Source: Phialocephala subalpina | Taxonomy: Eukaryota > Ascomycota > Leotiomycetes > Helotiales > Mollisiaceae | Assembly (NCBI GenBank): GCA_900073065.1 | Contig: FJOG01000001.1 | Location: 3,612,625 to 3,676,624 of the forward strand | Direction of reading: 5' to 3' | Length of the DNA: 64,000 bases | Shown here: piece after piece, positions 1-64,000 of the stretch | How the letters are laid out: the number at the start of each line of letters is the position of its first letter | Position numbering within the stretch: the first letter of the stretch is position 1 | Program-made: the position numbers and the translations under genes | Notes under the pieces: model-generated | The model's input: the letters and a program-made list of their open reading frames with translations, nothing else | Told to the model about the DNA's origin: nothing | Database searches by the model: none

Positions 1-222
1 CTTCTCATGGAAAAATTTTTGAATGAAAAAGGAAGTCAAGATCGTGGACGCCCGTGGGAACGCCTAATGCACGAGTATTTCAATGCAGACGACATGGTTG
101 GGCGTCTCGATGCTAGCCTCTGCTTCAGCCCCCGCTTCACCTAACGCCCGACTTCATCGGGCGGCAGCCTCATGAAGAAATCTCAACGTTTGAGCAACGT
201 TGGACCAGAAAAGCCCATCAAC

Positions 223-2476
223 ATGTCTTTCGGCATATCTATTGGGGATATTCTCATGCTGTCTGGCCTGGCCTACAGTATCGGGAAAACACTCACGACA
301 GGTCGTAAGTCGGCACCTGAAGAGTTCCAAGAGGTGCAAAACCAGCTGTTCGCCATCAGCAATGCGCTGAGGCTCCTGTCGGCTACATTGAATAAAGAAG
401 GCCCCACAGAGGTGGAAAGGGCTATAGGACTAGAGGAGGACGAGATCTTGGGTCGGATGATAGAGAACTGTCGGTCGACGCTGCAGTATTTGGACAAAGT
501 TATCAAAAGCTATCCAGAGCTGCAATCGGACTCGAAGAATGAGCATTCTGACGAGAATACTCGTAAGGGGTGGCGGAGGGAGTTGAAAGAAAATATCAAG
601 AAGATCAAGTGGACTGCAGAAGGCGCTGATTTGGATAAGTTGAGGCATAACCTTGCGACTCACGTGAATGCGCTTAACTTGGCGATTGCTGCACGAAGCT
701 GGTAGGCTCAACCGACTTTGGGTCGCTGTGCTCATGCTGATCTTGATACAGTATCCAAACCGATAGAGTGAAGGCTCAAGTTGACCTTGTTCACGGAATG
801 CTGGGGGATATCCATGAATGGTATCTGAGTAATCTCAAGGATGCACCGACAAGGCCCGACAGGTCTAGACGAGAGGATTCTGGAATTACTAGATACAAAG
901 CTAGTCCAGAACAGCCGCAAGAGCAGCCTGAGTTAACATTTTCCGTCGTTCTCGACCTTTCGAACGATTCGTTGTGTCCTAAAGCGGGTTTCAACCCTGA
1001 ATGGCTACGAACTCAAGGCACGCGCGTCTTCTATTGTCTTTGTGGCAACCATGATGACCTTGACTATACCTGTAAGATTCACATACACAGTTTGGGGCTC
1101 AAAGTGTGCAAAGGAGAACTGACACTAATAGTGCTACCCGTGAGTCTGCTCGTTAGACTCACGACAACTCGACCCAGTTGGAAAATCTATGCATTTTCAA
1201 GAGCGTATAACTCCGTTGTATCTTTGCTTCTTTCAAACATACCATCCACATGTACGTCCAAGTTGTCAAGACCCTCAAAGTAATATTATGTATTGATGAT
1301 CTTCAAGACCTTGCAGAATTTGAGAGAGAGGTGGTCAAGCTCGCTTTGCTACAGGGCCTCAGGTCATCATCGACGGCTGGAGCCAATTCCATGCTCATGT
1401 ATACATCTGTACAAGAAGATGGCCGCGGATCTCTCTCGGTGCTGAATACACAGGGGTAAGTGTCTTGAGTGGCCCTCTAGCACGATACTCACACTTTTGT
1501 TCTCAAGTGATACTGCTGGCTTCCGACAAGGCATTCGAAGCGTAACAGTAACATCAAATGGGTTCCAATACATTGCAGAAGCCATTGATAGTGTCCAGAT
1601 GTTGTATTACATGACGATCTTGTTTCCCGACCCCAATGAAGCTACCGAACAGGAAAATCCAGGACTTCTGCCATGTCGTGATGCAGAGGTTGTACTTCAT
1701 ACAAAAACCACAATTCATGGTAGCCATGGCGCTGATATTACTCAGCTTGTTGTGCAATGTAACCACTCATAAATACCCTGTTGAAGTGGCCTTTGGCTGA
1801 CATACCCAATAGTCGATCATCTGACAGTGGTTGATGAAGTTGGAAACACTCCAGGTGTCGTATTGAGAGGTGTGAAGGGAAAGGCATCTCTCGAGAATGA
1901 CGAGCAACAAGATATACACCAAGCTGATATTGAATTGTCGTTCACCTCTCGCGAAGCAGCAGATTCGTGTAGGATCTCAGTCAAATTTTTGCAACGACAC
2001 CTCTTCCTCTCTTATTTACAATCTCAGCGTCTCGGGGAGATCGTACAGTTTCGGAGGTTAGAACCTTTTCTGGAAATAAGCTTATGCTAATAAGAAAAGG
2101 AATATCGGGGATGTGATGATTCGGGATATGCAACTTATCGATGCGCAAGCTACTATTGTCCAGGACCCGACTACCAATGAGCAGAGGATGATAGTCAACA
2201 GTAAATGCGGTTCTAAATTTGTCACTATGATCCGTAAGTATCCTGTCCAGTGGACTTTAGGTATAATGTTTTCCTAGAAGCTCACCAACTGTAGTACCGG
2301 CAGCTTCACCGGGTCCATTATTGATGGATAGGTCTCGGAATCCTCCTAACCTCCCCGCATTTTTCATTGATATCAGCGCAGAAAGGACAAGGATTGTTGA
2401 GCAGTCATCTGGAATTAGTTCGACTTTTGCGCTGGATCGCGCAGAAGATACCAATAGATCTTTGTGTGATGTGTAA
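223..2476 (+). CDS. Eight-exon protein with a fungal STAND-type N-terminal domain, function unknown
   Basis: Exons 223-701, 752-1071, 1157-1279, 1317-1455, 1508-1758, 1813-2056, 2100-2233 and 2295-2476 join in frame with GT-AG ends to give about 623 residues. I start at the second ATG, because MSFGISIGDILMLSG is the usual opening of the helical N-terminal domain seen on fungal STAND proteins. Residues 1-160 look helical, with a hydrophobic stretch near the start. The rest has no motif I can name; no NACHT or NB-ARC P-loop is visible. The 37-nt intron 1280-1316 is short for a fungus. After the stop at 2474 the same frame stays open for about 55 codons (to about 2643), so the stop may be a mutation that truncates a longer protein. 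It lies just upstream of an NLR gene on the same strand, which suggests but does not prove a related role. Confidence 0.6.
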
Positions 2477-2698
2477 TTTGCAGAAGCCTCAATTCCCTGC
2501 ATTGAAAGGCTAGTTTCTGCTGCAAAAGGGAACTTGCCGTCCTTTGGGCTAGTTAGTTCAGTTTACAGTAGAGAACCGCTTAGATTCCGAAAGAATGGCA
2601 ATATGTACTGTACATACTGTATCCGCTCAGCAGTTTGCGAAGACTAAGAGTCAACTGAGTAAGCGGTTCTCTTCCGGATTATTGCTGCCACTATCGTC

Positions 2699-4211
2699 AT
2701 GGGCCTTTGCACAACTCTGTACCACTCTCTCAAAGATACCAGGTCGAGGGAAGCCCAACATGGTTCCCAACTCACCGTACAGCAAGCGCCATATAAATTA
2801 ACTCATTCAAGATATGTATGTGAAGCATGTCTCTTTCCGCAAAATCTAAAATACTAACAACAGCAATCGTCATAATTAGGAATAGCTGTGTTTCCACCAC
2901 TTCCAATGGCAAATTCGGGTCCCTGAGACTATCTTTTATCAGACTTTAGAGCGATTTAAGATTGGTCTCAATGACCACGAGAAGGAAGACTTTGGGCTCA
3001 CTACATTGGATGAAGTTAACGATATCATATGTGAAATACAGGATGAGCACGCATCGGAGCGTAAGATGCAGAATATGACGCGGATCCAAACGTTCTTGGA
3101 AGGCATGGAACAGTATGGTAATGTGATTGAGGTGTTCTTGAACGCGTCAGTTTTTGTTGCTTTTGTATGGGTAGGTCACTATATCACCTTCCTCAAATAA
3201 TTGTTGGTCAGCAACTCACGAATCATTTTGCAGGGCCAGTGAAGTTCCTGTTGCAGGTAAGGCTCATGAGAATGTTTTCATTAAAGCTAGGCCTCTAACC
3301 TCCAACAGGTCGCAAAAACCTGTACTGACTCCTTGGACTCACTGCTGAACACATACGAACAAATTTGCGAAACTATACCGCAGTTGCTTCAGTATGACAA
3401 GCTTTTCAAGCAGAATCCAGCAATGCAGCGGGTTCTGGGGCTCATATATAAAGATATTCTTGAATTTCACCGTCGAGCCTTGGTTGTTTTCAAACGCAGA
3501 TGTGAGCAGAAATCGCAAGCCTTCGACTACTGTTGCTGATATTACCGACAGCCTGGAGACGACATTTTAGTGCCACTTGGAAGGACTTTAATACTCATTT
3601 CGGGCGTCTCCTCGACAATCTTCGCCGTCATAAGAGGGACATTGAAAGCCAGGCCTCTTTGGTTGAGATTGAACGCAATCAATCCTTGAGGGAGGATCAA
3701 GAGAAGCAATTCCTTGCTGCCGAGAGCAAGGAAAGAGAGAGACAAGAGAGTCGTCATCGAGAAAATTTCACCTGCCAATTTTGACCTCGATCAAGAGGTC
3801 ATCTCCGAGAATTGGAGCAAAGAACCAGATTTTGGTCGCTGGTTGCTCAACCATGAAAAGGTGAAAGCCTGGTTTGACTCGGGGAATGCGGATGCTGGAG
3901 TACTGTGGCTGAAGGGCATCCCAGGCGCTGGTCAGATTGCCTTTTATTTTTCTTCAAATTGTCTTAGCAGGTTAATGATGAACACAGGTAAATCGGTACT
4001 TGCCTCCCGACTGATCGCAGAAGCCAGAGATCTCAAATCTCCCATTTTCTTCTATTGCAAGCACGAAGATAGGAGCAGAAGTTCATTAGCGGCAGCTCTA
4101 AAAGGATTTCTAGCTCAATTGATCCGCCTCAATTCAGAAGTCATCTCTCACATTTACGAAGAATGTTTTAGGAGTAGCGAGCTCACCCTTGAGACCCTAG
4201 ATTTCCTTTAA
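2699..4211 (+). pseudogene. 5' half of a broken DUF7708-NACHT NLR (STAND) gene
   Basis: After a short leader come the helical DUF7708-type region (about 2886-3500; motifs TLERFKIGLNDHEKEDF and YGNVIEVFLNASVFVAFVW) and then a NACHT start with the P-loop GIPGAGKS, interrupted by a phase-1 intron (about 3933-3990). Other likely introns are 2816-2885, 3171-3211 and 3501-3551. Damage: near 3170-3235 the usual exon junction falls out of frame unless an upstream acceptor is used; a frameshift lies near 3745; and a TAA at 4209-4211 follows LETLDFL. The Walker B part and everything after it are missing here but reappear at 13828. Fungal STANDs of this type are cytosolic signalling ATPases. The start codon is a guess. 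Confidence 0.7.
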
Positions 4212-4219
4212 AGTCTTAG

Positions 4220-5440
4220 ACGACTATTCGGCCTACCAAAATCCACTTCCGTCTCTAGACCTGAGCAGTCGCTGCTCTAACTTGAGCCGAGCCCCGAGTC
4301 TTGAGCACGCTAGTGAGTCAGCTGGATCACGCTCAGGGGGGTCCTATTTTGGCTCCCTCGATAATCGGTTATAGTTTCTATATTATCTGTATATAGAATT
4401 TTGCAAATCTTATTCCTTGTAATATAGCTACCTCTTTGAGCCTATTAAGAGATCATAACGGGGGCCGTTCTTAGTCCCTTGTCACATTCATCAAGGGTCC
4501 TTGTCGGAGCCGATTTGGGTCTCCTTTTTAAGCGAAAGGGCCTCGCTTAATGCCCCTCGAGGCCTCTCCTCCCTTCAAACAACCCAACTTGTATAGCGTA
4601 CGACTTCGATATTCTAAGAGCTTTATCAAATGATTTTATATAATTGTTTGGAAAGGTACAAAAAACGGTGCTACGAATCCAATGTCCGTCAGCGTCTGGG
4701 CTCCCAGCTATATTCTACTTTCATACAAGACGAGGCACAGTCTTCCCAAGAGCGAAGTTGCAGCAAGCAAGGGAAATACAACGCCCCGGTGCTTCTGTTC
4801 GACAAGGTACCGTGCAGGATTAGGCCATATCAGCACGCCTCCGCAGCTTAAGAAGAGTAGGCGTGCTTGGCTACTGCTGCTGACTGCCACTAGATCCATG
4901 TAGCGGCGATGCTGCATTAAGCAGGATTCATGAAAGGTTTGGGAGATTCATGCAAATCCTAGCAAGGCGGAATTACACTGACGTTAGAACTTAAACTGTG
5001 CTAGCAAAGGATTAGCTGGGTAAAGGGAGAGACATGCAGCAGCGATACCACGTCAAGTGGCTTTGGGAGATTCATGCAGATCCCAGCAAGGCAGACTTCA
5101 GCACCGATACTCAAACAGTACTAGCAAAAGGAGTAAAGGATCAGTTGGGGTTTCATTCAGAGGTACTGTAGAGATTCATGCTTCTGCGATACGACACCCA
5201 GAGGAGTCAGGCCAGATATACGTGAATGTGGTGCTTGTCCCATTCCTGGAGGTCAAAGCCGCTGGCACTCGCTGCTGCAAGAATCTCACTGTCGCCAGCG
5301 CATCGGTCTCTCCGAACGCAATTTTGCGGCCGAGAGGTTCCATGCTTGCATGGGGCTTCTTAGTAAGGCGTCTCCCCCGCAAATGCAATTTCTTCCTCGC
5401 AGAACAATCGACCCTACGGTAACATAGAGTCCATAAAATC
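4220..5440. other. Repeat-like non-coding stretch, no gene recognised
   Basis: GC-balanced sequence with no open frame that resembles a protein family. It is rich in short words such as gagcc, gagca and gagtc near 4260-4330, like the ends of fungal retroelements, but I cannot define an LTR pair or a primer binding site. It contains the direct repeat listed below. Confidence 0.4.
4938..5185. repeat. Imperfect direct repeat, about 124 bp unit, two copies plus partial copies
   Basis: The word tttgggagattcatgcarat starts at 4938 and again at 5062, 124 bp apart, followed in both by tccyagcaaggcrgayt and later by a variant of actagcaaa. Shorter partial matches (gattcatg) sit just upstream at about 4925 and downstream at about 5172. 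Confidence 0.6.
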
Positions 5441-5807
5441 ATACAAAAAGTTAATAAATTTATTAATTCCGAGTCTATAACTTATAGACTCGGAATCTAT
5501 AATATATAGAAAACTACTCTATATAATATAGATAGCAACTTTATAAAAAAGTCTATAATACCGTAACAAATTATACACTATATAAATCAAAAGATATATA
5601 CTTATTGTCTATAATGCCCTTTTTGCCCAATCTAACTTGCTTAATCCTCCCATCTGCCTAATCCTCTATCTGCCCACTTTATTCCTTTTACCTATCAAGT
5701 ATAATATTCGAATTGACTCGCTCGTTGATTTAAACTAGAGTTTTTAAGTCCAAGAATGAAAATCTGAATAGGAACGCGTACTTAATAGTAGAGTATAGAG
5801 CTGCAGA

Positions 5808-6030
5808 GAGTCTAGTCCAAAGTCCAGTACAGAGTCCAGTCTAGAGTCCAGTCTAGAGTCCAGTCCAAAGTCCAGTCCAAAGTCCAGTCCAAAGTCCAGT
5901 CTAAAGAGTATAGGCAGAGAGTACAGGCAGAGAGTCCAGTCCAGTCCAGTCCAGTCTAGTCCAGAGAGTCCAGTCCAGAGAGTCTAATCCAAAGAGTCTA
6001 ATCCAAAGAGTCCAGGCAGAGAGTGCTAGT
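5808..6030. repeat. Minisatellite of about 10-13 bp units (gtccagtcyaraga)
   Basis: Head-to-tail variants of agagtccagtcc / aaagtccagtct run almost without a break, with a local 5-bp phase (gtcca gtcca) near 5938-5958. Units differ mostly by C/T and A/G transitions, which suggests mutation after expansion. Confidence 0.85.
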
Positions 6031-6047
6031 GCCAGTGGTCCAATCCA

Positions 6048-6112
6048 AGGAGTGCAGTTGATGGGAGTGCAGTTAATGGGAGTGCAATTGATGAGAAGAG
6101 TGCAATTGATGG
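6048..6112. repeat. Four-copy tandem repeat of about 15 bp (gggagtgcarttgat)
   Basis: ggagtgcagttgat, gggagtgcagttaat, gggagtgcaattgat and a slightly longer gagaagagtgcaattgat follow one another directly after the preceding minisatellite. Differences are again transitions. Confidence 0.8.
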
Positions 6113-7202
6113 GGGAAAGCATAGGCCACGTAAATAAACCTCCGCGTTAACCAATAATAAACGCGTTTTGGCCCACTTAATATTACGCTCGAGCGCTCTT
6201 TCTCGACTTACCTCATTTTAATAGTAAAGCTTATTGGAATCCGGTGATAAATAAAGAAGAATTCGCGAGTAATTTATTTATTATAATATTAAACTATCGA
6301 ATTTCGAGAAGTAATAACGTTTTTAGAGTTTTAAAGTTTTAAAGTAATTTCAAGTTATTAATTTTAAATTTATAAAAATATTTAAAAGTTTGTAAATATA
6401 AGCCCCTAGTTTTTATAGAACGAAATAATTATAATAAACTTTAGAGAAAACCCAAATCCTATTTTCTTTTTATTTAATATAATTTTATTATTAAGATTAA
6501 ACTATTTATATAAATAGTAATATATTTAAAAAAAAGTAATATAATTAGAATATATTTAAAGTTTATATTCTAAAATTTAATATTTATAAGGCAATTATAT
6601 CTTCGATAAATTTATAATAAATCACGTTTATAAAATCAATATTTAATTACTTTATATATTAAACCGCAAATTGAAATTATCCCAAGTATTAATTATCTAA
6701 CCGCTAACCTTTATTTAGTATAATATTAATTTTCTTTCAAGTTTATTTTCCTAATTTTAATTTTTCTTTTTTATCAAAATAATTTTAAACTTTAATAAAT
6801 AAACTAAATAAGAAATTCGTTTTATATTTTCTTTAAAATATTTGAATATAAATATATAAATAAAATAAAAGAATTAGCCTTTTTTTTAAATATTAAAAAT
6901 TAATAAGAAATTAATTTCCAAGTTTTTATTTTATAATTAATATAATATATATTATAAGAATACTTTGGATTTTTATATTATTAATTAAAGTAATTTGGGC
7001 TTCAATATAAGATTTCGATTTATTTTAAATTCTATTAAATCGAATTCAAATTCGTATATTTAATATAATGCGAATTACTTTGGCTTGAAGTATAAATAAA
7101 ATATATACGCAATCTTGTAATATATTAAAGTATTCTATTTTAAACGCAATCACTTCGAGGTATATTGTTTCACACCAATATAATCGCAATTATAATACTC
7201 CG

Positions 7203-7653
7203 AATCTAAAAATAGGGTGAAAGGAGCCGAATTGGATCAAGGCACTGGCGCATAAAGGAATATTAGCGATTGGAAGAAAAGCCTTAGGTAATATTACAAA
7301 TCCACATCGTAAAATTGGTTGGATCCCAGATAGCTAATACGTACCTTGTGTGGCTTGGGATGTGGCTTCGATGGAAGGGCTTCTTTTTTTGTTTGCACGC
7401 TTGAGGGATCCGGATCGTAATGCAAACGGCAAAACTCTCGACAGGGACGGAAACGAAACGGAAGCACGAGAGAAAATGAGGTATCGATCCATGATAGCCA
7501 AGGACTACTTTGCCATCAGGGAGGAAAGTCGGCTGCCTGTGTACCTGTCAGATCCTGTGGGCTTGGAGGAGGTGAAGACAAGGAGGCGTTCAAAAGAAAC
7601 AACTCAAGTTATATAACCAACAAAAGATCTATCCTACAAATCATGCAATGATG
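7203..7653 (+). other. GC-balanced gene-like fragment interrupted by a Tc1 element
   Basis: A 450-bp island of normal composition between AT-rich DNA and the left end of the Tc1/mariner element. It contains a charged open frame (7350-7616, about 88 codons; LRDPDRNANGKTLDRDGNE) that I do not recognise. It may be the 5' part of the decayed gene that continues at 8991 on the other side of the element, but I see no motif that proves it. Confidence 0.3.
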
Positions 7654-7655
7654 TA

Positions 7656-7684
7656 CAATCGGTTCCAGGGGTTATCCGTGAATC
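7656..7684 (+). repeat. Left terminal inverted repeat of the Tc1/mariner element
   Basis: caatcggttccaggggttat followed by ccgtg; pairs with 8960-8988. Preceded by TA. Confidence 0.85.
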
Positions 7685-8441
7685 ACGTGCCAAGGGCCTT
7701 GACCACTTCCAACTCGAATAAATCAATAACTACTAATCCAATTCTATTTATTCTTAAATTGTAAAAAAGCTAATCTAATATTTAATCATTTCTCCTTTGT
7801 TTTTAATATAGGTATTATTTCTCTTTTTTATACTAGTAATTAAATTTTCAAGTATTTTAAATTTAATTTAAAATTTAATTTCTTTTAAAATTCTTTTTAT
7901 TATATTTATATTCTTAATTTGTTTTATAAATTCTCAATAAGAGAAAAATCTAACGATTAAATAAATTATTGAATTTTTAATTTTTAATTTTTTTTTATAT
8001 ATTTTCTTATTATTTTTTATATAATTATTGTTACGGTCTTATACACGTGACCTTACATTCCCTATATAGCATCTCTATAGCCGAGGTTTTCTTGATAACA
8101 AACATCAATCATCAATATTATCATCACTTCAACCAACCGTAACTTCCGTTACAATTATTCCTTTATTATACTTTTTAATAATCTTTAAATAATATTACGC
8201 GTTTAATCCTCTTTTTTTCGAGGATAATTAAAAGTTTTATTTTATTATTATAAAAACAAAATTATATTCTCATCGAAATCCTTTTATTTTCAAAATTAAA
8301 ATTCAAATTCCTATTTAAATACTTTTTTCCAGGCCTTCGGATTATATAAATTATATTTCTATTTACTTTTATATGAAATATAATTTTATTACTTTAATAT
8401 ATTTTTCGGTAATTCCTTTTAGACTTTTTTTGCTATTTGCA

Positions 8442-8942
8442 TTATATTAAACGCTTCTTTTTGTGTTCGGGCTTAAAGTAGGGCTTTCGGCGAGGCTTAT
8501 ACTTAGTTTTGCCAATAGCTTTAAGAATCTTTCGGATCGTGTTTCGATGGAGTTGATATCCCGATTTAGAAAGTATTGCAAGGGCGTGGAGAGTATCTTT
8601 TGGGTTCTTAAGAACATGCCGGAGAAGTGCCCTATTATCTCGTTCGAACGTTTTCTTAGTAGGTCTATTTCGGGGCTTTGATTTAAAGCTATTATCGTTT
8701 GTAGCTAGCCTCCGCTGGATAATATCCCTCACGGTAAAGTAAAGAGTGTCTTTTAGCCGTGAAATTGCGGAATATTTATGCCCATCGAGATAGCGGGTCC
8801 AAATTTGGGCTCTTTTCTTAGAAGAGGTCTCTTTTCGATCGGTCTTAATCGCGCGCCCTATGATGATAATTTTGAAGAAAGGAGTGTATGTGTGAGAGAA
8901 GATATAAGCGGGGAAAGAGGCGCAGGGTGGGGCCCTAAGCAC
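8442..8942 (-). pseudogene. N-terminal half of a Tc1-like transposase
   Basis: About 166 codons open on the minus strand. From the N terminus it shows a helix-turn-helix-like region (RAQIWTRYLDGHKYSAISRL), a second basic DNA-binding segment with a GRPR-like hook (KSKPRNRPTKKTFERDNRAL) and a third (SGYQLHRNTIRKILKAIG). This is the order of the paired-like DNA-binding domain of Tc1 transposases. The DDE catalytic domain should follow toward 7700, but that DNA is AT-rich and unreadable, so the element cannot move by itself. The true start is probably the methionine just before the IIIGRAIKTDRKETS segment. Confidence 0.75.
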
Positions 8943-8959
8943 TAACCAAAATAAGTAAA

Positions 8960-8988
8960 ATTAACGGACAACCCCTGGAACCGATTTG
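8960..8988 (-). repeat. Right terminal inverted repeat of the Tc1/mariner element
   Basis: acggacaacccctggaaccg followed by atttg; reverse complement of 7656-7684 with small differences. Followed by TA. Confidence 0.85.
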
Positions 8989-8990
8989 TA

Positions 8991-10400
8991 CAGTCGAACA
9001 AGTACCTTGCAGCATATTCACAATATCAATACCATTGGTTGCCCGAACGCAGGCGTTGAAGAGGACGGTTTCTTCAGGATTGTGATTTCCGCCTGGACTG
9101 GATTATTCAAGATTCCGAGGCCAACCACACAAGTCGTGCATCTGATATCGCTTGAGAGCATTCATCCAGCTATTGGGTCTCGATTTCAGAACTGGGACGG
9201 ACGGCCCCCATCAGAAATGGATGGACGAATTGATCTGATATCGCTTTTTTTTATGGACTTATACAGCTCGCCCACCCAATCCTATCAACTCTATTGATAC
9301 TATGATGGCAATAGTTGGAAACGAAAACAACCTAGGTGCCAAGGACCAAGTACCGCCACTTCGGCCGAAACTAGGCAACATGCAAATGTTCAGGCCTCCT
9401 GGTACTGTAATCGATACTCTGGCAAATGAACAAGACCCCAAGAAGAAAAAGCTTAGAGCAGGCTTCTTGCTTCGCGACTAAAGCATAGCTATACCATTTC
9501 TCGCTGGCGATGCGAGAGTAGAAAAGTATCGGCTGCGTACTCTCGCACTCCTCTTGTACCTATCAAACCTGCTGCTGTCCCAAGTCAAGACTGGCCCACT
9601 AGCTCAACGACTTCGATAAACTACCAGATCCTTAAAAAAAAAAAAAATTACCGGTGTAATGGACCTTACGTACTCATCGGCTTGGAATCTGGGTAAGACC
9701 CTGGCAACCTCAGACACGTCTTTCAGCTGCACTTTGCTGCGCTTTCGAAGTCAAATTCACAACGGTGCTGCATCAATTGCTCGCGATCAAGTCAACGGCT
9801 GCTGTCCAGATCGGATGCGCTCAAGAAAGTGCTTAATGGAGTCATATCAATACGATCACGCCTTCGAGACCACGTAGCTCCTCCACGCCGTGTTATTCCT
9901 GTCACTAATCGAGTCCTCGGCACAGCCCTTGGCATTGTTCAAATTGCTGCTGCAATATCCAAGGCTGTTTTCAATGAGGTCTCATTGGTATCAAAAGCCG
10001 GGGATGAAGTTTCAACGAGTTCAATGTCACTGGCGAAAACACCGACTGGGCAACAATCCTGAAATGGTCACAGATCGACTCTACCTCAATAGTATACCCG
10101 CGCATATTCTCTTTCTAGACCTAACTTTCACCCCAGAGGAACCTATACGACCTCTCGATATCGATAATACGTGAATGGATTGCTTGCTTAACCGAGCTTC
10201 GAGTATCGGCAATCATATCGAAAAGGACGACGATATAGTCAATTTGATCCCCTAACTCGATGGCGTTCAATACTCCACTGCTCTTCGAACTACGAATTTT
10301 TCTTATCTAAAACGTGGGGATGCGCTTATTTATGATTGGGCCAAAAGAAACCATTTGAAATTTGAAACACCACGAGCTGAAGGATTAATTAAATAGGGAA
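8991..10400 (+). pseudogene. Decayed fungal gene of unknown function
   Basis: Coding-like blocks follow one another in shifting frames: HIHNINTIGCPNAGVEEDGF and PRPTTQVVHLISLESIHPAI (to about 9250); a block with RPPGTVIDTLANEQDPKKK (to about 9480); YTISRWRCESRKVSAAYSRT and PLVPI (about 9490-9570); MDLTYSSAWNLGKTLATSD (from 9660); and LRDHVAPPRRVIPVTNRVLG onward (about 9850-10060). Frames change after the T8 run near 9247, by a stop near 9479, and again near 9720-9830. The YTISRW...PLVP and MDLTYSSAW segments look like parts of one large conserved fungal protein that I know only as an uncharacterised family. Confidence 0.55.
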
Positions 10401-10547
10401 ATGTGCTTCGATTAATTGGACGCCTCCAACCACAAAGGTAGAGCACACCGCAAGTTTTGTCTCAGACCCCCAACCAATATCACATAGCGGGACAAACCCA
10501 GTGGCTGCGCAACCACTTGTTGCGATAACATCAGCACTTTGTACCGC

Positions 10548-10555
10548 TATATAAT
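10548..10555 (+). promoter_or_regulatory. TATA-like box upstream of the HET gene
   Basis: tatataat, 106 nt before the chosen ATG at 10661, followed by a pyrimidine-rich leader. Confidence 0.35.
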
Positions 10556-10660
10556 CACGCCATCTCTCCCCGCCTCAGCCCTCATCTCTTCTTGCCCATA
10601 GCTGAGCCCTACGGCATTGCAGCTGTTTTGCAAATCCAGTCAGCTCCGAGAGGAAGCACA

Positions 10661-12919
10661 ATGGACCGAAACAAAACCAGCCAGTCTCATGCTTCTCCTC
10701 GAAGGCCGCGAACCACGTTCTATAGCATCCAGGCTAGACACGTGAACGAGCAAACAGCGCGATCCTTAGCTGATAGATACGATAGTAGTGCCCCTAAAAC
10801 CGCCGAGACTCCGACCCCTCGGCCTACTCTCGACCCTCATCTAGTTGCGGGCTTCAAGAAATGGGAGGAAAATGATACATTATTGGGGCTAGTAGCCGTG
10901 GGTGGCAAAGTCTTGCAATTGCGGGCGAAAGACCTCCTCAAGTGTTTCTGGGCTGGTGGTCTCGACTCCGAATGTGCAGTCTGCGGTGGAAACTTCGACG
11001 ACGACAAGGGACCTCCAATTCGTACCATTGCGTGCGTGGATTGGGGAATCTGTACTCGCTCGGATTTACGGCTTCGAGGCATATTCGATAATACTTCCAG
11101 TCCTATACTCAGGGTCTTTAACAGGCATATGAGCTGTCTCATCCGCTCCGAGATCAAGTACTATGCCGTCTCGCATGTCTGGCATGAAGAGATCCGAATC
11201 GCTCAATCTAATACGCCGGGTAACCACACAGACGCCACGGTATTCGTCCTTCAAGTAGTTATCCAGACAGCGGCTGAGATCTGGGCCGAGTTTCGCGCCA
11301 GCTCTAGCGACAAACATTTTGCGTGGGACGATTCGAGCGCAGTAATCGAAGTCTGGCACGACTACATCAGTGCTCCACAGTGGCAGAAGCCTACACTAGA
11401 GAGAGTCCTGCTTTTTTTGCCGGACATATATCGAAGCGGGGCAAAGACTGTCATTCATCTGGATGACATATCACTAGCGCAATGGATAGGAATCTGGAAT
11501 CAGGACGGAACATTACAACGAGCAAAAGCATTGCGCGTAGTCGTCGACTCGGCATGGTTCCATAGGATGTGGGTACTGCTAGAGTATCTCAATAGTGCCC
11601 AAGCTGGAGTCATGCTTAATGACTACTCTATTGTCCCAGATCCTCAGGAGGTAGTTTACGACTCGGACGGCTCGGAGGACTACCCCTCAGTGCCTACCAC
11701 GAATCTTCTTCGTACGATGCTAAAGATGTGCCGGGATATTCTTACAGAAGTCTCGTGGCTCGAGGGTATCGACTTTCAGAAGCTTGCCGACGATGTCTAT
11801 CCCTCACGGGCAGTATTTGAGTTGTGCAATTTCGAATCGAGCCACGAGTTCAACCTGGGAGGTGCCCTTTCGCAGATTGCTTCCCGAGACGCGACATACT
11901 ATCGAGATCGCTTTATTGCGTTGTGCGACATGCTACACATCGACGCCTTTGAAGACGGGAATTCGGCGTTGCCAGACGACACTATCGAGGCGTGCAAGTG
12001 GCTGTGGAAGAAGTGCTTATCCAAAGGGGATTATACGCCACTGTTGCTCAAGCCTAACGGCGAGCGCAAGCCACCAGCGGGCCCTACGTGGTTGATTGGT
12101 CATGAACAGATGAAAGAAAACATGTGGAATCTGGGTGCAACTCTCTCGCCTGCAACTCACAATATTATCGTCGGCAGTAACAGTATCAAATTGACCATGG
12201 ACCACATTGGGGACCTTGTCTCTACCCACGCGATGTTCGATGACGATAAATCGATAATGGAGGGCTTCAAACGAGTTTTGGACGAGTATAATGTACTACA
12301 CAAGAAGCACGATGGCCCATTCGACATCAACACATTCATTGACACTCTTGGCCGAGTCTACGGCTTTCCAGCTGTTATAACTGATAAGAAGGTCCCAACA
12401 ACAGTGGGCGAATATGCCTCAGAAACAATGGACCTGCAATTAGAGACCTTAGGACCGTTAGAGGCCTTAGAAGGGCTTCTAGAAACAATCAAGGATCTAC
12501 TGGATGCCATCCCTAGATATGAAAGCTCCGAAGACATGGAATTTCTCATGAGAGATCTGGAGATGGCGTGCGCGCGGATGATCTTGAAGCTAGAGCTGGA
12601 CGATCCAGTCTCAGGCGTCGAGGGGCTCTCCACAAATATCGGCCGTACTGAGATGATTCACGCATTCCCTGGTGGCAAGGACATAATCGGAAGCCGCTGC
12701 CCGGCGTGTCGTGAGTCGTTCTTATTCCGTGCCGAGTTATACAGTCATGTGGATATCACACGCTGCAAGCTTTACCGCATCTCCGGGCTCAGTTTCGAGT
12801 ATAGCGGGAAGCAAGGAGTTGGGCTAATACTTTGCGGACAAGATATCGCTGGGAGGGCGTTGTTCGCGACCCAACCCTGCGCTTGTCGGGTAGAGGTAGC
12901 GATCGAGCTCAGCTGTTAG
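10661..12919 (+). CDS. HET-domain (heterokaryon incompatibility) protein, intronless
   Basis: One open frame of 752 codons from the first ATG after a pyrimidine-rich leader. The frame extends 23 codons upstream but without an ATG. The HET block starts at about residue 166 with YYAVSHVWHEE, continues with the D-Y-I-S-x-P-Q-W-Q segment, the DIYRSGAKTVIHLDD segment, and WFHRMWVLLEYL near residue 298. These are the ordered signatures of PF06985. A CxxC pair lies before it (residues about 107-110) and another, CPAC, near the C terminus. HET proteins trigger growth arrest or cell death when incompatible strains fuse. It lies intact inside the DNA that splits an NLR gene. No transmembrane segment is visible. 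Confidence 0.8.
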   Translation: MDRNKTSQSHASPRRPRTTFYSIQARHVNEQTARSLADRYDSSAPKTAETPTPRPTLDPHLVAGFKKWEENDTLLGLVAVGGKVLQLRAKDLLKCFWAGGLDSECAVCGGNFDDDKGPPIRTIACVDWGICTRSDLRLRGIFDNTSSPILRVFNRHMSCLIRSEIKYYAVSHVWHEEIRIAQSNTPGNHTDATVFVLQVVIQTAAEIWAEFRASSSDKHFAWDDSSAVIEVWHDYISAPQWQKPTLERVLLFLPDIYRSGAKTVIHLDDISLAQWIGIWNQDGTLQRAKALRVVVDSAWFHRMWVLLEYLNSAQAGVMLNDYSIVPDPQEVVYDSDGSEDYPSVPTTNLLRTMLKMCRDILTEVSWLEGIDFQKLADDVYPSRAVFELCNFESSHEFNLGGALSQIASRDATYYRDRFIALCDMLHIDAFEDGNSALPDDTIEACKWLWKKCLSKGDYTPLLLKPNGERKPPAGPTWLIGHEQMKENMWNLGATLSPATHNIIVGSNSIKLTMDHIGDLVSTHAMFDDDKSIMEGFKRVLDEYNVLHKKHDGPFDINTFIDTLGRVYGFPAVITDKKVPTTVGEYASETMDLQLETLGPLEALEGLLETIKDLLDAIPRYESSEDMEFLMRDLEMACARMILKLELDDPVSGVEGLSTNIGRTEMIHAFPGGKDIIGSRCPACRESFLFRAELYSHVDITRCKLYRISGLSFEYSGKQGVGLILCGQDIAGRALFATQPCACRVEVAIELSC

Positions 12920-13827
12920 ATAGGCCAAATCTAGATACTGGTAGGCCGCCGGTCTCATGTCCCAAAGCAATTACTAGACTCGCGAACCCTCGTCAATCGC
13001 TAACTATTATTCTTTTGGTCCCACAAATACTAGTCTTTGGGAGCTTTTAACATCTGGCCCATTATCTATTGCTTTTGGTCCTTTATTCCATTTACTTCAT
13101 ATATCACTCACGAAGCACCGCGAGCTACAAATAATAAATTATTCTTGACCTTGTCCAAATTAATTTCAAAGCGGTCCTTTTTGTTACTCATTCACACCAA
13201 ATCCTCCATAAAATGTCTTCACTTTCTCGGATTATATCATGGATTGAATATTTTACTGGAACCACTTAGTAAATACCTTTCCGATCTTCTCTTCGACCAT
13301 CGCCTGGTTCTCCTTGCCCTTGAATACTGCATTCCGCCCGGTAATTGAAATCCCTCCATTACTCTACTCCTTGCTAGGCGGCGCATTCTCAGAATAAATT
13401 TATGAAGTAGTCTCTTAAAATAAAAATAAAAGTGTAATATGCAAGCAAATCTGGAGTAGATTGAGAAGTGCTCAAGTAGTGCCTGGTAGAAGGAGGTTTG
13501 AAAGAGTAAAGGTTGTGATGGAGGCGAGGGCATATTCTCCTTGGAAAGAGCCAGGGCCACGCCATACTGTGAGAAGAATCTGCCTTGTAATCAAATGATG
13601 TATTTTTGGGGGTGGGGGGGGTCTTGTTTGGGTTCCCTAGGAGCTGACTTGGTCCCTCTGAATATAGTCGTGTAGAGTTGACAACTTTGCATGGCAGGTA
13701 TAATTGGTTACTATAAGCGAGAGCAGGAACGTGACTTAGCAACCTGAGGCGAGGGTGAGTAGCGCCTGAGCAGAGCGGCGACGCTGACTAACCGCGTTGG
13801 AAGCGGATGTGAGGAAATGTCGTCTGA
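12920..13827. other. Spacer between the HET gene and the NLR 3' half; no gene seen
   Basis: Mildly AT-rich with short unrelated open frames and a G-rich run near 13610-13620. I see no family motif. The last 80 bp (about 13750-13820) are GC-rich, with gcctgagcagagcgg-type words that echo 4256-4275. Confidence 0.4.
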
Positions 13828-15610
13828 GACTTCCTCAAAAGGCTAGTGGAATGCGCTCTGGAAAGGTCACAACCTGTGTGGATCATCATAGACGGCCTGG
13901 ATGAGTGTGAGAAAAAGGAGAAGAAAATTTTGACATCGATTATGGGAATGGTGAAGGCCGAGGATCATACCGGACGGCTACGTCTGCTGGTAATCAGCCA
14001 AGACGAAGGCGACATACGAAAGTTCCTGACGAAAAGGCCGTTGATCTCATTGAACGAAGCTCCTCAGCATCAAGAAGCAGTTCGAACATATGCTGACAAG
14101 AAGTCCGCAGAACTCAGAGAGAAATTTGAATTACTACTATCCTCTGAAAGCCATATCACCAACTTGATCACGGCCCGCTCCAAAGGCGAATGGTCTGTTC
14201 TGCTGCTGGACGTCAGATCATTAACTGACACGCTATAGACAGGCATGTTCCTATTTGCACGACTGGTTCTGAAACATCTAAAGAACCAAGTCGCCCTCAA
14301 TCAGCTTGAAGGAGAATTAGATCCTTCCAAATTTCCCACTGAATTATATGAGATGTGAGTTCTGTCAGACGATAATTGAAAGTGTGTGGGTTCAGCTCAT
14401 GCGTATACCAGCTACGATCGAATCGTTTAGAGGATGTTCTCTAATGGAACACAACAGCGACAGGCGGCTGAAAAGATTCTGAGTTGGGTCGTCTGCGCAA
14501 AGCGACCCTTACAATGGCATGAAATATAAGCAATATTTTCAATTGATCTCAACTCGGGTGTTGTCGACTTCCAAGGGCACCGTTTACGAAGCGTGGACAT
14601 TAAGGATTGTGGTTCTCTTGTTGAGATTTCTCTAAGCAAGGCTATAGAGTTGGTACACCACACGGCAAGATCGTGAGTTATTTTTGGGAGATTGATTTTT
14701 GTTTTAACGAGCACTAAGTGATGGCAGCTATCTTCTCGACCGATCTCGGGCAAATACAGAACCCCGAGTCAATATTCGGCAGGCAGATGCGGAAATTGCA
14801 ACTACTTGCCTACATTACTTGAGGTTTCACTGCTTTGATAGTGCCCTAACCGATGAGGAGATATCTACTTACGCCTATTAAGGATATTATGCCTTTCAAG
14901 ATTTCGCTGTTGCGTATTGGCTAGACCATCTTCAGTCCTGTGCCAATGCGAAACCACGCCACTCTTCCGACACTCTAGATCAACTGTCATCGATCATTGA
15001 CAAGTTTATGGACCAGCATCTTGGGATGCACCCAAGATTGGATACAATTTTAAATACCACATCTGCATCTGAACAACCGGAATTCCATCGCATCGCCAAT
15101 CAGATTGCTCTTCTTCAGTCTGTATTGAAGAAGCAAACGGCAACCGAGAAAAAATCCGACCAGGGCATGACTTCTCTTCAAGAAAGGCTTGATAGACGAC
15201 AATCCATCTTTGAGGCGACTGTGATACAACTACTTTCAGACGATCCAGAGAGAGTGGATCTCTCGATCTTCTATGGTGATGCAGGAAGGTGGTTCAAGTG
15301 TCCCAAGATACAATGCTTTGCATTCTACGAGGGGTTCCCAACGCCGGCAAGTCGAGACGCTCACAACGAAAAGCATCAAAGAGTTTCCCGATGTTCATCT
15401 TCAGGTTGCCTTTACGCAACTATTGGATTTGCGCGTGCGGGAGAACTTAAACGGCACATCTCCAAGAGCCATCCAATGGGCCCTGAAAAGGAAAAATGGA
15501 GTTTTCCTCAGCCGGGTACGGGAGTAGAGCATGCCCCCCCGAAGGATGCATCGGGAACTATCAACCCTGCTCAGCAGCAGAGACAGCAGCAACGAGTGCC
15601 TCAGAATTAG
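13828..15610 (+). pseudogene. 3' half of the broken NACHT NLR: Walker B, winged helix, C2H2 fingers
   Basis: Starts at the DFLKRLVECALERSQP segment and runs into the Walker B VWIIIDGLDECE (about 13876-13910), then sensor-like RLRLLVISQDEGDIRKF. After a probable intron (about 14190-14243; its donor is GC) come MFLFARLVLKHLKNQ and, after a second intron (from 14356), AEKILSWVVCAKRPLQWHEI. The tail has two C2H2-like fingers near 15295-15470 (CPKIQC...H...H and C...C...H...H). Damage: TAG after YDRIV, TAA after WHEI, and TAA after TYAY, all at positions where Gln is likely. The part that should precede it ends at 4211. It continues in frame, after a TAG at 15608, into a MED15-like segment. Confidence 0.75.
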
Positions 15611-16650
15611 AATGTTTCGGCTCAAATCCAGCAAGCGATCTTTGTTGCCATCAACCAAAAAACTGGAGTTCTCAGTGGCTGGCAAGCTGGGGTTCTGTCC
15701 AATGAGCGCATGGGTTTGACATTCAATAAGTAAGTTCTCACTCTATAGTGGGATCCATGTTGTGTATTCTGTGGTTGATTGACGTAACCATTCTAGGATT
15801 GGAAACCTTCGTCTTGCTCATCAATACTCACCAGATCCCCCTACTCTACAAAGGATGATCGAGATTGGGGTCAGATTCGAGAAAGACATATTCGAGAAAT
15901 CTCCAAACAAAGTAGGGAATGCGGAAGTATGATCCTAAAACGTTCGCTAACGATCCCAGGATCAATACAAACGTGAGGTAGCGATGAAGCTAGAGCAACT
16001 ATTAGAAAGACGAAAGCAGAACCAAGCCAATATGCAGCAACAATTTCAAGGTCAGGTTCGATTACAGGAGCAAGTGAAGGCGCAGCAGAATGCTCTTCAA
16101 GGACAGCCCGGAGGTATGGGGCCTGGGCCAGTACCACCACAACCGAGCCCCGCCATGCCAACTCTGGATGCACCTATAAGAGCCACTTCCCAACAACAAA
16201 TGAACCAACCCGAAGCACCACAAGTGAACCCCAATCCTCAGTTTGGATTGCCACTTGACCCTCGTCTCATGCAGGAAACCCAGAGACAGCCAGGTCCTGG
16301 GAATGGTCTTATTCAAGCAGAACTCACACGAGCGATGTTTTCTCAGATGGGTCCAGACGCAAAAAAAGACGCTGGCTCAATTGCCTCCCGACAAGTTGTA
16401 TGATGTAGTGACTAGATGGCATGCAAGTAGGGCGCAGCGAATGAATGCCATGAATGTAAATGGCCCTGGTGAACGACCTCAGATCATATAAGGTGGTAGC
16501 CAAGTTCGACCTGGTCAGCAAATTCGACCAGGTCCCTTCAATCCCCAAAATCCCGCAGCTCAGTTTATGGACGGACCAGGCCAGCGACCACAACTGGCAA
16601 TGGCTGCGAAGCAAAGTCCTGTATAGGGTGTTGCCAATGCGCTCCTATCC
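15611..16650 (+). pseudogene. MED15/KIX-like segment fused in frame to the NLR tail, degenerate
   Basis: Exons 15611-15729, 15797-15911 and from 15960 on encode NVSAQIQQAIFVAINQKTG, then GWQAGVLSNERMGLTFN, IGNLRLAHQ and RMIEIGVRFEKDIFEKSP, followed by a Gln/Pro-rich low-complexity region. This is the layout of the KIX domain and Q-rich region of fungal Mediator subunit 15, which binds activators. An A7 run near 16360 shifts the frame into LAQLPPDKLYDVVTRWHASR, and stops follow at about 16489 and 16627. It is far shorter than real MED15 and keeps introns, so it is a genomic fragment or a fusion tail rather than a retrocopy. The MED15 name is from memory of the family. Confidence 0.6.
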
Positions 16651-18182
16651 ATAGCGACATGATTATGCTGAGTGGCTTTTTCGCTCTAGCTAAGCGAAGC
16701 CCTCAACCCAGTTCAGGTGTATTCAAGAAGTTTACGAGGCTGGCAAAATTTCCGACCTTTAAACTGGGCCACCTCCAAACATTTATAATTTGACATTTTG
16801 GAACCCTTCTTGTTTGGCATTTAGCAACTTCATAATGTTGCAATTGACAGTTTTGCTATCAAGTACTCCTTTTCATCCTCTTCTTTCTACTTCCAGCCTT
16901 CAAACAGTCCCAAAACTTTCAACTACTCATTCAAATCTCAATCTACCAAGTCCTTGTCCATGCATGTAGAATACACTACAGCTATAGCTATGCTCTTCCA
17001 CACCACAACACATATACTCGGCGTCAATGCATATCTTTGTTTGTTTGAATTAGAATATTGGTCACAACCTGCGAATTTATAGGAGTTAGGCAGGTGTGGG
17101 GCGGCGCGGACTATGCTAGAGTTAAATTGCTGGAGGATGAGTAAGTAAATGATAGAATACATCCTTGTGTTTTGCATGTATAGATGGCGTCATTGTGGTG
17201 TCTTTGAGAGTTTGGAGGAGGTGAATAAAAGAGCCTTATATGGGATTTGAATACGTGATATCATGAATAAGTATTTGGGAGAGAATTTGAAGAGTGAACG
17301 GCAAGTGAGCAATCAAATGAGGTGTAAACTACCATTCATCACATTCACGACTTGTTAATCTTCACTAGCAAATCGGTGACTGTCGCGGGGCGGGGTCCCG
17401 CGGTATATAAAGTCCTCCCTCCTCTTTGAGGAAGAGCAAGAGTTCCTGGAACCAAGAAGGCCAAGGGTACAGGGGATGATATTGTTATCTCTGGTTATGA
17501 CGGATGTTGGGAGCTTGGTCATGTTCGGTTCAAGGACAGGATACAAGGGAGGTTATTTGCAGACCCAACTTCAGGTCTTGATTGAGTCTTGAGAATGAAT
17601 CTGTTTCTCTTGTCTAGTTCTTTTTGCCATTAAGAATTCCAAGTGTTTTCGTTCATGCCAAGAGAACTACTGAATGGCTTTGTTGACAGCGGACTTCTAG
17701 CTTTCATCTCGTATTAAAGTGTACCTCGAGTATTGGATATTTAGAAGCGCGCCAATTATCAAGGTGGTTTGAGAAGCAGCGTCAAAACAGTGTTGGCCCG
17801 TTTACACGAGGTCGGGAGTACGAGTCCAAGAGCAGGTGTTTCGAAAGCAAAATGTTGGTGCTTGTACGAGCTGCAGCGAAGCTTAACATGCTATCAAATG
17901 GAAGACGGAGAAAATGAAGGGCAGAATGTGAGGAACGGCAAAGTGAAAACAGGACATGGTTGATATGAAATGACTCCTATCTGTTTCTGTACCCAGCTCA
18001 CCAATTCAAGTCTATCTAAGTTCTAATCCAAGTAACGATATTGTATCCAATCTAACCCGAACATATGCAATCCCCGTCCATTACTCCCTCACTGTCTACT
18101 ACTATTTTCTCCCTCCCTCTTCCCTCTCTCTCTCCTGTCATTCCCCTCAATCCTCTCCAAAGTCCAGATCCCATCCAGAAAT
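16651..18182. other. Intergenic region; one weak small-protein candidate
   Basis: No convincing gene. On the minus strand 16938-17177 there is a 79-codon frame with a hydrophobic start (MYSIIYLLILQQF) and three Cys. It could encode a small secreted protein, but it lacks support from splice signals or family patterns. Confidence 0.35.
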
Positions 18183-19665
18183 CTAAACAGGAACCCCACA
18201 CCCAACATCAAACCAAACATTCGGCACATACTGATTAATACTATCCAACGCATCCGCCACACTCCCACTATAAAGATTACATCTCGGTGCTCCAGTCCCT
18301 GGCTCAGGATAGAACTCCCAACTCTCACAACTCCCATCGAAAGTGTTATCCAATTGACAGAACTCGTAGCACCCGAGTTCGGTGATGGCGGTGTCCCGGT
18401 TGTCCATTATGTAGGTGGACATGAAGTAGTCGCCGATTGGGAGGCCGTGGACGCCGCTGTGGGAGTTGTTAGTATGTGTGGAGAAGGGAGAGATGGGGAT
18501 AGGGAAGGGAGGGAAGGAGAGAAGGTGGATGGGAACGTACCAGTGGAGAGCAGCAGGGTTAGGAGTTCCTGTCGCTTGACCGGAGGTGACGGTCGTGGTC
18601 ACAGACACCGTAGTTGATGGTTTGATGATCGTTGAAGCCACCGTGACTGGGGCTGCGGAGATGAAGACCGATGTTTGGCTTGGGATTGCGCTGCTTTCGA
18701 ATGGCGAGGAGGAGAGAGTAATCAGAGTCGATGGAACACCAACAGATGAATCGAAGAGTGAAGAGGTGAGTGAAGCGAAGTTAGAGGATGGTGAAGCGGA
18801 GGACAGAACCCAGGTTGTGGATAGAACGGAGGTCGTGACCGTGATTGTCGTCGTTATCGGGGCAAGAGATGGGCATCCGGTGGATGAGGATGGGAGACCA
18901 GCGAGGGTTTGGAGTGCGGAGGAGGTGAGGATCACGGAAGATGTCGCGAGGGAGGAGGTGGCTAGGGCGGAAGACGCTGGTGCAGATGAAGCAAGAGCCG
19001 AGGAAGATGCTGCCAGCGAGGAGGAGGAAGCTCCAACAGACGAAGACGCTCCAACGGAAGAAGCTGGCACCGAGGAGGCGATTGCTTGAGAGGTTGCAAC
19101 CAGAGTGAAAACAACTCCTTCGGATGACATGACAGCGAAATGCGCAGGCACAGAGCTCGCAACTGCAACCTCAGTAGAACTCGCTCCCACAGAGCTCTCC
19201 TCAGACGATGAGGCTACTGCAATTTTGGTGGAGAGAGCTGGCGTAGCACTTGCACTGTCACTCGCAAACCCTATTCATCATCTCAGTAAACTCTCTCACA
19301 AAAACTATGGAAATACGAAGACAAGGCTTCTAACTTTCAGGGGACATACCATCAGTGATAAAAATATCCGTCGTAGTGACAGCTGCCGAGGAGCTGAATG
19401 CTGCCGATGAGGACACCGCAGCGGAACTGTCGCTGGCACTTGCGCTGACGGCTGCGTCTTGGGGATGGTGGTGGTGATGGACGTGGTGGAGGTTTGTCAC
19501 ACGAGCTCTGCGGTCGAGATTCTATTCAATCAGTTAGAGAGGAAGATGGGGAAGGAGAGGAGAGGGACTTACAGGAGCGCGCTTCTCGACTCCTTGAGGG
19601 ATGGCATTTGCGTATGCTGCGTTGGAGAGGACGGCTGCAGCACCGAAGATGGTGGGGAGATGCAT
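18183..19665 (-). CDS. Secreted Ser/Thr/Ala-rich protein with a C-terminal six-cysteine domain
   Basis: Exons 19573-19665, 19350-19521, 18541-19270 and 18183-18456 (minus strand) join to 422 residues. The start MHLPTIFGAAAVLSNAAYA is a signal peptide. It is followed by a Lys-Arg (EKRAP) site typical of Kex2 cleavage and a His-rich patch (HHVHHHHHP). About 240 residues of Ser/Thr/Ala-rich sequence come next, as in O-mannosylated cell-wall proteins. The last 90 residues form a compact domain with six Cys (C-GVHGLP, GCYEFC, GSCESW, PRCNLY, GCGVPV), probably three disulfides. No GPI-anchor signal is visible at the C terminus. Likely located at the cell wall or outside the cell; exact role unknown. 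Confidence 0.75.
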
Positions 19666-20394
19666 GATGAAGAAGCGAACCGGAAACGAGTAGGGTGATG
19701 CTGCAGAATAGATTGAGAATTGAATGAGAAGGGAGTGATGGGGGTTGAGAAGAACATTATGAGAGATTGAATTCGTCTTATATGTTCTTGGTATTCTCGG
19801 CCCTTCTGACTACAGGAGTCGTCTTCAATATCAAGGGGGTTCCCTCGCGGCGAGGGACACCCAAAGGGATCGAGTAAGGGGAAGCTCGCTAGCGAAGACA
19901 GGTGAAACTACAAACATCACCTCGCTCACCAACATCAACGCAAATAAATGAATACAACGACATGGTGAGGAATGCAATTTGATTGTCATCAATTTATTGA
20001 TCAGAATGACTTGCTTCCGTATTATGTACAGGTGTTTTGAAAGAAGTTCAAATGATCGCAATTGGGTCATGCTTTCCATGCCATGTTCCCTCGCCCTTAA
20101 AACGCCAACTTCAGCATATGCTGAGGGGTATCATGCTCAATAATTTCTGAGCAAGGATCAAAGTTTCTCTCTCTCTGAGTATTGAAGCATTCCAGCTTCA
20201 GTTCCGTTCGTCCTCTGGAAAATAGAGTTCTGTGCCTGCAGATCGTGCTACAAGATTCAAAAGTAGCGCGCATTAAAAAAATCCCTCCCTTATGCAGTCC
20301 CCGAACTCCGTCACAATTTGTGAATGCTATCGTACAAGCCTCGCTGGAAGCTCATTGTATTTTTGTTGTCCGGTCTCCATGATCGAGTGATTCT
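19666..20394. other. Upstream region of the secreted-protein gene and downstream region of the next gene
   Basis: No gene seen. The first 80 bp hold the leader of the secreted-protein gene (minus strand). Confidence 0.4.
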
Positions 20395-21435
20395 TCAGCT
20401 TCCGTCCTCCCAGATGGTGTCCAGGTTGAGATCGCCTCGTCGTTCAGCACCACAGACAGACCATCGCTTTCTCTTATCTCGTCCGAACCCAGCACCGAGT
20501 GTTCGTCCACGAGAGCCGGATACGTCGAGTGTGCCCTTTGTCTTGTTCTCCTCGCCAGAGTCTGCCGCGTCTGCAGCTGCCTTCAGTTGTGCAATTCTCT
20601 CCGCCTCCAAAGCAGCTTCCTCCGCGTCTGGTGAATCGGGTATGGTCTCCAAGCTTGATATGCTTGGGCTTCGTGATCGAGCAGAGGTAGGTGTGGATGG
20701 TACAGAGGATGATGCGAAGGAGCCCGGGTAGCTGTACGTTCCTGAATAGCTGCTTGTGCCGAGGAATGTATCGCCGAAGCGGGAGGACTGGTAGGAGGGC
20801 GAGGAGGTGACTGAGGAAGGAGTCGAGGGACCCGTGCTGCCAGCCGCCGAGCCAGATGCAACCAAGTATCGAAGAGGTGAGGAGGGCCGTCGAGTCTTTG
20901 GGAAGCTGCTGGTAGAAGGAGGTAGACCTAAGATTGGTGAACTGCTTCTTTCTGTCGCTCGTGGTGTATGATCTTCTGAAATTGGACTTTCCGTCTCACT
21001 GATATCCCTTAAGCTTCGGTTTGGCAGACCCGGAAATACCTCGTCAACTGGCTTTCTTGGTGTGCGGATTGGGCTTCGGACTGGACTTGCAGGTCTGCCA
21101 TGGGTAACCACAGAGAGGTGACCAGAGGTATTGAAGCCAGGCATGGACTGAGCTCGGGACATGGCTGGTGCAAGAGCACTGGTAGAAGACTTCGATCGCA
21201 GATGTCCTCGAGCAAATGGAGAGGTATTTCGTGGTCGGTAAGGTATAACGGGAGAGGAGGTTACTGGTGATTGGGGGGATTGAGGGGTAGGTTCTGTTGA
21301 TCTGCGAATCGTAGGAGGTTTCTTGTTGTCCCACTCGTTCTTTTTCGGCGTGTCTTGCGTGTCTGCCAGTCGAAGAATAGGCACTGGAGACTTCCTGAAC
21401 TCCTCCATTCTCTCTGTCTCCGGTACCGGTTCCAT
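20395..21435 (-). CDS. Basic, proline- and serine-rich disordered protein
   Basis: One exon of 346 residues. The ATG is in a good context (caccaccATGG) and follows a pyrimidine-rich leader. The protein is almost entirely low complexity: repeated S/T-P sites (TPQSPQSPVTSSPVIP, ASPVRSPIRTPRKP), Ser-rich stretches, and a short helical, Glu/Ala-rich segment near residues 265-290 (EEAALEAERIAQLKAAADA). No enzyme domain or membrane segment is visible. Many S-P and R-S sites suggest phosphorylation by proline-directed kinases. Similar basic proline-rich proteins are found across filamentous ascomycetes without known function. An additional 5' exon further upstream cannot be excluded. Confidence 0.65.
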   Translation of the reverse strand: MEPVPETERMEEFRKSPVPILRLADTQDTPKKNEWDNKKPPTIRRSTEPTPQSPQSPVTSSPVIPYRPRNTSPFARGHLRSKSSTSALAPAMSRAQSMPGFNTSGHLSVVTHGRPASPVRSPIRTPRKPVDEVFPGLPNRSLRDISETESPISEDHTPRATERSSSPILGLPPSTSSFPKTRRPSSPLRYLVASGSAAGSTGPSTPSSVTSSPSYQSSRFGDTFLGTSSYSGTYSYPGSFASSSVPSTPTSARSRSPSISSLETIPDSPDAEEAALEAERIAQLKAAADAADSGEENKTKGTLDVSGSRGRTLGAGFGRDKRKRWSVCGAERRGDLNLDTIWEDGS

Positions 21436-23945
21436 GGTGGTGGTTGCTGATCCAGGGATCGAGGGAGGGAGGACGGTTCGTGAAGATCGACTTGAGAGGT
21501 TTGGGTAGAATGTAAAAGCAATCGTAGATGTGCACAGCCAGCTCGTAATGCTCAGAAATTATGCAACCGCCGATTGCTGTCAAATAGTTCCAGGTTGTTC
21601 CCGGCGTCTATACGAAGGGAGCTGGGACTCGGCATCAGCGAAGCCAGCGCGAATTCTATTTGGCGAAATTGAGTGAATAGTGGAAGTGAGTGAATATTGG
21701 AAATTGGCGAAGGTGAGTGTTATGAAGCTGATGGAGACAGGCGCCAGGTGATGGTTCCAGAAGCCATCTGCTCTAGAACCTCGTGCAGTCTGAAAGGAGT
21801 AAGAGTGGTGTTGCGATCTTTGTTCTTCTAGGGAATTTAGGGAAAGGGACGAGGTTCTGCCGGTAACCTTAGAACGGTTTTGCGAAGAGGCCCGTCGAGG
21901 CTGGGAGGCTGCACGATTCATTCAGGCTGAGGCTGCGGGCTCTCACGGTTATTGACTTGGAGCTGGACATTGCTTTATTAGGTGCAGCTATGATACATAT
22001 CGTACATATTATTACTCAGATTACTACATTGGGGAGCTCAAGTCCGGGGTAAGCGCCAATAAGGTATTGCTTGGACTGACTACGCATGTGCTCGCTCCTC
22101 AATGTCCCTCACTCAGCGCTCCTGGACCTGCGCATGCTCCTGCAACTGTGAATCGAAACAGTTACCACTCTCGTGCAATTGGCCGTGTTTGTGATCCGTG
22201 TCACTCACCACCAATCCTGCACGAAGATCACAGTCACCATCTGCCTCTCATCGTCTCTCCCTATCCGTTTCATGCACCAAGTCCAAGCCTTTGTTTGCCC
22301 AAATCTCAGCACTGGTTTATGACTGGTGTCACAGTCATGCAGACGTCGAGCTCACCGAGTATCACTTCATGCTATGTTTCAACTCTCTTACGGGCGACCA
22401 GCAGGCAAAATCCCTCAATCATCCCCGTTTGACACCGGAAGATGCTGTAAATTTAGACTGTCAATGCGGGCGGCGGCAGCGGATCGATCTGAGTTCTTAG
22501 AGCAAGTTGAGCATTTAGGGGTCTCGAGGTCCCCTATTTCAAGGCGGATCTTTGCCCCTTTTCATACCGACGGAGGAGACCGTTAAAACATCGGCGCCAG
22601 ACAGCTCAGTAATCAATGCATCCTCATATATTGCTCTATCATCTATACTCATTTGGCGTTTGTAAAGCACTTTCTCTTGCCACTTTTCTACACGATGATA
22701 AGTCATGTCAGATCTATGGATGAATAACGGAGATGGGTGTTGGAGTAGGACGAACGGGTATGGCTGCCGCATGGCTACACGATCAGATGATTCGGAGGTC
22801 AGGAGAAGTACAGAAACGCTTCCACCCGCATGTTCTGTCCGACTCGAAGGCATGCTGCTTCGATCTCACCTGTTGTTGAGGCTGGAGTGAGACTGCAGTC
22901 CTCGAGAAACAAACAGCAGATGCTGTCTCTGCTGTGGCCCGGAATGAGGCCCAACGGCCGGGAAGAGATGGTGAGCCATACTGTCTCTAAAGAGTACAGC
23001 ATCTTGCATCTATTTCAATCCTCATTTATGTCCCCCTCCAGCCTCCTTCCTACTCAAAAGAAGATAAGCTCCCATCCCCTCCTCGACCAACATCCGACGG
23101 CTGCATTGAGACGTCAAGGAAGAAGGTTGGATAGGTAGATACTGCCGTCACCCGAAAGGCAGAAGCAGTCTCAAATATGATCTTTCTAACGGTCTCATCG
23201 TTGATCTGAGATAGCTGTCTGTGACCTTTGGATGGTCTACTTGTCGTGGTACATTCGTCTTGGAGTCTTGATATTGGGCCCCCTCCAGGTTGCGGTCAGG
23301 TCCAGAGATGGAGGTATAAGCATATTATATCTTCGAATCTCTCAGAAAGTCGAGATCTTCATCTTGACATACTCCATGTCGCTGACATTTCGTGTACTGC
23401 ATTGTAAGAATCCTAACTTACTCTTGTCCTGCCTTGAACACCTCGGAAATATATCAAGTCCAAGCTCTCAATCTGTAACAGACTCGTTCGTGATGTCGTC
23501 ATTCTTGTTCCATCATCCAAGTAACCATCAATTATGAAAAAGAACATTCAAAAGATGAGATATGAAGTCTTATGAAGCATCGTGCATCTGTCACCTGTCG
23601 TATAAATTTCAGCTGACCTCAGATAAGAACAGCTCGTATCCAGATCCGAGCTCACCCCTATCCTAATCCCGCCTACTAGTAGAAAAGTTTCATGAAACAC
23701 TCCGACAGTGAACAGCCAAGCAGCCTCACGTTCCTTTTTCATCAACCACCAAAAAGTTAACAACGACATCACCACCGGCGCAGTCATCGACACCCCCTCG
23801 CTGGGGAAGACTGCCTGCCATACAGTCACTCCGATCGAATCGCACGACGCGACCGCAACAGTCAGCTTCCGCACATGCAATCCCCCGACCTCGAACAACG
23901 TACATCGAATTCGCAGATTGAGGACACCCAGCCTACATCGTCGCC
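21436..23945. other. 2.5 kb intergenic region, no gene recognised
   Basis: Several open frames of 60-120 codons on both strands, none with family motifs or coherent splice signals. The stretch 22090-22300 is pyrimidine-rich on the plus strand. Confidence 0.4.
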
Positions 23946-25142
23946 ATGGGGCCCGTCCGGTCATTGCGGCGCTCGAGTCCGATTACCATGATAGTGGGCA
24001 TCGTGCTCATAATAATAATATTCGTCTTCCTCGTCTCTCCTTCGAGCTCCGATTCTGCGGCTTCACAACTACGGAAAGCGAACGCGGCTTCGAATCCCCT
24101 TTCTCCTCCTACGAGTCCGTTCAGGAAACAGAATGAGAAGAGTAATGGGAAGAGGATACCTCCGCCCGTGGTACATTACCACATGAACAACGTTACGAGC
24201 TCGGCAGATCCGCTAGGAAACCGAGAGACGATTCTGATTCTCACGCCTCTGGCAAGATTCTATCAAGAATACTGGGATAACTTAATGAAGCTCACCTACC
24301 CGCACGAGCTCATCACACTCGGCTTCATGATCCCCAAGAACAGGGAAGGAAATGCGGCAACAGCAGCGCTCCAGGAACAGATCACCAAGACGCAGAAATC
24401 GGGACCGATGAAGGACAGATTCGCAAGCATCATTATTGAGCGTCAGGATTTTGATCCTCCGCTTGCGTCGCAGAATGAGGCGGAGAGACATAAGATGGAG
24501 AATCAGAAGGCGAGGAGAGCGGCGATGTCTAGGGCCCGGAACTCTCTCCTTTTCACCACCCTCGGTCCTTCTACGTCTTGGGTTCTGTGGCTGGATTCGG
24601 ATATCATTGAGACTCCATCCACTCTTATCCAGGATTTGGCAGCTCACGACAAAGCGATCATTGTCCCGAATTGCTTCCAGCGATACGTTGATCCAAAAAC
24701 GAAACAACCGGCCGAACGACCATACGATTTCAATAGCTGGCAGGATAGCGATACAGCTCGTGATATGGCAGAGAAGATGGGACCAGATGATATTCTGCTA
24801 GAAGGATATGCAGCGATGGCTACGTACAGGACGTTGATGGCATACATGTCAGCAGATGGTGGGGATCCTAGACAGGAGATTGCGCTGGATGGTGTTGGAG
24901 GTACAGCGTTACTTGTTAAGGCGGAGGTTCATAGGGATGGGGCTATGTTTCCGCCGTTTCCGTTTTATCATTTGATTGAGACGGAGGGGTTTGCGAAGAT
25001 GGCGAAGAGGTTGGGGTGGAGTTCTACGGGGTTGCCGAATTATAAGGTATTTCCCCTTTCTAACCCCTCTTTCCTTTTCCTTTACTGTCTCCGGACATAC
25101 ATGCTAACATGGCTTCGTCAGGTGTACCACTATAACGAGTGA
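23946..25142 (+). CDS. Golgi mannosyltransferase of the Anp1/Van1/Mnn9 family (GT62)
   Basis: Exons 23946-25046 and 25122-25142; the 75-nt intron is itself in frame, but removing it gives the family ending NYKVYHYNE. The protein has 373 residues. It is a type II membrane protein: a short basic N terminus, one transmembrane helix at about residues 13-32 (ITMIVGIVLIIIIFVFLV), a Ser-rich stem and the catalytic domain. WLDSD gives the metal-binding DxD (D217, D219). RPYDFNSWQDSDTA, ILLEGYAAM, LDGVGGTALLVKAEVHRDGA and FYHLIETEGFAKMAKRLG are family signatures. The family extends N-glycan outer-chain mannan in the cis-Golgi. I cannot separate Mnn9, Van1 and Anp1 by eye; the RDGAMFPPFPFYHLIETEG block leans to Van1/Anp1. 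Confidence 0.92.
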   Translation: MGPVRSLRRSSPITMIVGIVLIIIIFVFLVSPSSSDSAASQLRKANAASNPLSPPTSPFRKQNEKSNGKRIPPPVVHYHMNNVTSSADPLGNRETILILTPLARFYQEYWDNLMKLTYPHELITLGFMIPKNREGNAATAALQEQITKTQKSGPMKDRFASIIIERQDFDPPLASQNEAERHKMENQKARRAAMSRARNSLLFTTLGPSTSWVLWLDSDIIETPSTLIQDLAAHDKAIIVPNCFQRYVDPKTKQPAERPYDFNSWQDSDTARDMAEKMGPDDILLEGYAAMATYRTLMAYMSADGGDPRQEIALDGVGGTALLVKAEVHRDGAMFPPFPFYHLIETEGFAKMAKRLGWSSTGLPNYKVFPLSNPSFLFLYCLRTYMLTWLRQVYHYNE

Positions 25143-25761
25143 GATGTCAGGCACAGTCCACTCTTACCTTCGACATAAATACTTTAGGGCATCAAGTCAA
25201 GACAGACTGGTTGCAAAGGGGGAAAGCATCGGCTGAACACAGCAATTCAAAAGCTAGTTGTACAGGACAGAGGCAATTCTGTATTTTTTGACTAGGAGGG
25301 CGTTTTGCGGCATAGCGTTACTCTAAGCTCGTAATACGAGCTTGTGTATACCATAGAAAGAAGGTTGATTGTTCGAGATATCCATAAACTTTATTCTTTT
25401 GAGATGTAGTTTCATTACGTTCAGTCTTTCTTGGATGTTCGTATAAGACTTGGATCCCTGCATACCTCAGTATGTATTCCACCCACTGAAATCGGACAGA
25501 CATTCTTGTTTCGTCCACTATGTGCCCGGTGTCATTGTAAGTGCATGCCGAATGTTCTCGCTCGCCCGCTCATAGCTCACTATGCTGCAACCAAGTTGAA
25601 CCCAACCTGAACTCCCTTCCAACGAAAGTCCCAACCAGTCCGTTGTTTCTCTTCTCAATTCCTACGTCATTATACTCCACACGCAAGGCTGTTCCATGTT
25701 CAGGCGTGAGTAACATGGCCTTGATTTCCTGCCGTCTTTCTCTCAGAAGTTTTCAATTCTG
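25143..25761. other. Intergenic region between convergent genes; nothing seen
   Basis: Holds the 3' flanks of the GT62 and Pex4 genes. No motif recognised. Confidence 0.4.
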
Positions 25762-26464
25762 CTACCGTTTCCCCCTCCCCCTCACCTCCTCCCTATTACT
25801 ACCACCCTCCTCCTCCTCATCCAAATGACCCTCAAATCTCTCCTCTCCACACCAATAACCAACCAACCCCCTCGCTCCAATTGTATCTCCTTGCCGTAGT
25901 AACGCTCCCATCTCTACGTTGAGAGGGCTGTCGACCCCTGGTTCGCCTAACAATCTAACCACTGATTCCAAAGCCCCAACCACACCCAAAACAGGCGTCC
26001 AATTCTCTTTAAGGACGTCGAGACAGATTTCTCCAGTTTCCCATTTCACGTTCGCGTGGCAGATCTTGGTGACGAATGTTATGGTTGGTGGTTGGTTGGG
26101 GTATTGGGGTGGGACTTGGATGCTGAGGAGCCAGCGGCCGGTGGTGTAGCCTGATGTGGGCGGTACTGTTATTGGAGTCAGTTTGTATGCAAGAGATGAT
26201 TTGAAAAGGAAAGAATCAGGGCAAAGCCGGCTGTAATATAGGTACACGAATCAAGGCTAGGCGTGAATGCCAAAGGATTTGGGAGTCCTTACGAGTATGT
26301 CCGCTTAGTATACACCGCAGACTGAGGAGGTTGCTGGGAAGCGGCACGAGGCTGAGGATGTTGGGGTGGGGAGACGATGGTGAATGGGCGGAAGAGAAGG
26401 CTGTTAATTCTGTGAGGATGCGTTTCGTGGGTGTGCGTGAGGACGCAGTCTTGGGCCCGGACAT
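25762..26464 (-). CDS. pex4: Ubiquitin-conjugating enzyme E2, Pex4-like (peroxin 4)
   Basis: Exons 26293-26464 and 25762-26165, intron 127 nt, 191 residues. Order of E2 landmarks: N-terminal helix (KRILTELTAF), RWLLSIQVPPQYPNQPPTI, the region before the active site (KICHANVKWETGEICLDVL) with the catalytic Cys in GEICLD, then ENWTPVLGVVGALESVVRLL and EPGVDSPLNVEM. The last two blocks are typical of the peroxisomal E2 of filamentous fungi, which monoubiquitinates the receptor Pex5 so it can be exported and reused. Two oddities: the usual HPN tripeptide reads H-A-N, and the C terminus has a charged tail (HLDEEEEGGSNREEVRGRGK). No transmembrane segment; Pex4 is normally tethered by Pex22. Confidence 0.85.
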
Positions 26465-28158
26465 TGTGTTTGTTGTTTGGAGGGGAGGCTGGAGACCCGA
26501 GGATCAGGATCTCGATGCTGCACTGGTTCTGCGCTTTGCTGGAATTAGAGACTCGTTGCTGCTATTCTCAGCTTCTGGGGATCGTGATCGCAGTTTGGCG
26601 GACTTGCAACGTTGTTGTCGTGCGGATGATTGAAGTGGCTGGCGAGTGACAGGCTTGAGTTGAGCTTCACTTGCGATCGTCAATCAAGCTGTTCAGCCTC
26701 GGCCCAATTGGTTCTCGGATCCGGGTAAACAATTCTCCATTTTCATCTCATCTTGGCAAAATCTCAAAATCTCATCTCATCTCGTGTCACTTCAAAATAC
26801 GACACGTGCATAAGGATCATCCCACGATCAACATCCAATCATCACCTCACATCCCATTCGCATTTAAGCTTGATGCTATTCGTAAGTGTAAATCATCTTG
26901 GCGGTTGGCATCCGGCAGTGCCCGAAGGCTGAAGCTTAAGACTTCAGCTCTCCTTCTCGAGGCTGAGTGCGGAGAAGCTCAAGACGGAGCGTAACGAGCG
27001 TACCGAGCCCGGGACTCCGCTTTATGGTATTGTTACATTCCATGGGGAAGGCTATTCTTGTCTGCCGACTTGGGGTTTGTAAAATATCTCTACAAGTGCA
27101 GATGGCGTGCTGGATTTGTTATTGGAGGCTGAGCTCAGGAGGCAACTCCTTGAATTGCTGCTTACAGTACTTTTTAATTTTGAGTTCTCGGCCGTACACG
27201 GCGTGATTTGAATCAGAATGGCGAATGGATTGCTAACTTTTACGTTTGCGGTGTCATAGTCTAGAGTTAGTGATCTTTATTTCGTTTTGTAGAGGCGGGA
27301 TGCCGTCATGAGTGCTCAAGACGTACGAACGACGGCAGAGCCGGGTACGAGGTTTAGGAGTATCGAGGTATGATCTGCATTTGGGAATTATCTTCGTTCT
27401 TCTCTTTGGTTATTCTTGCGTAGCCAATGTTCTAAAGCTATTCCGAAGCGTTCCTTCATGCTTCTGTGCTTGAAATCGGCACCTGATTTCCCACGAACCT
27501 GGTTACTGTTTCGATCCCTCTGCAATGTCGGTGACCGACCATTCCGAAGTACGGCTCTGCGAATCAAACCCCAGAATCCGCACTTGGTAATTTTGTCTTG
27601 AGTTGAGGGCGAAAAAACAGCCTTGCCACGGCTGCGGCCGCTGTCATCCCAAAGACTGCGCCTCACAGCCACAGTCCAGTTACCGCCCTTCATTTCAGAT
27701 CCAGCAGCCAATTAGAGCTTATTCACAGCTCCTAGGGATTAATGGCACGTTACTTCTCCAGCTCAGCCTTATGTCTCTCACGACTGAACTATGTTCCGAG
27801 AACTGCCATCTGCAAGCGCGATTGGCGAGCGGGAGAGATGCAGTAGATGCATCGCGTGCCTGAGCTCGTGTTCAGTACTGGCGTGCTCCTTGAACGAGAA
27901 TAGAATAGACGTCACTGCTGGCTAAGGCTTACTTTCGATCTCGTGTTCGATGTTTACTACTCAACGCCTCCGGAGATTTGAGTGAAGGCGAAGATATAAA
28001 ATGGAAGGTACGACCCGGGAAGAAGAACATTATCCACATCAAGCACTTCACCTTCCAACCTTCACAACAAACAACCAAACAATCTTCACTCACTTCAACT
28101 TCTACATCGACATCCAATAACTTCAATCATCAACTACCAAACCACCTAAGTCATCAAC
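26465..28158. other. 1.7 kb intergenic region, no gene recognised
   Basis: Short open frames only. The last 150 bp form a CA-rich leader (ttcacaacaaacaaccaaac) before the next gene, typical of a well-expressed fungal transcript. Confidence 0.4.
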
Positions 28159-28566
28159 ATGCGTTTCACAGCTTCCTCAGTCGCCATCTTGGCCTCCACC
28201 CTCATCTCCTCCTCCTCCGCCATCATCACCGGTGTCACAGCTCCCTCCACCGTCTACGCATATAATCCATTCACTGTCACCTTGACAACCGCCAACTACA
28301 TCCAATCCGTCTACGATGTCGCTGTCGGCTTCGGTGTTGCACCAGGTGCAGGATTCCCCGGCTCATTGGGAAATGTCGCCTCGACCGCCTATCTCGGCCC
28401 CACCAAGTCCAACATCCTCACTCCCATCACCTTCGACATCACTCTTCCAGCCGGCACCTCGAACGGCAAATATGTCCTCACAGCTGAGGTCTTCAGTCTG
28501 TTCGGTGCGGCGTACTCTGGAACTGTCACTACTTTCAACACCACCATCAACGTTGCTGGTTTCTAA
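28159..28566 (+). CDS. Secreted protein of the NIS1-like family
   Basis: Intronless, 135 residues, ATG after a CA-rich leader (catcaacATG). Residues 1-20 form a signal peptide (MRFTASSVAILASTLISSSS). The mature part is about 115 residues, without Cys, and predicted beta-rich: IITGVTAPSTVYAYNPFTVT, NYIQSVYDVAVGFGVAPGAG, FPGSLGNV, YLGPTKSNI, and SLFGAAYSGTVTTFN near the end. This order resembles the fungal NIS1 family (necrosis-inducing secreted protein 1), an effector family reported to dampen plant pattern-triggered immunity. NIS1 homologues occur also in fungi that are not pathogens, so the gene does not prove a lifestyle. Confidence 0.7.
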   Translation: MRFTASSVAILASTLISSSSAIITGVTAPSTVYAYNPFTVTLTTANYIQSVYDVAVGFGVAPGAGFPGSLGNVASTAYLGPTKSNILTPITFDITLPAGTSNGKYVLTAEVFSLFGAAYSGTVTTFNTTINVAGF

Positions 28567-29200
28567 GCTGGGATAAATATGGGGACTACGGGGTACGGGG
28601 GAAATTAGACTTGGAATTATTTGCATTGCTTTGGAGTTTGGTTATGGTTTTATGGGCGGGCGGGACCGGCGGCATCGATGCATAGCATTACACAGTCCTT
28701 AAAATAAGCATTCTGGGGAGCATACACGGTGGCATACGGGTGGCGCATGTAATACACTAAAATACAAGACTGGAATTCCTCGACGGAAAACATCCTTCCC
28801 CTCCATTTCGTTGCCCATTTCCTACCTCAAGTGAGGTTTTCCTCATTCTGCAACTCTGCTTTGACATCACGTCCTTGGATTTATGCTCTTCAAATCAAGT
28901 TACTTTGCTACCGATTTTTGAATGGAGGTTCGTGGGCCTGCAGATAGATTTTGGGAGATACGTTGTTGTTTGAAATATGCAACATGCTCTCCTCCTCCGC
29001 CAGCTATGTACAGTTTATAACCATCCCCGCCTCGCCTCCAGGACTTCACATGCTCCACCAAGCACTGTCCCTATCGAGATCACTCCCGCAGCCGCCTCGA
29101 ACCTTTTCGCCTTCCCGTTTCTCCCGCCTCCGTCTCAACTTCCGCCACCATCCTCTCCTCCTCACCTCCACCCTACGTTCCAACCCTCATTATCCACCTA
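28567..29200. other. Intergenic region between convergent genes; nothing seen
   Basis: Pyrimidine-rich plus strand near 29050-29210. No gene recognised. Confidence 0.4.
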
Positions 29201-29449
29201 TTACTTCGTAAAAGTCGCCCCACTCGAATCACTACACACCGCCCTCCCACTAACAGCAACACAACTCCCCTGCCCATTACTCAAAATTATACTTCCATTT
29301 GGCAAATTCGGATCAACAGCTTTCCCCACTTCGGCTTTCAGCGCTGCTTTGTCTGAGGCGGCGGATCGTTCGTTGATGGTTGCTGGGCTGGCTAAGGCGG
29401 TGGTAAGGAGAGCGGTGAGTGCCAAAAGAGAGGTTAATGGGAATTGCAT
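29201..29449 (-). CDS. Small secreted protein, 82 residues
   Basis: A single exon. MQFPLTSLLALTALLTTALA is a clear signal peptide with an Ala-Ser-Pro cleavage region. The mature part of about 62 residues begins with a charged helix (AASDKAALKAEVGKAVD) and ends with a small two-Cys module (GSCVAVSGRAVCSD) likely to form one disulfide. No known family. Size and organisation match candidate effectors or surface peptides. It faces the NIS1-like gene tail to tail, about 630 bp away. Confidence 0.6.
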   Translation of the reverse strand: MQFPLTSLLALTALLTTALASPATINERSAASDKAALKAEVGKAVDPNLPNGSIILSNGQGSCVAVSGRAVCSDSSGATFTK

Positions 29450-30179
29450 TTTGATGTTGGTTTGGTGGTTGGTCGGGTGGGTTCGGGCCTGCTGATGAGA
29501 CTTTTGTTGTGGGTGAGTTGGATTGAGTGATTATTGAGGATGATGAGGCGATGGATGTGAGGGTGGGATTGAACGAGAGGTGTTAGGGCATTTATACTCG
29601 ACGACTTGAAGTGAAGTCGAGATTATGTGCTCGCGAACACGAGTAAGCAGCCGGATGTTCCATATTATGCTGGAACGCTCATCTGAAGAAGAAACATCAC
29701 TTGGCGTTCTGGTTAAGCTTATTACCATGCGATATAATACTACCGATTCCCTTCTAATATTCGCTTCTCGGTTGAGTTTTCCAGACGTCGTCAAGAAGGA
29801 GGAGTAAGGGGGAAGCTGTGCAACGAAACGAAGTGTCCAGATGAACATCAAACCCTCGCTTCTGTTTAGGGATTGAGAATGGCGAGATGTCATTGTGTCA
29901 TAAGTTGTTGAAGCGAAAGTTTATTCGATGTCTGAAAAGCGCGAGGTTTTGAGGCAGGGAGGGGGTGGTCAGGTGAAACATGTCATCTGATGTTTGCGGT
30001 TTCGTCCCTGCCCTGGGACGTCTGTCGCACTCAATGTCTTTGTTCATCTTGCACCTCTTTTCTGGCTAGAAATTCCGCGGTTTGTCGTCTGAATTCCTCA
30101 AGATTTGACCCGCGAGCTTGATAATGTCTGTCTTTCATGAGCCAGTGTTATATGTTCGAGCAGGTCAGATTTACTTTTG
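29450..30179. other. Upstream region of the small secreted protein; no gene seen
   Basis: A 120-codon minus-strand frame (29531-29893) has no family features and probably lies in the leader or promoter. Confidence 0.35.
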
Positions 30180-31080
30180 ATATCTACCTCTTTTCATGGT
30201 ATTTTCCTTAGCGTACAGATTCTTCTGAGCTTCGAGAGTGGCTAGGTACTCTTCCAAGCTAACCTTCGCCAGTGGAATATAGGAATGAATATATGCGATG
30301 TACAGAGGGTTATAGCCCATTAGTTTCACAATCTGGTTGGAATATTCTCTATCCTTCTCAGTTGTTGGAAGCTCAGCCTTGCTAGGAAGGAGTCGTAAAG
30401 CTTCATCTTCTGAAAACCACCAAGATGAATTGTATTACCCAAATTGGAAGCCAATTGTTTTGATGCCGGGTCCTGGCTGGTAACGAGAATGCGACCATTT
30501 GTAGCTGAAGGAATGAGCTCACTAGTGTCTTTAAACTTCCCCAGGCTTTCGAAGTTGTCCATTACCATCAGCCATGACCTGGGCCAGTTTCTATACCTAG
30601 TCAAAGTTCTTACTGTCACGTCGTCTGGTACATGCTCATTCATGTCCCTAATGGCCTCAGCGATGGACTTGAAACTCTTCTGGGCTTCTTCAGCAGACTC
30701 TGATTTGAGCTAGAAGATTGCTTCAGTCCCATATGCTTTTGCTCTTCGGCAAACCTCAAGTACGATTTGAGTCTTGCCTTGTCCGCCCGTTCCATACAAG
30801 ACCACAATACGAGGACCTCGCTCGATGGGAGTCAAGAACCTATCTTCGATTCTTCTGAGGATATCTGCTCGGGCAATGGAATCCTCCACAAACCAGCGAG
30901 TGAGTACATTGTAGTACTTTCCTGCTTCTAAATGGTGGTTCGAGCCTATATAAGACTATAAAAATCAGCTTTTTCGTATCTAACCACGTTCGATCCAGAA
31001 AGCCTATATTGAGGATTCTTTTATATACATTCGTTACTCGTAGGATTAATTGCAAGTTGGTAATCATATCTTTGATCTCT
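30180..31080 (-). pseudogene. Decayed NB-ARC NLR gene fragment
   Basis: Read from 31080 downwards: a linker (RWFVEDSIARADILRRIEDR), the P-loop RIVVLYGTGGQGKTQIVLE, the next strand ending in IF-stop-LKSESAEEAQ, then Walker B WLMVMDNFESL, the RNBS-like NGRILVTSQDP, and after a frameshift at about 30420 the SEDEALRLL and PLYIAYIHSYIPL segments, ending at a TAA near 30168. The stop inside IF-x-LKSES replaces the usual Trp (TGG to TAG). Neither an N-terminal effector domain nor C-terminal repeats are visible. AT-rich DNA borders its 5' side. Confidence 0.75.
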
Positions 31081-31430
31081 TGAAATATACAAAATATAAA
31101 GTTTATATTAGATAAAATATTTTGTAATATTACAAATATTTATATTTTCAAAAAAAATTCTAAGAATATTTTCTAATTTATTTACTTTAATTATTATTAT
31201 TTTATTTGTTTTAATTTAAAAAGTAATTTATATTTAAAACTTTATTAATTTTATAACTTTATTAATTTTATAACTTTATCAGTTTTATAATTTTATTAAT
31301 TTTATAACTTTTTAACTTTTATATAATTATTTATATTATTAGAATTTTTAAATATATTAAAGTTATTCTTTTTAATTTTATAATTTCTTATTTTAATTTA
31401 TTTTCGTAATCTCGTAAATTTGCTTATCCA
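31080..31430. other. AT-rich island
   Basis: Strongly AT-rich, with a short repeated phrase ttttataactttattaat near 31240-31300. Probably RIP-decayed repeat at the broken 5' side of the NB-ARC pseudogene. Confidence 0.5.
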
Positions 31431-32230
31431 TAGCTTAAGCTAATGCAGCAACACCTCAAGTCCAAAGACGGAAATGGAAAATGGCATAATAACAATTCCA
31501 ACGCGAGATTCGCAATGGACTAGACAGATCCACCTACCTGCATGTTTGTGCTGAGCTGGGAAGCGATTTCTTCTTCGTACGCGATTGCATACAGGGTGGC
31601 GTCCCAATCAACCAGCCAGATTCAGGGTGGCACACCACACCCCATTTGGCCTCGAAAGCCGGTTACACACAGAACCGGTCAGACCACCGTCAACAAACCC
31701 TTTGCACATGCATCTGACCACGAAGTCGAAAACTTACCAATGCATGCGTTGCTCACGTAGTATTTAACAAATTACAAGGAGCCTTCGATAGTAAAAAGGA
31801 AAGCGGCAGCAAGCCGTGCCTTGGCTCTCTTGGCTCTCACCAAGCTAAGTAACCATAAAATCAACTTCTCGATCTCAAGCATACCGCGTCTAGAGTTTGA
31901 ACCATTGAGAGATCAGATATCTTTAAGAGGCGTATATTCGGAGTCACGCTCCTAACGCCCAACATCTTGGCATATAAATATTTACGAATGATAAAGCAGA
32001 GTCGTAGGGCTGAAGCCAGACACTGTGTCTCATTCTCTCAGCTGCCTGTTGCTTGTGTGGGCGCTCATCAGAAAGTCTTCAATCTTGCCGATTATTAGCT
32101 GATGCACAAGGCTATGATGGCGAAGTTGCCTGACGGTTCTGTTGCACGACTTTGGGAGCGAGACGTTTCGATGTTGTTTACCCTTCGTACATTGCTGGAT
32201 TTTGCATAAAGACTACGATGGCTTTCCCTA
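31431..32230. other. Non-coding stretch, no gene recognised
   Basis: GC-balanced but without coherent open frames or splice patterns. The phrase cagggtggc occurs twice (about 31594 and 31624) as a chance-level repeat. Confidence 0.35.
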
Positions 32231-32232
32231 TA

Positions 32233-32989
32233 AGTCAAACCCCCTAGAAGTGGGCCACCTTCCCCACTAAAATTAAGCGATTTTTGCTTTTTATATCACC
32301 ACAACCAATTAAAAATAAAAATAATTAAAAAATACTTAAAAATACTTTATAATAATATAATTTTAAATCTTTAATTTAAAAAAATTATATTTATTAAAAA
32401 ATAATTAAATAAAATTTGAAAATCGAATTTTTTAATTTATATATAAATTATATTAAAATATTAAATATTAATTAATTTAATAATTATTAATAGAAAAAAA
32501 ACCAAAAATAATTTGAATTTTTTATATTAATGCAAATTTAAATTTATAATTTTATAAAATTTCCCTTTGTAATTAAATTTTAATTCAATATTAATAAAAA
32601 AACCAAAATTAAAAATTAATAAATTTATTTTTAATATTAATTATAATAGGAAATATTATAAAACCTTGGAATTAAATATATATTAATATAAGGAATTTTT
32701 GATATTTTTATCTTTTTTTATTAATACTTTTTATAATAATTAAAATTTAATATTTTAGTATATTTTATATATAAAATACGAAATCTTAAGTTTTTAATAT
32801 TAATTATTATAATTAAAAACAAAATTAGTAATTTTTATATAATTATTATAAAGATATTATATTCTTAATTTTAATATAATTTATAAGGGTTTAATGGAGA
32901 TAATATACCCCCAAAAATCGATTTTTTAGTGGGAAAGATAATCCATATTAGGGGGGGGGGGGGGGGGCGACTTTTAGGGGGGTTTAATT
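32233..32989. mobile_element. Non-autonomous TA-flanked inverted-repeat element (MITE-like), 757 bp
   Basis: The left end agtcaaaccccctagaag and the reverse complement of the right end aattaaaccccccctaaaag match, with C/T and G/A differences. TA flanks both (32231-32232 and 32990-32991). Further in, ttccccactaaaattaagcg pairs with tttcccactaaaaaatcg, and gatttttg plus an atcaccac / atctccat word follow. The interior is AT-rich and non-coding. The right arm carries an uninterrupted run of about 17 G. Shares its end pattern (AGTnnnAACCCC, then CCACC, CGATTTTT) with the element at 43059-44219. Confidence 0.7.
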
Positions 32990-34646
32990 TACACATCATA
33001 CAAAAAGTCATGTGGAAAGTGATCTTGTGCTCTTGCCGAATAGATGTGTGTATGGGTTGCATAGATTAAAGGAGTATAGTAGGAAGGCGGGGTTGGAGAG
33101 TGGGTGGGTTAAGGATTTGAGGGGTGGAGATGAGGGCGCGGTGAAGGTAGAGGGGTTGAAAAAGGTTTATATTTCATAGCGAAAGGAATAGCATTGCATA
33201 GTATAGATTCAATGGATGGATTTCGAGCATGGCGTGCTTATATGCCATGCCACCATCATCTCTGCTCTTGGTTTATGGAAAGGACTTCTGCTCTTGTATT
33301 CTAGCCTTGTGCATTTTGCGGTATTGATCAATAGAGAATAACATCTTAATTATCTTGCGTATGCATTTAAACCAGCGTTTTCAATCTCCCAACCTTGCCT
33401 GGACCTGCTCAGGCTAGGCTGGGCCGGGCCGGGCATCTGAACCAATCGATGTACTGCAGAACAATATTGTGGCCAACCAAGTAGAAATTCCTGGCAAGGC
33501 AGAAAGATTGTAAGCGTTGATTTAAATACTTCTTCATCAGTGAGCTTCACCAACAATGAGCCATACCAATTACCTACTCCAAACGTATGCATTCATGTGT
33601 TCCTCCATTGCTTCCAAGTGAGGCTACAGCCTCATAGCCATACTAGAGTCCGTCTTCCCTAAGATTCTAACATGGATCCCGGTTGGTGGGTTCAAGACGT
33701 AGGGCATAAATGCATGATGCAGGCAATCTTCGGTGAGTGAAGTGGGCAACGGTAACGAGGCTGTACAGACACTTCCATCACCACAATGTCAGTCTCTGAT
33801 GTGCCTCGATGATACCACGTTTCGCTTTCAAAAGAGGCAGGAATTTGAAAATATTGGATGAGAGAAGAAACCTTCTCGTGTCGGAGCCTCGTGGGGGCTA
33901 TCTTACTGTGGCGGTGCTAGCCTCTTTTTTGCTTTTGTCTTTCCGGATGAAGAGTTACTTTGAGTCGCAGTCATCGCAGCGGGATGGTCCGCATTTGTGG
34001 GACGTAGTCCGCAGATATAGCTTGGATTCTCCGCAAACCATGAGGATCCACGATGTGGATCTGGTGTATTGCTGCATGCTGGATTTTCAACCATCATATT
34101 AGTCGCAATTTTGACACCCCATCTTTGGAAGGAACGGCACAACATCTAGTATTGAATTGCCGAAGTTTGTTTTCTTCCCATGAATACTTGGATTAGTTTT
34201 CCTTCAGGTTAACGTTGTTGGGCACGTGGAGGAGTCCGAGGGAATGTCGGGGATAGTGGGAGGCACGTTGCATCAACACTTACGTGACAGTGTACTTAGA
34301 TTGATGGAGGAGATCACTCGCGGTATCGCATTTCTTTCTCCTTCTGCAAGGCGCTATCTAAGCTCTATCAAGTACAGGCTGTCCCAGTAACGTAAATAAA
34401 GAGCTTCGCGCGCACGTACAGTTTGCTAAGCAAACTCACCATAACCATCAACTAAATTGTACTCATATTACTCATCATCGGCACCTTCATTTTAGTTCTC
34501 TCCCGCGCTTTCAGTCTTTTCGTTCTGCTGCAACAAGTCAGCAAAATACCGCAACTTTCCCATGCATGCTTAAGTGATCACTTTCTTGCCTTTGCATTTC
34601 TTATATCTGAACGTCTGAAAAAGCCAGTAGAGGTTTTGGGAGGTTC
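32990..34646. other. 1.7 kb intergenic region, no gene recognised
   Basis: Several short open frames, none supported. No recognised signal. Confidence 0.35.
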
Positions 34647-35692
34647 TCACGACGTATACCCATTGTTTCCTGTGATGAAAACCACTTGTATGGCTGCAAA
34701 ACTAGAATCATTGTTAGATTTGGCTTCAACCACTCCGCTCTCTCGCCCAAGATGGGAACTCTGGAATGAGATACTTACGCAGAAGTCGCTGCAAAGATTT
34801 CAACCCTCCTTGCTCTAGTTGTCATAACTAAACAGAGCGCGAATAGTCCTGTGAAAGCCACAGCGATCCCAAGTCGATCCAACGTATTGGAGACGAAGTA
34901 CAAGATTACAATGCTGGTGATAGGAAGCATGGAAGCTATAACCGTGCTCAGGACATCCATAGTCTTTGCGATCCTTCCTTCTCGATAGTTGCAGATTTGG
35001 GACTCTGGGTCATCAGCCATGGGCTTTTTGAATCGTCCAAGGAATTTACGATGAAGGCATGGAATGATCTTGTTGCATAGCCATTGTGAGAAGGGATCAG
35101 TACTCGAGCGGCGTTGGATTGCAATTAGATCGTGCGAATTTCGAGGCGATGACCATGTGTCGTGGTCAAGGCCACGAAGGGGGTTGTTTCCCCATTTGGA
35201 ACGTTTTAACCAGCCAGTGAAGAAGTTAAGGTCGTAAGCTTTGGGAGGCTGTTGATTGGAGAGGAAGACTTGTTGGGCTAAGTAGTCATCTATTTCGATA
35301 TGCTGTTAGTAATCCTGACCAGAGGTCACTATCAGTGCAAACATTTAGAGCGTTTTGTAAGTATGGAGTCTATCATCGAAGAAACGACAATACGCACTGT
35401 ACTCTTTCAACTTTTCTCGGATATCGAGTACTTTCTCCCACTGCTCGCCAGAACTCTCGTCTTCTTCATTGCTCGACACAGCCAACGACCACCAATCTTT
35501 GGAGTGGAATCGCCGATTTGGATCGTCTTTATCTCGTTCCGCCAAGCAGTTCAGTTCGTCCTCCAGATGTGTTAATTCGGCTTGCAGATACAACAAGTTT
35601 TGCAAGTTTAGCTTGTTGAATCGTCGAAAGATTGCGAGCTCGCTATGGTGGCTCATGAGCGTTGCGATTTTGGCATATCCTTCCGAAGCCAT
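34647..35692 (-). CDS. DUF6594-family membrane protein
   Basis: Exons 35398-35692, 34779-35289 and 34647-34701 (minus strand), 286 residues. The N-terminal part is the DUF6594 landmark order: YAKIATLMSHHSELAIFRRF, then LNLQNLLYLQAELTHLEDEL, a charged linker, KEYNDYLAQQ and the WLKRSKWGNNPLRGLD region. The C-terminal third has two or three hydrophobic helices (VLSTVIASMLPITSIVILYF, LGIAVAFTGLFALCLVM, FAAIQVVF), so it is probably membrane-anchored with a cytosolic helical head. The family is widespread in Pezizomycotina and uncharacterised. A second, diverged member lies at 58387-59474. The first intron uses a GTGCGT donor, chosen because it restores the family's K-E-Y-N-D motif. Confidence 0.75.
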
Positions 35693-36311
35693 AACTCGCA
35701 GCCCCGTTCAAGCATAGTTGAAACAACATCACTGTTTCTTTGGGAGAAGAGGCCTCATAGATTCCGACCTCAAGTCGATGGCTCGAGGCTGTGTTGGGTG
35801 CCTCGCTGCCCGCGCGCCTCACTTCTGCCTTATAAATTGTTGCCCGACGTGGCACGCGTGGCAGCGCATTCTCCAATGGCAACACAACTTTCACACACCG
35901 GTGTGCTACTATGAGGCTCTGCACATTTTCCCATTTGCTCTTTGTATGGAGCGAAATTGTGGCAAGGAGGCTTGCGGTGAAAGTGAAGCCTGACCACCTG
36001 CAATGATTGTACAGAGCAGGGCCATCAATGGAAGCATAAAGTTGTGCAACACAGAAGAATGGCTTTTCTATTCGACCCAAGGGACATGAAGTTGAGGCTG
36101 GTGCTGGCGAGGCATTCCTCTTCGGCTGACTTTGACTGTATTGCATTGCATGAGATGTTCTGACGAACGCCCGCGGGAAATATCTGGATGCAACATATAT
36201 ACATAAGGCTGTTCATGATAACCCACTTCGACCATCTTCTTGCTTTCAAGAAACCTCTTACCGCTGCTAAATCTTTGGCGTTGCGGCCTAGTCAAGTACG
36301 AAGTCAAAAGA

Positions 36312-37373
36312 ATGCCTGGCAACAATCGACCAACATTTAGTCACGACGAGGAAGAAGAATTTGCGCAAGCGGCTTTGGACAGGGACAATCATCTCAAAAG
36401 AGAATATGCATACTTTGGATCTTACATGAGCCCACGACAGAAGCTGTGGGAAGAGGAACAACAGCGAAAAAGAAATGCAGCAGCGGAAGCAGGAGCAGAG
36501 TCTTTCACTGCATGGGCCCCTCAGCCTCCAACGGGAGCGTCGTATGATTACCAAACAAACGACGATGCAAGTCCTGAGCAGTACGCAGAAATTGCAGCTC
36601 AATATTCTCCGAGCCTATATTCGGAGTATAACGACAGTCCTCAGTCTCCAATTCAGGAAACTGCTAGATTGAGGGGCCAAAGCGACTACCGCTCTGGAAA
36701 TATGACAATGACCCAGGTAAAGTAACATTTCATGCTGGCACTACTCAGATCATGGCTAATGCGGATTATAAGCTTCGCACCAACCGCTGCAACATCGAAA
36801 TGCACTCGAGTACGATCGGCTGGCAAGGCATGAAGGCCGTCCTCGATACTGGCGCAGACGAGAACTGGATCTCGAGGGAAATCGTCGAGAGCTTGAGCCT
36901 GGCCATTAACAAAGGAGTAGTCTTCAGATATAAGACAGTGGATGGGTCAGAGCTAATTTCGGGCGCTACTGTCGCGGTCAGATGGGGAATTCAGGGGCGG
37001 AGCAAGACTGATGTGGCAGAGTTCCGAGTAGTCACGAATGGAACCGCGCCATTCGATGTTCTCCTGGGCAACAATCTCATTACTTCGAATCAGATAAACT
37101 TTAATGATGAAGAGAGGCCCCACGGTGTGATAGTGGGGCCAGAAGAGACGGTAAGTATTCCCTGCTGTGCTGAAACGAAACACATACTGAGGCAGCTCAT
37201 CATAGCAGGCGGAGAAACAAGAAGCGGCAGAGAGCAGTCAAGCCTCACAGCAAGAGATTAAAGCACTCAATGAGCAGCGCAAGACACAAAAAGACCGCAA
37301 GAAGGACAGATCTACGAAATCGTCTAATGCTTCAAGAGGGGGCTCGAAACATTCGTCGGGCAAATCAAAATAG
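36312..37373 (+). CDS. Retropepsin-like protein A, DTG active site present
   Basis: Exons 36312-36716, 36749-37150 and 37209-37373, 323 residues. Residues 1-135 are charged, Gln/Glu-rich and probably disordered or coiled (MPGNNRPTFSHDEEEEFAQA). Residues 147-250 look like one lobe of an aspartic protease: beta strand, MKAVLDTGADENWIS with D168-T169-G170, a flap-like region, and FRVVTNGTAPFDVLLG (237-242), the place of the hydrophobic-hydrophobic-Gly psi-loop of retropepsins. The C terminus is a basic, Lys/Ser/Gln-rich tail. This is a single lobe, so activity would need a dimer. There is no reverse transcriptase or gag around it, and it has introns, so it looks like a host gene rather than a transposon. 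First of three neighbours with the same layout. Confidence 0.7.
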
Positions 37374-38488
37374 CCATAAAGGTTCTCAAACCCTACGTTT
37401 AGTGGGTAACGCGATTGATTGCAAGAGGAAGATGTCTGTGTCATTTGCTGCTAGATCAAGAATCTCGTTGGCGTTATACTCTCGAGACAAGGTCCTTGAA
37501 ATTCCTGCTCTTGGAAGGAGACCAGGTGGAGTAATAAGAAACCACTTGAAATACTAAAACCTCGTTTGCGACACCCCCTATTGGCGACTTGACACTCTCG
37601 TAGAGATTTGATTAAATCCTATCATTTTGTGAAATAGAATCTGCAAAGATCTCAAGAAACACGTACAGCGGGGAAACACTAGCGGTTGGGTTCTTGTCAG
37701 ATTTTACAATACCGGCAAGGTGTTGAATTACGTCTGTTATGTACCTTGCTAACAACAAATCCCACATAAATGGTCTGTTTTTGTTCCTAAAAAAGGCTGT
37801 AGATCATCGTTCTACCTAGGCACTGTGATGATATGAAACGATCTTAAAGGACAATTTTCAGACAAAATGAACCACAATGGACAGTTGCACAGCAAGAAGC
37901 ATGTGCAAGCCACAGCAGATCTCAGGCATGGGAATTTGTACCTGTCGGAGATTGCAATCACTGGAAGACTACCGGTAGGCCTGGGACCCCTCGCCCCTTT
38001 TTGGGCTAGGATAGTCGGGACGGGTCTCACTGACACCACCTCCATCCCCCAAGGCTGTGACAGCTACTTCGTGCAACGGTTTGATTTGGCAATAGCTGCT
38101 TGAGCGCTCCTCTCACATATCTTTATGTACTTGTTGCTGCTTGTATGGACAATCAGCGTTCCCAACCTTCTACGGCAAGCTTCGGACACATGCAGGATCC
38201 TTGCATTGCTGCTGCAACTTTCCGGGGCGCATTGGCCATCGTCAGACACCACATCTCCACAGTACGCAACGCGACTTCACCTTCCTCTCACCCTCGATTG
38301 ACCAAACCCCAACTCGACAACGACAACGACAACTCAGCCGTATCAACCTACCCGATATCTACCAAGGCCACATCGAACCTGCCCTCGTCACCATCGACTC
38401 TACATCGTCCTAGGCTTTTTTCTGCCGCGCCATACATCTACCCATCACGGCACGTCACAGACACGGCCTCTCCAGCAAAGATGCGAGC
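37374..38488. other. Intergenic region between retropepsin-like genes A and B
   Basis: No gene recognised. The end (about 38280-38480) is a pyrimidine/CA-rich leader (cgacaacgacaacgacaact). Confidence 0.4.
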
Positions 38489-39474
38489 ATGGATCCCGAC
38501 GACCTCCTCCTTAACCGCTACGTGCGTGCCGTGGCGCGCGATAGTGTTCTACCCGATGATCCATCGTGGGACGATTTACAAGAAGAAGTAGTACAATTTG
38601 GAATCGCCAGGGCAAGATTACAACAGAGACGTATAGATGTCGTGAATCTGTTTTTCGAATTTCGAACACAACATCGCGATGAACTTCTGCGGCAATCAAG
38701 AGCGAGACTACTCCAGCCAAGGGATATGACTCCATCTTCATCAAGGAAAGTCAGAACTGGTGCTGATGAACAGCGCTCATCGACAGATCGCAAGATAGAC
38801 TCGGGAGTATATATGGATGAAGTATATCAAGACTCCGATACAGATGCAGACCAGGAAGAGGTGCCGGTGCCTCGACAGCCTCAACCAACCCTTGATGGAA
38901 ACAATAATGTAAGATTCAAATCCCAAACCCTTTACCAACAGGTCATGGCTAATGTATATTGCAGCCCAAACGACCAACACTCATGTCTATATTTTTGAAT
39001 CAGAAATGGGAGGGTGCAGCTGTCTCATATTGTCACGAAGATGAAAGCTATATCAGCAATCGAATCGTGAGAAGATTCTCCGTCGAGGTAGTAGACAAGA
39101 AGATACATGCGACATGGACGTTCGACCCCAAGCTAGGTAAAACACATCACACTCAATTCATTGTGATCGATGACAATGATCACGATGTAATTTTCGGCAA
39201 GCTGAGTGAGGACGAAGAATTCAATCGAGGCCAGGGAGTAGCATCCAGCGCAAATTCGGCAGAACCTGTTCTTGGTAGGTGCACTTTCGTCCAAACTTCT
39301 TTCAGACATTGTTGACTCTTTGCAGGCTCTTGTGCCGACCCGGCAACGGCCTCAAAGAGAAGAGTGACTGAGGACTGGGTCGACAAGTCTCATCCACAAG
39401 AAACGAAGATGCTGACAGATTTGATCGTGCAACTGGCGCACCGGATTTACATGAGAGACAACAGGCCACCCTAG
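38489..39474 (+). CDS. Retropepsin-like protein B, catalytic motif replaced
   Basis: Exons 38489-38908, 38965-39274 and 39326-39474, 292 residues. The N-terminal half is helical (DDLLLNRYVRAVARDSVLPD, DVVNLFFEFRTQHRDELLRQ), with an acidic linker. From residue 141, after an intron at the same relative place as in protein A, the fold repeats: GAAVSYCHEDESYISNRIV aligns with GMKAVLDTGADENWISREIV of A, and TQFIVIDDNDHDVIFG aligns with FRVVTNGTAPFDVLLG. The Asp-Thr-Gly triad is therefore Y-C-H-E-D (residues 162-166), so ordinary aspartic protease chemistry is not expected. A short helical tail (TDLIVQLAHRIYMRDNRPP) ends it. Function unknown. Confidence 0.65.
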
Positions 39475-40259
39475 TCTTTGCAAGGGGATATTTATATCAG
39501 AAAACCTGTCTTTCAGGCTCTGTTGAATGGTACTGCTTCCGTGGCTCTGCAAGCCTACATGCTTGGGCGGCGCGGGGCACAGAGAGAATCGTCACTGGTG
39601 CGTATGTGGTGCCAGCGACCTCGACGAGCGTTCATGCTTCGAGCTTTATGGTCAAGACTCAGGAGCGACATACAGGCGCAGATTGTCCACGTACATGGTA
39701 TTATCACCCGGCTCTTTTGCTTTGCAAGTCGCCACTGATATGGGTGAGCATTGGCAGATTATCCCTTTTTTCTATTATCTCGACAGAAGACCCGACTCCA
39801 AGATATACAGGAACCTGTGAGGCTATGGGAAGCTGGGGAGCGTATACGATTAGAAAGCTATGCTGCTGCATCGCATTGGGGCTCTTCTTGGGGGCTGATC
39901 TGAGCTAAATCTGTGATTAGACGTTTGAGGGTAGCTGTAGCAAGGTTAACCTGAATGAGGCTGCGAAGCGAGGACGCCTGCATCGTCCATTGCAACAAGT
40001 CTGCCAATCCAGACACCACGACCTGTCTACGAAACACGATCTGCCAGCATACCTCGAATCCATTACACTACCATCTAAAAGCAATGCCCTAAAGTTCTTA
40101 CATCAGATGATCGAATGAGCAACGTGGCGGTCGTACGACACAGTCTCTGCACTTGAACCAGATTGCGACCGGTGCTCAGAACACCGAAGCAAAGCTCTCA
40201 ACCACGCTTCAATAGTCATCGACGGCTTGCGACTGCAAAAATAAACACCTACTGGTCGC
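39475..40259. other. Intergenic region between retropepsin-like genes B and C
   Basis: Short frames of 80-100 codons without motifs; probably the leader of gene C and untranslated DNA. Confidence 0.35.
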
Positions 40260-41182
40260 ATGATTATGGATATTGGCATAATCGACTCTGCCATCCGGCA
40301 GATGGTGAAAGATGATCGGCTTGCAGAGCGACCGTCCTGGGTACAATTGAAACACGCCATCATCTCCAGCTGCACCCCGATTTCATCAGAAACAGTCGAT
40401 GAGTGGCGAGGACATATTGTTAAGCGGTTCATGGACTGCAAATACAAACAGATGCAACAACACGAGCTTCAGCTGCTCGACTCGCAGATGTCGGGTGCGC
40501 CGTGCAGACCACCAACTCCCCCGAACACCGATCTGTCAACAACTCTGAGAAGTACAAACATAGCGGACAGATTTGAGCCAACACTCGACGAGAAAACCAC
40601 CGTACGTCTCTCCTATCAGCGCTTATACCATAGATGATGTGCACCAACTAACAGACAACATAGGCTGAGAATCCCTGCATCATGTCCATATACCTCGACT
40701 CGAAAATTGCATGGGCTGGAGCGGCGATGAAATACTGTCTGGAGGATGACAGCTACATCAGTTCCCGAATAGTTACGAGACATAGGCTCCGCGTCCAGGA
40801 CGGCTACACGATGTTGACCTGGAGACCAATGGACAGTCCGAAGACGTATATGACTCGCTTTACGGTGGTCGACGGTCTGTCGTGCGACTTCATGCTTGGG
40901 AGTAAGAGTACCGATATGGATTACAATCAATCCGCCAGTACTCGCGATAAATATGCTTCTAGTATGTACTTGCGGGAATTCAACTACAGCTTCACTAATG
41001 TTGCCGACGCAGGCCCACTCAACATCTACGACATTCCTCAATCGCAAGCAATGCCGAGATCTCCCAATTACATATTCGACAACCCGATGCCTAACAACGA
41101 CATTCTCGGTGAACTCATTCTCGGGGTGGCGAAGGCTATACAAAGAGAACCACGGCAGCATCAGCAATGCTTCTCGCATTGA
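40260..41182 (+). CDS. Retropepsin-like protein C, catalytic motif replaced
   Basis: Exons 40260-40601, 40664-40961 and 41013-41182, 269 residues. Same architecture as B: a helical N terminus (IDSAIRQMVKDDRLAERPSW, VKRFMDCKYKQMQQHELQLL), a Pro/Thr-rich linker, then MSIYLDSKIAWAGAAMKYCL followed by EDDSYISSRIV (Y138-C139-L140-E141-D142 in the DTG position) and TRFTVVDGLSCDFMLG. B and C are clearly closer to each other than to A: they share MSI(F/Y)L, GAA, YCxED and SYIS-x-RIV. The second intron (51 nt) is in frame, so a form retaining it is possible; I removed it because B has an intron at the same place. The tail matches B loosely (ELILGVAKAIQREPRQ). Confidence 0.65.
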
Positions 41183-42560
41183 GACCAAGGTCAACTGGGC
41201 AGGGCCAGGAGCTTACCTAGGCTTATGTTGTCCAGCGCAAAGATGTGAACACATCGTACTATAAGGTACTCCGTGTAAAGACCTTCCGAGCGTTACTAGG
41301 ATAAGTTCACGATTCCTCCTTCAGTCATGTAGCTGTCCACACGTTCATTCTCTTCTATGGCATGCAATATCCAGGATTCCGGTTACTACAGCCTGTTTTG
41401 GAGCCTCTCGAGTTCATCACATCAAGAATAGGTTTGGGGCTTTTCGGCGACTAAATATCATGTCTAAGTCGTGGGTGTGACGGTGGCAGACGGAAACGAG
41501 GGAAGACGAAGGAAGGGGACGAGGATGAAGGAGATAGTGTGGTACTATGTGCTGCATGAGAGGAGCGATGGGGAAAGTACGGGATTTGGGCGAGCAAGAT
41601 TGTTTCACGAACTTGACTGTCACTTCCCAGTTTGTAGCACAAAGCGCAAGGCGAAAGTTTCTAATTTGACAACCTGGGTGCAATGCTGCGAGTCCTGCGA
41701 AAATGTGCAAACGCACACAACCCACATCGACAATGCTGATCGATTCGACTGGGCGGGAAAGCATTGCACCGGGACCAATAGGTTCACCTCGAACGAACTT
41801 AAATCTGTTCATTGGTTACACGTGCCAGGAATATGCATGGAGCATACATTCGCCAAATCATTTCAGCCTGGTTTTCTTCCACGCCTTCATCGTCACGGCC
41901 CGCTTTAGTTAGGCCTTCGTCCTTTATAGCCCCAAGTACGAGCACAAGAATATCTTACAGTCCGATGCGTCGCTATTCGATTAGAAACTCGCGGGTAGAC
42001 TCTTCATACTGCCGTCAGGCTGGAAGTGGGGAAGTTGGGATGCCGGGACGAACACTCATGACTTATCCCAGGACAAGTGTCCCTTTCAGAGATAGAAACC
42101 TCATTGCGAAGATGTGGAATGTGGAGGAGTCAAGCTCTGAGTCTGCGCTTTCCGGTCTCCAAGTTTGTTCTCTCACTTGCTAGTCTTTTCTGCAAGTGGC
42201 GAATCGCAATTGTAAGAAAGCTAACTTAGTAATTTAAAGTTGGGAGCTTCTCGTTGAAGTATGCAGCATATCGTGGACACTGTCTGTGTGAGATGCCAAA
42301 TAGATCTGATTGATTCCTATAAAAAGAAAAGAAAGGACAGGATATAATACACGTAAAATGAGGATCAATAAACGGACCCACTTATCATCTGATAGTCTGC
42401 CACTATGATCCTGATCGCGTAGACGTACATTTTCTCCTCAACTCTTCAATTGGAAGAAAGGCGAGTTTAGGATTAAAGATCCTCGGCGTATTCCCAATCT
42501 TTTATCGAAGGAAATCTGGCTCGACCGACTTGGAGGCGGAATTTTATTGAGGACGGGCTC
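41183..42560. other. Intergenic region, no gene recognised
   Basis: Open frames up to 145 codons occur on both strands but show no family features. From about 42440 the sequence may be the decayed front of the vWA gene. Confidence 0.35.
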
Positions 42561-42776
42561 TTCCCAACACTCAGCACGTACTTAGATACCTACTTCAAGA
42601 ATCGCAACAAGTTCCGAGCCGCATCTCATAACCGAGAAAGACCGCCCAAAGCCCCCAAGAAGTTGAACATCATGGTCATCACCGATGGTGAGGCTGCGGA
42701 TACCGAGCAAGCGGAAGAGACAATCGTGGCAACTGTGAAGTATCAGTTGCGGAAGTGGTCAGGGCAAAAGGAATAG
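42561..42776 (+). pseudogene. Fragment of a vWA-domain protein gene
   Basis: The frame reads YLDTYFKNRNKFRA, then PPKAPKKLNIMVITDGEA and AEETIVATVKYQLRKW before a stop. K-K-L-N-(I/V)-(M/I)-V-(I/L)-T-D-G-(E/A) is the central strand and Asp-Gly turn of von Willebrand factor A domains in fungal proteins. The MIDAS start (DxSxS) should lie upstream, but that part is not readable. A stretch at 43020-43056 plus 44222 onward may be its C-terminal end. Confidence 0.5.
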
Positions 42777-43058
42777 TATTGATGCAAAATCTGCCCTTCT
42801 AGCTAAGTGGAAATGTCTCCCTAATATAGTGCTCTTACTAGCACATCCGGATCAGGCCAAGTTCCCTAGTGAAACGATGCGTAACTGATGATGCGGCTTC
42901 ATGCCAACATATCCCGATTTCCCCACCGCATTGTCACCACTGCCACTGATTACGAGTCCTTAACTGATATGAAGGAGCTTACTGAGCTCAAAACGTACTC
43001 GATCTTTTATTTCAGAAAAGATCGGTGCAGATTCTTCTCGGTGCAATGTCAAGAGATA

Positions 43059-44219
43059 AGTTGGAACCCCCCCCCCCCCCACTTTGGGCCACCCTTTACC
43101 TTAGGCCACCTTTTACACCAAAAATACCGATTTTTAGCTTTTGTTATCTCCACGAATAATTATTATAAATACTTAAAATCAATTATTTAAAATTTGAATT
43201 TTTTATATAAAAATTAAAAGATCAATTAATTTCTTTTTAAATTTGGATTATATAATATTTTTTTAATAAAACTTAAAAAAAATTATATATTAATTATATA
43301 TATATATTTTTTTAATATAATATCCATTAATAAAAATTATACTTTATTATATAAAGATTCGAATTATAAAATTTTATAAAAAATTACTAATTAGTTTAAT
43401 TTTTATTAAATATTAAAAATATATATATATAAGTTTTTATTATTATTAATAAAAACCCTTAAATATTTAATACTTATTAATATACTTATATAATGAATAC
43501 AAATATAAATTTTTATTATAATATAATAATAATTATAAAAGTTATTAGAAATATTTAAAAACTTAAAATTTATATATAAATTATATAAGAAATTATTTTT
43601 TGATTTTCGAGATTTAATTAAAAAGTTTAAAAAAGTTTAAATCAAAAAAGCGAAATTTTGCGNNNNNNNNNNNNNNNNNNNNNNNNNNNNNNNNNNNNNN
43701 NNNNNNNNNNNNNNNNNNNNNNNNNNNNNNNNNNNNNNNNNNNNNNNNNNNNNNNNNNNNNNNNNNNNNNNNNNNNNNNNNNNNNNNNNNNNNNNNNNNN
43801 NNNNNNNNNNNNNNNNNNNNNNNNNNNNNNNNNNNNNNNNNNNNNNNNNNNNNNNNNNNNNNNNNNNNNNNNNNNNNNNNNNNNNNNNNNNNNNNNNNNN
43901 NNNNNNNNNNNNNNNNNNNNNNNNNNNNNNNNNNNNNNNNNNNNNNNNNNNNNNNNNNNNNNNNNNNNNNNNNNNNNNNNNNNNNNNNNNNNNNNNNNNN
44001 NNNNNNNNNNNNNNNNNNNNNNNNNNNNNNNNNNNNNNNNNNNNNNNNNNNNNNNNNNNNNNNNNNNNNNNNNNNNNNNNNNNNATTATATTTTAAATTT
44101 AAAATATATTATATATTAATTTTTAAATAATTTTATTAATTATTCGTAGAAATAATAAAGGTTGAAAATCGGTATTTTTGGAATAAAAGGTGGCCCAAAG
44201 TAAAGGGGAGGTTCCAACT
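43059..44219. mobile_element. TA-flanked inverted-repeat element, 1161 bp including an assembly gap
   Basis: The left end agttggaacccccccc... and the reverse complement of the right end agttggaacctcccctttac pair. They continue together through actttgggccacc, a CTTTTA word, CCAAAAATACCGATTTT and, after a few differences, ACGAATAATT: about 90 bp of imperfect inverted repeat. TA lies at 43057-43058 and 44220-44221. The left arm carries a run of about 16 C. The inside is AT-rich and partly unknown (N). No transposase is seen. Same family pattern as 32233-32989. Confidence 0.8.
43663..44084. other. Assembly gap (422 N)
   Basis: A run of N inside the AT-rich core of the inverted-repeat element. 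Confidence 0.99.
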
Positions 44220-44474
44220 TATTGATTTGGAGGTGATAAAGGGTCTTGGGGGAACGACTATTACCTCGCGATCGACTATTCTTCCAGTACTTGTCCCATC
44301 AATGGAGTGTGCAGGAGCTATCATTGAAGTGCCAAAAAGACTCCATCACGTGGGCCTTGTAGTGCCGATTCACGAACGAACCAATAAAGAGGGCGTTGGA
44401 GTTTGGGAATTCGAGACATTTGGGAGGATACGAGGTGAATATATTGGAGCTCTCCCAAAAGGCTACTTCACGTT

Positions 44475-44798
44475 TCAGATTTGTATCGAATTATTAACGC
44501 AGTGGAATATCACAGAAAACAGCAAGCACCAATTGCCCTTAGGTCCCGAAATCCCACTCGCCATCCCATCAAAGAAGCTCGAAGTCTTGCAATTGAACCT
44601 CATCCTATCAAGAGTAGCAATCGCCCTTTCAAATATAATACCGTCAAGATAAATATCTCCAATAACCTCGAAATAACTATCCATTAGACGAAGCACCATT
44701 AGAACCGAATAGCCCCCCAGAAGAATACAAACCATATCTCCTTCCTTCATATGCTCTTGATAAGGAGCCCATCCCACGAAGCCATACTTCGTCACCAC
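44475..44798 (-). pseudogene. C-terminal fragment of a HET-domain protein gene
   Basis: The minus-strand frame contains GFVGWAPYQEHMKEGDMVCI and LLGGYSVLMVLR, then YFEVIGDIYLDGIIFERAIA. The pattern G-(Y/F)-(V/I)-G-x-A-P-(x)n-G-D-x-(V/I)-C-(I/V)-L-G-G-x-x-V-P/L-x-(V/I)-L-R followed by Y-x-x-(I/V)-G-(E/D)-x-Y-(V/L)-x-G-I is the standard C-terminal end of fungal HET proteins. The HET domain itself, expected upstream (beyond 44800), is missing; AT-rich DNA lies there. Confidence 0.7.
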
Positions 44799-44809
44799 AA
44801 AATTACCTT

Positions 44810-45075
44810 AATATTTTTAACTTTTAATTTTTAATTTTTATTTTCTTTACAAACGAATTTTCATTTTATTAATATCAAATAAATAAATAATAATAATATT
44901 TTAATATTTTAATAATTCGTAAAAATTAATTGTAAATTTTATAAATATAAACTTTATATTTTTATAAAGCTTATATCGGATTTTATATAATCAAATATTA
45001 TTTTGATAAAAGAAAATATAAAGGTGAATATTAGGACGAGGAGTTTAAGTATATAAATATGTATTTTTATTACTT
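44810..45075. other. AT-rich island
   Basis: Strongly AT-rich DNA directly at the broken end of the HET fragment, consistent with a RIP-decayed insertion. Confidence 0.5.
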
Positions 45076-45085
45076 TTGTTAAATG

Positions 45086-45515
45086 TTATTCTTTTGCTAC
45101 TATGAGTTTGAAGGGGCTAATTGGTAGATTGAACTCCACGTCTCCAAGGCAGTTTACTGGTAGTATGTAAGTGACTCTTGAAGTGAGGAATGTCTTGCCA
45201 TTCCGAGTGGTGATGGTTGTGATGTTCTCATCCTTGCCGTGAACAACTGACTTCACCGGACTGGAGAACAGGATATTGGCTTTTGACTCGTCCATAATGG
45301 CTAAGGCGAGGGAAGTTGTTCCGCGCTTGAGACTCAGTGCGTCTACGAACTCAAGGAATCCTCGGAATGTGAAGCCTGAAAGTCCGAACTACTGAAGGAT
45401 CTCGAAGAATGGCGTTACGTTAATGGGAGCACAGCCAATGGTCTCGAACATACTTGCTGCGAGATCCTTGTGTTCTTGTGGAAAATCGGTGAGCCGATCT
45501 AAGAGACGTCCCTGC
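45086..45515 (-). pseudogene. Fragment of a flavin amine oxidase gene (middle to C-terminal part)
   Basis: From 45515 downwards: GRLLDRLTDFPQEHKDLAAS, then INVTPFFEILQ, a TAG, FGLSGFTFRGFLEFVDALSL, KRGTTSLALAIMDESKANIL and FSSPVKSVVHGKDENITTIT, followed by RNGKTF and ILPVNCLGDVEFNLPIS. G-x-T-S-L-A-x-A-I-x-(D/E)-E then F-x-x-P-V-x-x-(V/I) then V-T-T-R-N-G-x-x-(F/Y) is the order of fungal FAD-dependent monoamine oxidases. Rossmann GxGxxG and C-terminal parts are absent here; the N-terminal piece appears at 49718-49890 on the same strand. Confidence 0.65.
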
Positions 45516-46392
45516 GAAGCGAAAATCCTTATAAAGCGAAATATCATCCTTATAATTCCGACTAGAACATTTAAAATTTCAACACAGAACAATCTTTTAT
45601 CTTAATTTCCGCTTCGTAATCTGATCTAGTACTTCTACTCTCTCATAGATACGTTACTACTTACTTATACCTTGTGGTGGAGTGAATTGATTGCACCTTG
45701 AACTTGTTCCAGGTTTGATTGGTTTTCCGACTTCTCTTTTTATCCTACGTTTTTACTATATCTCAACGATAGTCTCTCATCTTTAAACTCATAAATTACA
45801 TAGATCAGTCACTCTAATTAGTATAAGAGCAGTTCTTTTCATTTTTCAGCTCAAGGTAAAGCCATTACAGGGAAGGGTTATGAGGATGACATGAAGTCCC
45901 AGTCCCTTTGCAAGCCTGGAGCAAACTGCACTAATCTTTAAGTGGCTTAGTTCCCGTGTCCAAATGTCATCTTCTTCGATTGTTGATCATACGTCAATCT
46001 ATTACTAATCTCAGACCGGCTCGCGCGAAAAAGGGCATCACACTTTTGCTAAACAGCCTCATAAAGTGCGTCGCCGTTTTTGGCGCGTACTCAGACCCCA
46101 AATTTTCAGCTCGGTATCGCCAGAATGATGGCCCAGCTGTTGTTAGCAGATATTTCATCAACAGGTGTTCTTTCTCTACAGTCGGGAGTATGTAGCCGCG
46201 TAGTGGCGGCTGAAAGCTGGCGGCCAGTGGTTGGTGCCCAGTAGCTTAATAGCATGGCATAGTGCTGTAATGGACCGTAGTAGGTGCAGTGCTACATGTG
46301 CAATTCGGAGATATTAACTCAGTTGACCTATTCTATAGTGATGTGTAGACTGCACATAAGTTCTAGAGTCTTCCATCACTCGCTACGAGAAC
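45516..46392. other. Non-coding stretch between the amine oxidase fragment and the HeLo-like gene
   Basis: No gene recognised. A 79-codon plus-strand frame (45956-46195) has no motif. Probably holds the 3' end of the HeLo-like gene. Confidence 0.35.
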
Positions 46393-47294
46393 TCATGCAC
46401 CCTGTCCCCCGAAGCTGATCCCACTAATTGGGCCGTTGCTGATTCCTATCTGAAAGCCGGCGTTCTGATTTCCAAAAGTTACTTGTGTCGAACGATTCTG
46501 ACTTTCACTTGCAGCTCTTGAAACAACCTCCTCTCCAGCCTTTAACAAGAGTTCTTGGAGCAATATCTGCGAAGAATTAAGTGCGATCTGTTCTTCTTTA
46601 ATCCGATTGAGCGCCTTGTCTTTATCCTCTGCATTTTGGACCCCTTCCTGACCAGCGTCTATAAGACGTAGTTGTCCTAGAGTGCTCTCCACTTCCGTCA
46701 GTTGTTTATCTGTTGCTGCGATAGCCCCGGTGATCTCTGCCTCCTGCACTGAAATTGTTTTCTTGATCTCTTCGCTAATATGTGTATGACGAATCGAGCT
46801 ATATCTACACAAGAATAATTAGCACCCTCGTTGCTCACGCTATATGAAGCGGGAAGTACGTACAAGGTCGCTATGCCAACAACTGAGTTGATAGTAAGCT
46901 TGCAGGCTTGAAGCTGCTCGGATATGGACTTTATCTGACGTTGCTTGAAGAAGCCTACATTGACCCGATCTTGCCACGACAATTTCCCTTCTTCAGAATG
47001 TCTGGTCCATCGTTGGAGATCGGCTCTAAGCGTATCGCACGCTCTCGTGCAGCTGCTGATTACGACCTTTGACTCGTCGGCCACAGTCCCTCCAAGTGAC
47101 TTCCACTCAGAATCATGAACAGCTTGAAGTGATTTGAGGGCCAGGTCAACAGAGCGTAGATCTTCTTTTAGGCTCTCCACCGATTTTGGCGCATCGATAA
47201 TCCCCTGGAGGTCGTCAAGCAGAAGTCTTGTACCATGCAGCGCCGGGACCGTGACGCCAACGATACTTGCCGCAACACTGAGAGGTTCGGCCAT
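46393..47294 (-). CDS. HeLo-like (HELL-type) cell-death effector with C-terminal PP-type amyloid motif
   Basis: Exons 46864-47294 and 46393-46804 (minus strand), intron 59 nt, 280 residues. The N terminus MAEPLSVAASIVGVTVPALH is the amphipathic/hydrophobic first helix of HeLo/HELL and related fungal N-terminal domains. A helical bundle follows to about residue 150 (KLSWQDRVNVGFFKQRQIKS), then a coiled coil (EEIKKTISVQEAEITGAIAA). The last 32 residues hold VTFGNQNAGFQIGISNGPIS, with N258-x-G260-x-Q262-x-G264. This is the core of the RHIM-like PP motif by which fungal effectors such as HELLP form signalling amyloids. The expected role is membrane permeabilisation after templating by an NLR. It is divergent to an NLR carrying a matching motif, with 209 bp between the start codons. 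Confidence 0.82.
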
Positions 47295-47503
47295 TTATAG
47301 TTGATGCAAATGAAATCGTCGAGGCTATTAAGGAAGTGGTCGTGCGTTGGTAAGAGCTATGAGGCTGTAACGTTGAGATAGCCTTGGCGAGTTTGTTGGT
47401 TGCCTAAGGACAAAGTTAGAGGAGATGCAGACGCCAGCTCACACGCGGCTCCATATCATGATTTTATTACCCAAAGCCGTCGCACTCCACGAACACGTCT
47501 AGC
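47295..47503. promoter_or_regulatory. Shared 209-bp promoter region between the effector and NLR genes
   Basis: The two start codons face away from each other, at 47294 (minus) and 47504 (plus). So short a region must contain both promoters and suggests joint regulation. No clear TATA box or known operator is visible. Confidence 0.55.
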
Positions 47504-49694
47504 ATGGCACATAACGAGATTTCCTTTGGCGATCGGAACATCGGTCTTCAAGTAGGCCAAAGCTTCGCACCGATAAATGCTGAGATCCACCTCCCGCTCG
47601 GTAAGCTAGAACAGGCCTAAGCTCGCCCGTGCTAACGACCAGCTTCACCCAGATCAGCCAGAAACACCACCAGCGCCCTCCTCCACCATCCCCTTCCGCC
47701 GAGACCCCGATTTCATCGTTCGTCAGATACTGCTTGATCAGCTTCACGAAAAGTGCGCCGCACCGGCGGCTAGGACGGCTGTCGTTGGCTTAGGTGGTGT
47801 TGGGTATGTGAGAGGATATAAGCCCTGGTTCAACAGCTGACTCGCGCGAAGGAAGTCGCAACTCGCCATCGAATACTCTTACCAAGTCCGATGCCAGTCA
47901 CCGGAGACATGGGTTTTTTGGGTGCACGCAAGCAACGCCGCCCGGTTCGAACAGAGTTATGGGGAAATCGCAGACCACGTCAAGATCCCTGGCCGAAAAA
48001 ACTCAAAGGCGGATATATTCAAGCTTGTTCACGACTGGCTGCGAGATGAGAGGAATGGAAAGTGGTTTCTTGTCCTCGACAACGCCGATGATGCACGTTG
48101 GCTTCTCGAAACTCACATGTCTCATGAAAGGTCTGCGAGACCTCTCTGGGAGTACTTGCCACAGAGCCAGCATGGTTCGGTTCTTGTCACAACGCGGAGC
48201 AGAAGCGTAGCACTAAAGCTGGTTGAAGAGCGCGATATCGTCGCTGTGGAGCCGATGGACGAAGCGCATGCGGTAGCGCTCTTTGAAAGGAAGCTCTCAA
48301 CGAAAAGCGACCGGGAATATATTGTCGAGCTCGTAGCAGCGCTCGAATTTATGCCGCTTGCTGTTGTTCAAGCAGCCGCGTACATCAACCAAAGAACCCC
48401 ACGATGTTCAGTACGACAGTACATCGAGAAGTTCCAGAAGACGGATAGAAACAAGACGAGTCTTTTAGCTCACGAAGCAGGACACCTTCGCAGAGACCGA
48501 GAAGCTAAAAACTCTATCATCATCACCTGGCAAATATCGTTCGACTATATACATCAAGAAAGGCCATCGGCAGCTGATCTTCTATCGCTAATGAGCTTTT
48601 TTGATCGACAGGGGATTTCTGAAGATTTACTTCGGAGCGGGGGTGAAGCAGGAAACAGTAACAGAGACTTCGACAACCAGGATGGCAACAGCAATGGGCA
48701 CGACGAAGAAGACAGCAGATCAGAAACCAGCGTCACGGACGAGTTTGAGGATGATATATTGATGTTAAGAAACTACTCTTTCATCTTCGTCAACATAGTT
48801 GAGTCAACCTTTGGGATGCATCGGCTAGTGCAGTTAGCTACCCGGAAGTGGCTAGAAGCTCATAGACAGCTCGAAAGATGGAAACAGCAGTATATCAAGA
48901 GACTCTGTGCGGAATTTCCGACTGGAAAATACGAGAACTGGGCAAAGTGCGGGGCTCTTTTTCCTCATGTGCAGTTGGCACTAGCCCAGCAGCCAGAGGG
49001 GGACGATTCGTTAAGAGAGTGGGCCTTACTGCTTTATAACGCAGCATGGTATGCATTGTTGAGAGGTAGTTCTAGCGATGCAGAGAAGATGTCGGTGAAG
49101 TCGATGAAAGTGACGAAGAAGCAGCTTGGCCAGGATGATAAAGAGACATTGAGCAGTCAAACGATGGTAGCATTGGCATATATAGTAGGGGGACGATGGA
49201 AGGAGGCGGAAGAGCTGGAGGTGCAAGTAATAGAGACGAAGAAGCGGGTGCTGGGCCAAGAGCATCAAAATACGCTGGCCAGCATGAATAATTTAGCGTT
49301 GGCGTTCCAGAATCAAGGGCGATGGAAGGAGGCCGAAGAGCTAGGGGTACAAGTGATGGAGACGAGTTCGCGGGTACTGGGCCAAGAGCATCCAGATACA
49401 CTGACTAGCATAGCTAATCTGGCGTCAACGTTCTGGAATCAAAAGCGATGGAAGGAGGCAGAAGAGCTAGGGGTACAAGTAATGGAGACGAGGAAGCGAG
49501 TGCTAGGTCAAGAGCATCCATCCACGCTAGCCAGCATGAATAACCTTGCCTACACATGGAAGAACCAAAATCGGGATGCAGAGGCTCTAGACTTACTTTC
49601 TTCGTGTCTCAAACTATCGAGAAGGAAATTAGGGGCAAATCATCCTAATACTCTGGCATGTGCTCAAACATATAATGCTTGGAAAATGGAATGA
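47504..49694 (+). CDS. NB-ARC-TPR NLR with N-terminal PP-type amyloid motif
   Basis: Exons 47504-47600, 47653-47803 and 47852-49694, 696 residues. Residues 5-31 (EISFGDRNIGLQVGQSFAPI...) carry N12-x-G14-x-Q16-x-G18, the same core as the partner effector. A proline-rich linker (DQPETPPAPSSTIPFRRDPD) leads to NB-ARC: Walker A GLGGVGKS at 78-85, Walker B KWFLVLDNADD near 153-163, the GSVLVTTRSR strand, MPLAVVQAA (GxP-like), and FGMHRLVQLA as the MHD-like motif. From about residue 425 to the end there are kinesin-light-chain-type TPRs with the 42-residue phrase GRWKEAEELGVQVMET...LGQ. The NLR is expected to recognise a ligand with its TPRs and nucleate amyloid through its N terminus. All three exons join without a stop, so it appears intact. 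The 48-52-nt introns have CTAAC/CTGAC branch sites. Confidence 0.88.
49194..49571 (+). repeat. Three near-identical 126-bp units encoding TPRs
   Basis: Units start at 49194, 49320 and 49446 with cgatggaaggaggc, each 126 bp (42 codons). They differ at few sites within the phrase gaagagctaggggtacaagt. Later units are more diverged. Such high internal identity in the sensor of an NLR points to recent duplication or conversion. Confidence 0.85.
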
Positions 49695-49717
49695 TCTTAT
49701 ATTTGCCCTGGTCTAAA

Positions 49718-49890
49718 TGGTTACTTATGCCGGTAAAGCCTCCACCTATGACGATCACATCATAGACCTCTTTCAGTATCTTGGTGCTTTGGATGGCAGC
49801 TTAGGTGTAAAGTCCTTCATGAACGGCATCATCTTTGTAATGGAAACCTTCACAAGAAGTGAATTTGGTGCCATTTTGAAAGAAGAGCTG
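49718..49890 (-). pseudogene. N-terminal fragment of a flavin amine oxidase gene
   Basis: Read from 49890 downwards: CEGFHYKDDAVHEGLYT, a TAA, then AAIQSTKILKEVYDVIVIGG and GFTGIS, where the homology ends about 25 bp from the stop of the NLR gene. YDVIVIGGGFTG is the FAD-binding Rossmann start (GxGxxG). Same strand as the fragment at 45086-45515 and in the right order, so both are probably parts of one gene. The stop at YT-x-AAI fits CAA to TAA. Confidence 0.6.
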
Positions 49891-49899
49891 ATGGAATGT

Positions 49900-50510
49900 G
49901 AAAAGGAAGATAACTGAAAATGAAGGTCGTGAAAGAGAGAGCATTTATATCACTCCCCTTTACCTCTTGCGAGGTGAGCTATGCCTCTTTAAGAAGGTAC
50001 AGCCGTGCCTTCAACTCATCCGCCTTCAACTCGTACGTTACCGATGTCTAATCCCCTCAGCTTCTCCCCAGTATCTGCAAATATGGGTAGTAACCGTGTT
50101 GATATCCGGTTCCGGGCCACAAAGACTATGCTTGCCGCCCAATACAACCCAGGTGGCACTTCGGCACGTGGTTGTGAGAAGGTAGGATCACTATCTGGGG
50201 GCTTCAGCTGCAAGAACACCTCAGGTTGCCGTGAATGGGAAAGTATAAACGTAGGTGATATATGATGCTTCGATTGTGAATGTCACCATCGAAAATCAGT
50301 CAGGTAGAGTGATTGTGGTGGCAGTCTCTTGCTGGTAGATACCTCGACTCAGCGATTCACATCGACTTCCACATTCATCTCAGCCAGAACCACGACTTCG
50401 CAGATTCACGAGGACGGAGAAAGATCAAAAATGGAGTTCCGATCCTCAACCTGCTACGACTCTTAGGAATTAATCTTTCTCACTCAAACTCCTAGACACA
50501 AACCGACAAC
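49900..50510. other. Intergenic region, no gene recognised
   Basis: A 95-codon frame without motifs. The final 150 bp form the leader of the next gene. Confidence 0.35.
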
Positions 50511-51188
50511 ATGAGCTTCCTCAGTTTGACAAAGTGCATATGTTCTGGAAAAGGCACCTGCTCCTACTGCGTGAAGAACGCTCTTTCTTTACGCGCAAGC
50601 AGATCCTCTGTCAAAAGAACCCAGGATTCAACGGAAACTCCACTCGTCACCAATCTCCAACGAGACTCGGCCTCAAGTCAACCTTCGACTACAAAGAAAA
50701 AAGATGGAAAAGGCTCCAGCAAACGCCTCTCCTCGAAACTCTCATCTGATGCCGATACAACGAAGCCTCCGAAGCCAGAGCATGAGGACTCATCCACCAA
50801 ATCTACATTCAAATCAGAGTACGACATCCAGATGGCCGAGCGGCAGATGTCAATAAGGTCTCTCCCTCCCGCCGAGCAGAAGAAGCAAGAGGAGTGGGCT
50901 CAGACACAACTGAAGCAAAACGCTAGTTCGAACTGCCCAGTTGGCTTGATCTGGATCAGGTGCAAAAATGGATACAGATGCCTTGGAGGAGCACATTATG
51001 TGTCTGATGAACTGCTTGCCGAAGGTAAAGGTGGCTGGTATCACTACGGCAAGCACCGCGGCAGTCGCTGTAAAGCGAACTATGGCCCAGATCCCAAGTT
51101 GGGAAACCTCTCTGAAAAAGAGAAGAGGAAGATTCGGCTCCAGATTTTTGGTAAGGAGAATCCGACTGCGAAGGATAAGTTGTGGTGA
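50511..51188 (+). CDS. Conserved unknown protein with a Cys/Trp/Gly-rich C-terminal module
   Basis: Intronless, 225 residues; the ATG follows a CA-rich leader (accgacaacATGAGC). Residues 9-20 hold a Cys cluster (CICSGKGTCSYC), possibly a small metal site. Residues 25-140 are Ser/Lys-rich and disordered. Residues 142-185 are the conserved-looking module: CPVGLIWIRCKNGYRCLGGA followed by HYVSDELLAEGKGGWYHYG and a Cys. I have seen a similar C-P-x-G...GYxCxGGxHxV(T/S)DELLAEGxGG pattern in other uncharacterised fungal proteins. No signal peptide, so probably intracellular. Confidence 0.6.
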   Translation: MSFLSLTKCICSGKGTCSYCVKNALSLRASRSSVKRTQDSTETPLVTNLQRDSASSQPSTTKKKDGKGSSKRLSSKLSSDADTTKPPKPEHEDSSTKSTFKSEYDIQMAERQMSIRSLPPAEQKKQEEWAQTQLKQNASSNCPVGLIWIRCKNGYRCLGGAHYVSDELLAEGKGGWYHYGKHRGSRCKANYGPDPKLGNLSEKEKRKIRLQIFGKENPTAKDKLW

Positions 51189-51366
51189 ATGGGGAGCGAG
51201 ATCTCATATGGCCAAGGGATGCTACCGCAATTGACTCGGACGTTACTGCAGATGCCGGATTCCCTCAGTCTTACTCCCAAAATGAACCGAGTCGAGTTGG
51301 ACATGTGAATGCAAGAAATGCCAGTTAATGTCAATTTTGCTTTCTTACTCACGATATCCCCCCACC

Positions 51367-52749
51367 TCACAACCCCACCAACCCCGCAGCCCTCCTCCCC
51401 TCCTCCCCACTCAAAATCCCCTTCTCCCCAATCCATCCCTTAAACGTCGCCTCATCCCTCTCAATCGTATAATTCCCCCCAAAATCCTTCGGCACCTTCC
51501 CCCCATCCAAGAAAGCCTTCACCTGTCCCCTCATATACTCCTTATTAATTTCCGTCGTCGGCGTCGCCGCCACGTAAACAACACTCGCATCCTGCTCTCC
51601 CAAATGCTCGACCTCAACCGCGTGTAACATGTCGCAATGCCACCAGATAGTATCTCCTGGCTCCATGCGAGGGATGTTGACCATACATTCTCGAATCCTG
51701 AGATGTGGGTGGGATCCTGGTGCTGCGCGTTGACTTTCATTCTTGAAGGTTCCGGGGAACCAGCCTGATGAGATGTCGAATGTCCATTTCGATGCGTCCA
51801 TGATATCTTCCTCTTTCTCTGGGGGCGAGAAAAATGGTCGTAGGAGAACATAAGCAATCGTAGTCTTAACATCAGGATACAACAACAAACTACCCTCCTG
51901 TTTCCCCGCCGCTGTTAAAGCTGTCCATCCCTGATAAGCTCTGAGAACAGTAGAGTGATATCCTCCATCCATGGATTGCTTTGCGTCTTTACGTTTTTCC
52001 AAGTCGTAGAGATCTAATTCTTCGGGGAGCCCAGAGAAGACTTTGCCGTAGACGGAGCGGTAGGATGGATCGGCCCAACGACATAACGAACCGGCATCGA
52101 TATGTGGACCGAGACCGTAGAAGGGGATCTTTGGGGGGCGGATACGGACTGCGTCTGCGTAGGAGAGGGGGTCGGGGCTGGTGGTTGGGTTTGTGGGACT
52201 GTCGTGCCAGAATTCGTTTAGGATGCGTTGCAGTTTGAGGGAGTTCGGGTGAGATCTAGCGGCGAGTTGGGTGGGTGACCAGTACAGGCGGAGGACGTAG
52301 GGGGTTTCTTCTGGCCAACCTGCAGAAAGTCAGTATAATGTCCAAGGTTGAAATGTAGATTCGAAGAGTGGCTTACCTCCAATGTATTCTCTATTGTCTT
52401 GGTAAAATTGCTTCACATCCTTAAACCAACTCTTCGCCAACTTCTCCTCCACCACCCCCCTAACAACAAAACATCCTCGCTTCTTCAGCTCCTCTCTCTT
52501 TTCGTCGCTAAGAGTGAGCATATCCTCATATTTAACTTCTGGGATAATGCTCGTTCCCTTCTCCGCGATTTCTTCTGTCAGAGTCTCGAGATCTTTGCAG
52601 ACTTTCAGCCATGCTTTCGTGATTGCTTCTTGGCCGTAGATGGAAACGATTTCTTGTTTGTACTTCAGCAGGGAGCCGGTGGGGTCGGCTTCGCCTTTGG
52701 ATTCGGTGAACTCGGGCCAGGTTGGCCAGACTTCGAGTTTGCCGGGCAT
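51367..52749 (-). CDS. DUF1479-family 2-oxoglutarate/Fe(II) dioxygenase-like protein
   Basis: Exons 52377-52749 and 51367-52319 (minus strand), intron 57 nt, 441 residues. The N-terminal part has RGCFVVRGVVEEKLAKSWF, followed by the dioxygenase core. GLGPHIDAGSLCRW gives the His-x-Asp iron ligands and DTIWWHCDMLHAVEVEHLGE contains the distal His (MLHAVE). WFPGTFKNESQR and VYVAATPTT are also typical of PF07350. The family resembles phytanoyl-CoA-type oxygenases and is common in fungi and bacteria; the natural substrate is unknown. No signal peptide or membrane segment. Low codon ambiguity and consistent splicing suggest an intact gene. Confidence 0.85.
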
Positions 52750-53436
52750 TTTGGGTATTGAATATGGAGAGCGTTGTACAAAGGTGAGAACAGACTACAC
52801 GGGGATATAAATGTACAACAGAACGGAAGTGACGAAAGTGAGGGGTTCGCTAGGACACGCTTGTGTCTAGACCTGCCGAAGATATCCCATTCTTGCCCCA
52901 TTCTTGCAATGGTGAACTGGGAACATCCCATCTTTGTTGCTTGCCCACGGCCGGCATTGGAACTGATAAGGATGCATGAACTGAGGGAATCTCGGAGCTG
53001 TGAAGATGGAAGGCGAGGATTAGCCGTGAGTAGCGCTATCTTCATGGTCCACCCCCTGATTCTAGCTCGCTTATATTGCGGGCCGCATACATCCTAGCAT
53101 CCCAGAGTTGAGTTGCCGGATCTCCCTCGTGCGGTGGCAGCTTATCTTGGGTAAACACGTTCTTGTTTATCTTCGGCCGAATTATGTGGAGGCGGACAAA
53201 ATATCTCGGGGCGAGATGGTGGAGCCAGAAAGATGGAATGGAGAGGAGACAACGATGTTCGTATCTAGCCGATGAATGCGGGGGGAATGCGGTTATGTCC
53301 GAAACGAGATCAATCAGCATCGATTGGAAACTCTGTGATTGGTCTCTCATAGTATCTGCGTCGCTTTGATATGCCACTTCGAATACGCAAATTCGATGTC
53401 CACCATTCAGTATCGCGAAAGTCAAACATATGGCGT
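52750..53436. other. Upstream region of the DUF1479 gene; no further gene seen
   Basis: Minus-strand frames at 52665-53045 and 53042-53440 lack motifs. Confidence 0.4.
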
Positions 53437-55271
53437 TCAATCCATCTTCTTGGTGGGCTCAACAGACACTTCTGTTGCCTCAGGTTCAACCGCCTCGACA
53501 ACCAGATTACTCAAATCCGCCTTTCCGTTCATGATAGCCTCGAGATCGGGAGCATCGCTGTGTTTCTCCCCATCGAAGAGCTACTCTCGTTAGCATCTGT
53601 GATTAGTGTCAAGAAGTCAAGTCACGTACCTCATCAATTTCCTCGAGTGTCTTGCCCTTGGTTTCAACCCAGAAATACAAGACGAACAGAACTTCAAGAA
53701 CGTCCCATGCTCCATTGATCATGTATGTCTTCCAGCCTATGGCCTCGAGGGCGTATGGGAAGGCGAATGTTACCAGAAGGCCAATACCGTTCGCGAAGAA
53801 AGTGTTGACAGCCATTCCATTTGCCCGGATACTGAAGTTGAGGACCTCGGCGGGGTAAGTCATGGTGAGTGGAGTCCAGGCAATGGAATAGGATCCTTGG
53901 AACAGGAAGATGGCTGCCACAGTGCCGTAAATTCCTGATGTGTTGGTAGATGTCCCGTAAGCTGGATGCAATGTTAGCGAACTTGCAAAACCTTGGGTTC
54001 AGAGGCTGTCTTACCAGCCGTAAGACCACCAATGATGAAGACGAAGACTGTCAGTAGAGCTGTGCTGATGGCAGCAAGCGGCTTTCGGCCAACACGCTCG
54101 AGGAGGTACGTGCCAAAGAGACAGATGACCAGACACCAAGCATTGAGGATGATGTTCTATTGAGGTCAGCTTCTGAAACATTCAAACCAAGGAACGGCTT
54201 ACAATCTGAAGCTGTGTTGTGCTGTCAGTAATTCCGGCGTTGTCCAGCATAGTTCCGAGATAGTAGCTGATAATGTTGTTCCCGCTGAGCATGGAGATGA
54301 CTGCGACGCTGACATTGAGCAAAGTCCTCTTTCTGGCGCCAGGTGATTTAAGCATTTGAACCATGTTCATCTTGTCGCCGTGGTCTCGCTCGTAGTTCAA
54401 GGTGTCAACGATTTCTTTGTATTGGGCGAGCACTATAGGGTCCTCTTGGTCGCCATTGGAATACGCCAGCGCGATAGCGTCAACAGCTTCATCGTGTCGG
54501 TCCTTGTGGATGAGCCATCTTGGTGACTCTGGGATGAACGGTAGTATCAAGATGCAGAGAATGCTGAAGAAACCTTGCATCGCGGAAGGCAGTCGCCAAG
54601 CCCATGTACTTTCCATCTGAGCAGTACCATACGTGATACCAGCAGAAAGCAGGCCACCTGAACAAGAGTCAGACGACGAGGTGATGTCTAGGACAGGATA
54701 TACGCACCAATGTACCAGAAGTCATAGTAAATTCCAAGGCCCCAAGCTCTCCAGTTGTAGGGCAGGGTTTCTGCAAGGTAGGTAGAACCTGGCCAAATCA
54801 GTAATTTCCGACATCTCCGCAGCAAGATACTCACCGGCAACACCCGAGGCACTGGTTCCAAAACCAATAAAGATTCTAGCAATAACGAACATGGCAATGT
54901 TCTGGCTTGCGGCTTGCAAGATGGCGGAAAAGATTGTAAATGCTGCTGCCAAGAACATAGCATTCTTTCTTCCAATCGCATCGGCAATCATTCCATAGAA
55001 GAAACCAGCGATAGCGCCTCCGAGCCAGACTGCAGACGTGTTCAATGCGAGTGTTGTGGTGGTGAGACTGAAGTAGTCGGTGTAGGATGGAAGAATGTTG
55101 AGACCATTCCTGTGTCAATGTTAGCTCAGGACTCGAATATCTCGCTAGATGTCCTTACATCATGGACCCGTCGTATCCGATTGTTGTTGCCATGAAACCA
55201 GACGCCGATACGAGTAGCAAACAGACCAGCTTGCTGTTCCTAGGAACCAAACTTTTCTTGAGGATCGCCAT
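53437..55271 (-). CDS. MFS sugar transporter (hexose/lactose permease type)
   Basis: Seven exons on the minus strand: 55159-55271, 54835-55109, 54708-54788, 54203-54657, 54015-54156, 53630-53961 and 53437-53580; 513 residues. Twelve transmembrane helices are visible. Sugar-porter landmarks: GFFYGMIADAIGRKNAM (G-x-x-x-D-x-x-G-R-(K/R) loop 2-3), PESPRWLIHKDRHDEA after helix 6, the central cytosolic loop, LLERVGRKPLA (loop 8-9), and VETKGKTLEEIDE after helix 12. It sits in the plasma membrane and probably imports a mono- or disaccharide with protons. The family is too broad to fix the substrate; the ALNTSAVWLGGAIAG pattern is common in lactose-permease-like fungal members. All introns have consistent phases, so the gene looks intact. 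Confidence 0.9.
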
Positions 55272-56646
55272 GACTGCCCTAGAAGTGCACGAGATGATTG
55301 AACAACTGGCTACTTGGAAGCTGTCTTGAAACTTCGAGATGACTGATGAGAGTGAAGAAAGGTGACATTGCAGAAGACATGCCGGTATTTATACCAGCAA
55401 CAGCTCATCCCAAGATAAGAACAGAGTTCCATATCAATTTCATGGACCCCTGGCCTGTGCGCGGGGAAGGTTCACATCTCCGAAAATGGGGCATCGAATC
55501 AGAAAGTGGACCTAGCACGGCTGAATCTAGACAACAGCTCGCTGTGACCAATGACTGCGAGTGTATTGGATCCTGACATGTTGCCCATTGCTGAAGCTGC
55601 CGGGACCTTATCAAGAAGCGTTGATATCTCGAACCATGTGCCGGAGTGCTCGTATGCTTTTCTTCCTACTGCGCTGGCAGTGGCAAGTGCCTCAAGAACT
55701 GGAAATAAATGTAATTCCTGACGATTGTCCCCGCGGCACTAGACATTTGAAAAGCATTTTGATATGAACTTGAATGCTAGCGATAGACTCGTGTCCATCG
55801 ATAGATCTGAACATAGTTCAGCCAAAGACAAATTGCCAAGCACATCTAAGCCCGAGAGCTGTTGATATGAGCTTACTCAAGACATACAAAGCGTAGCGCA
55901 CATTAAAAAGGATCCGGATTGACTTGTTGTCCTGACTTCATAAGAAGGATATGACACGACGAGCGGTGAACATTTTGAGTTTCTGGAAGAAACAGGCGAA
56001 CATCATATCTCAGCGAAGATCAGATTGATTGACGTTGGTGGTTCTTTATCGCCATATTGTTGAAGTGGAGCACTGGAATTTCAATCTCTCATTTAGAAAA
56101 ATCGTCTCAGCTTGATATCTCCTTCATGTTGCAAAGGACTCGCGACCCTTCCGAGCTAAAGATCCAAAGACCTCGGAACATTTTTGTCGCGAAAAAGTTC
56201 CAACTGCGGAACAGGCAATGATCGAACTTCGAGAACCTCTGCAAAGTGCGTGAAATATGATGTTGTGTTGTATCGAGGATGAGATGGAAGGAGATTTTGA
56301 GATGGCTCGATGCTCAAGCCGAGAGCCGCACTGGTGTTCCGGATTCCTCCAGAGGATTTGTATCGTCTCAGCTGTGATTGGACAAACACCTCAAAGACCC
56401 ACATCATTCGCACTTGCAGATGCACTAAGCGTGCCTCTATTCCCGAGGTCAAGCAATTGCCATCGACGACGTCTACACTTCACAGACCTCTTTTAATTGA
56501 CGTCGGCAACGTCTCTCTTTCGCCTCCCAGTCAATTGAAGACAGGGCTTAACATTTAATTGAGGACATTTGATTCAATCACCCACAGTGCTCGAGCCTCT
56601 GCGAACACCTTAAGATCAGACAATCAACACACTCCACTCACCCACG
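55272..56646. promoter_or_regulatory. Divergent intergenic region between the sugar transporter and sdhB
   Basis: 1.4 kb with no recognised gene. Must contain the promoters of both flanking genes. Pyrimidine-rich leader just before 56647 (ctccactcacccacgATG). Confidence 0.45.
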
Positions 56647-57565
56647 ATGGCAAGCCTCAGAAAAACCTCGCGCCTCTTCGCGGCTGCGCGCCCAGCAGTC
56701 CGATCCAATATTCGATCTTCTGCCCGCGGCTTCGCATCTGTACAATCCTCAGCTGTGCCACCCTCCCCAGATCCGGAGGCAAAGACCAAGACCTTCCACA
56801 TCTACAGATGGAACCCCGACGAGCCAACCTCCAAGCCTCGCATGCAGAGTTATACCTTGGATCTGAACAAGACTGGACCCATGATGCTGGATGCTCTGAT
56901 CAGAATAAAAAATGAGGTCGACCCTACCCTGACCTTCAGACGGTCATGCCGAGAGGGAATCTGCGGAAGCTGTGCGATGAACATTGATGGTGTTAACACT
57001 TTGGCTTGCTTGTGTATGTCCTCCCTTTACAATTTCGACAATAATTGACTCTGCGGGGCACAATCATGATCATGAGCTGACATTTCCCACAGGCCGCATC
57101 CCAACCGACACCAAGCAAGAAACCAAGATCTACCCTCTCCCCCACACCTACGTCGTCAAAGACATCGTCCCCGACCTCACCCAATTCTACAAACAATACA
57201 AATCCATCAAGCCCTACCTCCAAAACTCGACTCCCCCACCAAACGGCAAAGAATACCTCCAATCCAAAGAAGAGCGCAAGAAGCTCGACGGTCTCTACGA
57301 ATGCATTCTCTGCGCCTGCTGCTCCACATCCTGCCCTTCATACTGGTGGAACAGTGAGGAGTATCTCGGTCCTGCGGTCTTGATGCAGAGTTATAGATGG
57401 TTGGCGGATTCACGAGATACCAAGAATGAGGAGAGGAAGGCGCAGTTGGATAATAGTATGAGTTTGTATCGATGCCATACTATTTTGAACTGCTCGAGGA
57501 CTTGTCCTAAGGGTTTGAACCCTGGATTGGCGATTGCGGAGATTAAGAAGGAGATGGCTTTTTAA
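56647..57565 (+). CDS. sdhB: Succinate dehydrogenase iron-sulfur subunit (complex II)
   Basis: Exons 56647-57013 and 57093-57565, intron 79 nt, 279 residues. The N terminus ([20 protein letters not shown]) is an Arg-rich mitochondrial presequence. The first domain has the [2Fe-2S] ligands in [16 protein letters not shown] and LACLC; the second has [15 protein letters not shown] and [19 protein letters not shown] for the [4Fe-4S] and [3Fe-4S] clusters. SdhB passes electrons from the flavoprotein to ubiquinone in the inner mitochondrial membrane. SCPSYWWN and HTILNC are the quinone-site positions where SDHI-fungicide resistance changes occur; the His of CRCHTI is the wild-type state. The intron splits the third Cys of the first cluster region, as in other ascomycetes. 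Confidence 0.97.
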
Positions 57566-58386
57566 GAAGCTATTGGCACTTCGCGAACTGAGCTTGGAGG
57601 GGACAATGGAGGGGTCGATATCAGGAAGGATGGTATAAAATGACGATCGGATGAAACGATGAGGGGAATGAGGGGAGGAAAAATGGCGAGATGAAAGGCA
57701 TTGTGGTGCGATTGAAGCTTCGGTATGGGCTGATTCTGCAGCCGTGTGTAGATACAATATGGTTCTTTGCAGCATCGAATTCCTATGTTTGCCATTATTC
57801 GGATTCATTTCGTTTCCAATCTGCTGGTGCTCGAGAGTTCGCGGCTGTTTGGATCATCAGCCCATTTCGTGCAAGAGATGCTGGGCCGAGTGGCAAGAGC
57901 TTCCCCACATTATCTATGATGATGATGGAGGCGAGGTCATTCACAGTCACATGTACCTGACTTTGGGTAGCAGTCAGTACCAAATGGCAAACTCAATCCC
58001 CTTTCGTTCTGAGATTACAACAACGGTTCTGGACAACGGCTATCGCCTTCCATAGCACGTGATCTACGGCAATATTTCATGGAAACCGTTGACAGAATCC
58101 TCTGATGCACACGAGAAGTCTCTCAACCTCGAAGACATGAACTTCTGATTGCATCTACCTCAGTCCGTATCCTCAACGTTAACTTTCTGCTCAGAGAATC
58201 GATGGTCACTTTCGTGGGAGTCCACAGGTTGACAAGAATCTCTGTTACCAGTCATGCAAAGAGGACATTGTGATTGCCTAACTGAACCGTTTGGTTGGCT
58301 GCCCGTTTCTCGAGGCTTCTACTCCCTTCGAAAGCAAATCCGCCAATCAATCCCTTATCCACTCTATCCTTTCGTCCATGCTCTCC
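57566..58386. other. Intergenic region after sdhB; nothing seen
   Basis: Convergent 3' flanks of sdhB and the next gene. No motif recognised. Confidence 0.4.
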
Positions 58387-59474
58387 TCAGCTGGTTGTTG
58401 TCGTTCCAGTCCCCACGAACACTACCAGTACAGCGGCGTAGGCTGCGGTCGCACCAACAATGTCCTTGCTCTGCGCGTCTTTCATGAAATAAGATAAAGC
58501 TACTGCCACAGCAACAACGAAGACTGAAGTTGTGGTCAATGAAGTGACCTTTCCCGGGTGTAGGGTCATGATAAGCATCGGGATGATGAGAGCCAGACCG
58601 CCGAAGAGAGCCATGAAGAGTCGGCCGAGAAATTTCTGCTTCTCTTCCTGCTTCTCATCTCGCTTTTTCCAATACGATTTCAAAAATGAGTCGGACGCAC
58701 CGACTAGAGCGAGATCCCAGGATATCTTAGCAAGAATTGCCGCTCGATGTTCAGGCAACAGCAGGCCTAAATCCTCGGCACTCTCTAGCATTGCCAGTCC
58801 CAGGCTGTAATCGTAAGAGTATAACACGTCCAAATCAGCGACAGGATTCAAAGAATCCCATGCTCGGGGGTTCTGACAGGCTGTGGCTTTGATAATTTTA
58901 GCAAAGCATCGGATCTTTGAAGGCCAGCTTACAGAAATTTGCGAGGTTATCACGCAACTGATTCTGCCGTGTCACTATAGCTAACAGTTAATACTCTGTC
59001 TAGAAAGCACGAATGGATGTGCGCGTTACGGATATCTTTGGGGCTGAAATTTTGTCCAAGTACCTTTTCTGTTATATCGTAGCTGAGTACTTTAGAACCA
59101 GTATGAAAAACGTTCTTGAAATGCAGGCGTGCTATTCTTTCCTTCACCCCCAGCCTCTCTGATTCGCCGTGCATCCGCTCTTCCTCTCTCTGGAACAGCG
59201 AGACAAGATTGTCAAATGTTTGAGGTGGCTTGTCTTCACCATCTGCTTTGTCTTTGCCGTCTACTTCATCCTCTTGTGGCGCACTATCAAGCTTTCCCGA
59301 GACCCCCCCTGCCTGTACGACTCGTATTCCTTCGATAGAGTCTCCGGTCTCATTAGAAATCGTCTGCTCCTTAGATCCCAATGTCCCAAGTTCTGCTGGT
59401 GCATCGTGAATCGGGCCTCCAACTACGAGGCTGTTCACAATCACAGCCTTGCCCTTTTCAATGTCTTCGTCCAT
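58387..59474 (-). CDS. Second DUF6594-like membrane protein
   Basis: Exons 59030-59474, 58933-58974 (42 nt) and 58387-58886 (minus strand), 328 residues. The N-terminal 90 residues are acidic and disordered. A helical region follows (REEERMHGESERLGVKERIA, SPKDILTRQNQLRDNLANF). The C terminus has three hydrophobic helices: LFMALFGGLALIIPMLIMTL, TTSVFVVAVAVALSYFM and VGATAAYAAVLVVFVGTG. The order of these three helices, the ML-x-M-x-L-H motif and the D-(I/V)-(V/L)-x-x-T-A-A-Y-A-A-V-L-V-V-F ending are the DUF6594 C-terminal signature. The short middle exon makes the model somewhat uncertain. It lies next to a NACHT pseudogene, and the other DUF6594 gene in this window lies beside a broken NLR region. 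Confidence 0.65.
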
Positions 59475-59939
59475 TTCGTTCGATAATGTTTGATTTGCGC
59501 TTTCTATCTGGGCGATGAAGTTTCTTCAAAATGTATATCGAATTTTGATGAGATGAATGAAGAAGTGACGGAATGAGGTTGATGAGTTGTGAGGTTTTCA
59601 ACTTCCCAGCCTCATTTTCAGCTGCTTGACCAGGGTTAGCCGCCCGGGGGTCAAGGTGTGGCCAATCATCTGCTATGTTACACAAACACCAGACGTTGAG
59701 GAGCACACAGTATCCTCTTATGGAGTCTGAAACAATTAGTTGTTCAATTTCAAGCTACTCATTTCCGTCTTTCATAGTCTAATCGATGTCCTTGTCCTAA
59801 TTTGGATCAAATGGTTATCAAAAACAGCAAGCACAACGTTTCTTACCCGAGATATGGAAGAACGTCCTAAGACTTGTGAATGGTCTGCCAAGGAAATTTC
59901 CACAGAACTTTCATTAGATTTCAAAACATCTCACTGCTT
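59475..59939. other. Intergenic region, nothing seen
   Basis: No gene or signal recognised. Confidence 0.35.
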
Positions 59940-62165
59940 CATACTGCTAGATTCACGGTTCTTCGAAGATCACGCCTCTCGTAGGCTTGCAGGAAGTCGA
60001 GCAAGGGCCTCGATAAGCCTGTCTTTCCTTCCTGGAACTCCAGCTCTTGCAAGGTGATAGAACAAACTGTCCTGTTTCTCGACCTCCAAGTCGTTGTACT
60101 TCTGAACTTCTGAGCTGACGACATTCTCAAGTTCCGAGCTCGACGAGGCGGGAGCGGCCATGATTGCCGGGTTGAGGATTATCGTTCTGCATTTTAACTT
60201 CCAGAAATCTGGAGAGCCACAATGAAGTGATGATGGAGTGGGCGAAATCTGTTGACGCATAATCTTGTGTAAGTAGCAGGAATTCTTGGACAGACAAGTG
60301 AGCAAAACGAAAGACCTGGGAGGTTTCGTCGAGTACAACTAGGTTGCAGCAGATATCCAGTACCTGTGATGTAGATACCGCATTGTTGTTAGGTCGGATG
60401 AAATCTCTAAATTTCCTCTCGGGGAGTGCCTGTTGGAGTTCTAAGAGCACGCAGAATACGTTTCTCGATATCACTCATGCAACAGCATCTTGGTTTTGAT
60501 TGACTCGGTTGTAAATCTCCGCGTATACCTCTTGCAGAGTAGGGGGCATTTTCTCAAGACCTGTCAGAGTTAGCGTACCGTAAGGGAGAATCAGAAATGG
60601 GGTAAGGTCGAGTGTCTCACGGCCGCGGATATCTTCATCTGTTTTGAGGGTTGTTAGGTTCTACAGCTGCAAACTGGCCCAAAGAAACCTTAAGAGAATC
60701 AATTAGCTGGGATTCAAATCCAAGATTTCATGACCTGCATCCCACATGCATCCGAAGTGACCGTCTTGACAATTTGTTTGTGAAGCTCTGGCCGTTCTTG
60801 ACTTTCCCGCAGCAAAAGTCCCGAGGCAATAAGTCCATATATCTTCCATTCCACGAACGCTTTGATATCCGCTGAATTCCCGGTCGAGCTGATTTCGATG
60901 GCTTGAGAATTCTGTAGACGGAAGAAAATATCTGCTTGGTACCTACTTGATACGAAGAACTTGATGAGACTGGAGGCATTTTCAATGGTGCATAAAATGA
61001 AGTCCAGTACGATGCGTCTGACTTCATGACTGCATTCATCAAGAGCATCGATGATGATAACAGTCATTGGGCGAAGGTTGACTAGCTCTAATACTAATTT
61101 CTGCATTTCGTCGACGTCTAAACGACTGGGTGAACCGCCTTGCTCTTCCTCTTCCTCTTCGTACCTCTGTACGACTGGGGGAAGAAGGTCTGCAGAAGGG
61201 TTCAGGTTAGAGATTTGGCGAGCGATACTTGAAATGATAGACCCAGAATCTGATCTCGAATGTTCCGCTGGATTACGAGAGCAGAAGACGAAAGCAGGGC
61301 GAGGTCCGAGCTCATTCGTTGAGATTTTGATCACCTCCTCGATGACAATGGATCTGCAGCATCGGTCAGAACAGGGTTTATTGGAGAGAAGGTCGCAACT
61401 TACACCAACTTGGTCTTGCCAGATCCAGGAATTCCGTGTAACCAGATCAGGGATGATGCGCTGTCATCTTTCTATCTTTTATACACATCATCTTGCAGCA
61501 ACCACTGACCAGTTCCTTGAAGAATTTCTCTTTTGCTCTCTTTGTGTTGTTTGATGTAATCAAGGCATTTCTTGTCTGAAATCCAGTCAAGAATATTTCG
61601 TCTCTTTTCCTCTGGCACAGGTAGTCACCAGCTAAAGTGCGCACTAGGCAATGCAAATTTGAAATCTTACTCTCAAGATTGTCGTGAATATTTTGAATCC
61701 AAGATGACATTCGCGCTAACGGCGCATCGAAATTTGCTAAAACTTGTCTGAGCTCCTGATGATGTATCGAGTTGTCTGTAAAGATGAAACGTCTTTGTCA
61801 GCCAGGTTGTCACCCTATTTCGAGCCAATCCTTTCGATGTATCAATCTCGCAGCCTTGCATAGACTTTCTCAGGCTAGAATATTCTTGGTTGGAACTCCT
61901 GCCAATGGAAGCCATGGCGGAAGGAGAGGAAGTCTAGAAAGTCCCGGCAAGACTACGAGACTAATACATCGAAAGCGCTGCCTCGGAGTTGCATGATTAT
62001 TTCATCTCCAGAATCTTGACAAACCTTCGTGCGAGACTAACGAAGCCCATTTCTCCACTTCATTCAAAGACTCCTTGATCTCATCTAACGGGCTTTGGAA
62101 CTCAGCCTTATCTCTAAAGGCGCCCAATGTGATTCGAATTATAAGTCTGGTTAGCAGGTCGAGCA
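59940..62165 (-). pseudogene. Decayed NACHT NLR gene
   Basis: Read from 62165 downwards: an N-terminal helical part (DEIKESLNEVEKWASL and, later, WIQNIHDNLESKI), the P-loop ASSLIWLHGIPGSGKTKL (around 61400-61450) with introns on both sides, FVFCSRNPAEHSRSD, Walker B MTVIIIDALDECSHE, LIKFFVSSRYQADIFFRLQ, GMFRW-like end of the NACHT region, then VYAEIYNRVNQNQDAVA, a TGA, and the winged-helix/downstream block LDICCNLVVLDETSQVFRFA followed by HLSVQEFLL. Stops at LQL-x-NL (TAG) and VA-x-VIS (TGA) sit where Gln and Arg are likely. The 3' end is unclear: no ankyrin or WD repeats follow before 59940. N-terminal exon boundaries could not be resolved. Confidence 0.7.
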
Positions 62166-62187
62166 TTATACTAGATTATGGCTAATA

Positions 62188-63547
62188 CAGTGCCGCGTCA
62201 AGAGTCTGAGCCAATTAAGCGAAAACGCGTAAAACGCGTTGACGCGTTTTTCTACTCCTTCCCTTCTACACAATAAATGCCACCTCAACGCACTCCTTTA
62301 GGCAATTCCTTTGGGAATAGGCAATTCAACTATAAACTTACTCTATATTAAAGAGGTATTGCTATTAGTATGCGCATAAAAGCCGCCAAAATCCCCGAAA
62401 TTAAAGCCACTTTAAATTGCTCCCGCGGAGCTATTCGAAGCACCTTCTCCCTCGCTTATCTACGTAATGATAGAGAATTTTAACCTCGAACCGGCGGATC
62501 GAAGTATTATATCGAAGTAGACGAACGATTATTACTTCGATATATACGCGTAAACTCGAAAGATAATTACTTAGACCTCAAAAAGAAGCTTAATCTCGGA
62601 ATGAGTAAGTCTATAGTCGATCGAATTCTCAAAAAATATAGTATATACAATTAGAAAGTTAAAAGGCGCTTATTTTTTATAGAGGAGAATGCGGTTAAGA
62701 AATTAGTTTAGTATTTAAAGAATAGGGGCAGAAACAAAGAGGAATAGGGAATATTTATGTAGAGTGATAAGTATTTAATGGAACGGGGGCGGGGGAAATA
62801 GACCGAATGAGTATTTCGAACTATTAATTAAGTATAAAATAAATCGATAATTTAAATTTACGATTATTATAAAAATATGAAAGTTATAATTTAAAGATGC
62901 TTTTAAAATACTAAGAGGATTAACCTTTATATTATAAATCGAGATTTCGAATTTAAGAAATATAAATATTCCGTTAATTCTTATTTAGAGGTTTTTAACG
63001 CAAAAGTTAAACTAATAGTTTAATCTTTAGATTTTAAGTATATTTTTATATAAAACAATGCCTCTATTTATCGGGCAATTAAAATATGCAATTAGTTTAA
63101 AGAGAATAAAATTACGTAGATCGAAGATTAGTTTTTTTATTCTCTCGATTTAAATTCGATCAAGTATATTTAATAGGAATTTAAAAAGAGAGTTTTTAAG
63201 ATGTTTCTAGAGATTATAGCGGATAAAAGTGAAAGTGAATATGTAAGATAATAACTTGAAAGTACTCTATAAATAATATAAGATATAATAATTTAAGAGA
63301 GAGTATAATTAATCGAATTAAAGTTTATATCGAGGCAAAGAGATAATATACAAAATATTAAAGTAAAGTTTCAATATTTGCGAATTATTTTTTTATCGAA
63401 AAGTAATTGATTTATATGCGTATTAATAGAATTAATTAGATTTTAAATCAAACGGAAAATAGTAGAGATACATGGATTTTTGTAAATTAGAATTATAATG
63501 GGGTGCGGGGTAAAAATATAAGGGCTTAGACTCATGACGTGGCATTA
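62188..63547 (+). mobile_element. RIP-decayed Tc1/mariner element, 1360 bp, TA target sites
   Basis: The left end cagtgccgcgtcaagagtct (then gagcc) pairs with the reverse complement of the right end taatgccacgtcatgagtct (then aagcc). Differences are almost only C/T and G/A. TA flanks both (62186-62187 and 63548-63549). Inside, from 62278, the frame reads MPPQRTPLGNSFGNRQFNYK, then IKAAKIPEIKATLNCSRGAI and DERLLLRYIRVNSKDNYLDL with TAA/TAG/TAA interruptions: the N-terminal HTH region of a Tc1-like transposase. The catalytic half is AT-rich and unreadable. Confidence 0.85.
62278..62830 (+). pseudogene. Remnant of a Tc1-like transposase, N-terminal half
   Basis: MPPQRTPLGN is a frequent start of fungal Tc1-like transposases. 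HTH-like segments follow (SMRIKAAKIPEIKATLNCSR, MSKSIVDRILKKYSIYN). Several in-frame TAA/TAG stops, consistent with C to T change. Confidence 0.7.
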
Positions 63548-63549
63548 TA

Positions 63550-64000
63550 CGAACTACTTTTATTTGATTGGAAAAATCTCTTCGCATTAAATAAAAATCT
63601 TAGAATTACTTCGTAATTCTTAATTAGGTATATCCGAAAATAAATTATTATTTGATTATAATATTAAATTTTTTTAAATTATTAATATATTTATAAGAAA
63701 ATATTATAAAATATAACCTTTTTATAAGAAAAATTAAATTAATATATTTATTTTATATTATTTTCAATTCTTTGGAAATTAATATTAATATTTAATGAAA
63801 ATTTAATAAGAATTTTTTCTTTCTTTAAATAATTTGATTTTATTAATTAATATTTATTATTTAATATAATACTAATTAAATATAATTTTAAAATTTTATT
63901 TATTGAAAATCACGTGATTAGAATATAAGGGGTTTATAAAGGGTTCAAATAAATGAGAAATTAAAATTCATTTCGAGTTTCAAATTTAAAATTTAAAAAA
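63550..64000. other. AT-rich island to the window end
   Basis: Strongly AT-rich, no open frame; probably another RIP-decayed repeat. Confidence 0.5.

Follow-up and report, generated by a model that had tools for sequence, protein, structure and literature searches.

Gene pair and surroundings

An effector gene and an NLR gene lie next to each other and divergently, on the minus and plus strand respectively, at positions 46393 to 49694 of a 64,000-nt stretch (the window) of the genome of Phialocephala subalpina, described in the available text of PMC5148876 as a helotialean root endophyte. Their start codons are 209 bp apart, as the initial annotation had stated and the gene models confirm, and the stretch between them (47295..47503) is one that we infer to be a shared promoter region.

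Based on the splice model, the effector is an intact HeLo-like (PF17111) protein of 280 aa with the tail ...FGNQNAGFQIGISNGPISG... Exon 1 (46864..47294, minus strand, start codon at 47294) encodes the HeLo-like domain, which was matched by the Pfam profile over aa 2-217 with 72.2 bits (cut-off 27.2). It is followed by a GT-AG intron (46805..46863, minus strand), in which a branch-like GCTAAT element was recognised by eye, and by exon 2 (46393..46804, minus strand, stop at 46393-46395), which encodes C-terminal helices and the PP-motif tail. The PP motif itself, placed by its position and by profile scores, spans aa 252-272 (VTFGNQNAGFQIGISNGPISG; 46420..46482, minus strand), with the core NAGFQIG at aa 258-264. 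Among the 120 listed homologues (of 191), no protein is identical to the effector. Therefore, the published P. subalpina annotation may lack this gene. The best of these homologues, P0001, is of equal length and has 259 of the 280 residues in common (93%).

The initial annotation had proposed an AlphaFold model of the N-terminal 150 residues of the effector, and AlphaFold2 was run on P0001 with a 59-sequence alignment. The model is helical from residue 7 to 246, with a mean pLDDT of 81.7. Within the first 24 ten-residue blocks, 23 reach a pLDDT of 73-96, block 191-200 being the one at 53, while the last four blocks, including the motif tail, are unstructured and of low confidence at 53-62. A predicted structure of this kind fits a killer domain that is folded and has a disordered amyloid tail behind it. 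No specific PDB fold, such as the MLKL-related four-helix bundle, was singled out, as the matches were generic helical bundles only.

The NLR is an intact NB-ARC/TPR protein of 696 aa that starts with ...FGDRNIGLQVGQSFAPIN... and equals, in all residues, P0121, a P. subalpina database entry named 'related to kinesin light chain'. Its three plus-strand exons encode the PP motif (exon 1, 47504..47600), the linker and the start of the NB-ARC domain (exon 2, 47653..47803, from the splice model and Pfam), and the rest of NB-ARC, DUF7779, the TPR repeats and the stop (exon 3, 47852..49694, from Pfam); both introns are GT-AG. The PP motif at aa 6-26 (ISFGDRNIGLQVGQSFAPINA; 47519..47581, plus strand) is supported by the effector-motif HMM described below and has the core NIGLQVG at aa 12-18. 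The Pfam matches are all above cut-off: NB-ARC with 35.1 bits (cut-off 23.5; aa 61-284), DUF7779 with 37.2 bits and TPR_10 with 160.7 bits (cut-off 27.5). Tandem Repeats Finder identified 2.8 copies of a 126-bp (42-aa) TPR unit at 49194..49543 (plus strand), the three units being 75-78% identical in DNA and 69-76% in protein. With 321.1 bits, where 300 are required, P0121 also passes NCBIfam FxSxx_TPR, a family model made for bacterial and archaeal annotation. The initial annotation had reported N-x-G-F-Q-I-G at the end of the effector, N-x-G-L-Q-V-G at the start of the NLR and two intact genes, and these statements hold for both gene models, which are open throughout with GT-AG borders at all introns.

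Neither gene carries signs of repeat-induced mutation by GC content and dinucleotide ratios at the thresholds usual for such indices: GC is 49% in the effector and 50% in the NLR gene, TA/AT is 0.73 in both, and (CA+TG)/(AC+GT) is 1.29 and 1.31, respectively. The left flank of the pair is AT-rich (38% GC), and a run of N at 43663-44084 lies within an AT-rich block there. The window contains 36 open frames of at least 160 aa, of which 20 besides the pair were scanned with Pfam. The initial annotation had described the window as full of broken NLRs; among the scanned frames three look NLR-type, namely a SesA-like frame at 145-702, just below the profile cut-off, and two NPHP3_N frames at 3690-4208 and 60717-61463; a frame with a Tc3-type transposase domain lies at 8445-8960.

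PP motifs and partnership across fungi

The two 21-aa motifs of the pair are identical at 9 positions (43%), with a BLOSUM score of 53. According to the available text of PMC9815663, the core of PP motifs reads N-x-G-x-Q-x-G-x-N. NxGxQxG is present in both proteins and the final N is replaced by S in both; in the effector an N follows one residue beyond the expected position. Among the 120 effector homologues listed (of 191; some are fragments), 82 have a PP-like core at the C-terminus, and among the 212 listed NLRs, own included, 175 have one at the N-terminus. Among the matches listed, at least 25 further contigs appear to carry homologues of both proteins. These were recognised by their length together with the species name, and in the case of one metagenome contig by length only, bearing in mind that a contig of several Mb common to both can be coincidence. 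Consecutive locus tags were found in four pairs, from Arachnomyces, Trapelia, Leptodophora and Coleophoma.

From the listed proteins (120 of 191, 120 of 722 and 120 of 891), partners on contigs of equal length were selected by eye, giving a set of 23 pairs, own included. Cadophora, Leptodontidium MPI-SDFR-AT-0119 and Paraphaeosphaeria, with several effectors or NLRs, were left out, and the Seiridium effector was kept though it is without the usual left half of the motif. Over 21 aa, the mean identity is 11.09/21 within pairs and 10.00 between them, and none of 20,000 shuffles reached the within-pair value. The 23 pairs were also stratified by taxonomic class, with the metagenome pair as a class of its own; the p values are then 0.00005 (identity) and 0.00010 (BLOSUM) for 21 aa, and 0.00065 and 0.00095 for the 11-aa core. 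Such a co-variation signal could also arise, without selection on seeding, if the two genes of a pair are inherited together as one linked unit.

In 20 of the 23 pairs both partners have the same type of residue behind the central Q, small with small or aliphatic with aliphatic (Fisher p 0.0034), the exceptions being Lepidopterella, Mollisia and Seiridium. PP motifs may fall into two partner-matched sub-types according to the post-Q residue, small (A/G/S) or aliphatic (I/V/M). The window pair lends no support to the trend in overall similarity and is poorly matched: its own partner ranks 16 (identity) and 15 (BLOSUM) of 23 over 21 aa, and 19 (identity) and 23 (BLOSUM) over the 11-aa core. The sub-type still matches, being aliphatic in both. 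In the pair of Arachnomyces sp. PD_36 (P0014 and P0124), E replaces the central Q in both motifs (GFEIG, GIEIG), and an E at this position also occurs in several other NLRs.

Genomic relatives and profile tests

Two protein searches of the P. subalpina genome (25 + 21 candidates, scored exon by exon) retrieved no second intact effector of the family. These searches covered candidates of the window effector's family in sequence not masked as N; many other PF17111 loci (41 matches) exist in the genome. Frame-by-frame reading by eye showed effector remnants at three places: those on C78 and C47 contain stops or frameshifts, and the one on C83 has neither a start nor a second exon. Two weak effector matches (C34 and C47:3074152) are distant PF17111 relatives. 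On the receptor side, P0255 (C78) and P0266 (C22) are further annotated PP-NLRs of the NLR's clade, with the small-type motif GFQAG, and a more distant PP-NLR with GLQVG lies on C46 around 1103400 (N-terminal motif NYGLQVGFNKGHI).

In the stretch C78:138200-148100, a HeLo-like gene and a PP-NLR gene with motifs of the small type again stand divergently as a pair, consisting of a broken effector (positions 3789-4659 of that stretch, minus strand; stops and frameshifts, by eye) and P0255 (4776-7557, plus strand, from the annotation). P0266 is annotated on the minus strand from position 6076 within C22:6000-15900, and no effector relative was matched in this 10-kb stretch, of which 997 bases are N. 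In the C46 stretch, an ankyrin-like frame (1088-2076) and, farther on, a lipase-like frame (4484-4999) were seen by eye. For related NLRs on C64 and C47, no PP exon was seen upstream by eye, where a frame reads HET-domain-like. The C47 stretch also has an effector remnant about 1.5 kb downstream.

Motif HMMs were built from the homologous motifs, leaving out the window's own sequences. The effector-motif HMM (78 rows, at least one of which, P0025, is a misplaced match) scores 14.2 bits on the N-terminal 40 aa of the NLR, a value reached by none of the 4119 scored shuffles (of 5000; best 6.4). The NLR-motif HMM scores 30.1 bits on the C-terminal 40 aa of the effector, again reached by none of the 4816 scored shuffles (of 5000; best 12.1). 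The initial annotation had named background scores for both motifs as evidence against its reading; with these HMMs both lie above every scored shuffle. In full-length searches, the NLR-motif HMM retrieves the own effector with an E value of 1.1e-7. The effector-motif HMM retrieves the own NLR with 0.014, which is only narrowly better than the best reversed decoy (0.046).

Pfam's PP profile is Ses_B (PF17046), called 'misnamed SesB' in PMC12261475. It falls below its cut-off of 23.2 on the effector, with 14.0 bits on the whole protein (aa 254-272) and 18.1 bits on the last 40 aa, and has no match on the own NLR, as a whole protein or as a 40-50 aa piece. All four effector homologues scanned also score below the cut-off (14.7-15.7 bits), so this cut-off is strict for this branch. 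Of three NLR homologues from other species, P0172 (28.9) and P0186 (25.3) pass and P0123 (20.0) falls below. In the comparison with PP, HET-s and sigma profiles put forward in the initial annotation, the curated PP profile thus stayed below threshold on the effector and gave no match on the NLR, and neither protein matched a HET-s or sigma family at E 0.1.

Taking the motifs for those of the HET-s (HRAM) or sigma family instead has in its favour that, according to the available text of PMC9815663, the same gene layout occurs with those motifs. No such Pfam family matched either protein at E 0.1, however, and the only amyloid-motif profile match in either is the sub-threshold one of Ses_B, a PP profile, on the effector, which makes this assignment extremely improbable. 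We give just as little credence to chance G-x-Q-x-G matches in two unrelated neighbours. The strict DNA form of the motif has 13 matches in 68 Mb and the reversed-pattern control 9, so a single strict match means little. At the pair, however, two such matches lie 1,092 bp apart, for which the expectation is 0.0025, and they are at the exact termini, conserved across the family and co-varying between partners. Among the 11 other strict matches, judged by eye, only the one on C46 is at an NLR N-terminus, and an effector C-terminus was recognised at none of them.

Interpretation and known systems

Observed directly were the structures of the genes, their domains and motifs, and a partnership of the two that is conserved. 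The pair is very probably an amyloid signalosome of the HELLP/PNT1 type that consists of two genes and uses a PP (RHIM-like) motif. Because layout, domains and motif match hellp/pnt1 of P. anserina, it would be a new member of this known kind. The initial annotation had offered the same reading by analogy, and it agrees with the domains, with where the motifs sit and how the genes are ordered, with conservation across the family and with the co-variation of partners. By extrapolation from P. anserina and C. globosum, the TPR repeats of the NLR would sense a ligand and its NB-ARC domain would drive oligomerisation. The clustered N-terminal PP motifs might then nucleate an amyloid that acts as a template for the C-terminal PP motif of the HeLo-like effector, and the converted effector would relocate to the plasma membrane, attack it and cause cell death; an immune or non-self trigger is likewise expected from these two fungi.

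As the only intact effector of its family found in P. subalpina, the window effector may be one on which several receptors converge, which makes this fungus a candidate for one effector under several NLRs. A single effector activated by different NLRs was already allowed for in the available text of PMC5485727, and the opposite branching, in which NLRs with similar motifs activate several unlinked executioners, was predicted in that of PMC7889193. A stronger form, in which receptors of both sub-types, two of them without an intact adjacent effector, share the window effector across a leaky sub-type boundary, is tentative and in our estimation rather doubtful.

A related alternative is that the genes are true HELLP/PNT1 descendants in which the NLR motif has drifted, so that other PP-NLRs would now be the main drivers of the effector, or the pair would have no active role. 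The poor ranking of the own motifs (15-23 of 23) would fit, as would the effector motif being at least as close to those of C78 (10/21, BLOSUM 60) and C22 (11/21, 58) as to its neighbour (9/21, 53), with C46 at 8/21. Moreover, PF17046 scores 17.1, 14.5 and 18.5 bits on 40-50 aa pieces from C78, C22 and C46 (all below 23.2) and nothing on the own NLR. However, full-length P0255 and P0266 are likewise without PF17046 among the matches listed, and the 43% identity is inside the range of working pairs (PMC7885112, available text). In addition, the motif type G-[LF]-[QE]-V-G-Q-S-[FY] recurs in effector-linked NLRs of Lepidopterella, Mytilinidion and Phialemonium, so the NLR motif looks like a maintained variant, and we regard drift as distinctly improbable. 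Vegetative incompatibility (non-self recognition) rather than an antimicrobial role would leave the mechanism unchanged and alter the trigger. The precedent of [Het-s] in the available text of PMC7889193 and the TPR units, whose 75-78% DNA identity would suit a changeable recognition surface, speak weakly for it; we consider this role unlikely.

Read as a HELLP/PNT1-type signalosome, the pair shows that a widespread root endophyte has what appears from its sequence to be a PP/RHIM-like cell-death switch in intact form. It also makes available a set of motif pairs that are linked as partners and vary naturally. With the window effector motif and the four PP-NLR motifs of the genome, sub-type insulation can be tested directly against effector sharing. 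Should PP motifs and the RHIM motifs of mammals have a common origin, the pair set also bears on what determines seeding specificity in this motif family. The added interest lies in the sub-types that are matched between partners and in the possibility that many receptors act on one effector.

According to the available text of PMC7885112, hellp-pnt1 of P. anserina likewise consists of adjacent genes for a HeLo-like effector with a C-terminal PP motif and a PP-NB-ARC-TPR NLR with the motif within its first 31 residues. Motif identity inside working clusters is given there as 32-48%, over that paper's own alignment, similar to the 43% of the window pair. Unlike hellp-pnt1, the window pair comes from the Leotiomycetes, and its NLR motif continues with QSFAPIN after the core. 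In the hellp-sbp-pnt1 cluster of Chaetomium globosum, as described in the available portions of PMC5485727 and PMC7885112, a PP-NLR also adjoins a HeLo-like PP effector, but the cluster adds the lipase effector SBP. Of the scanned frames beside the window pair, the one at 51370-52329 is Gig2-like and those at 44140-44649 and 50496-51185 have no match in Pfam, so that by this measure none of the three is a lipase. The two-gene, NLR-seeded amyloid activation resembles that of nwd2/het-S and fnt1/hellf in P. anserina (PMC7885112 and PMC7889193, available text), which use the repeated beta-solenoid motif of the HET-s type, whereas the window pair has a single PP motif. The PP class NLR07 comprises 296 NLRs in the available text of PMC9815663, and for 37 of these a similar stretch at a protein's C-terminus is encoded no more than 20 kb away. 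The PP signalosome kind is already known from two other fungi and is not itself new; the window pair would extend it to a new lineage.
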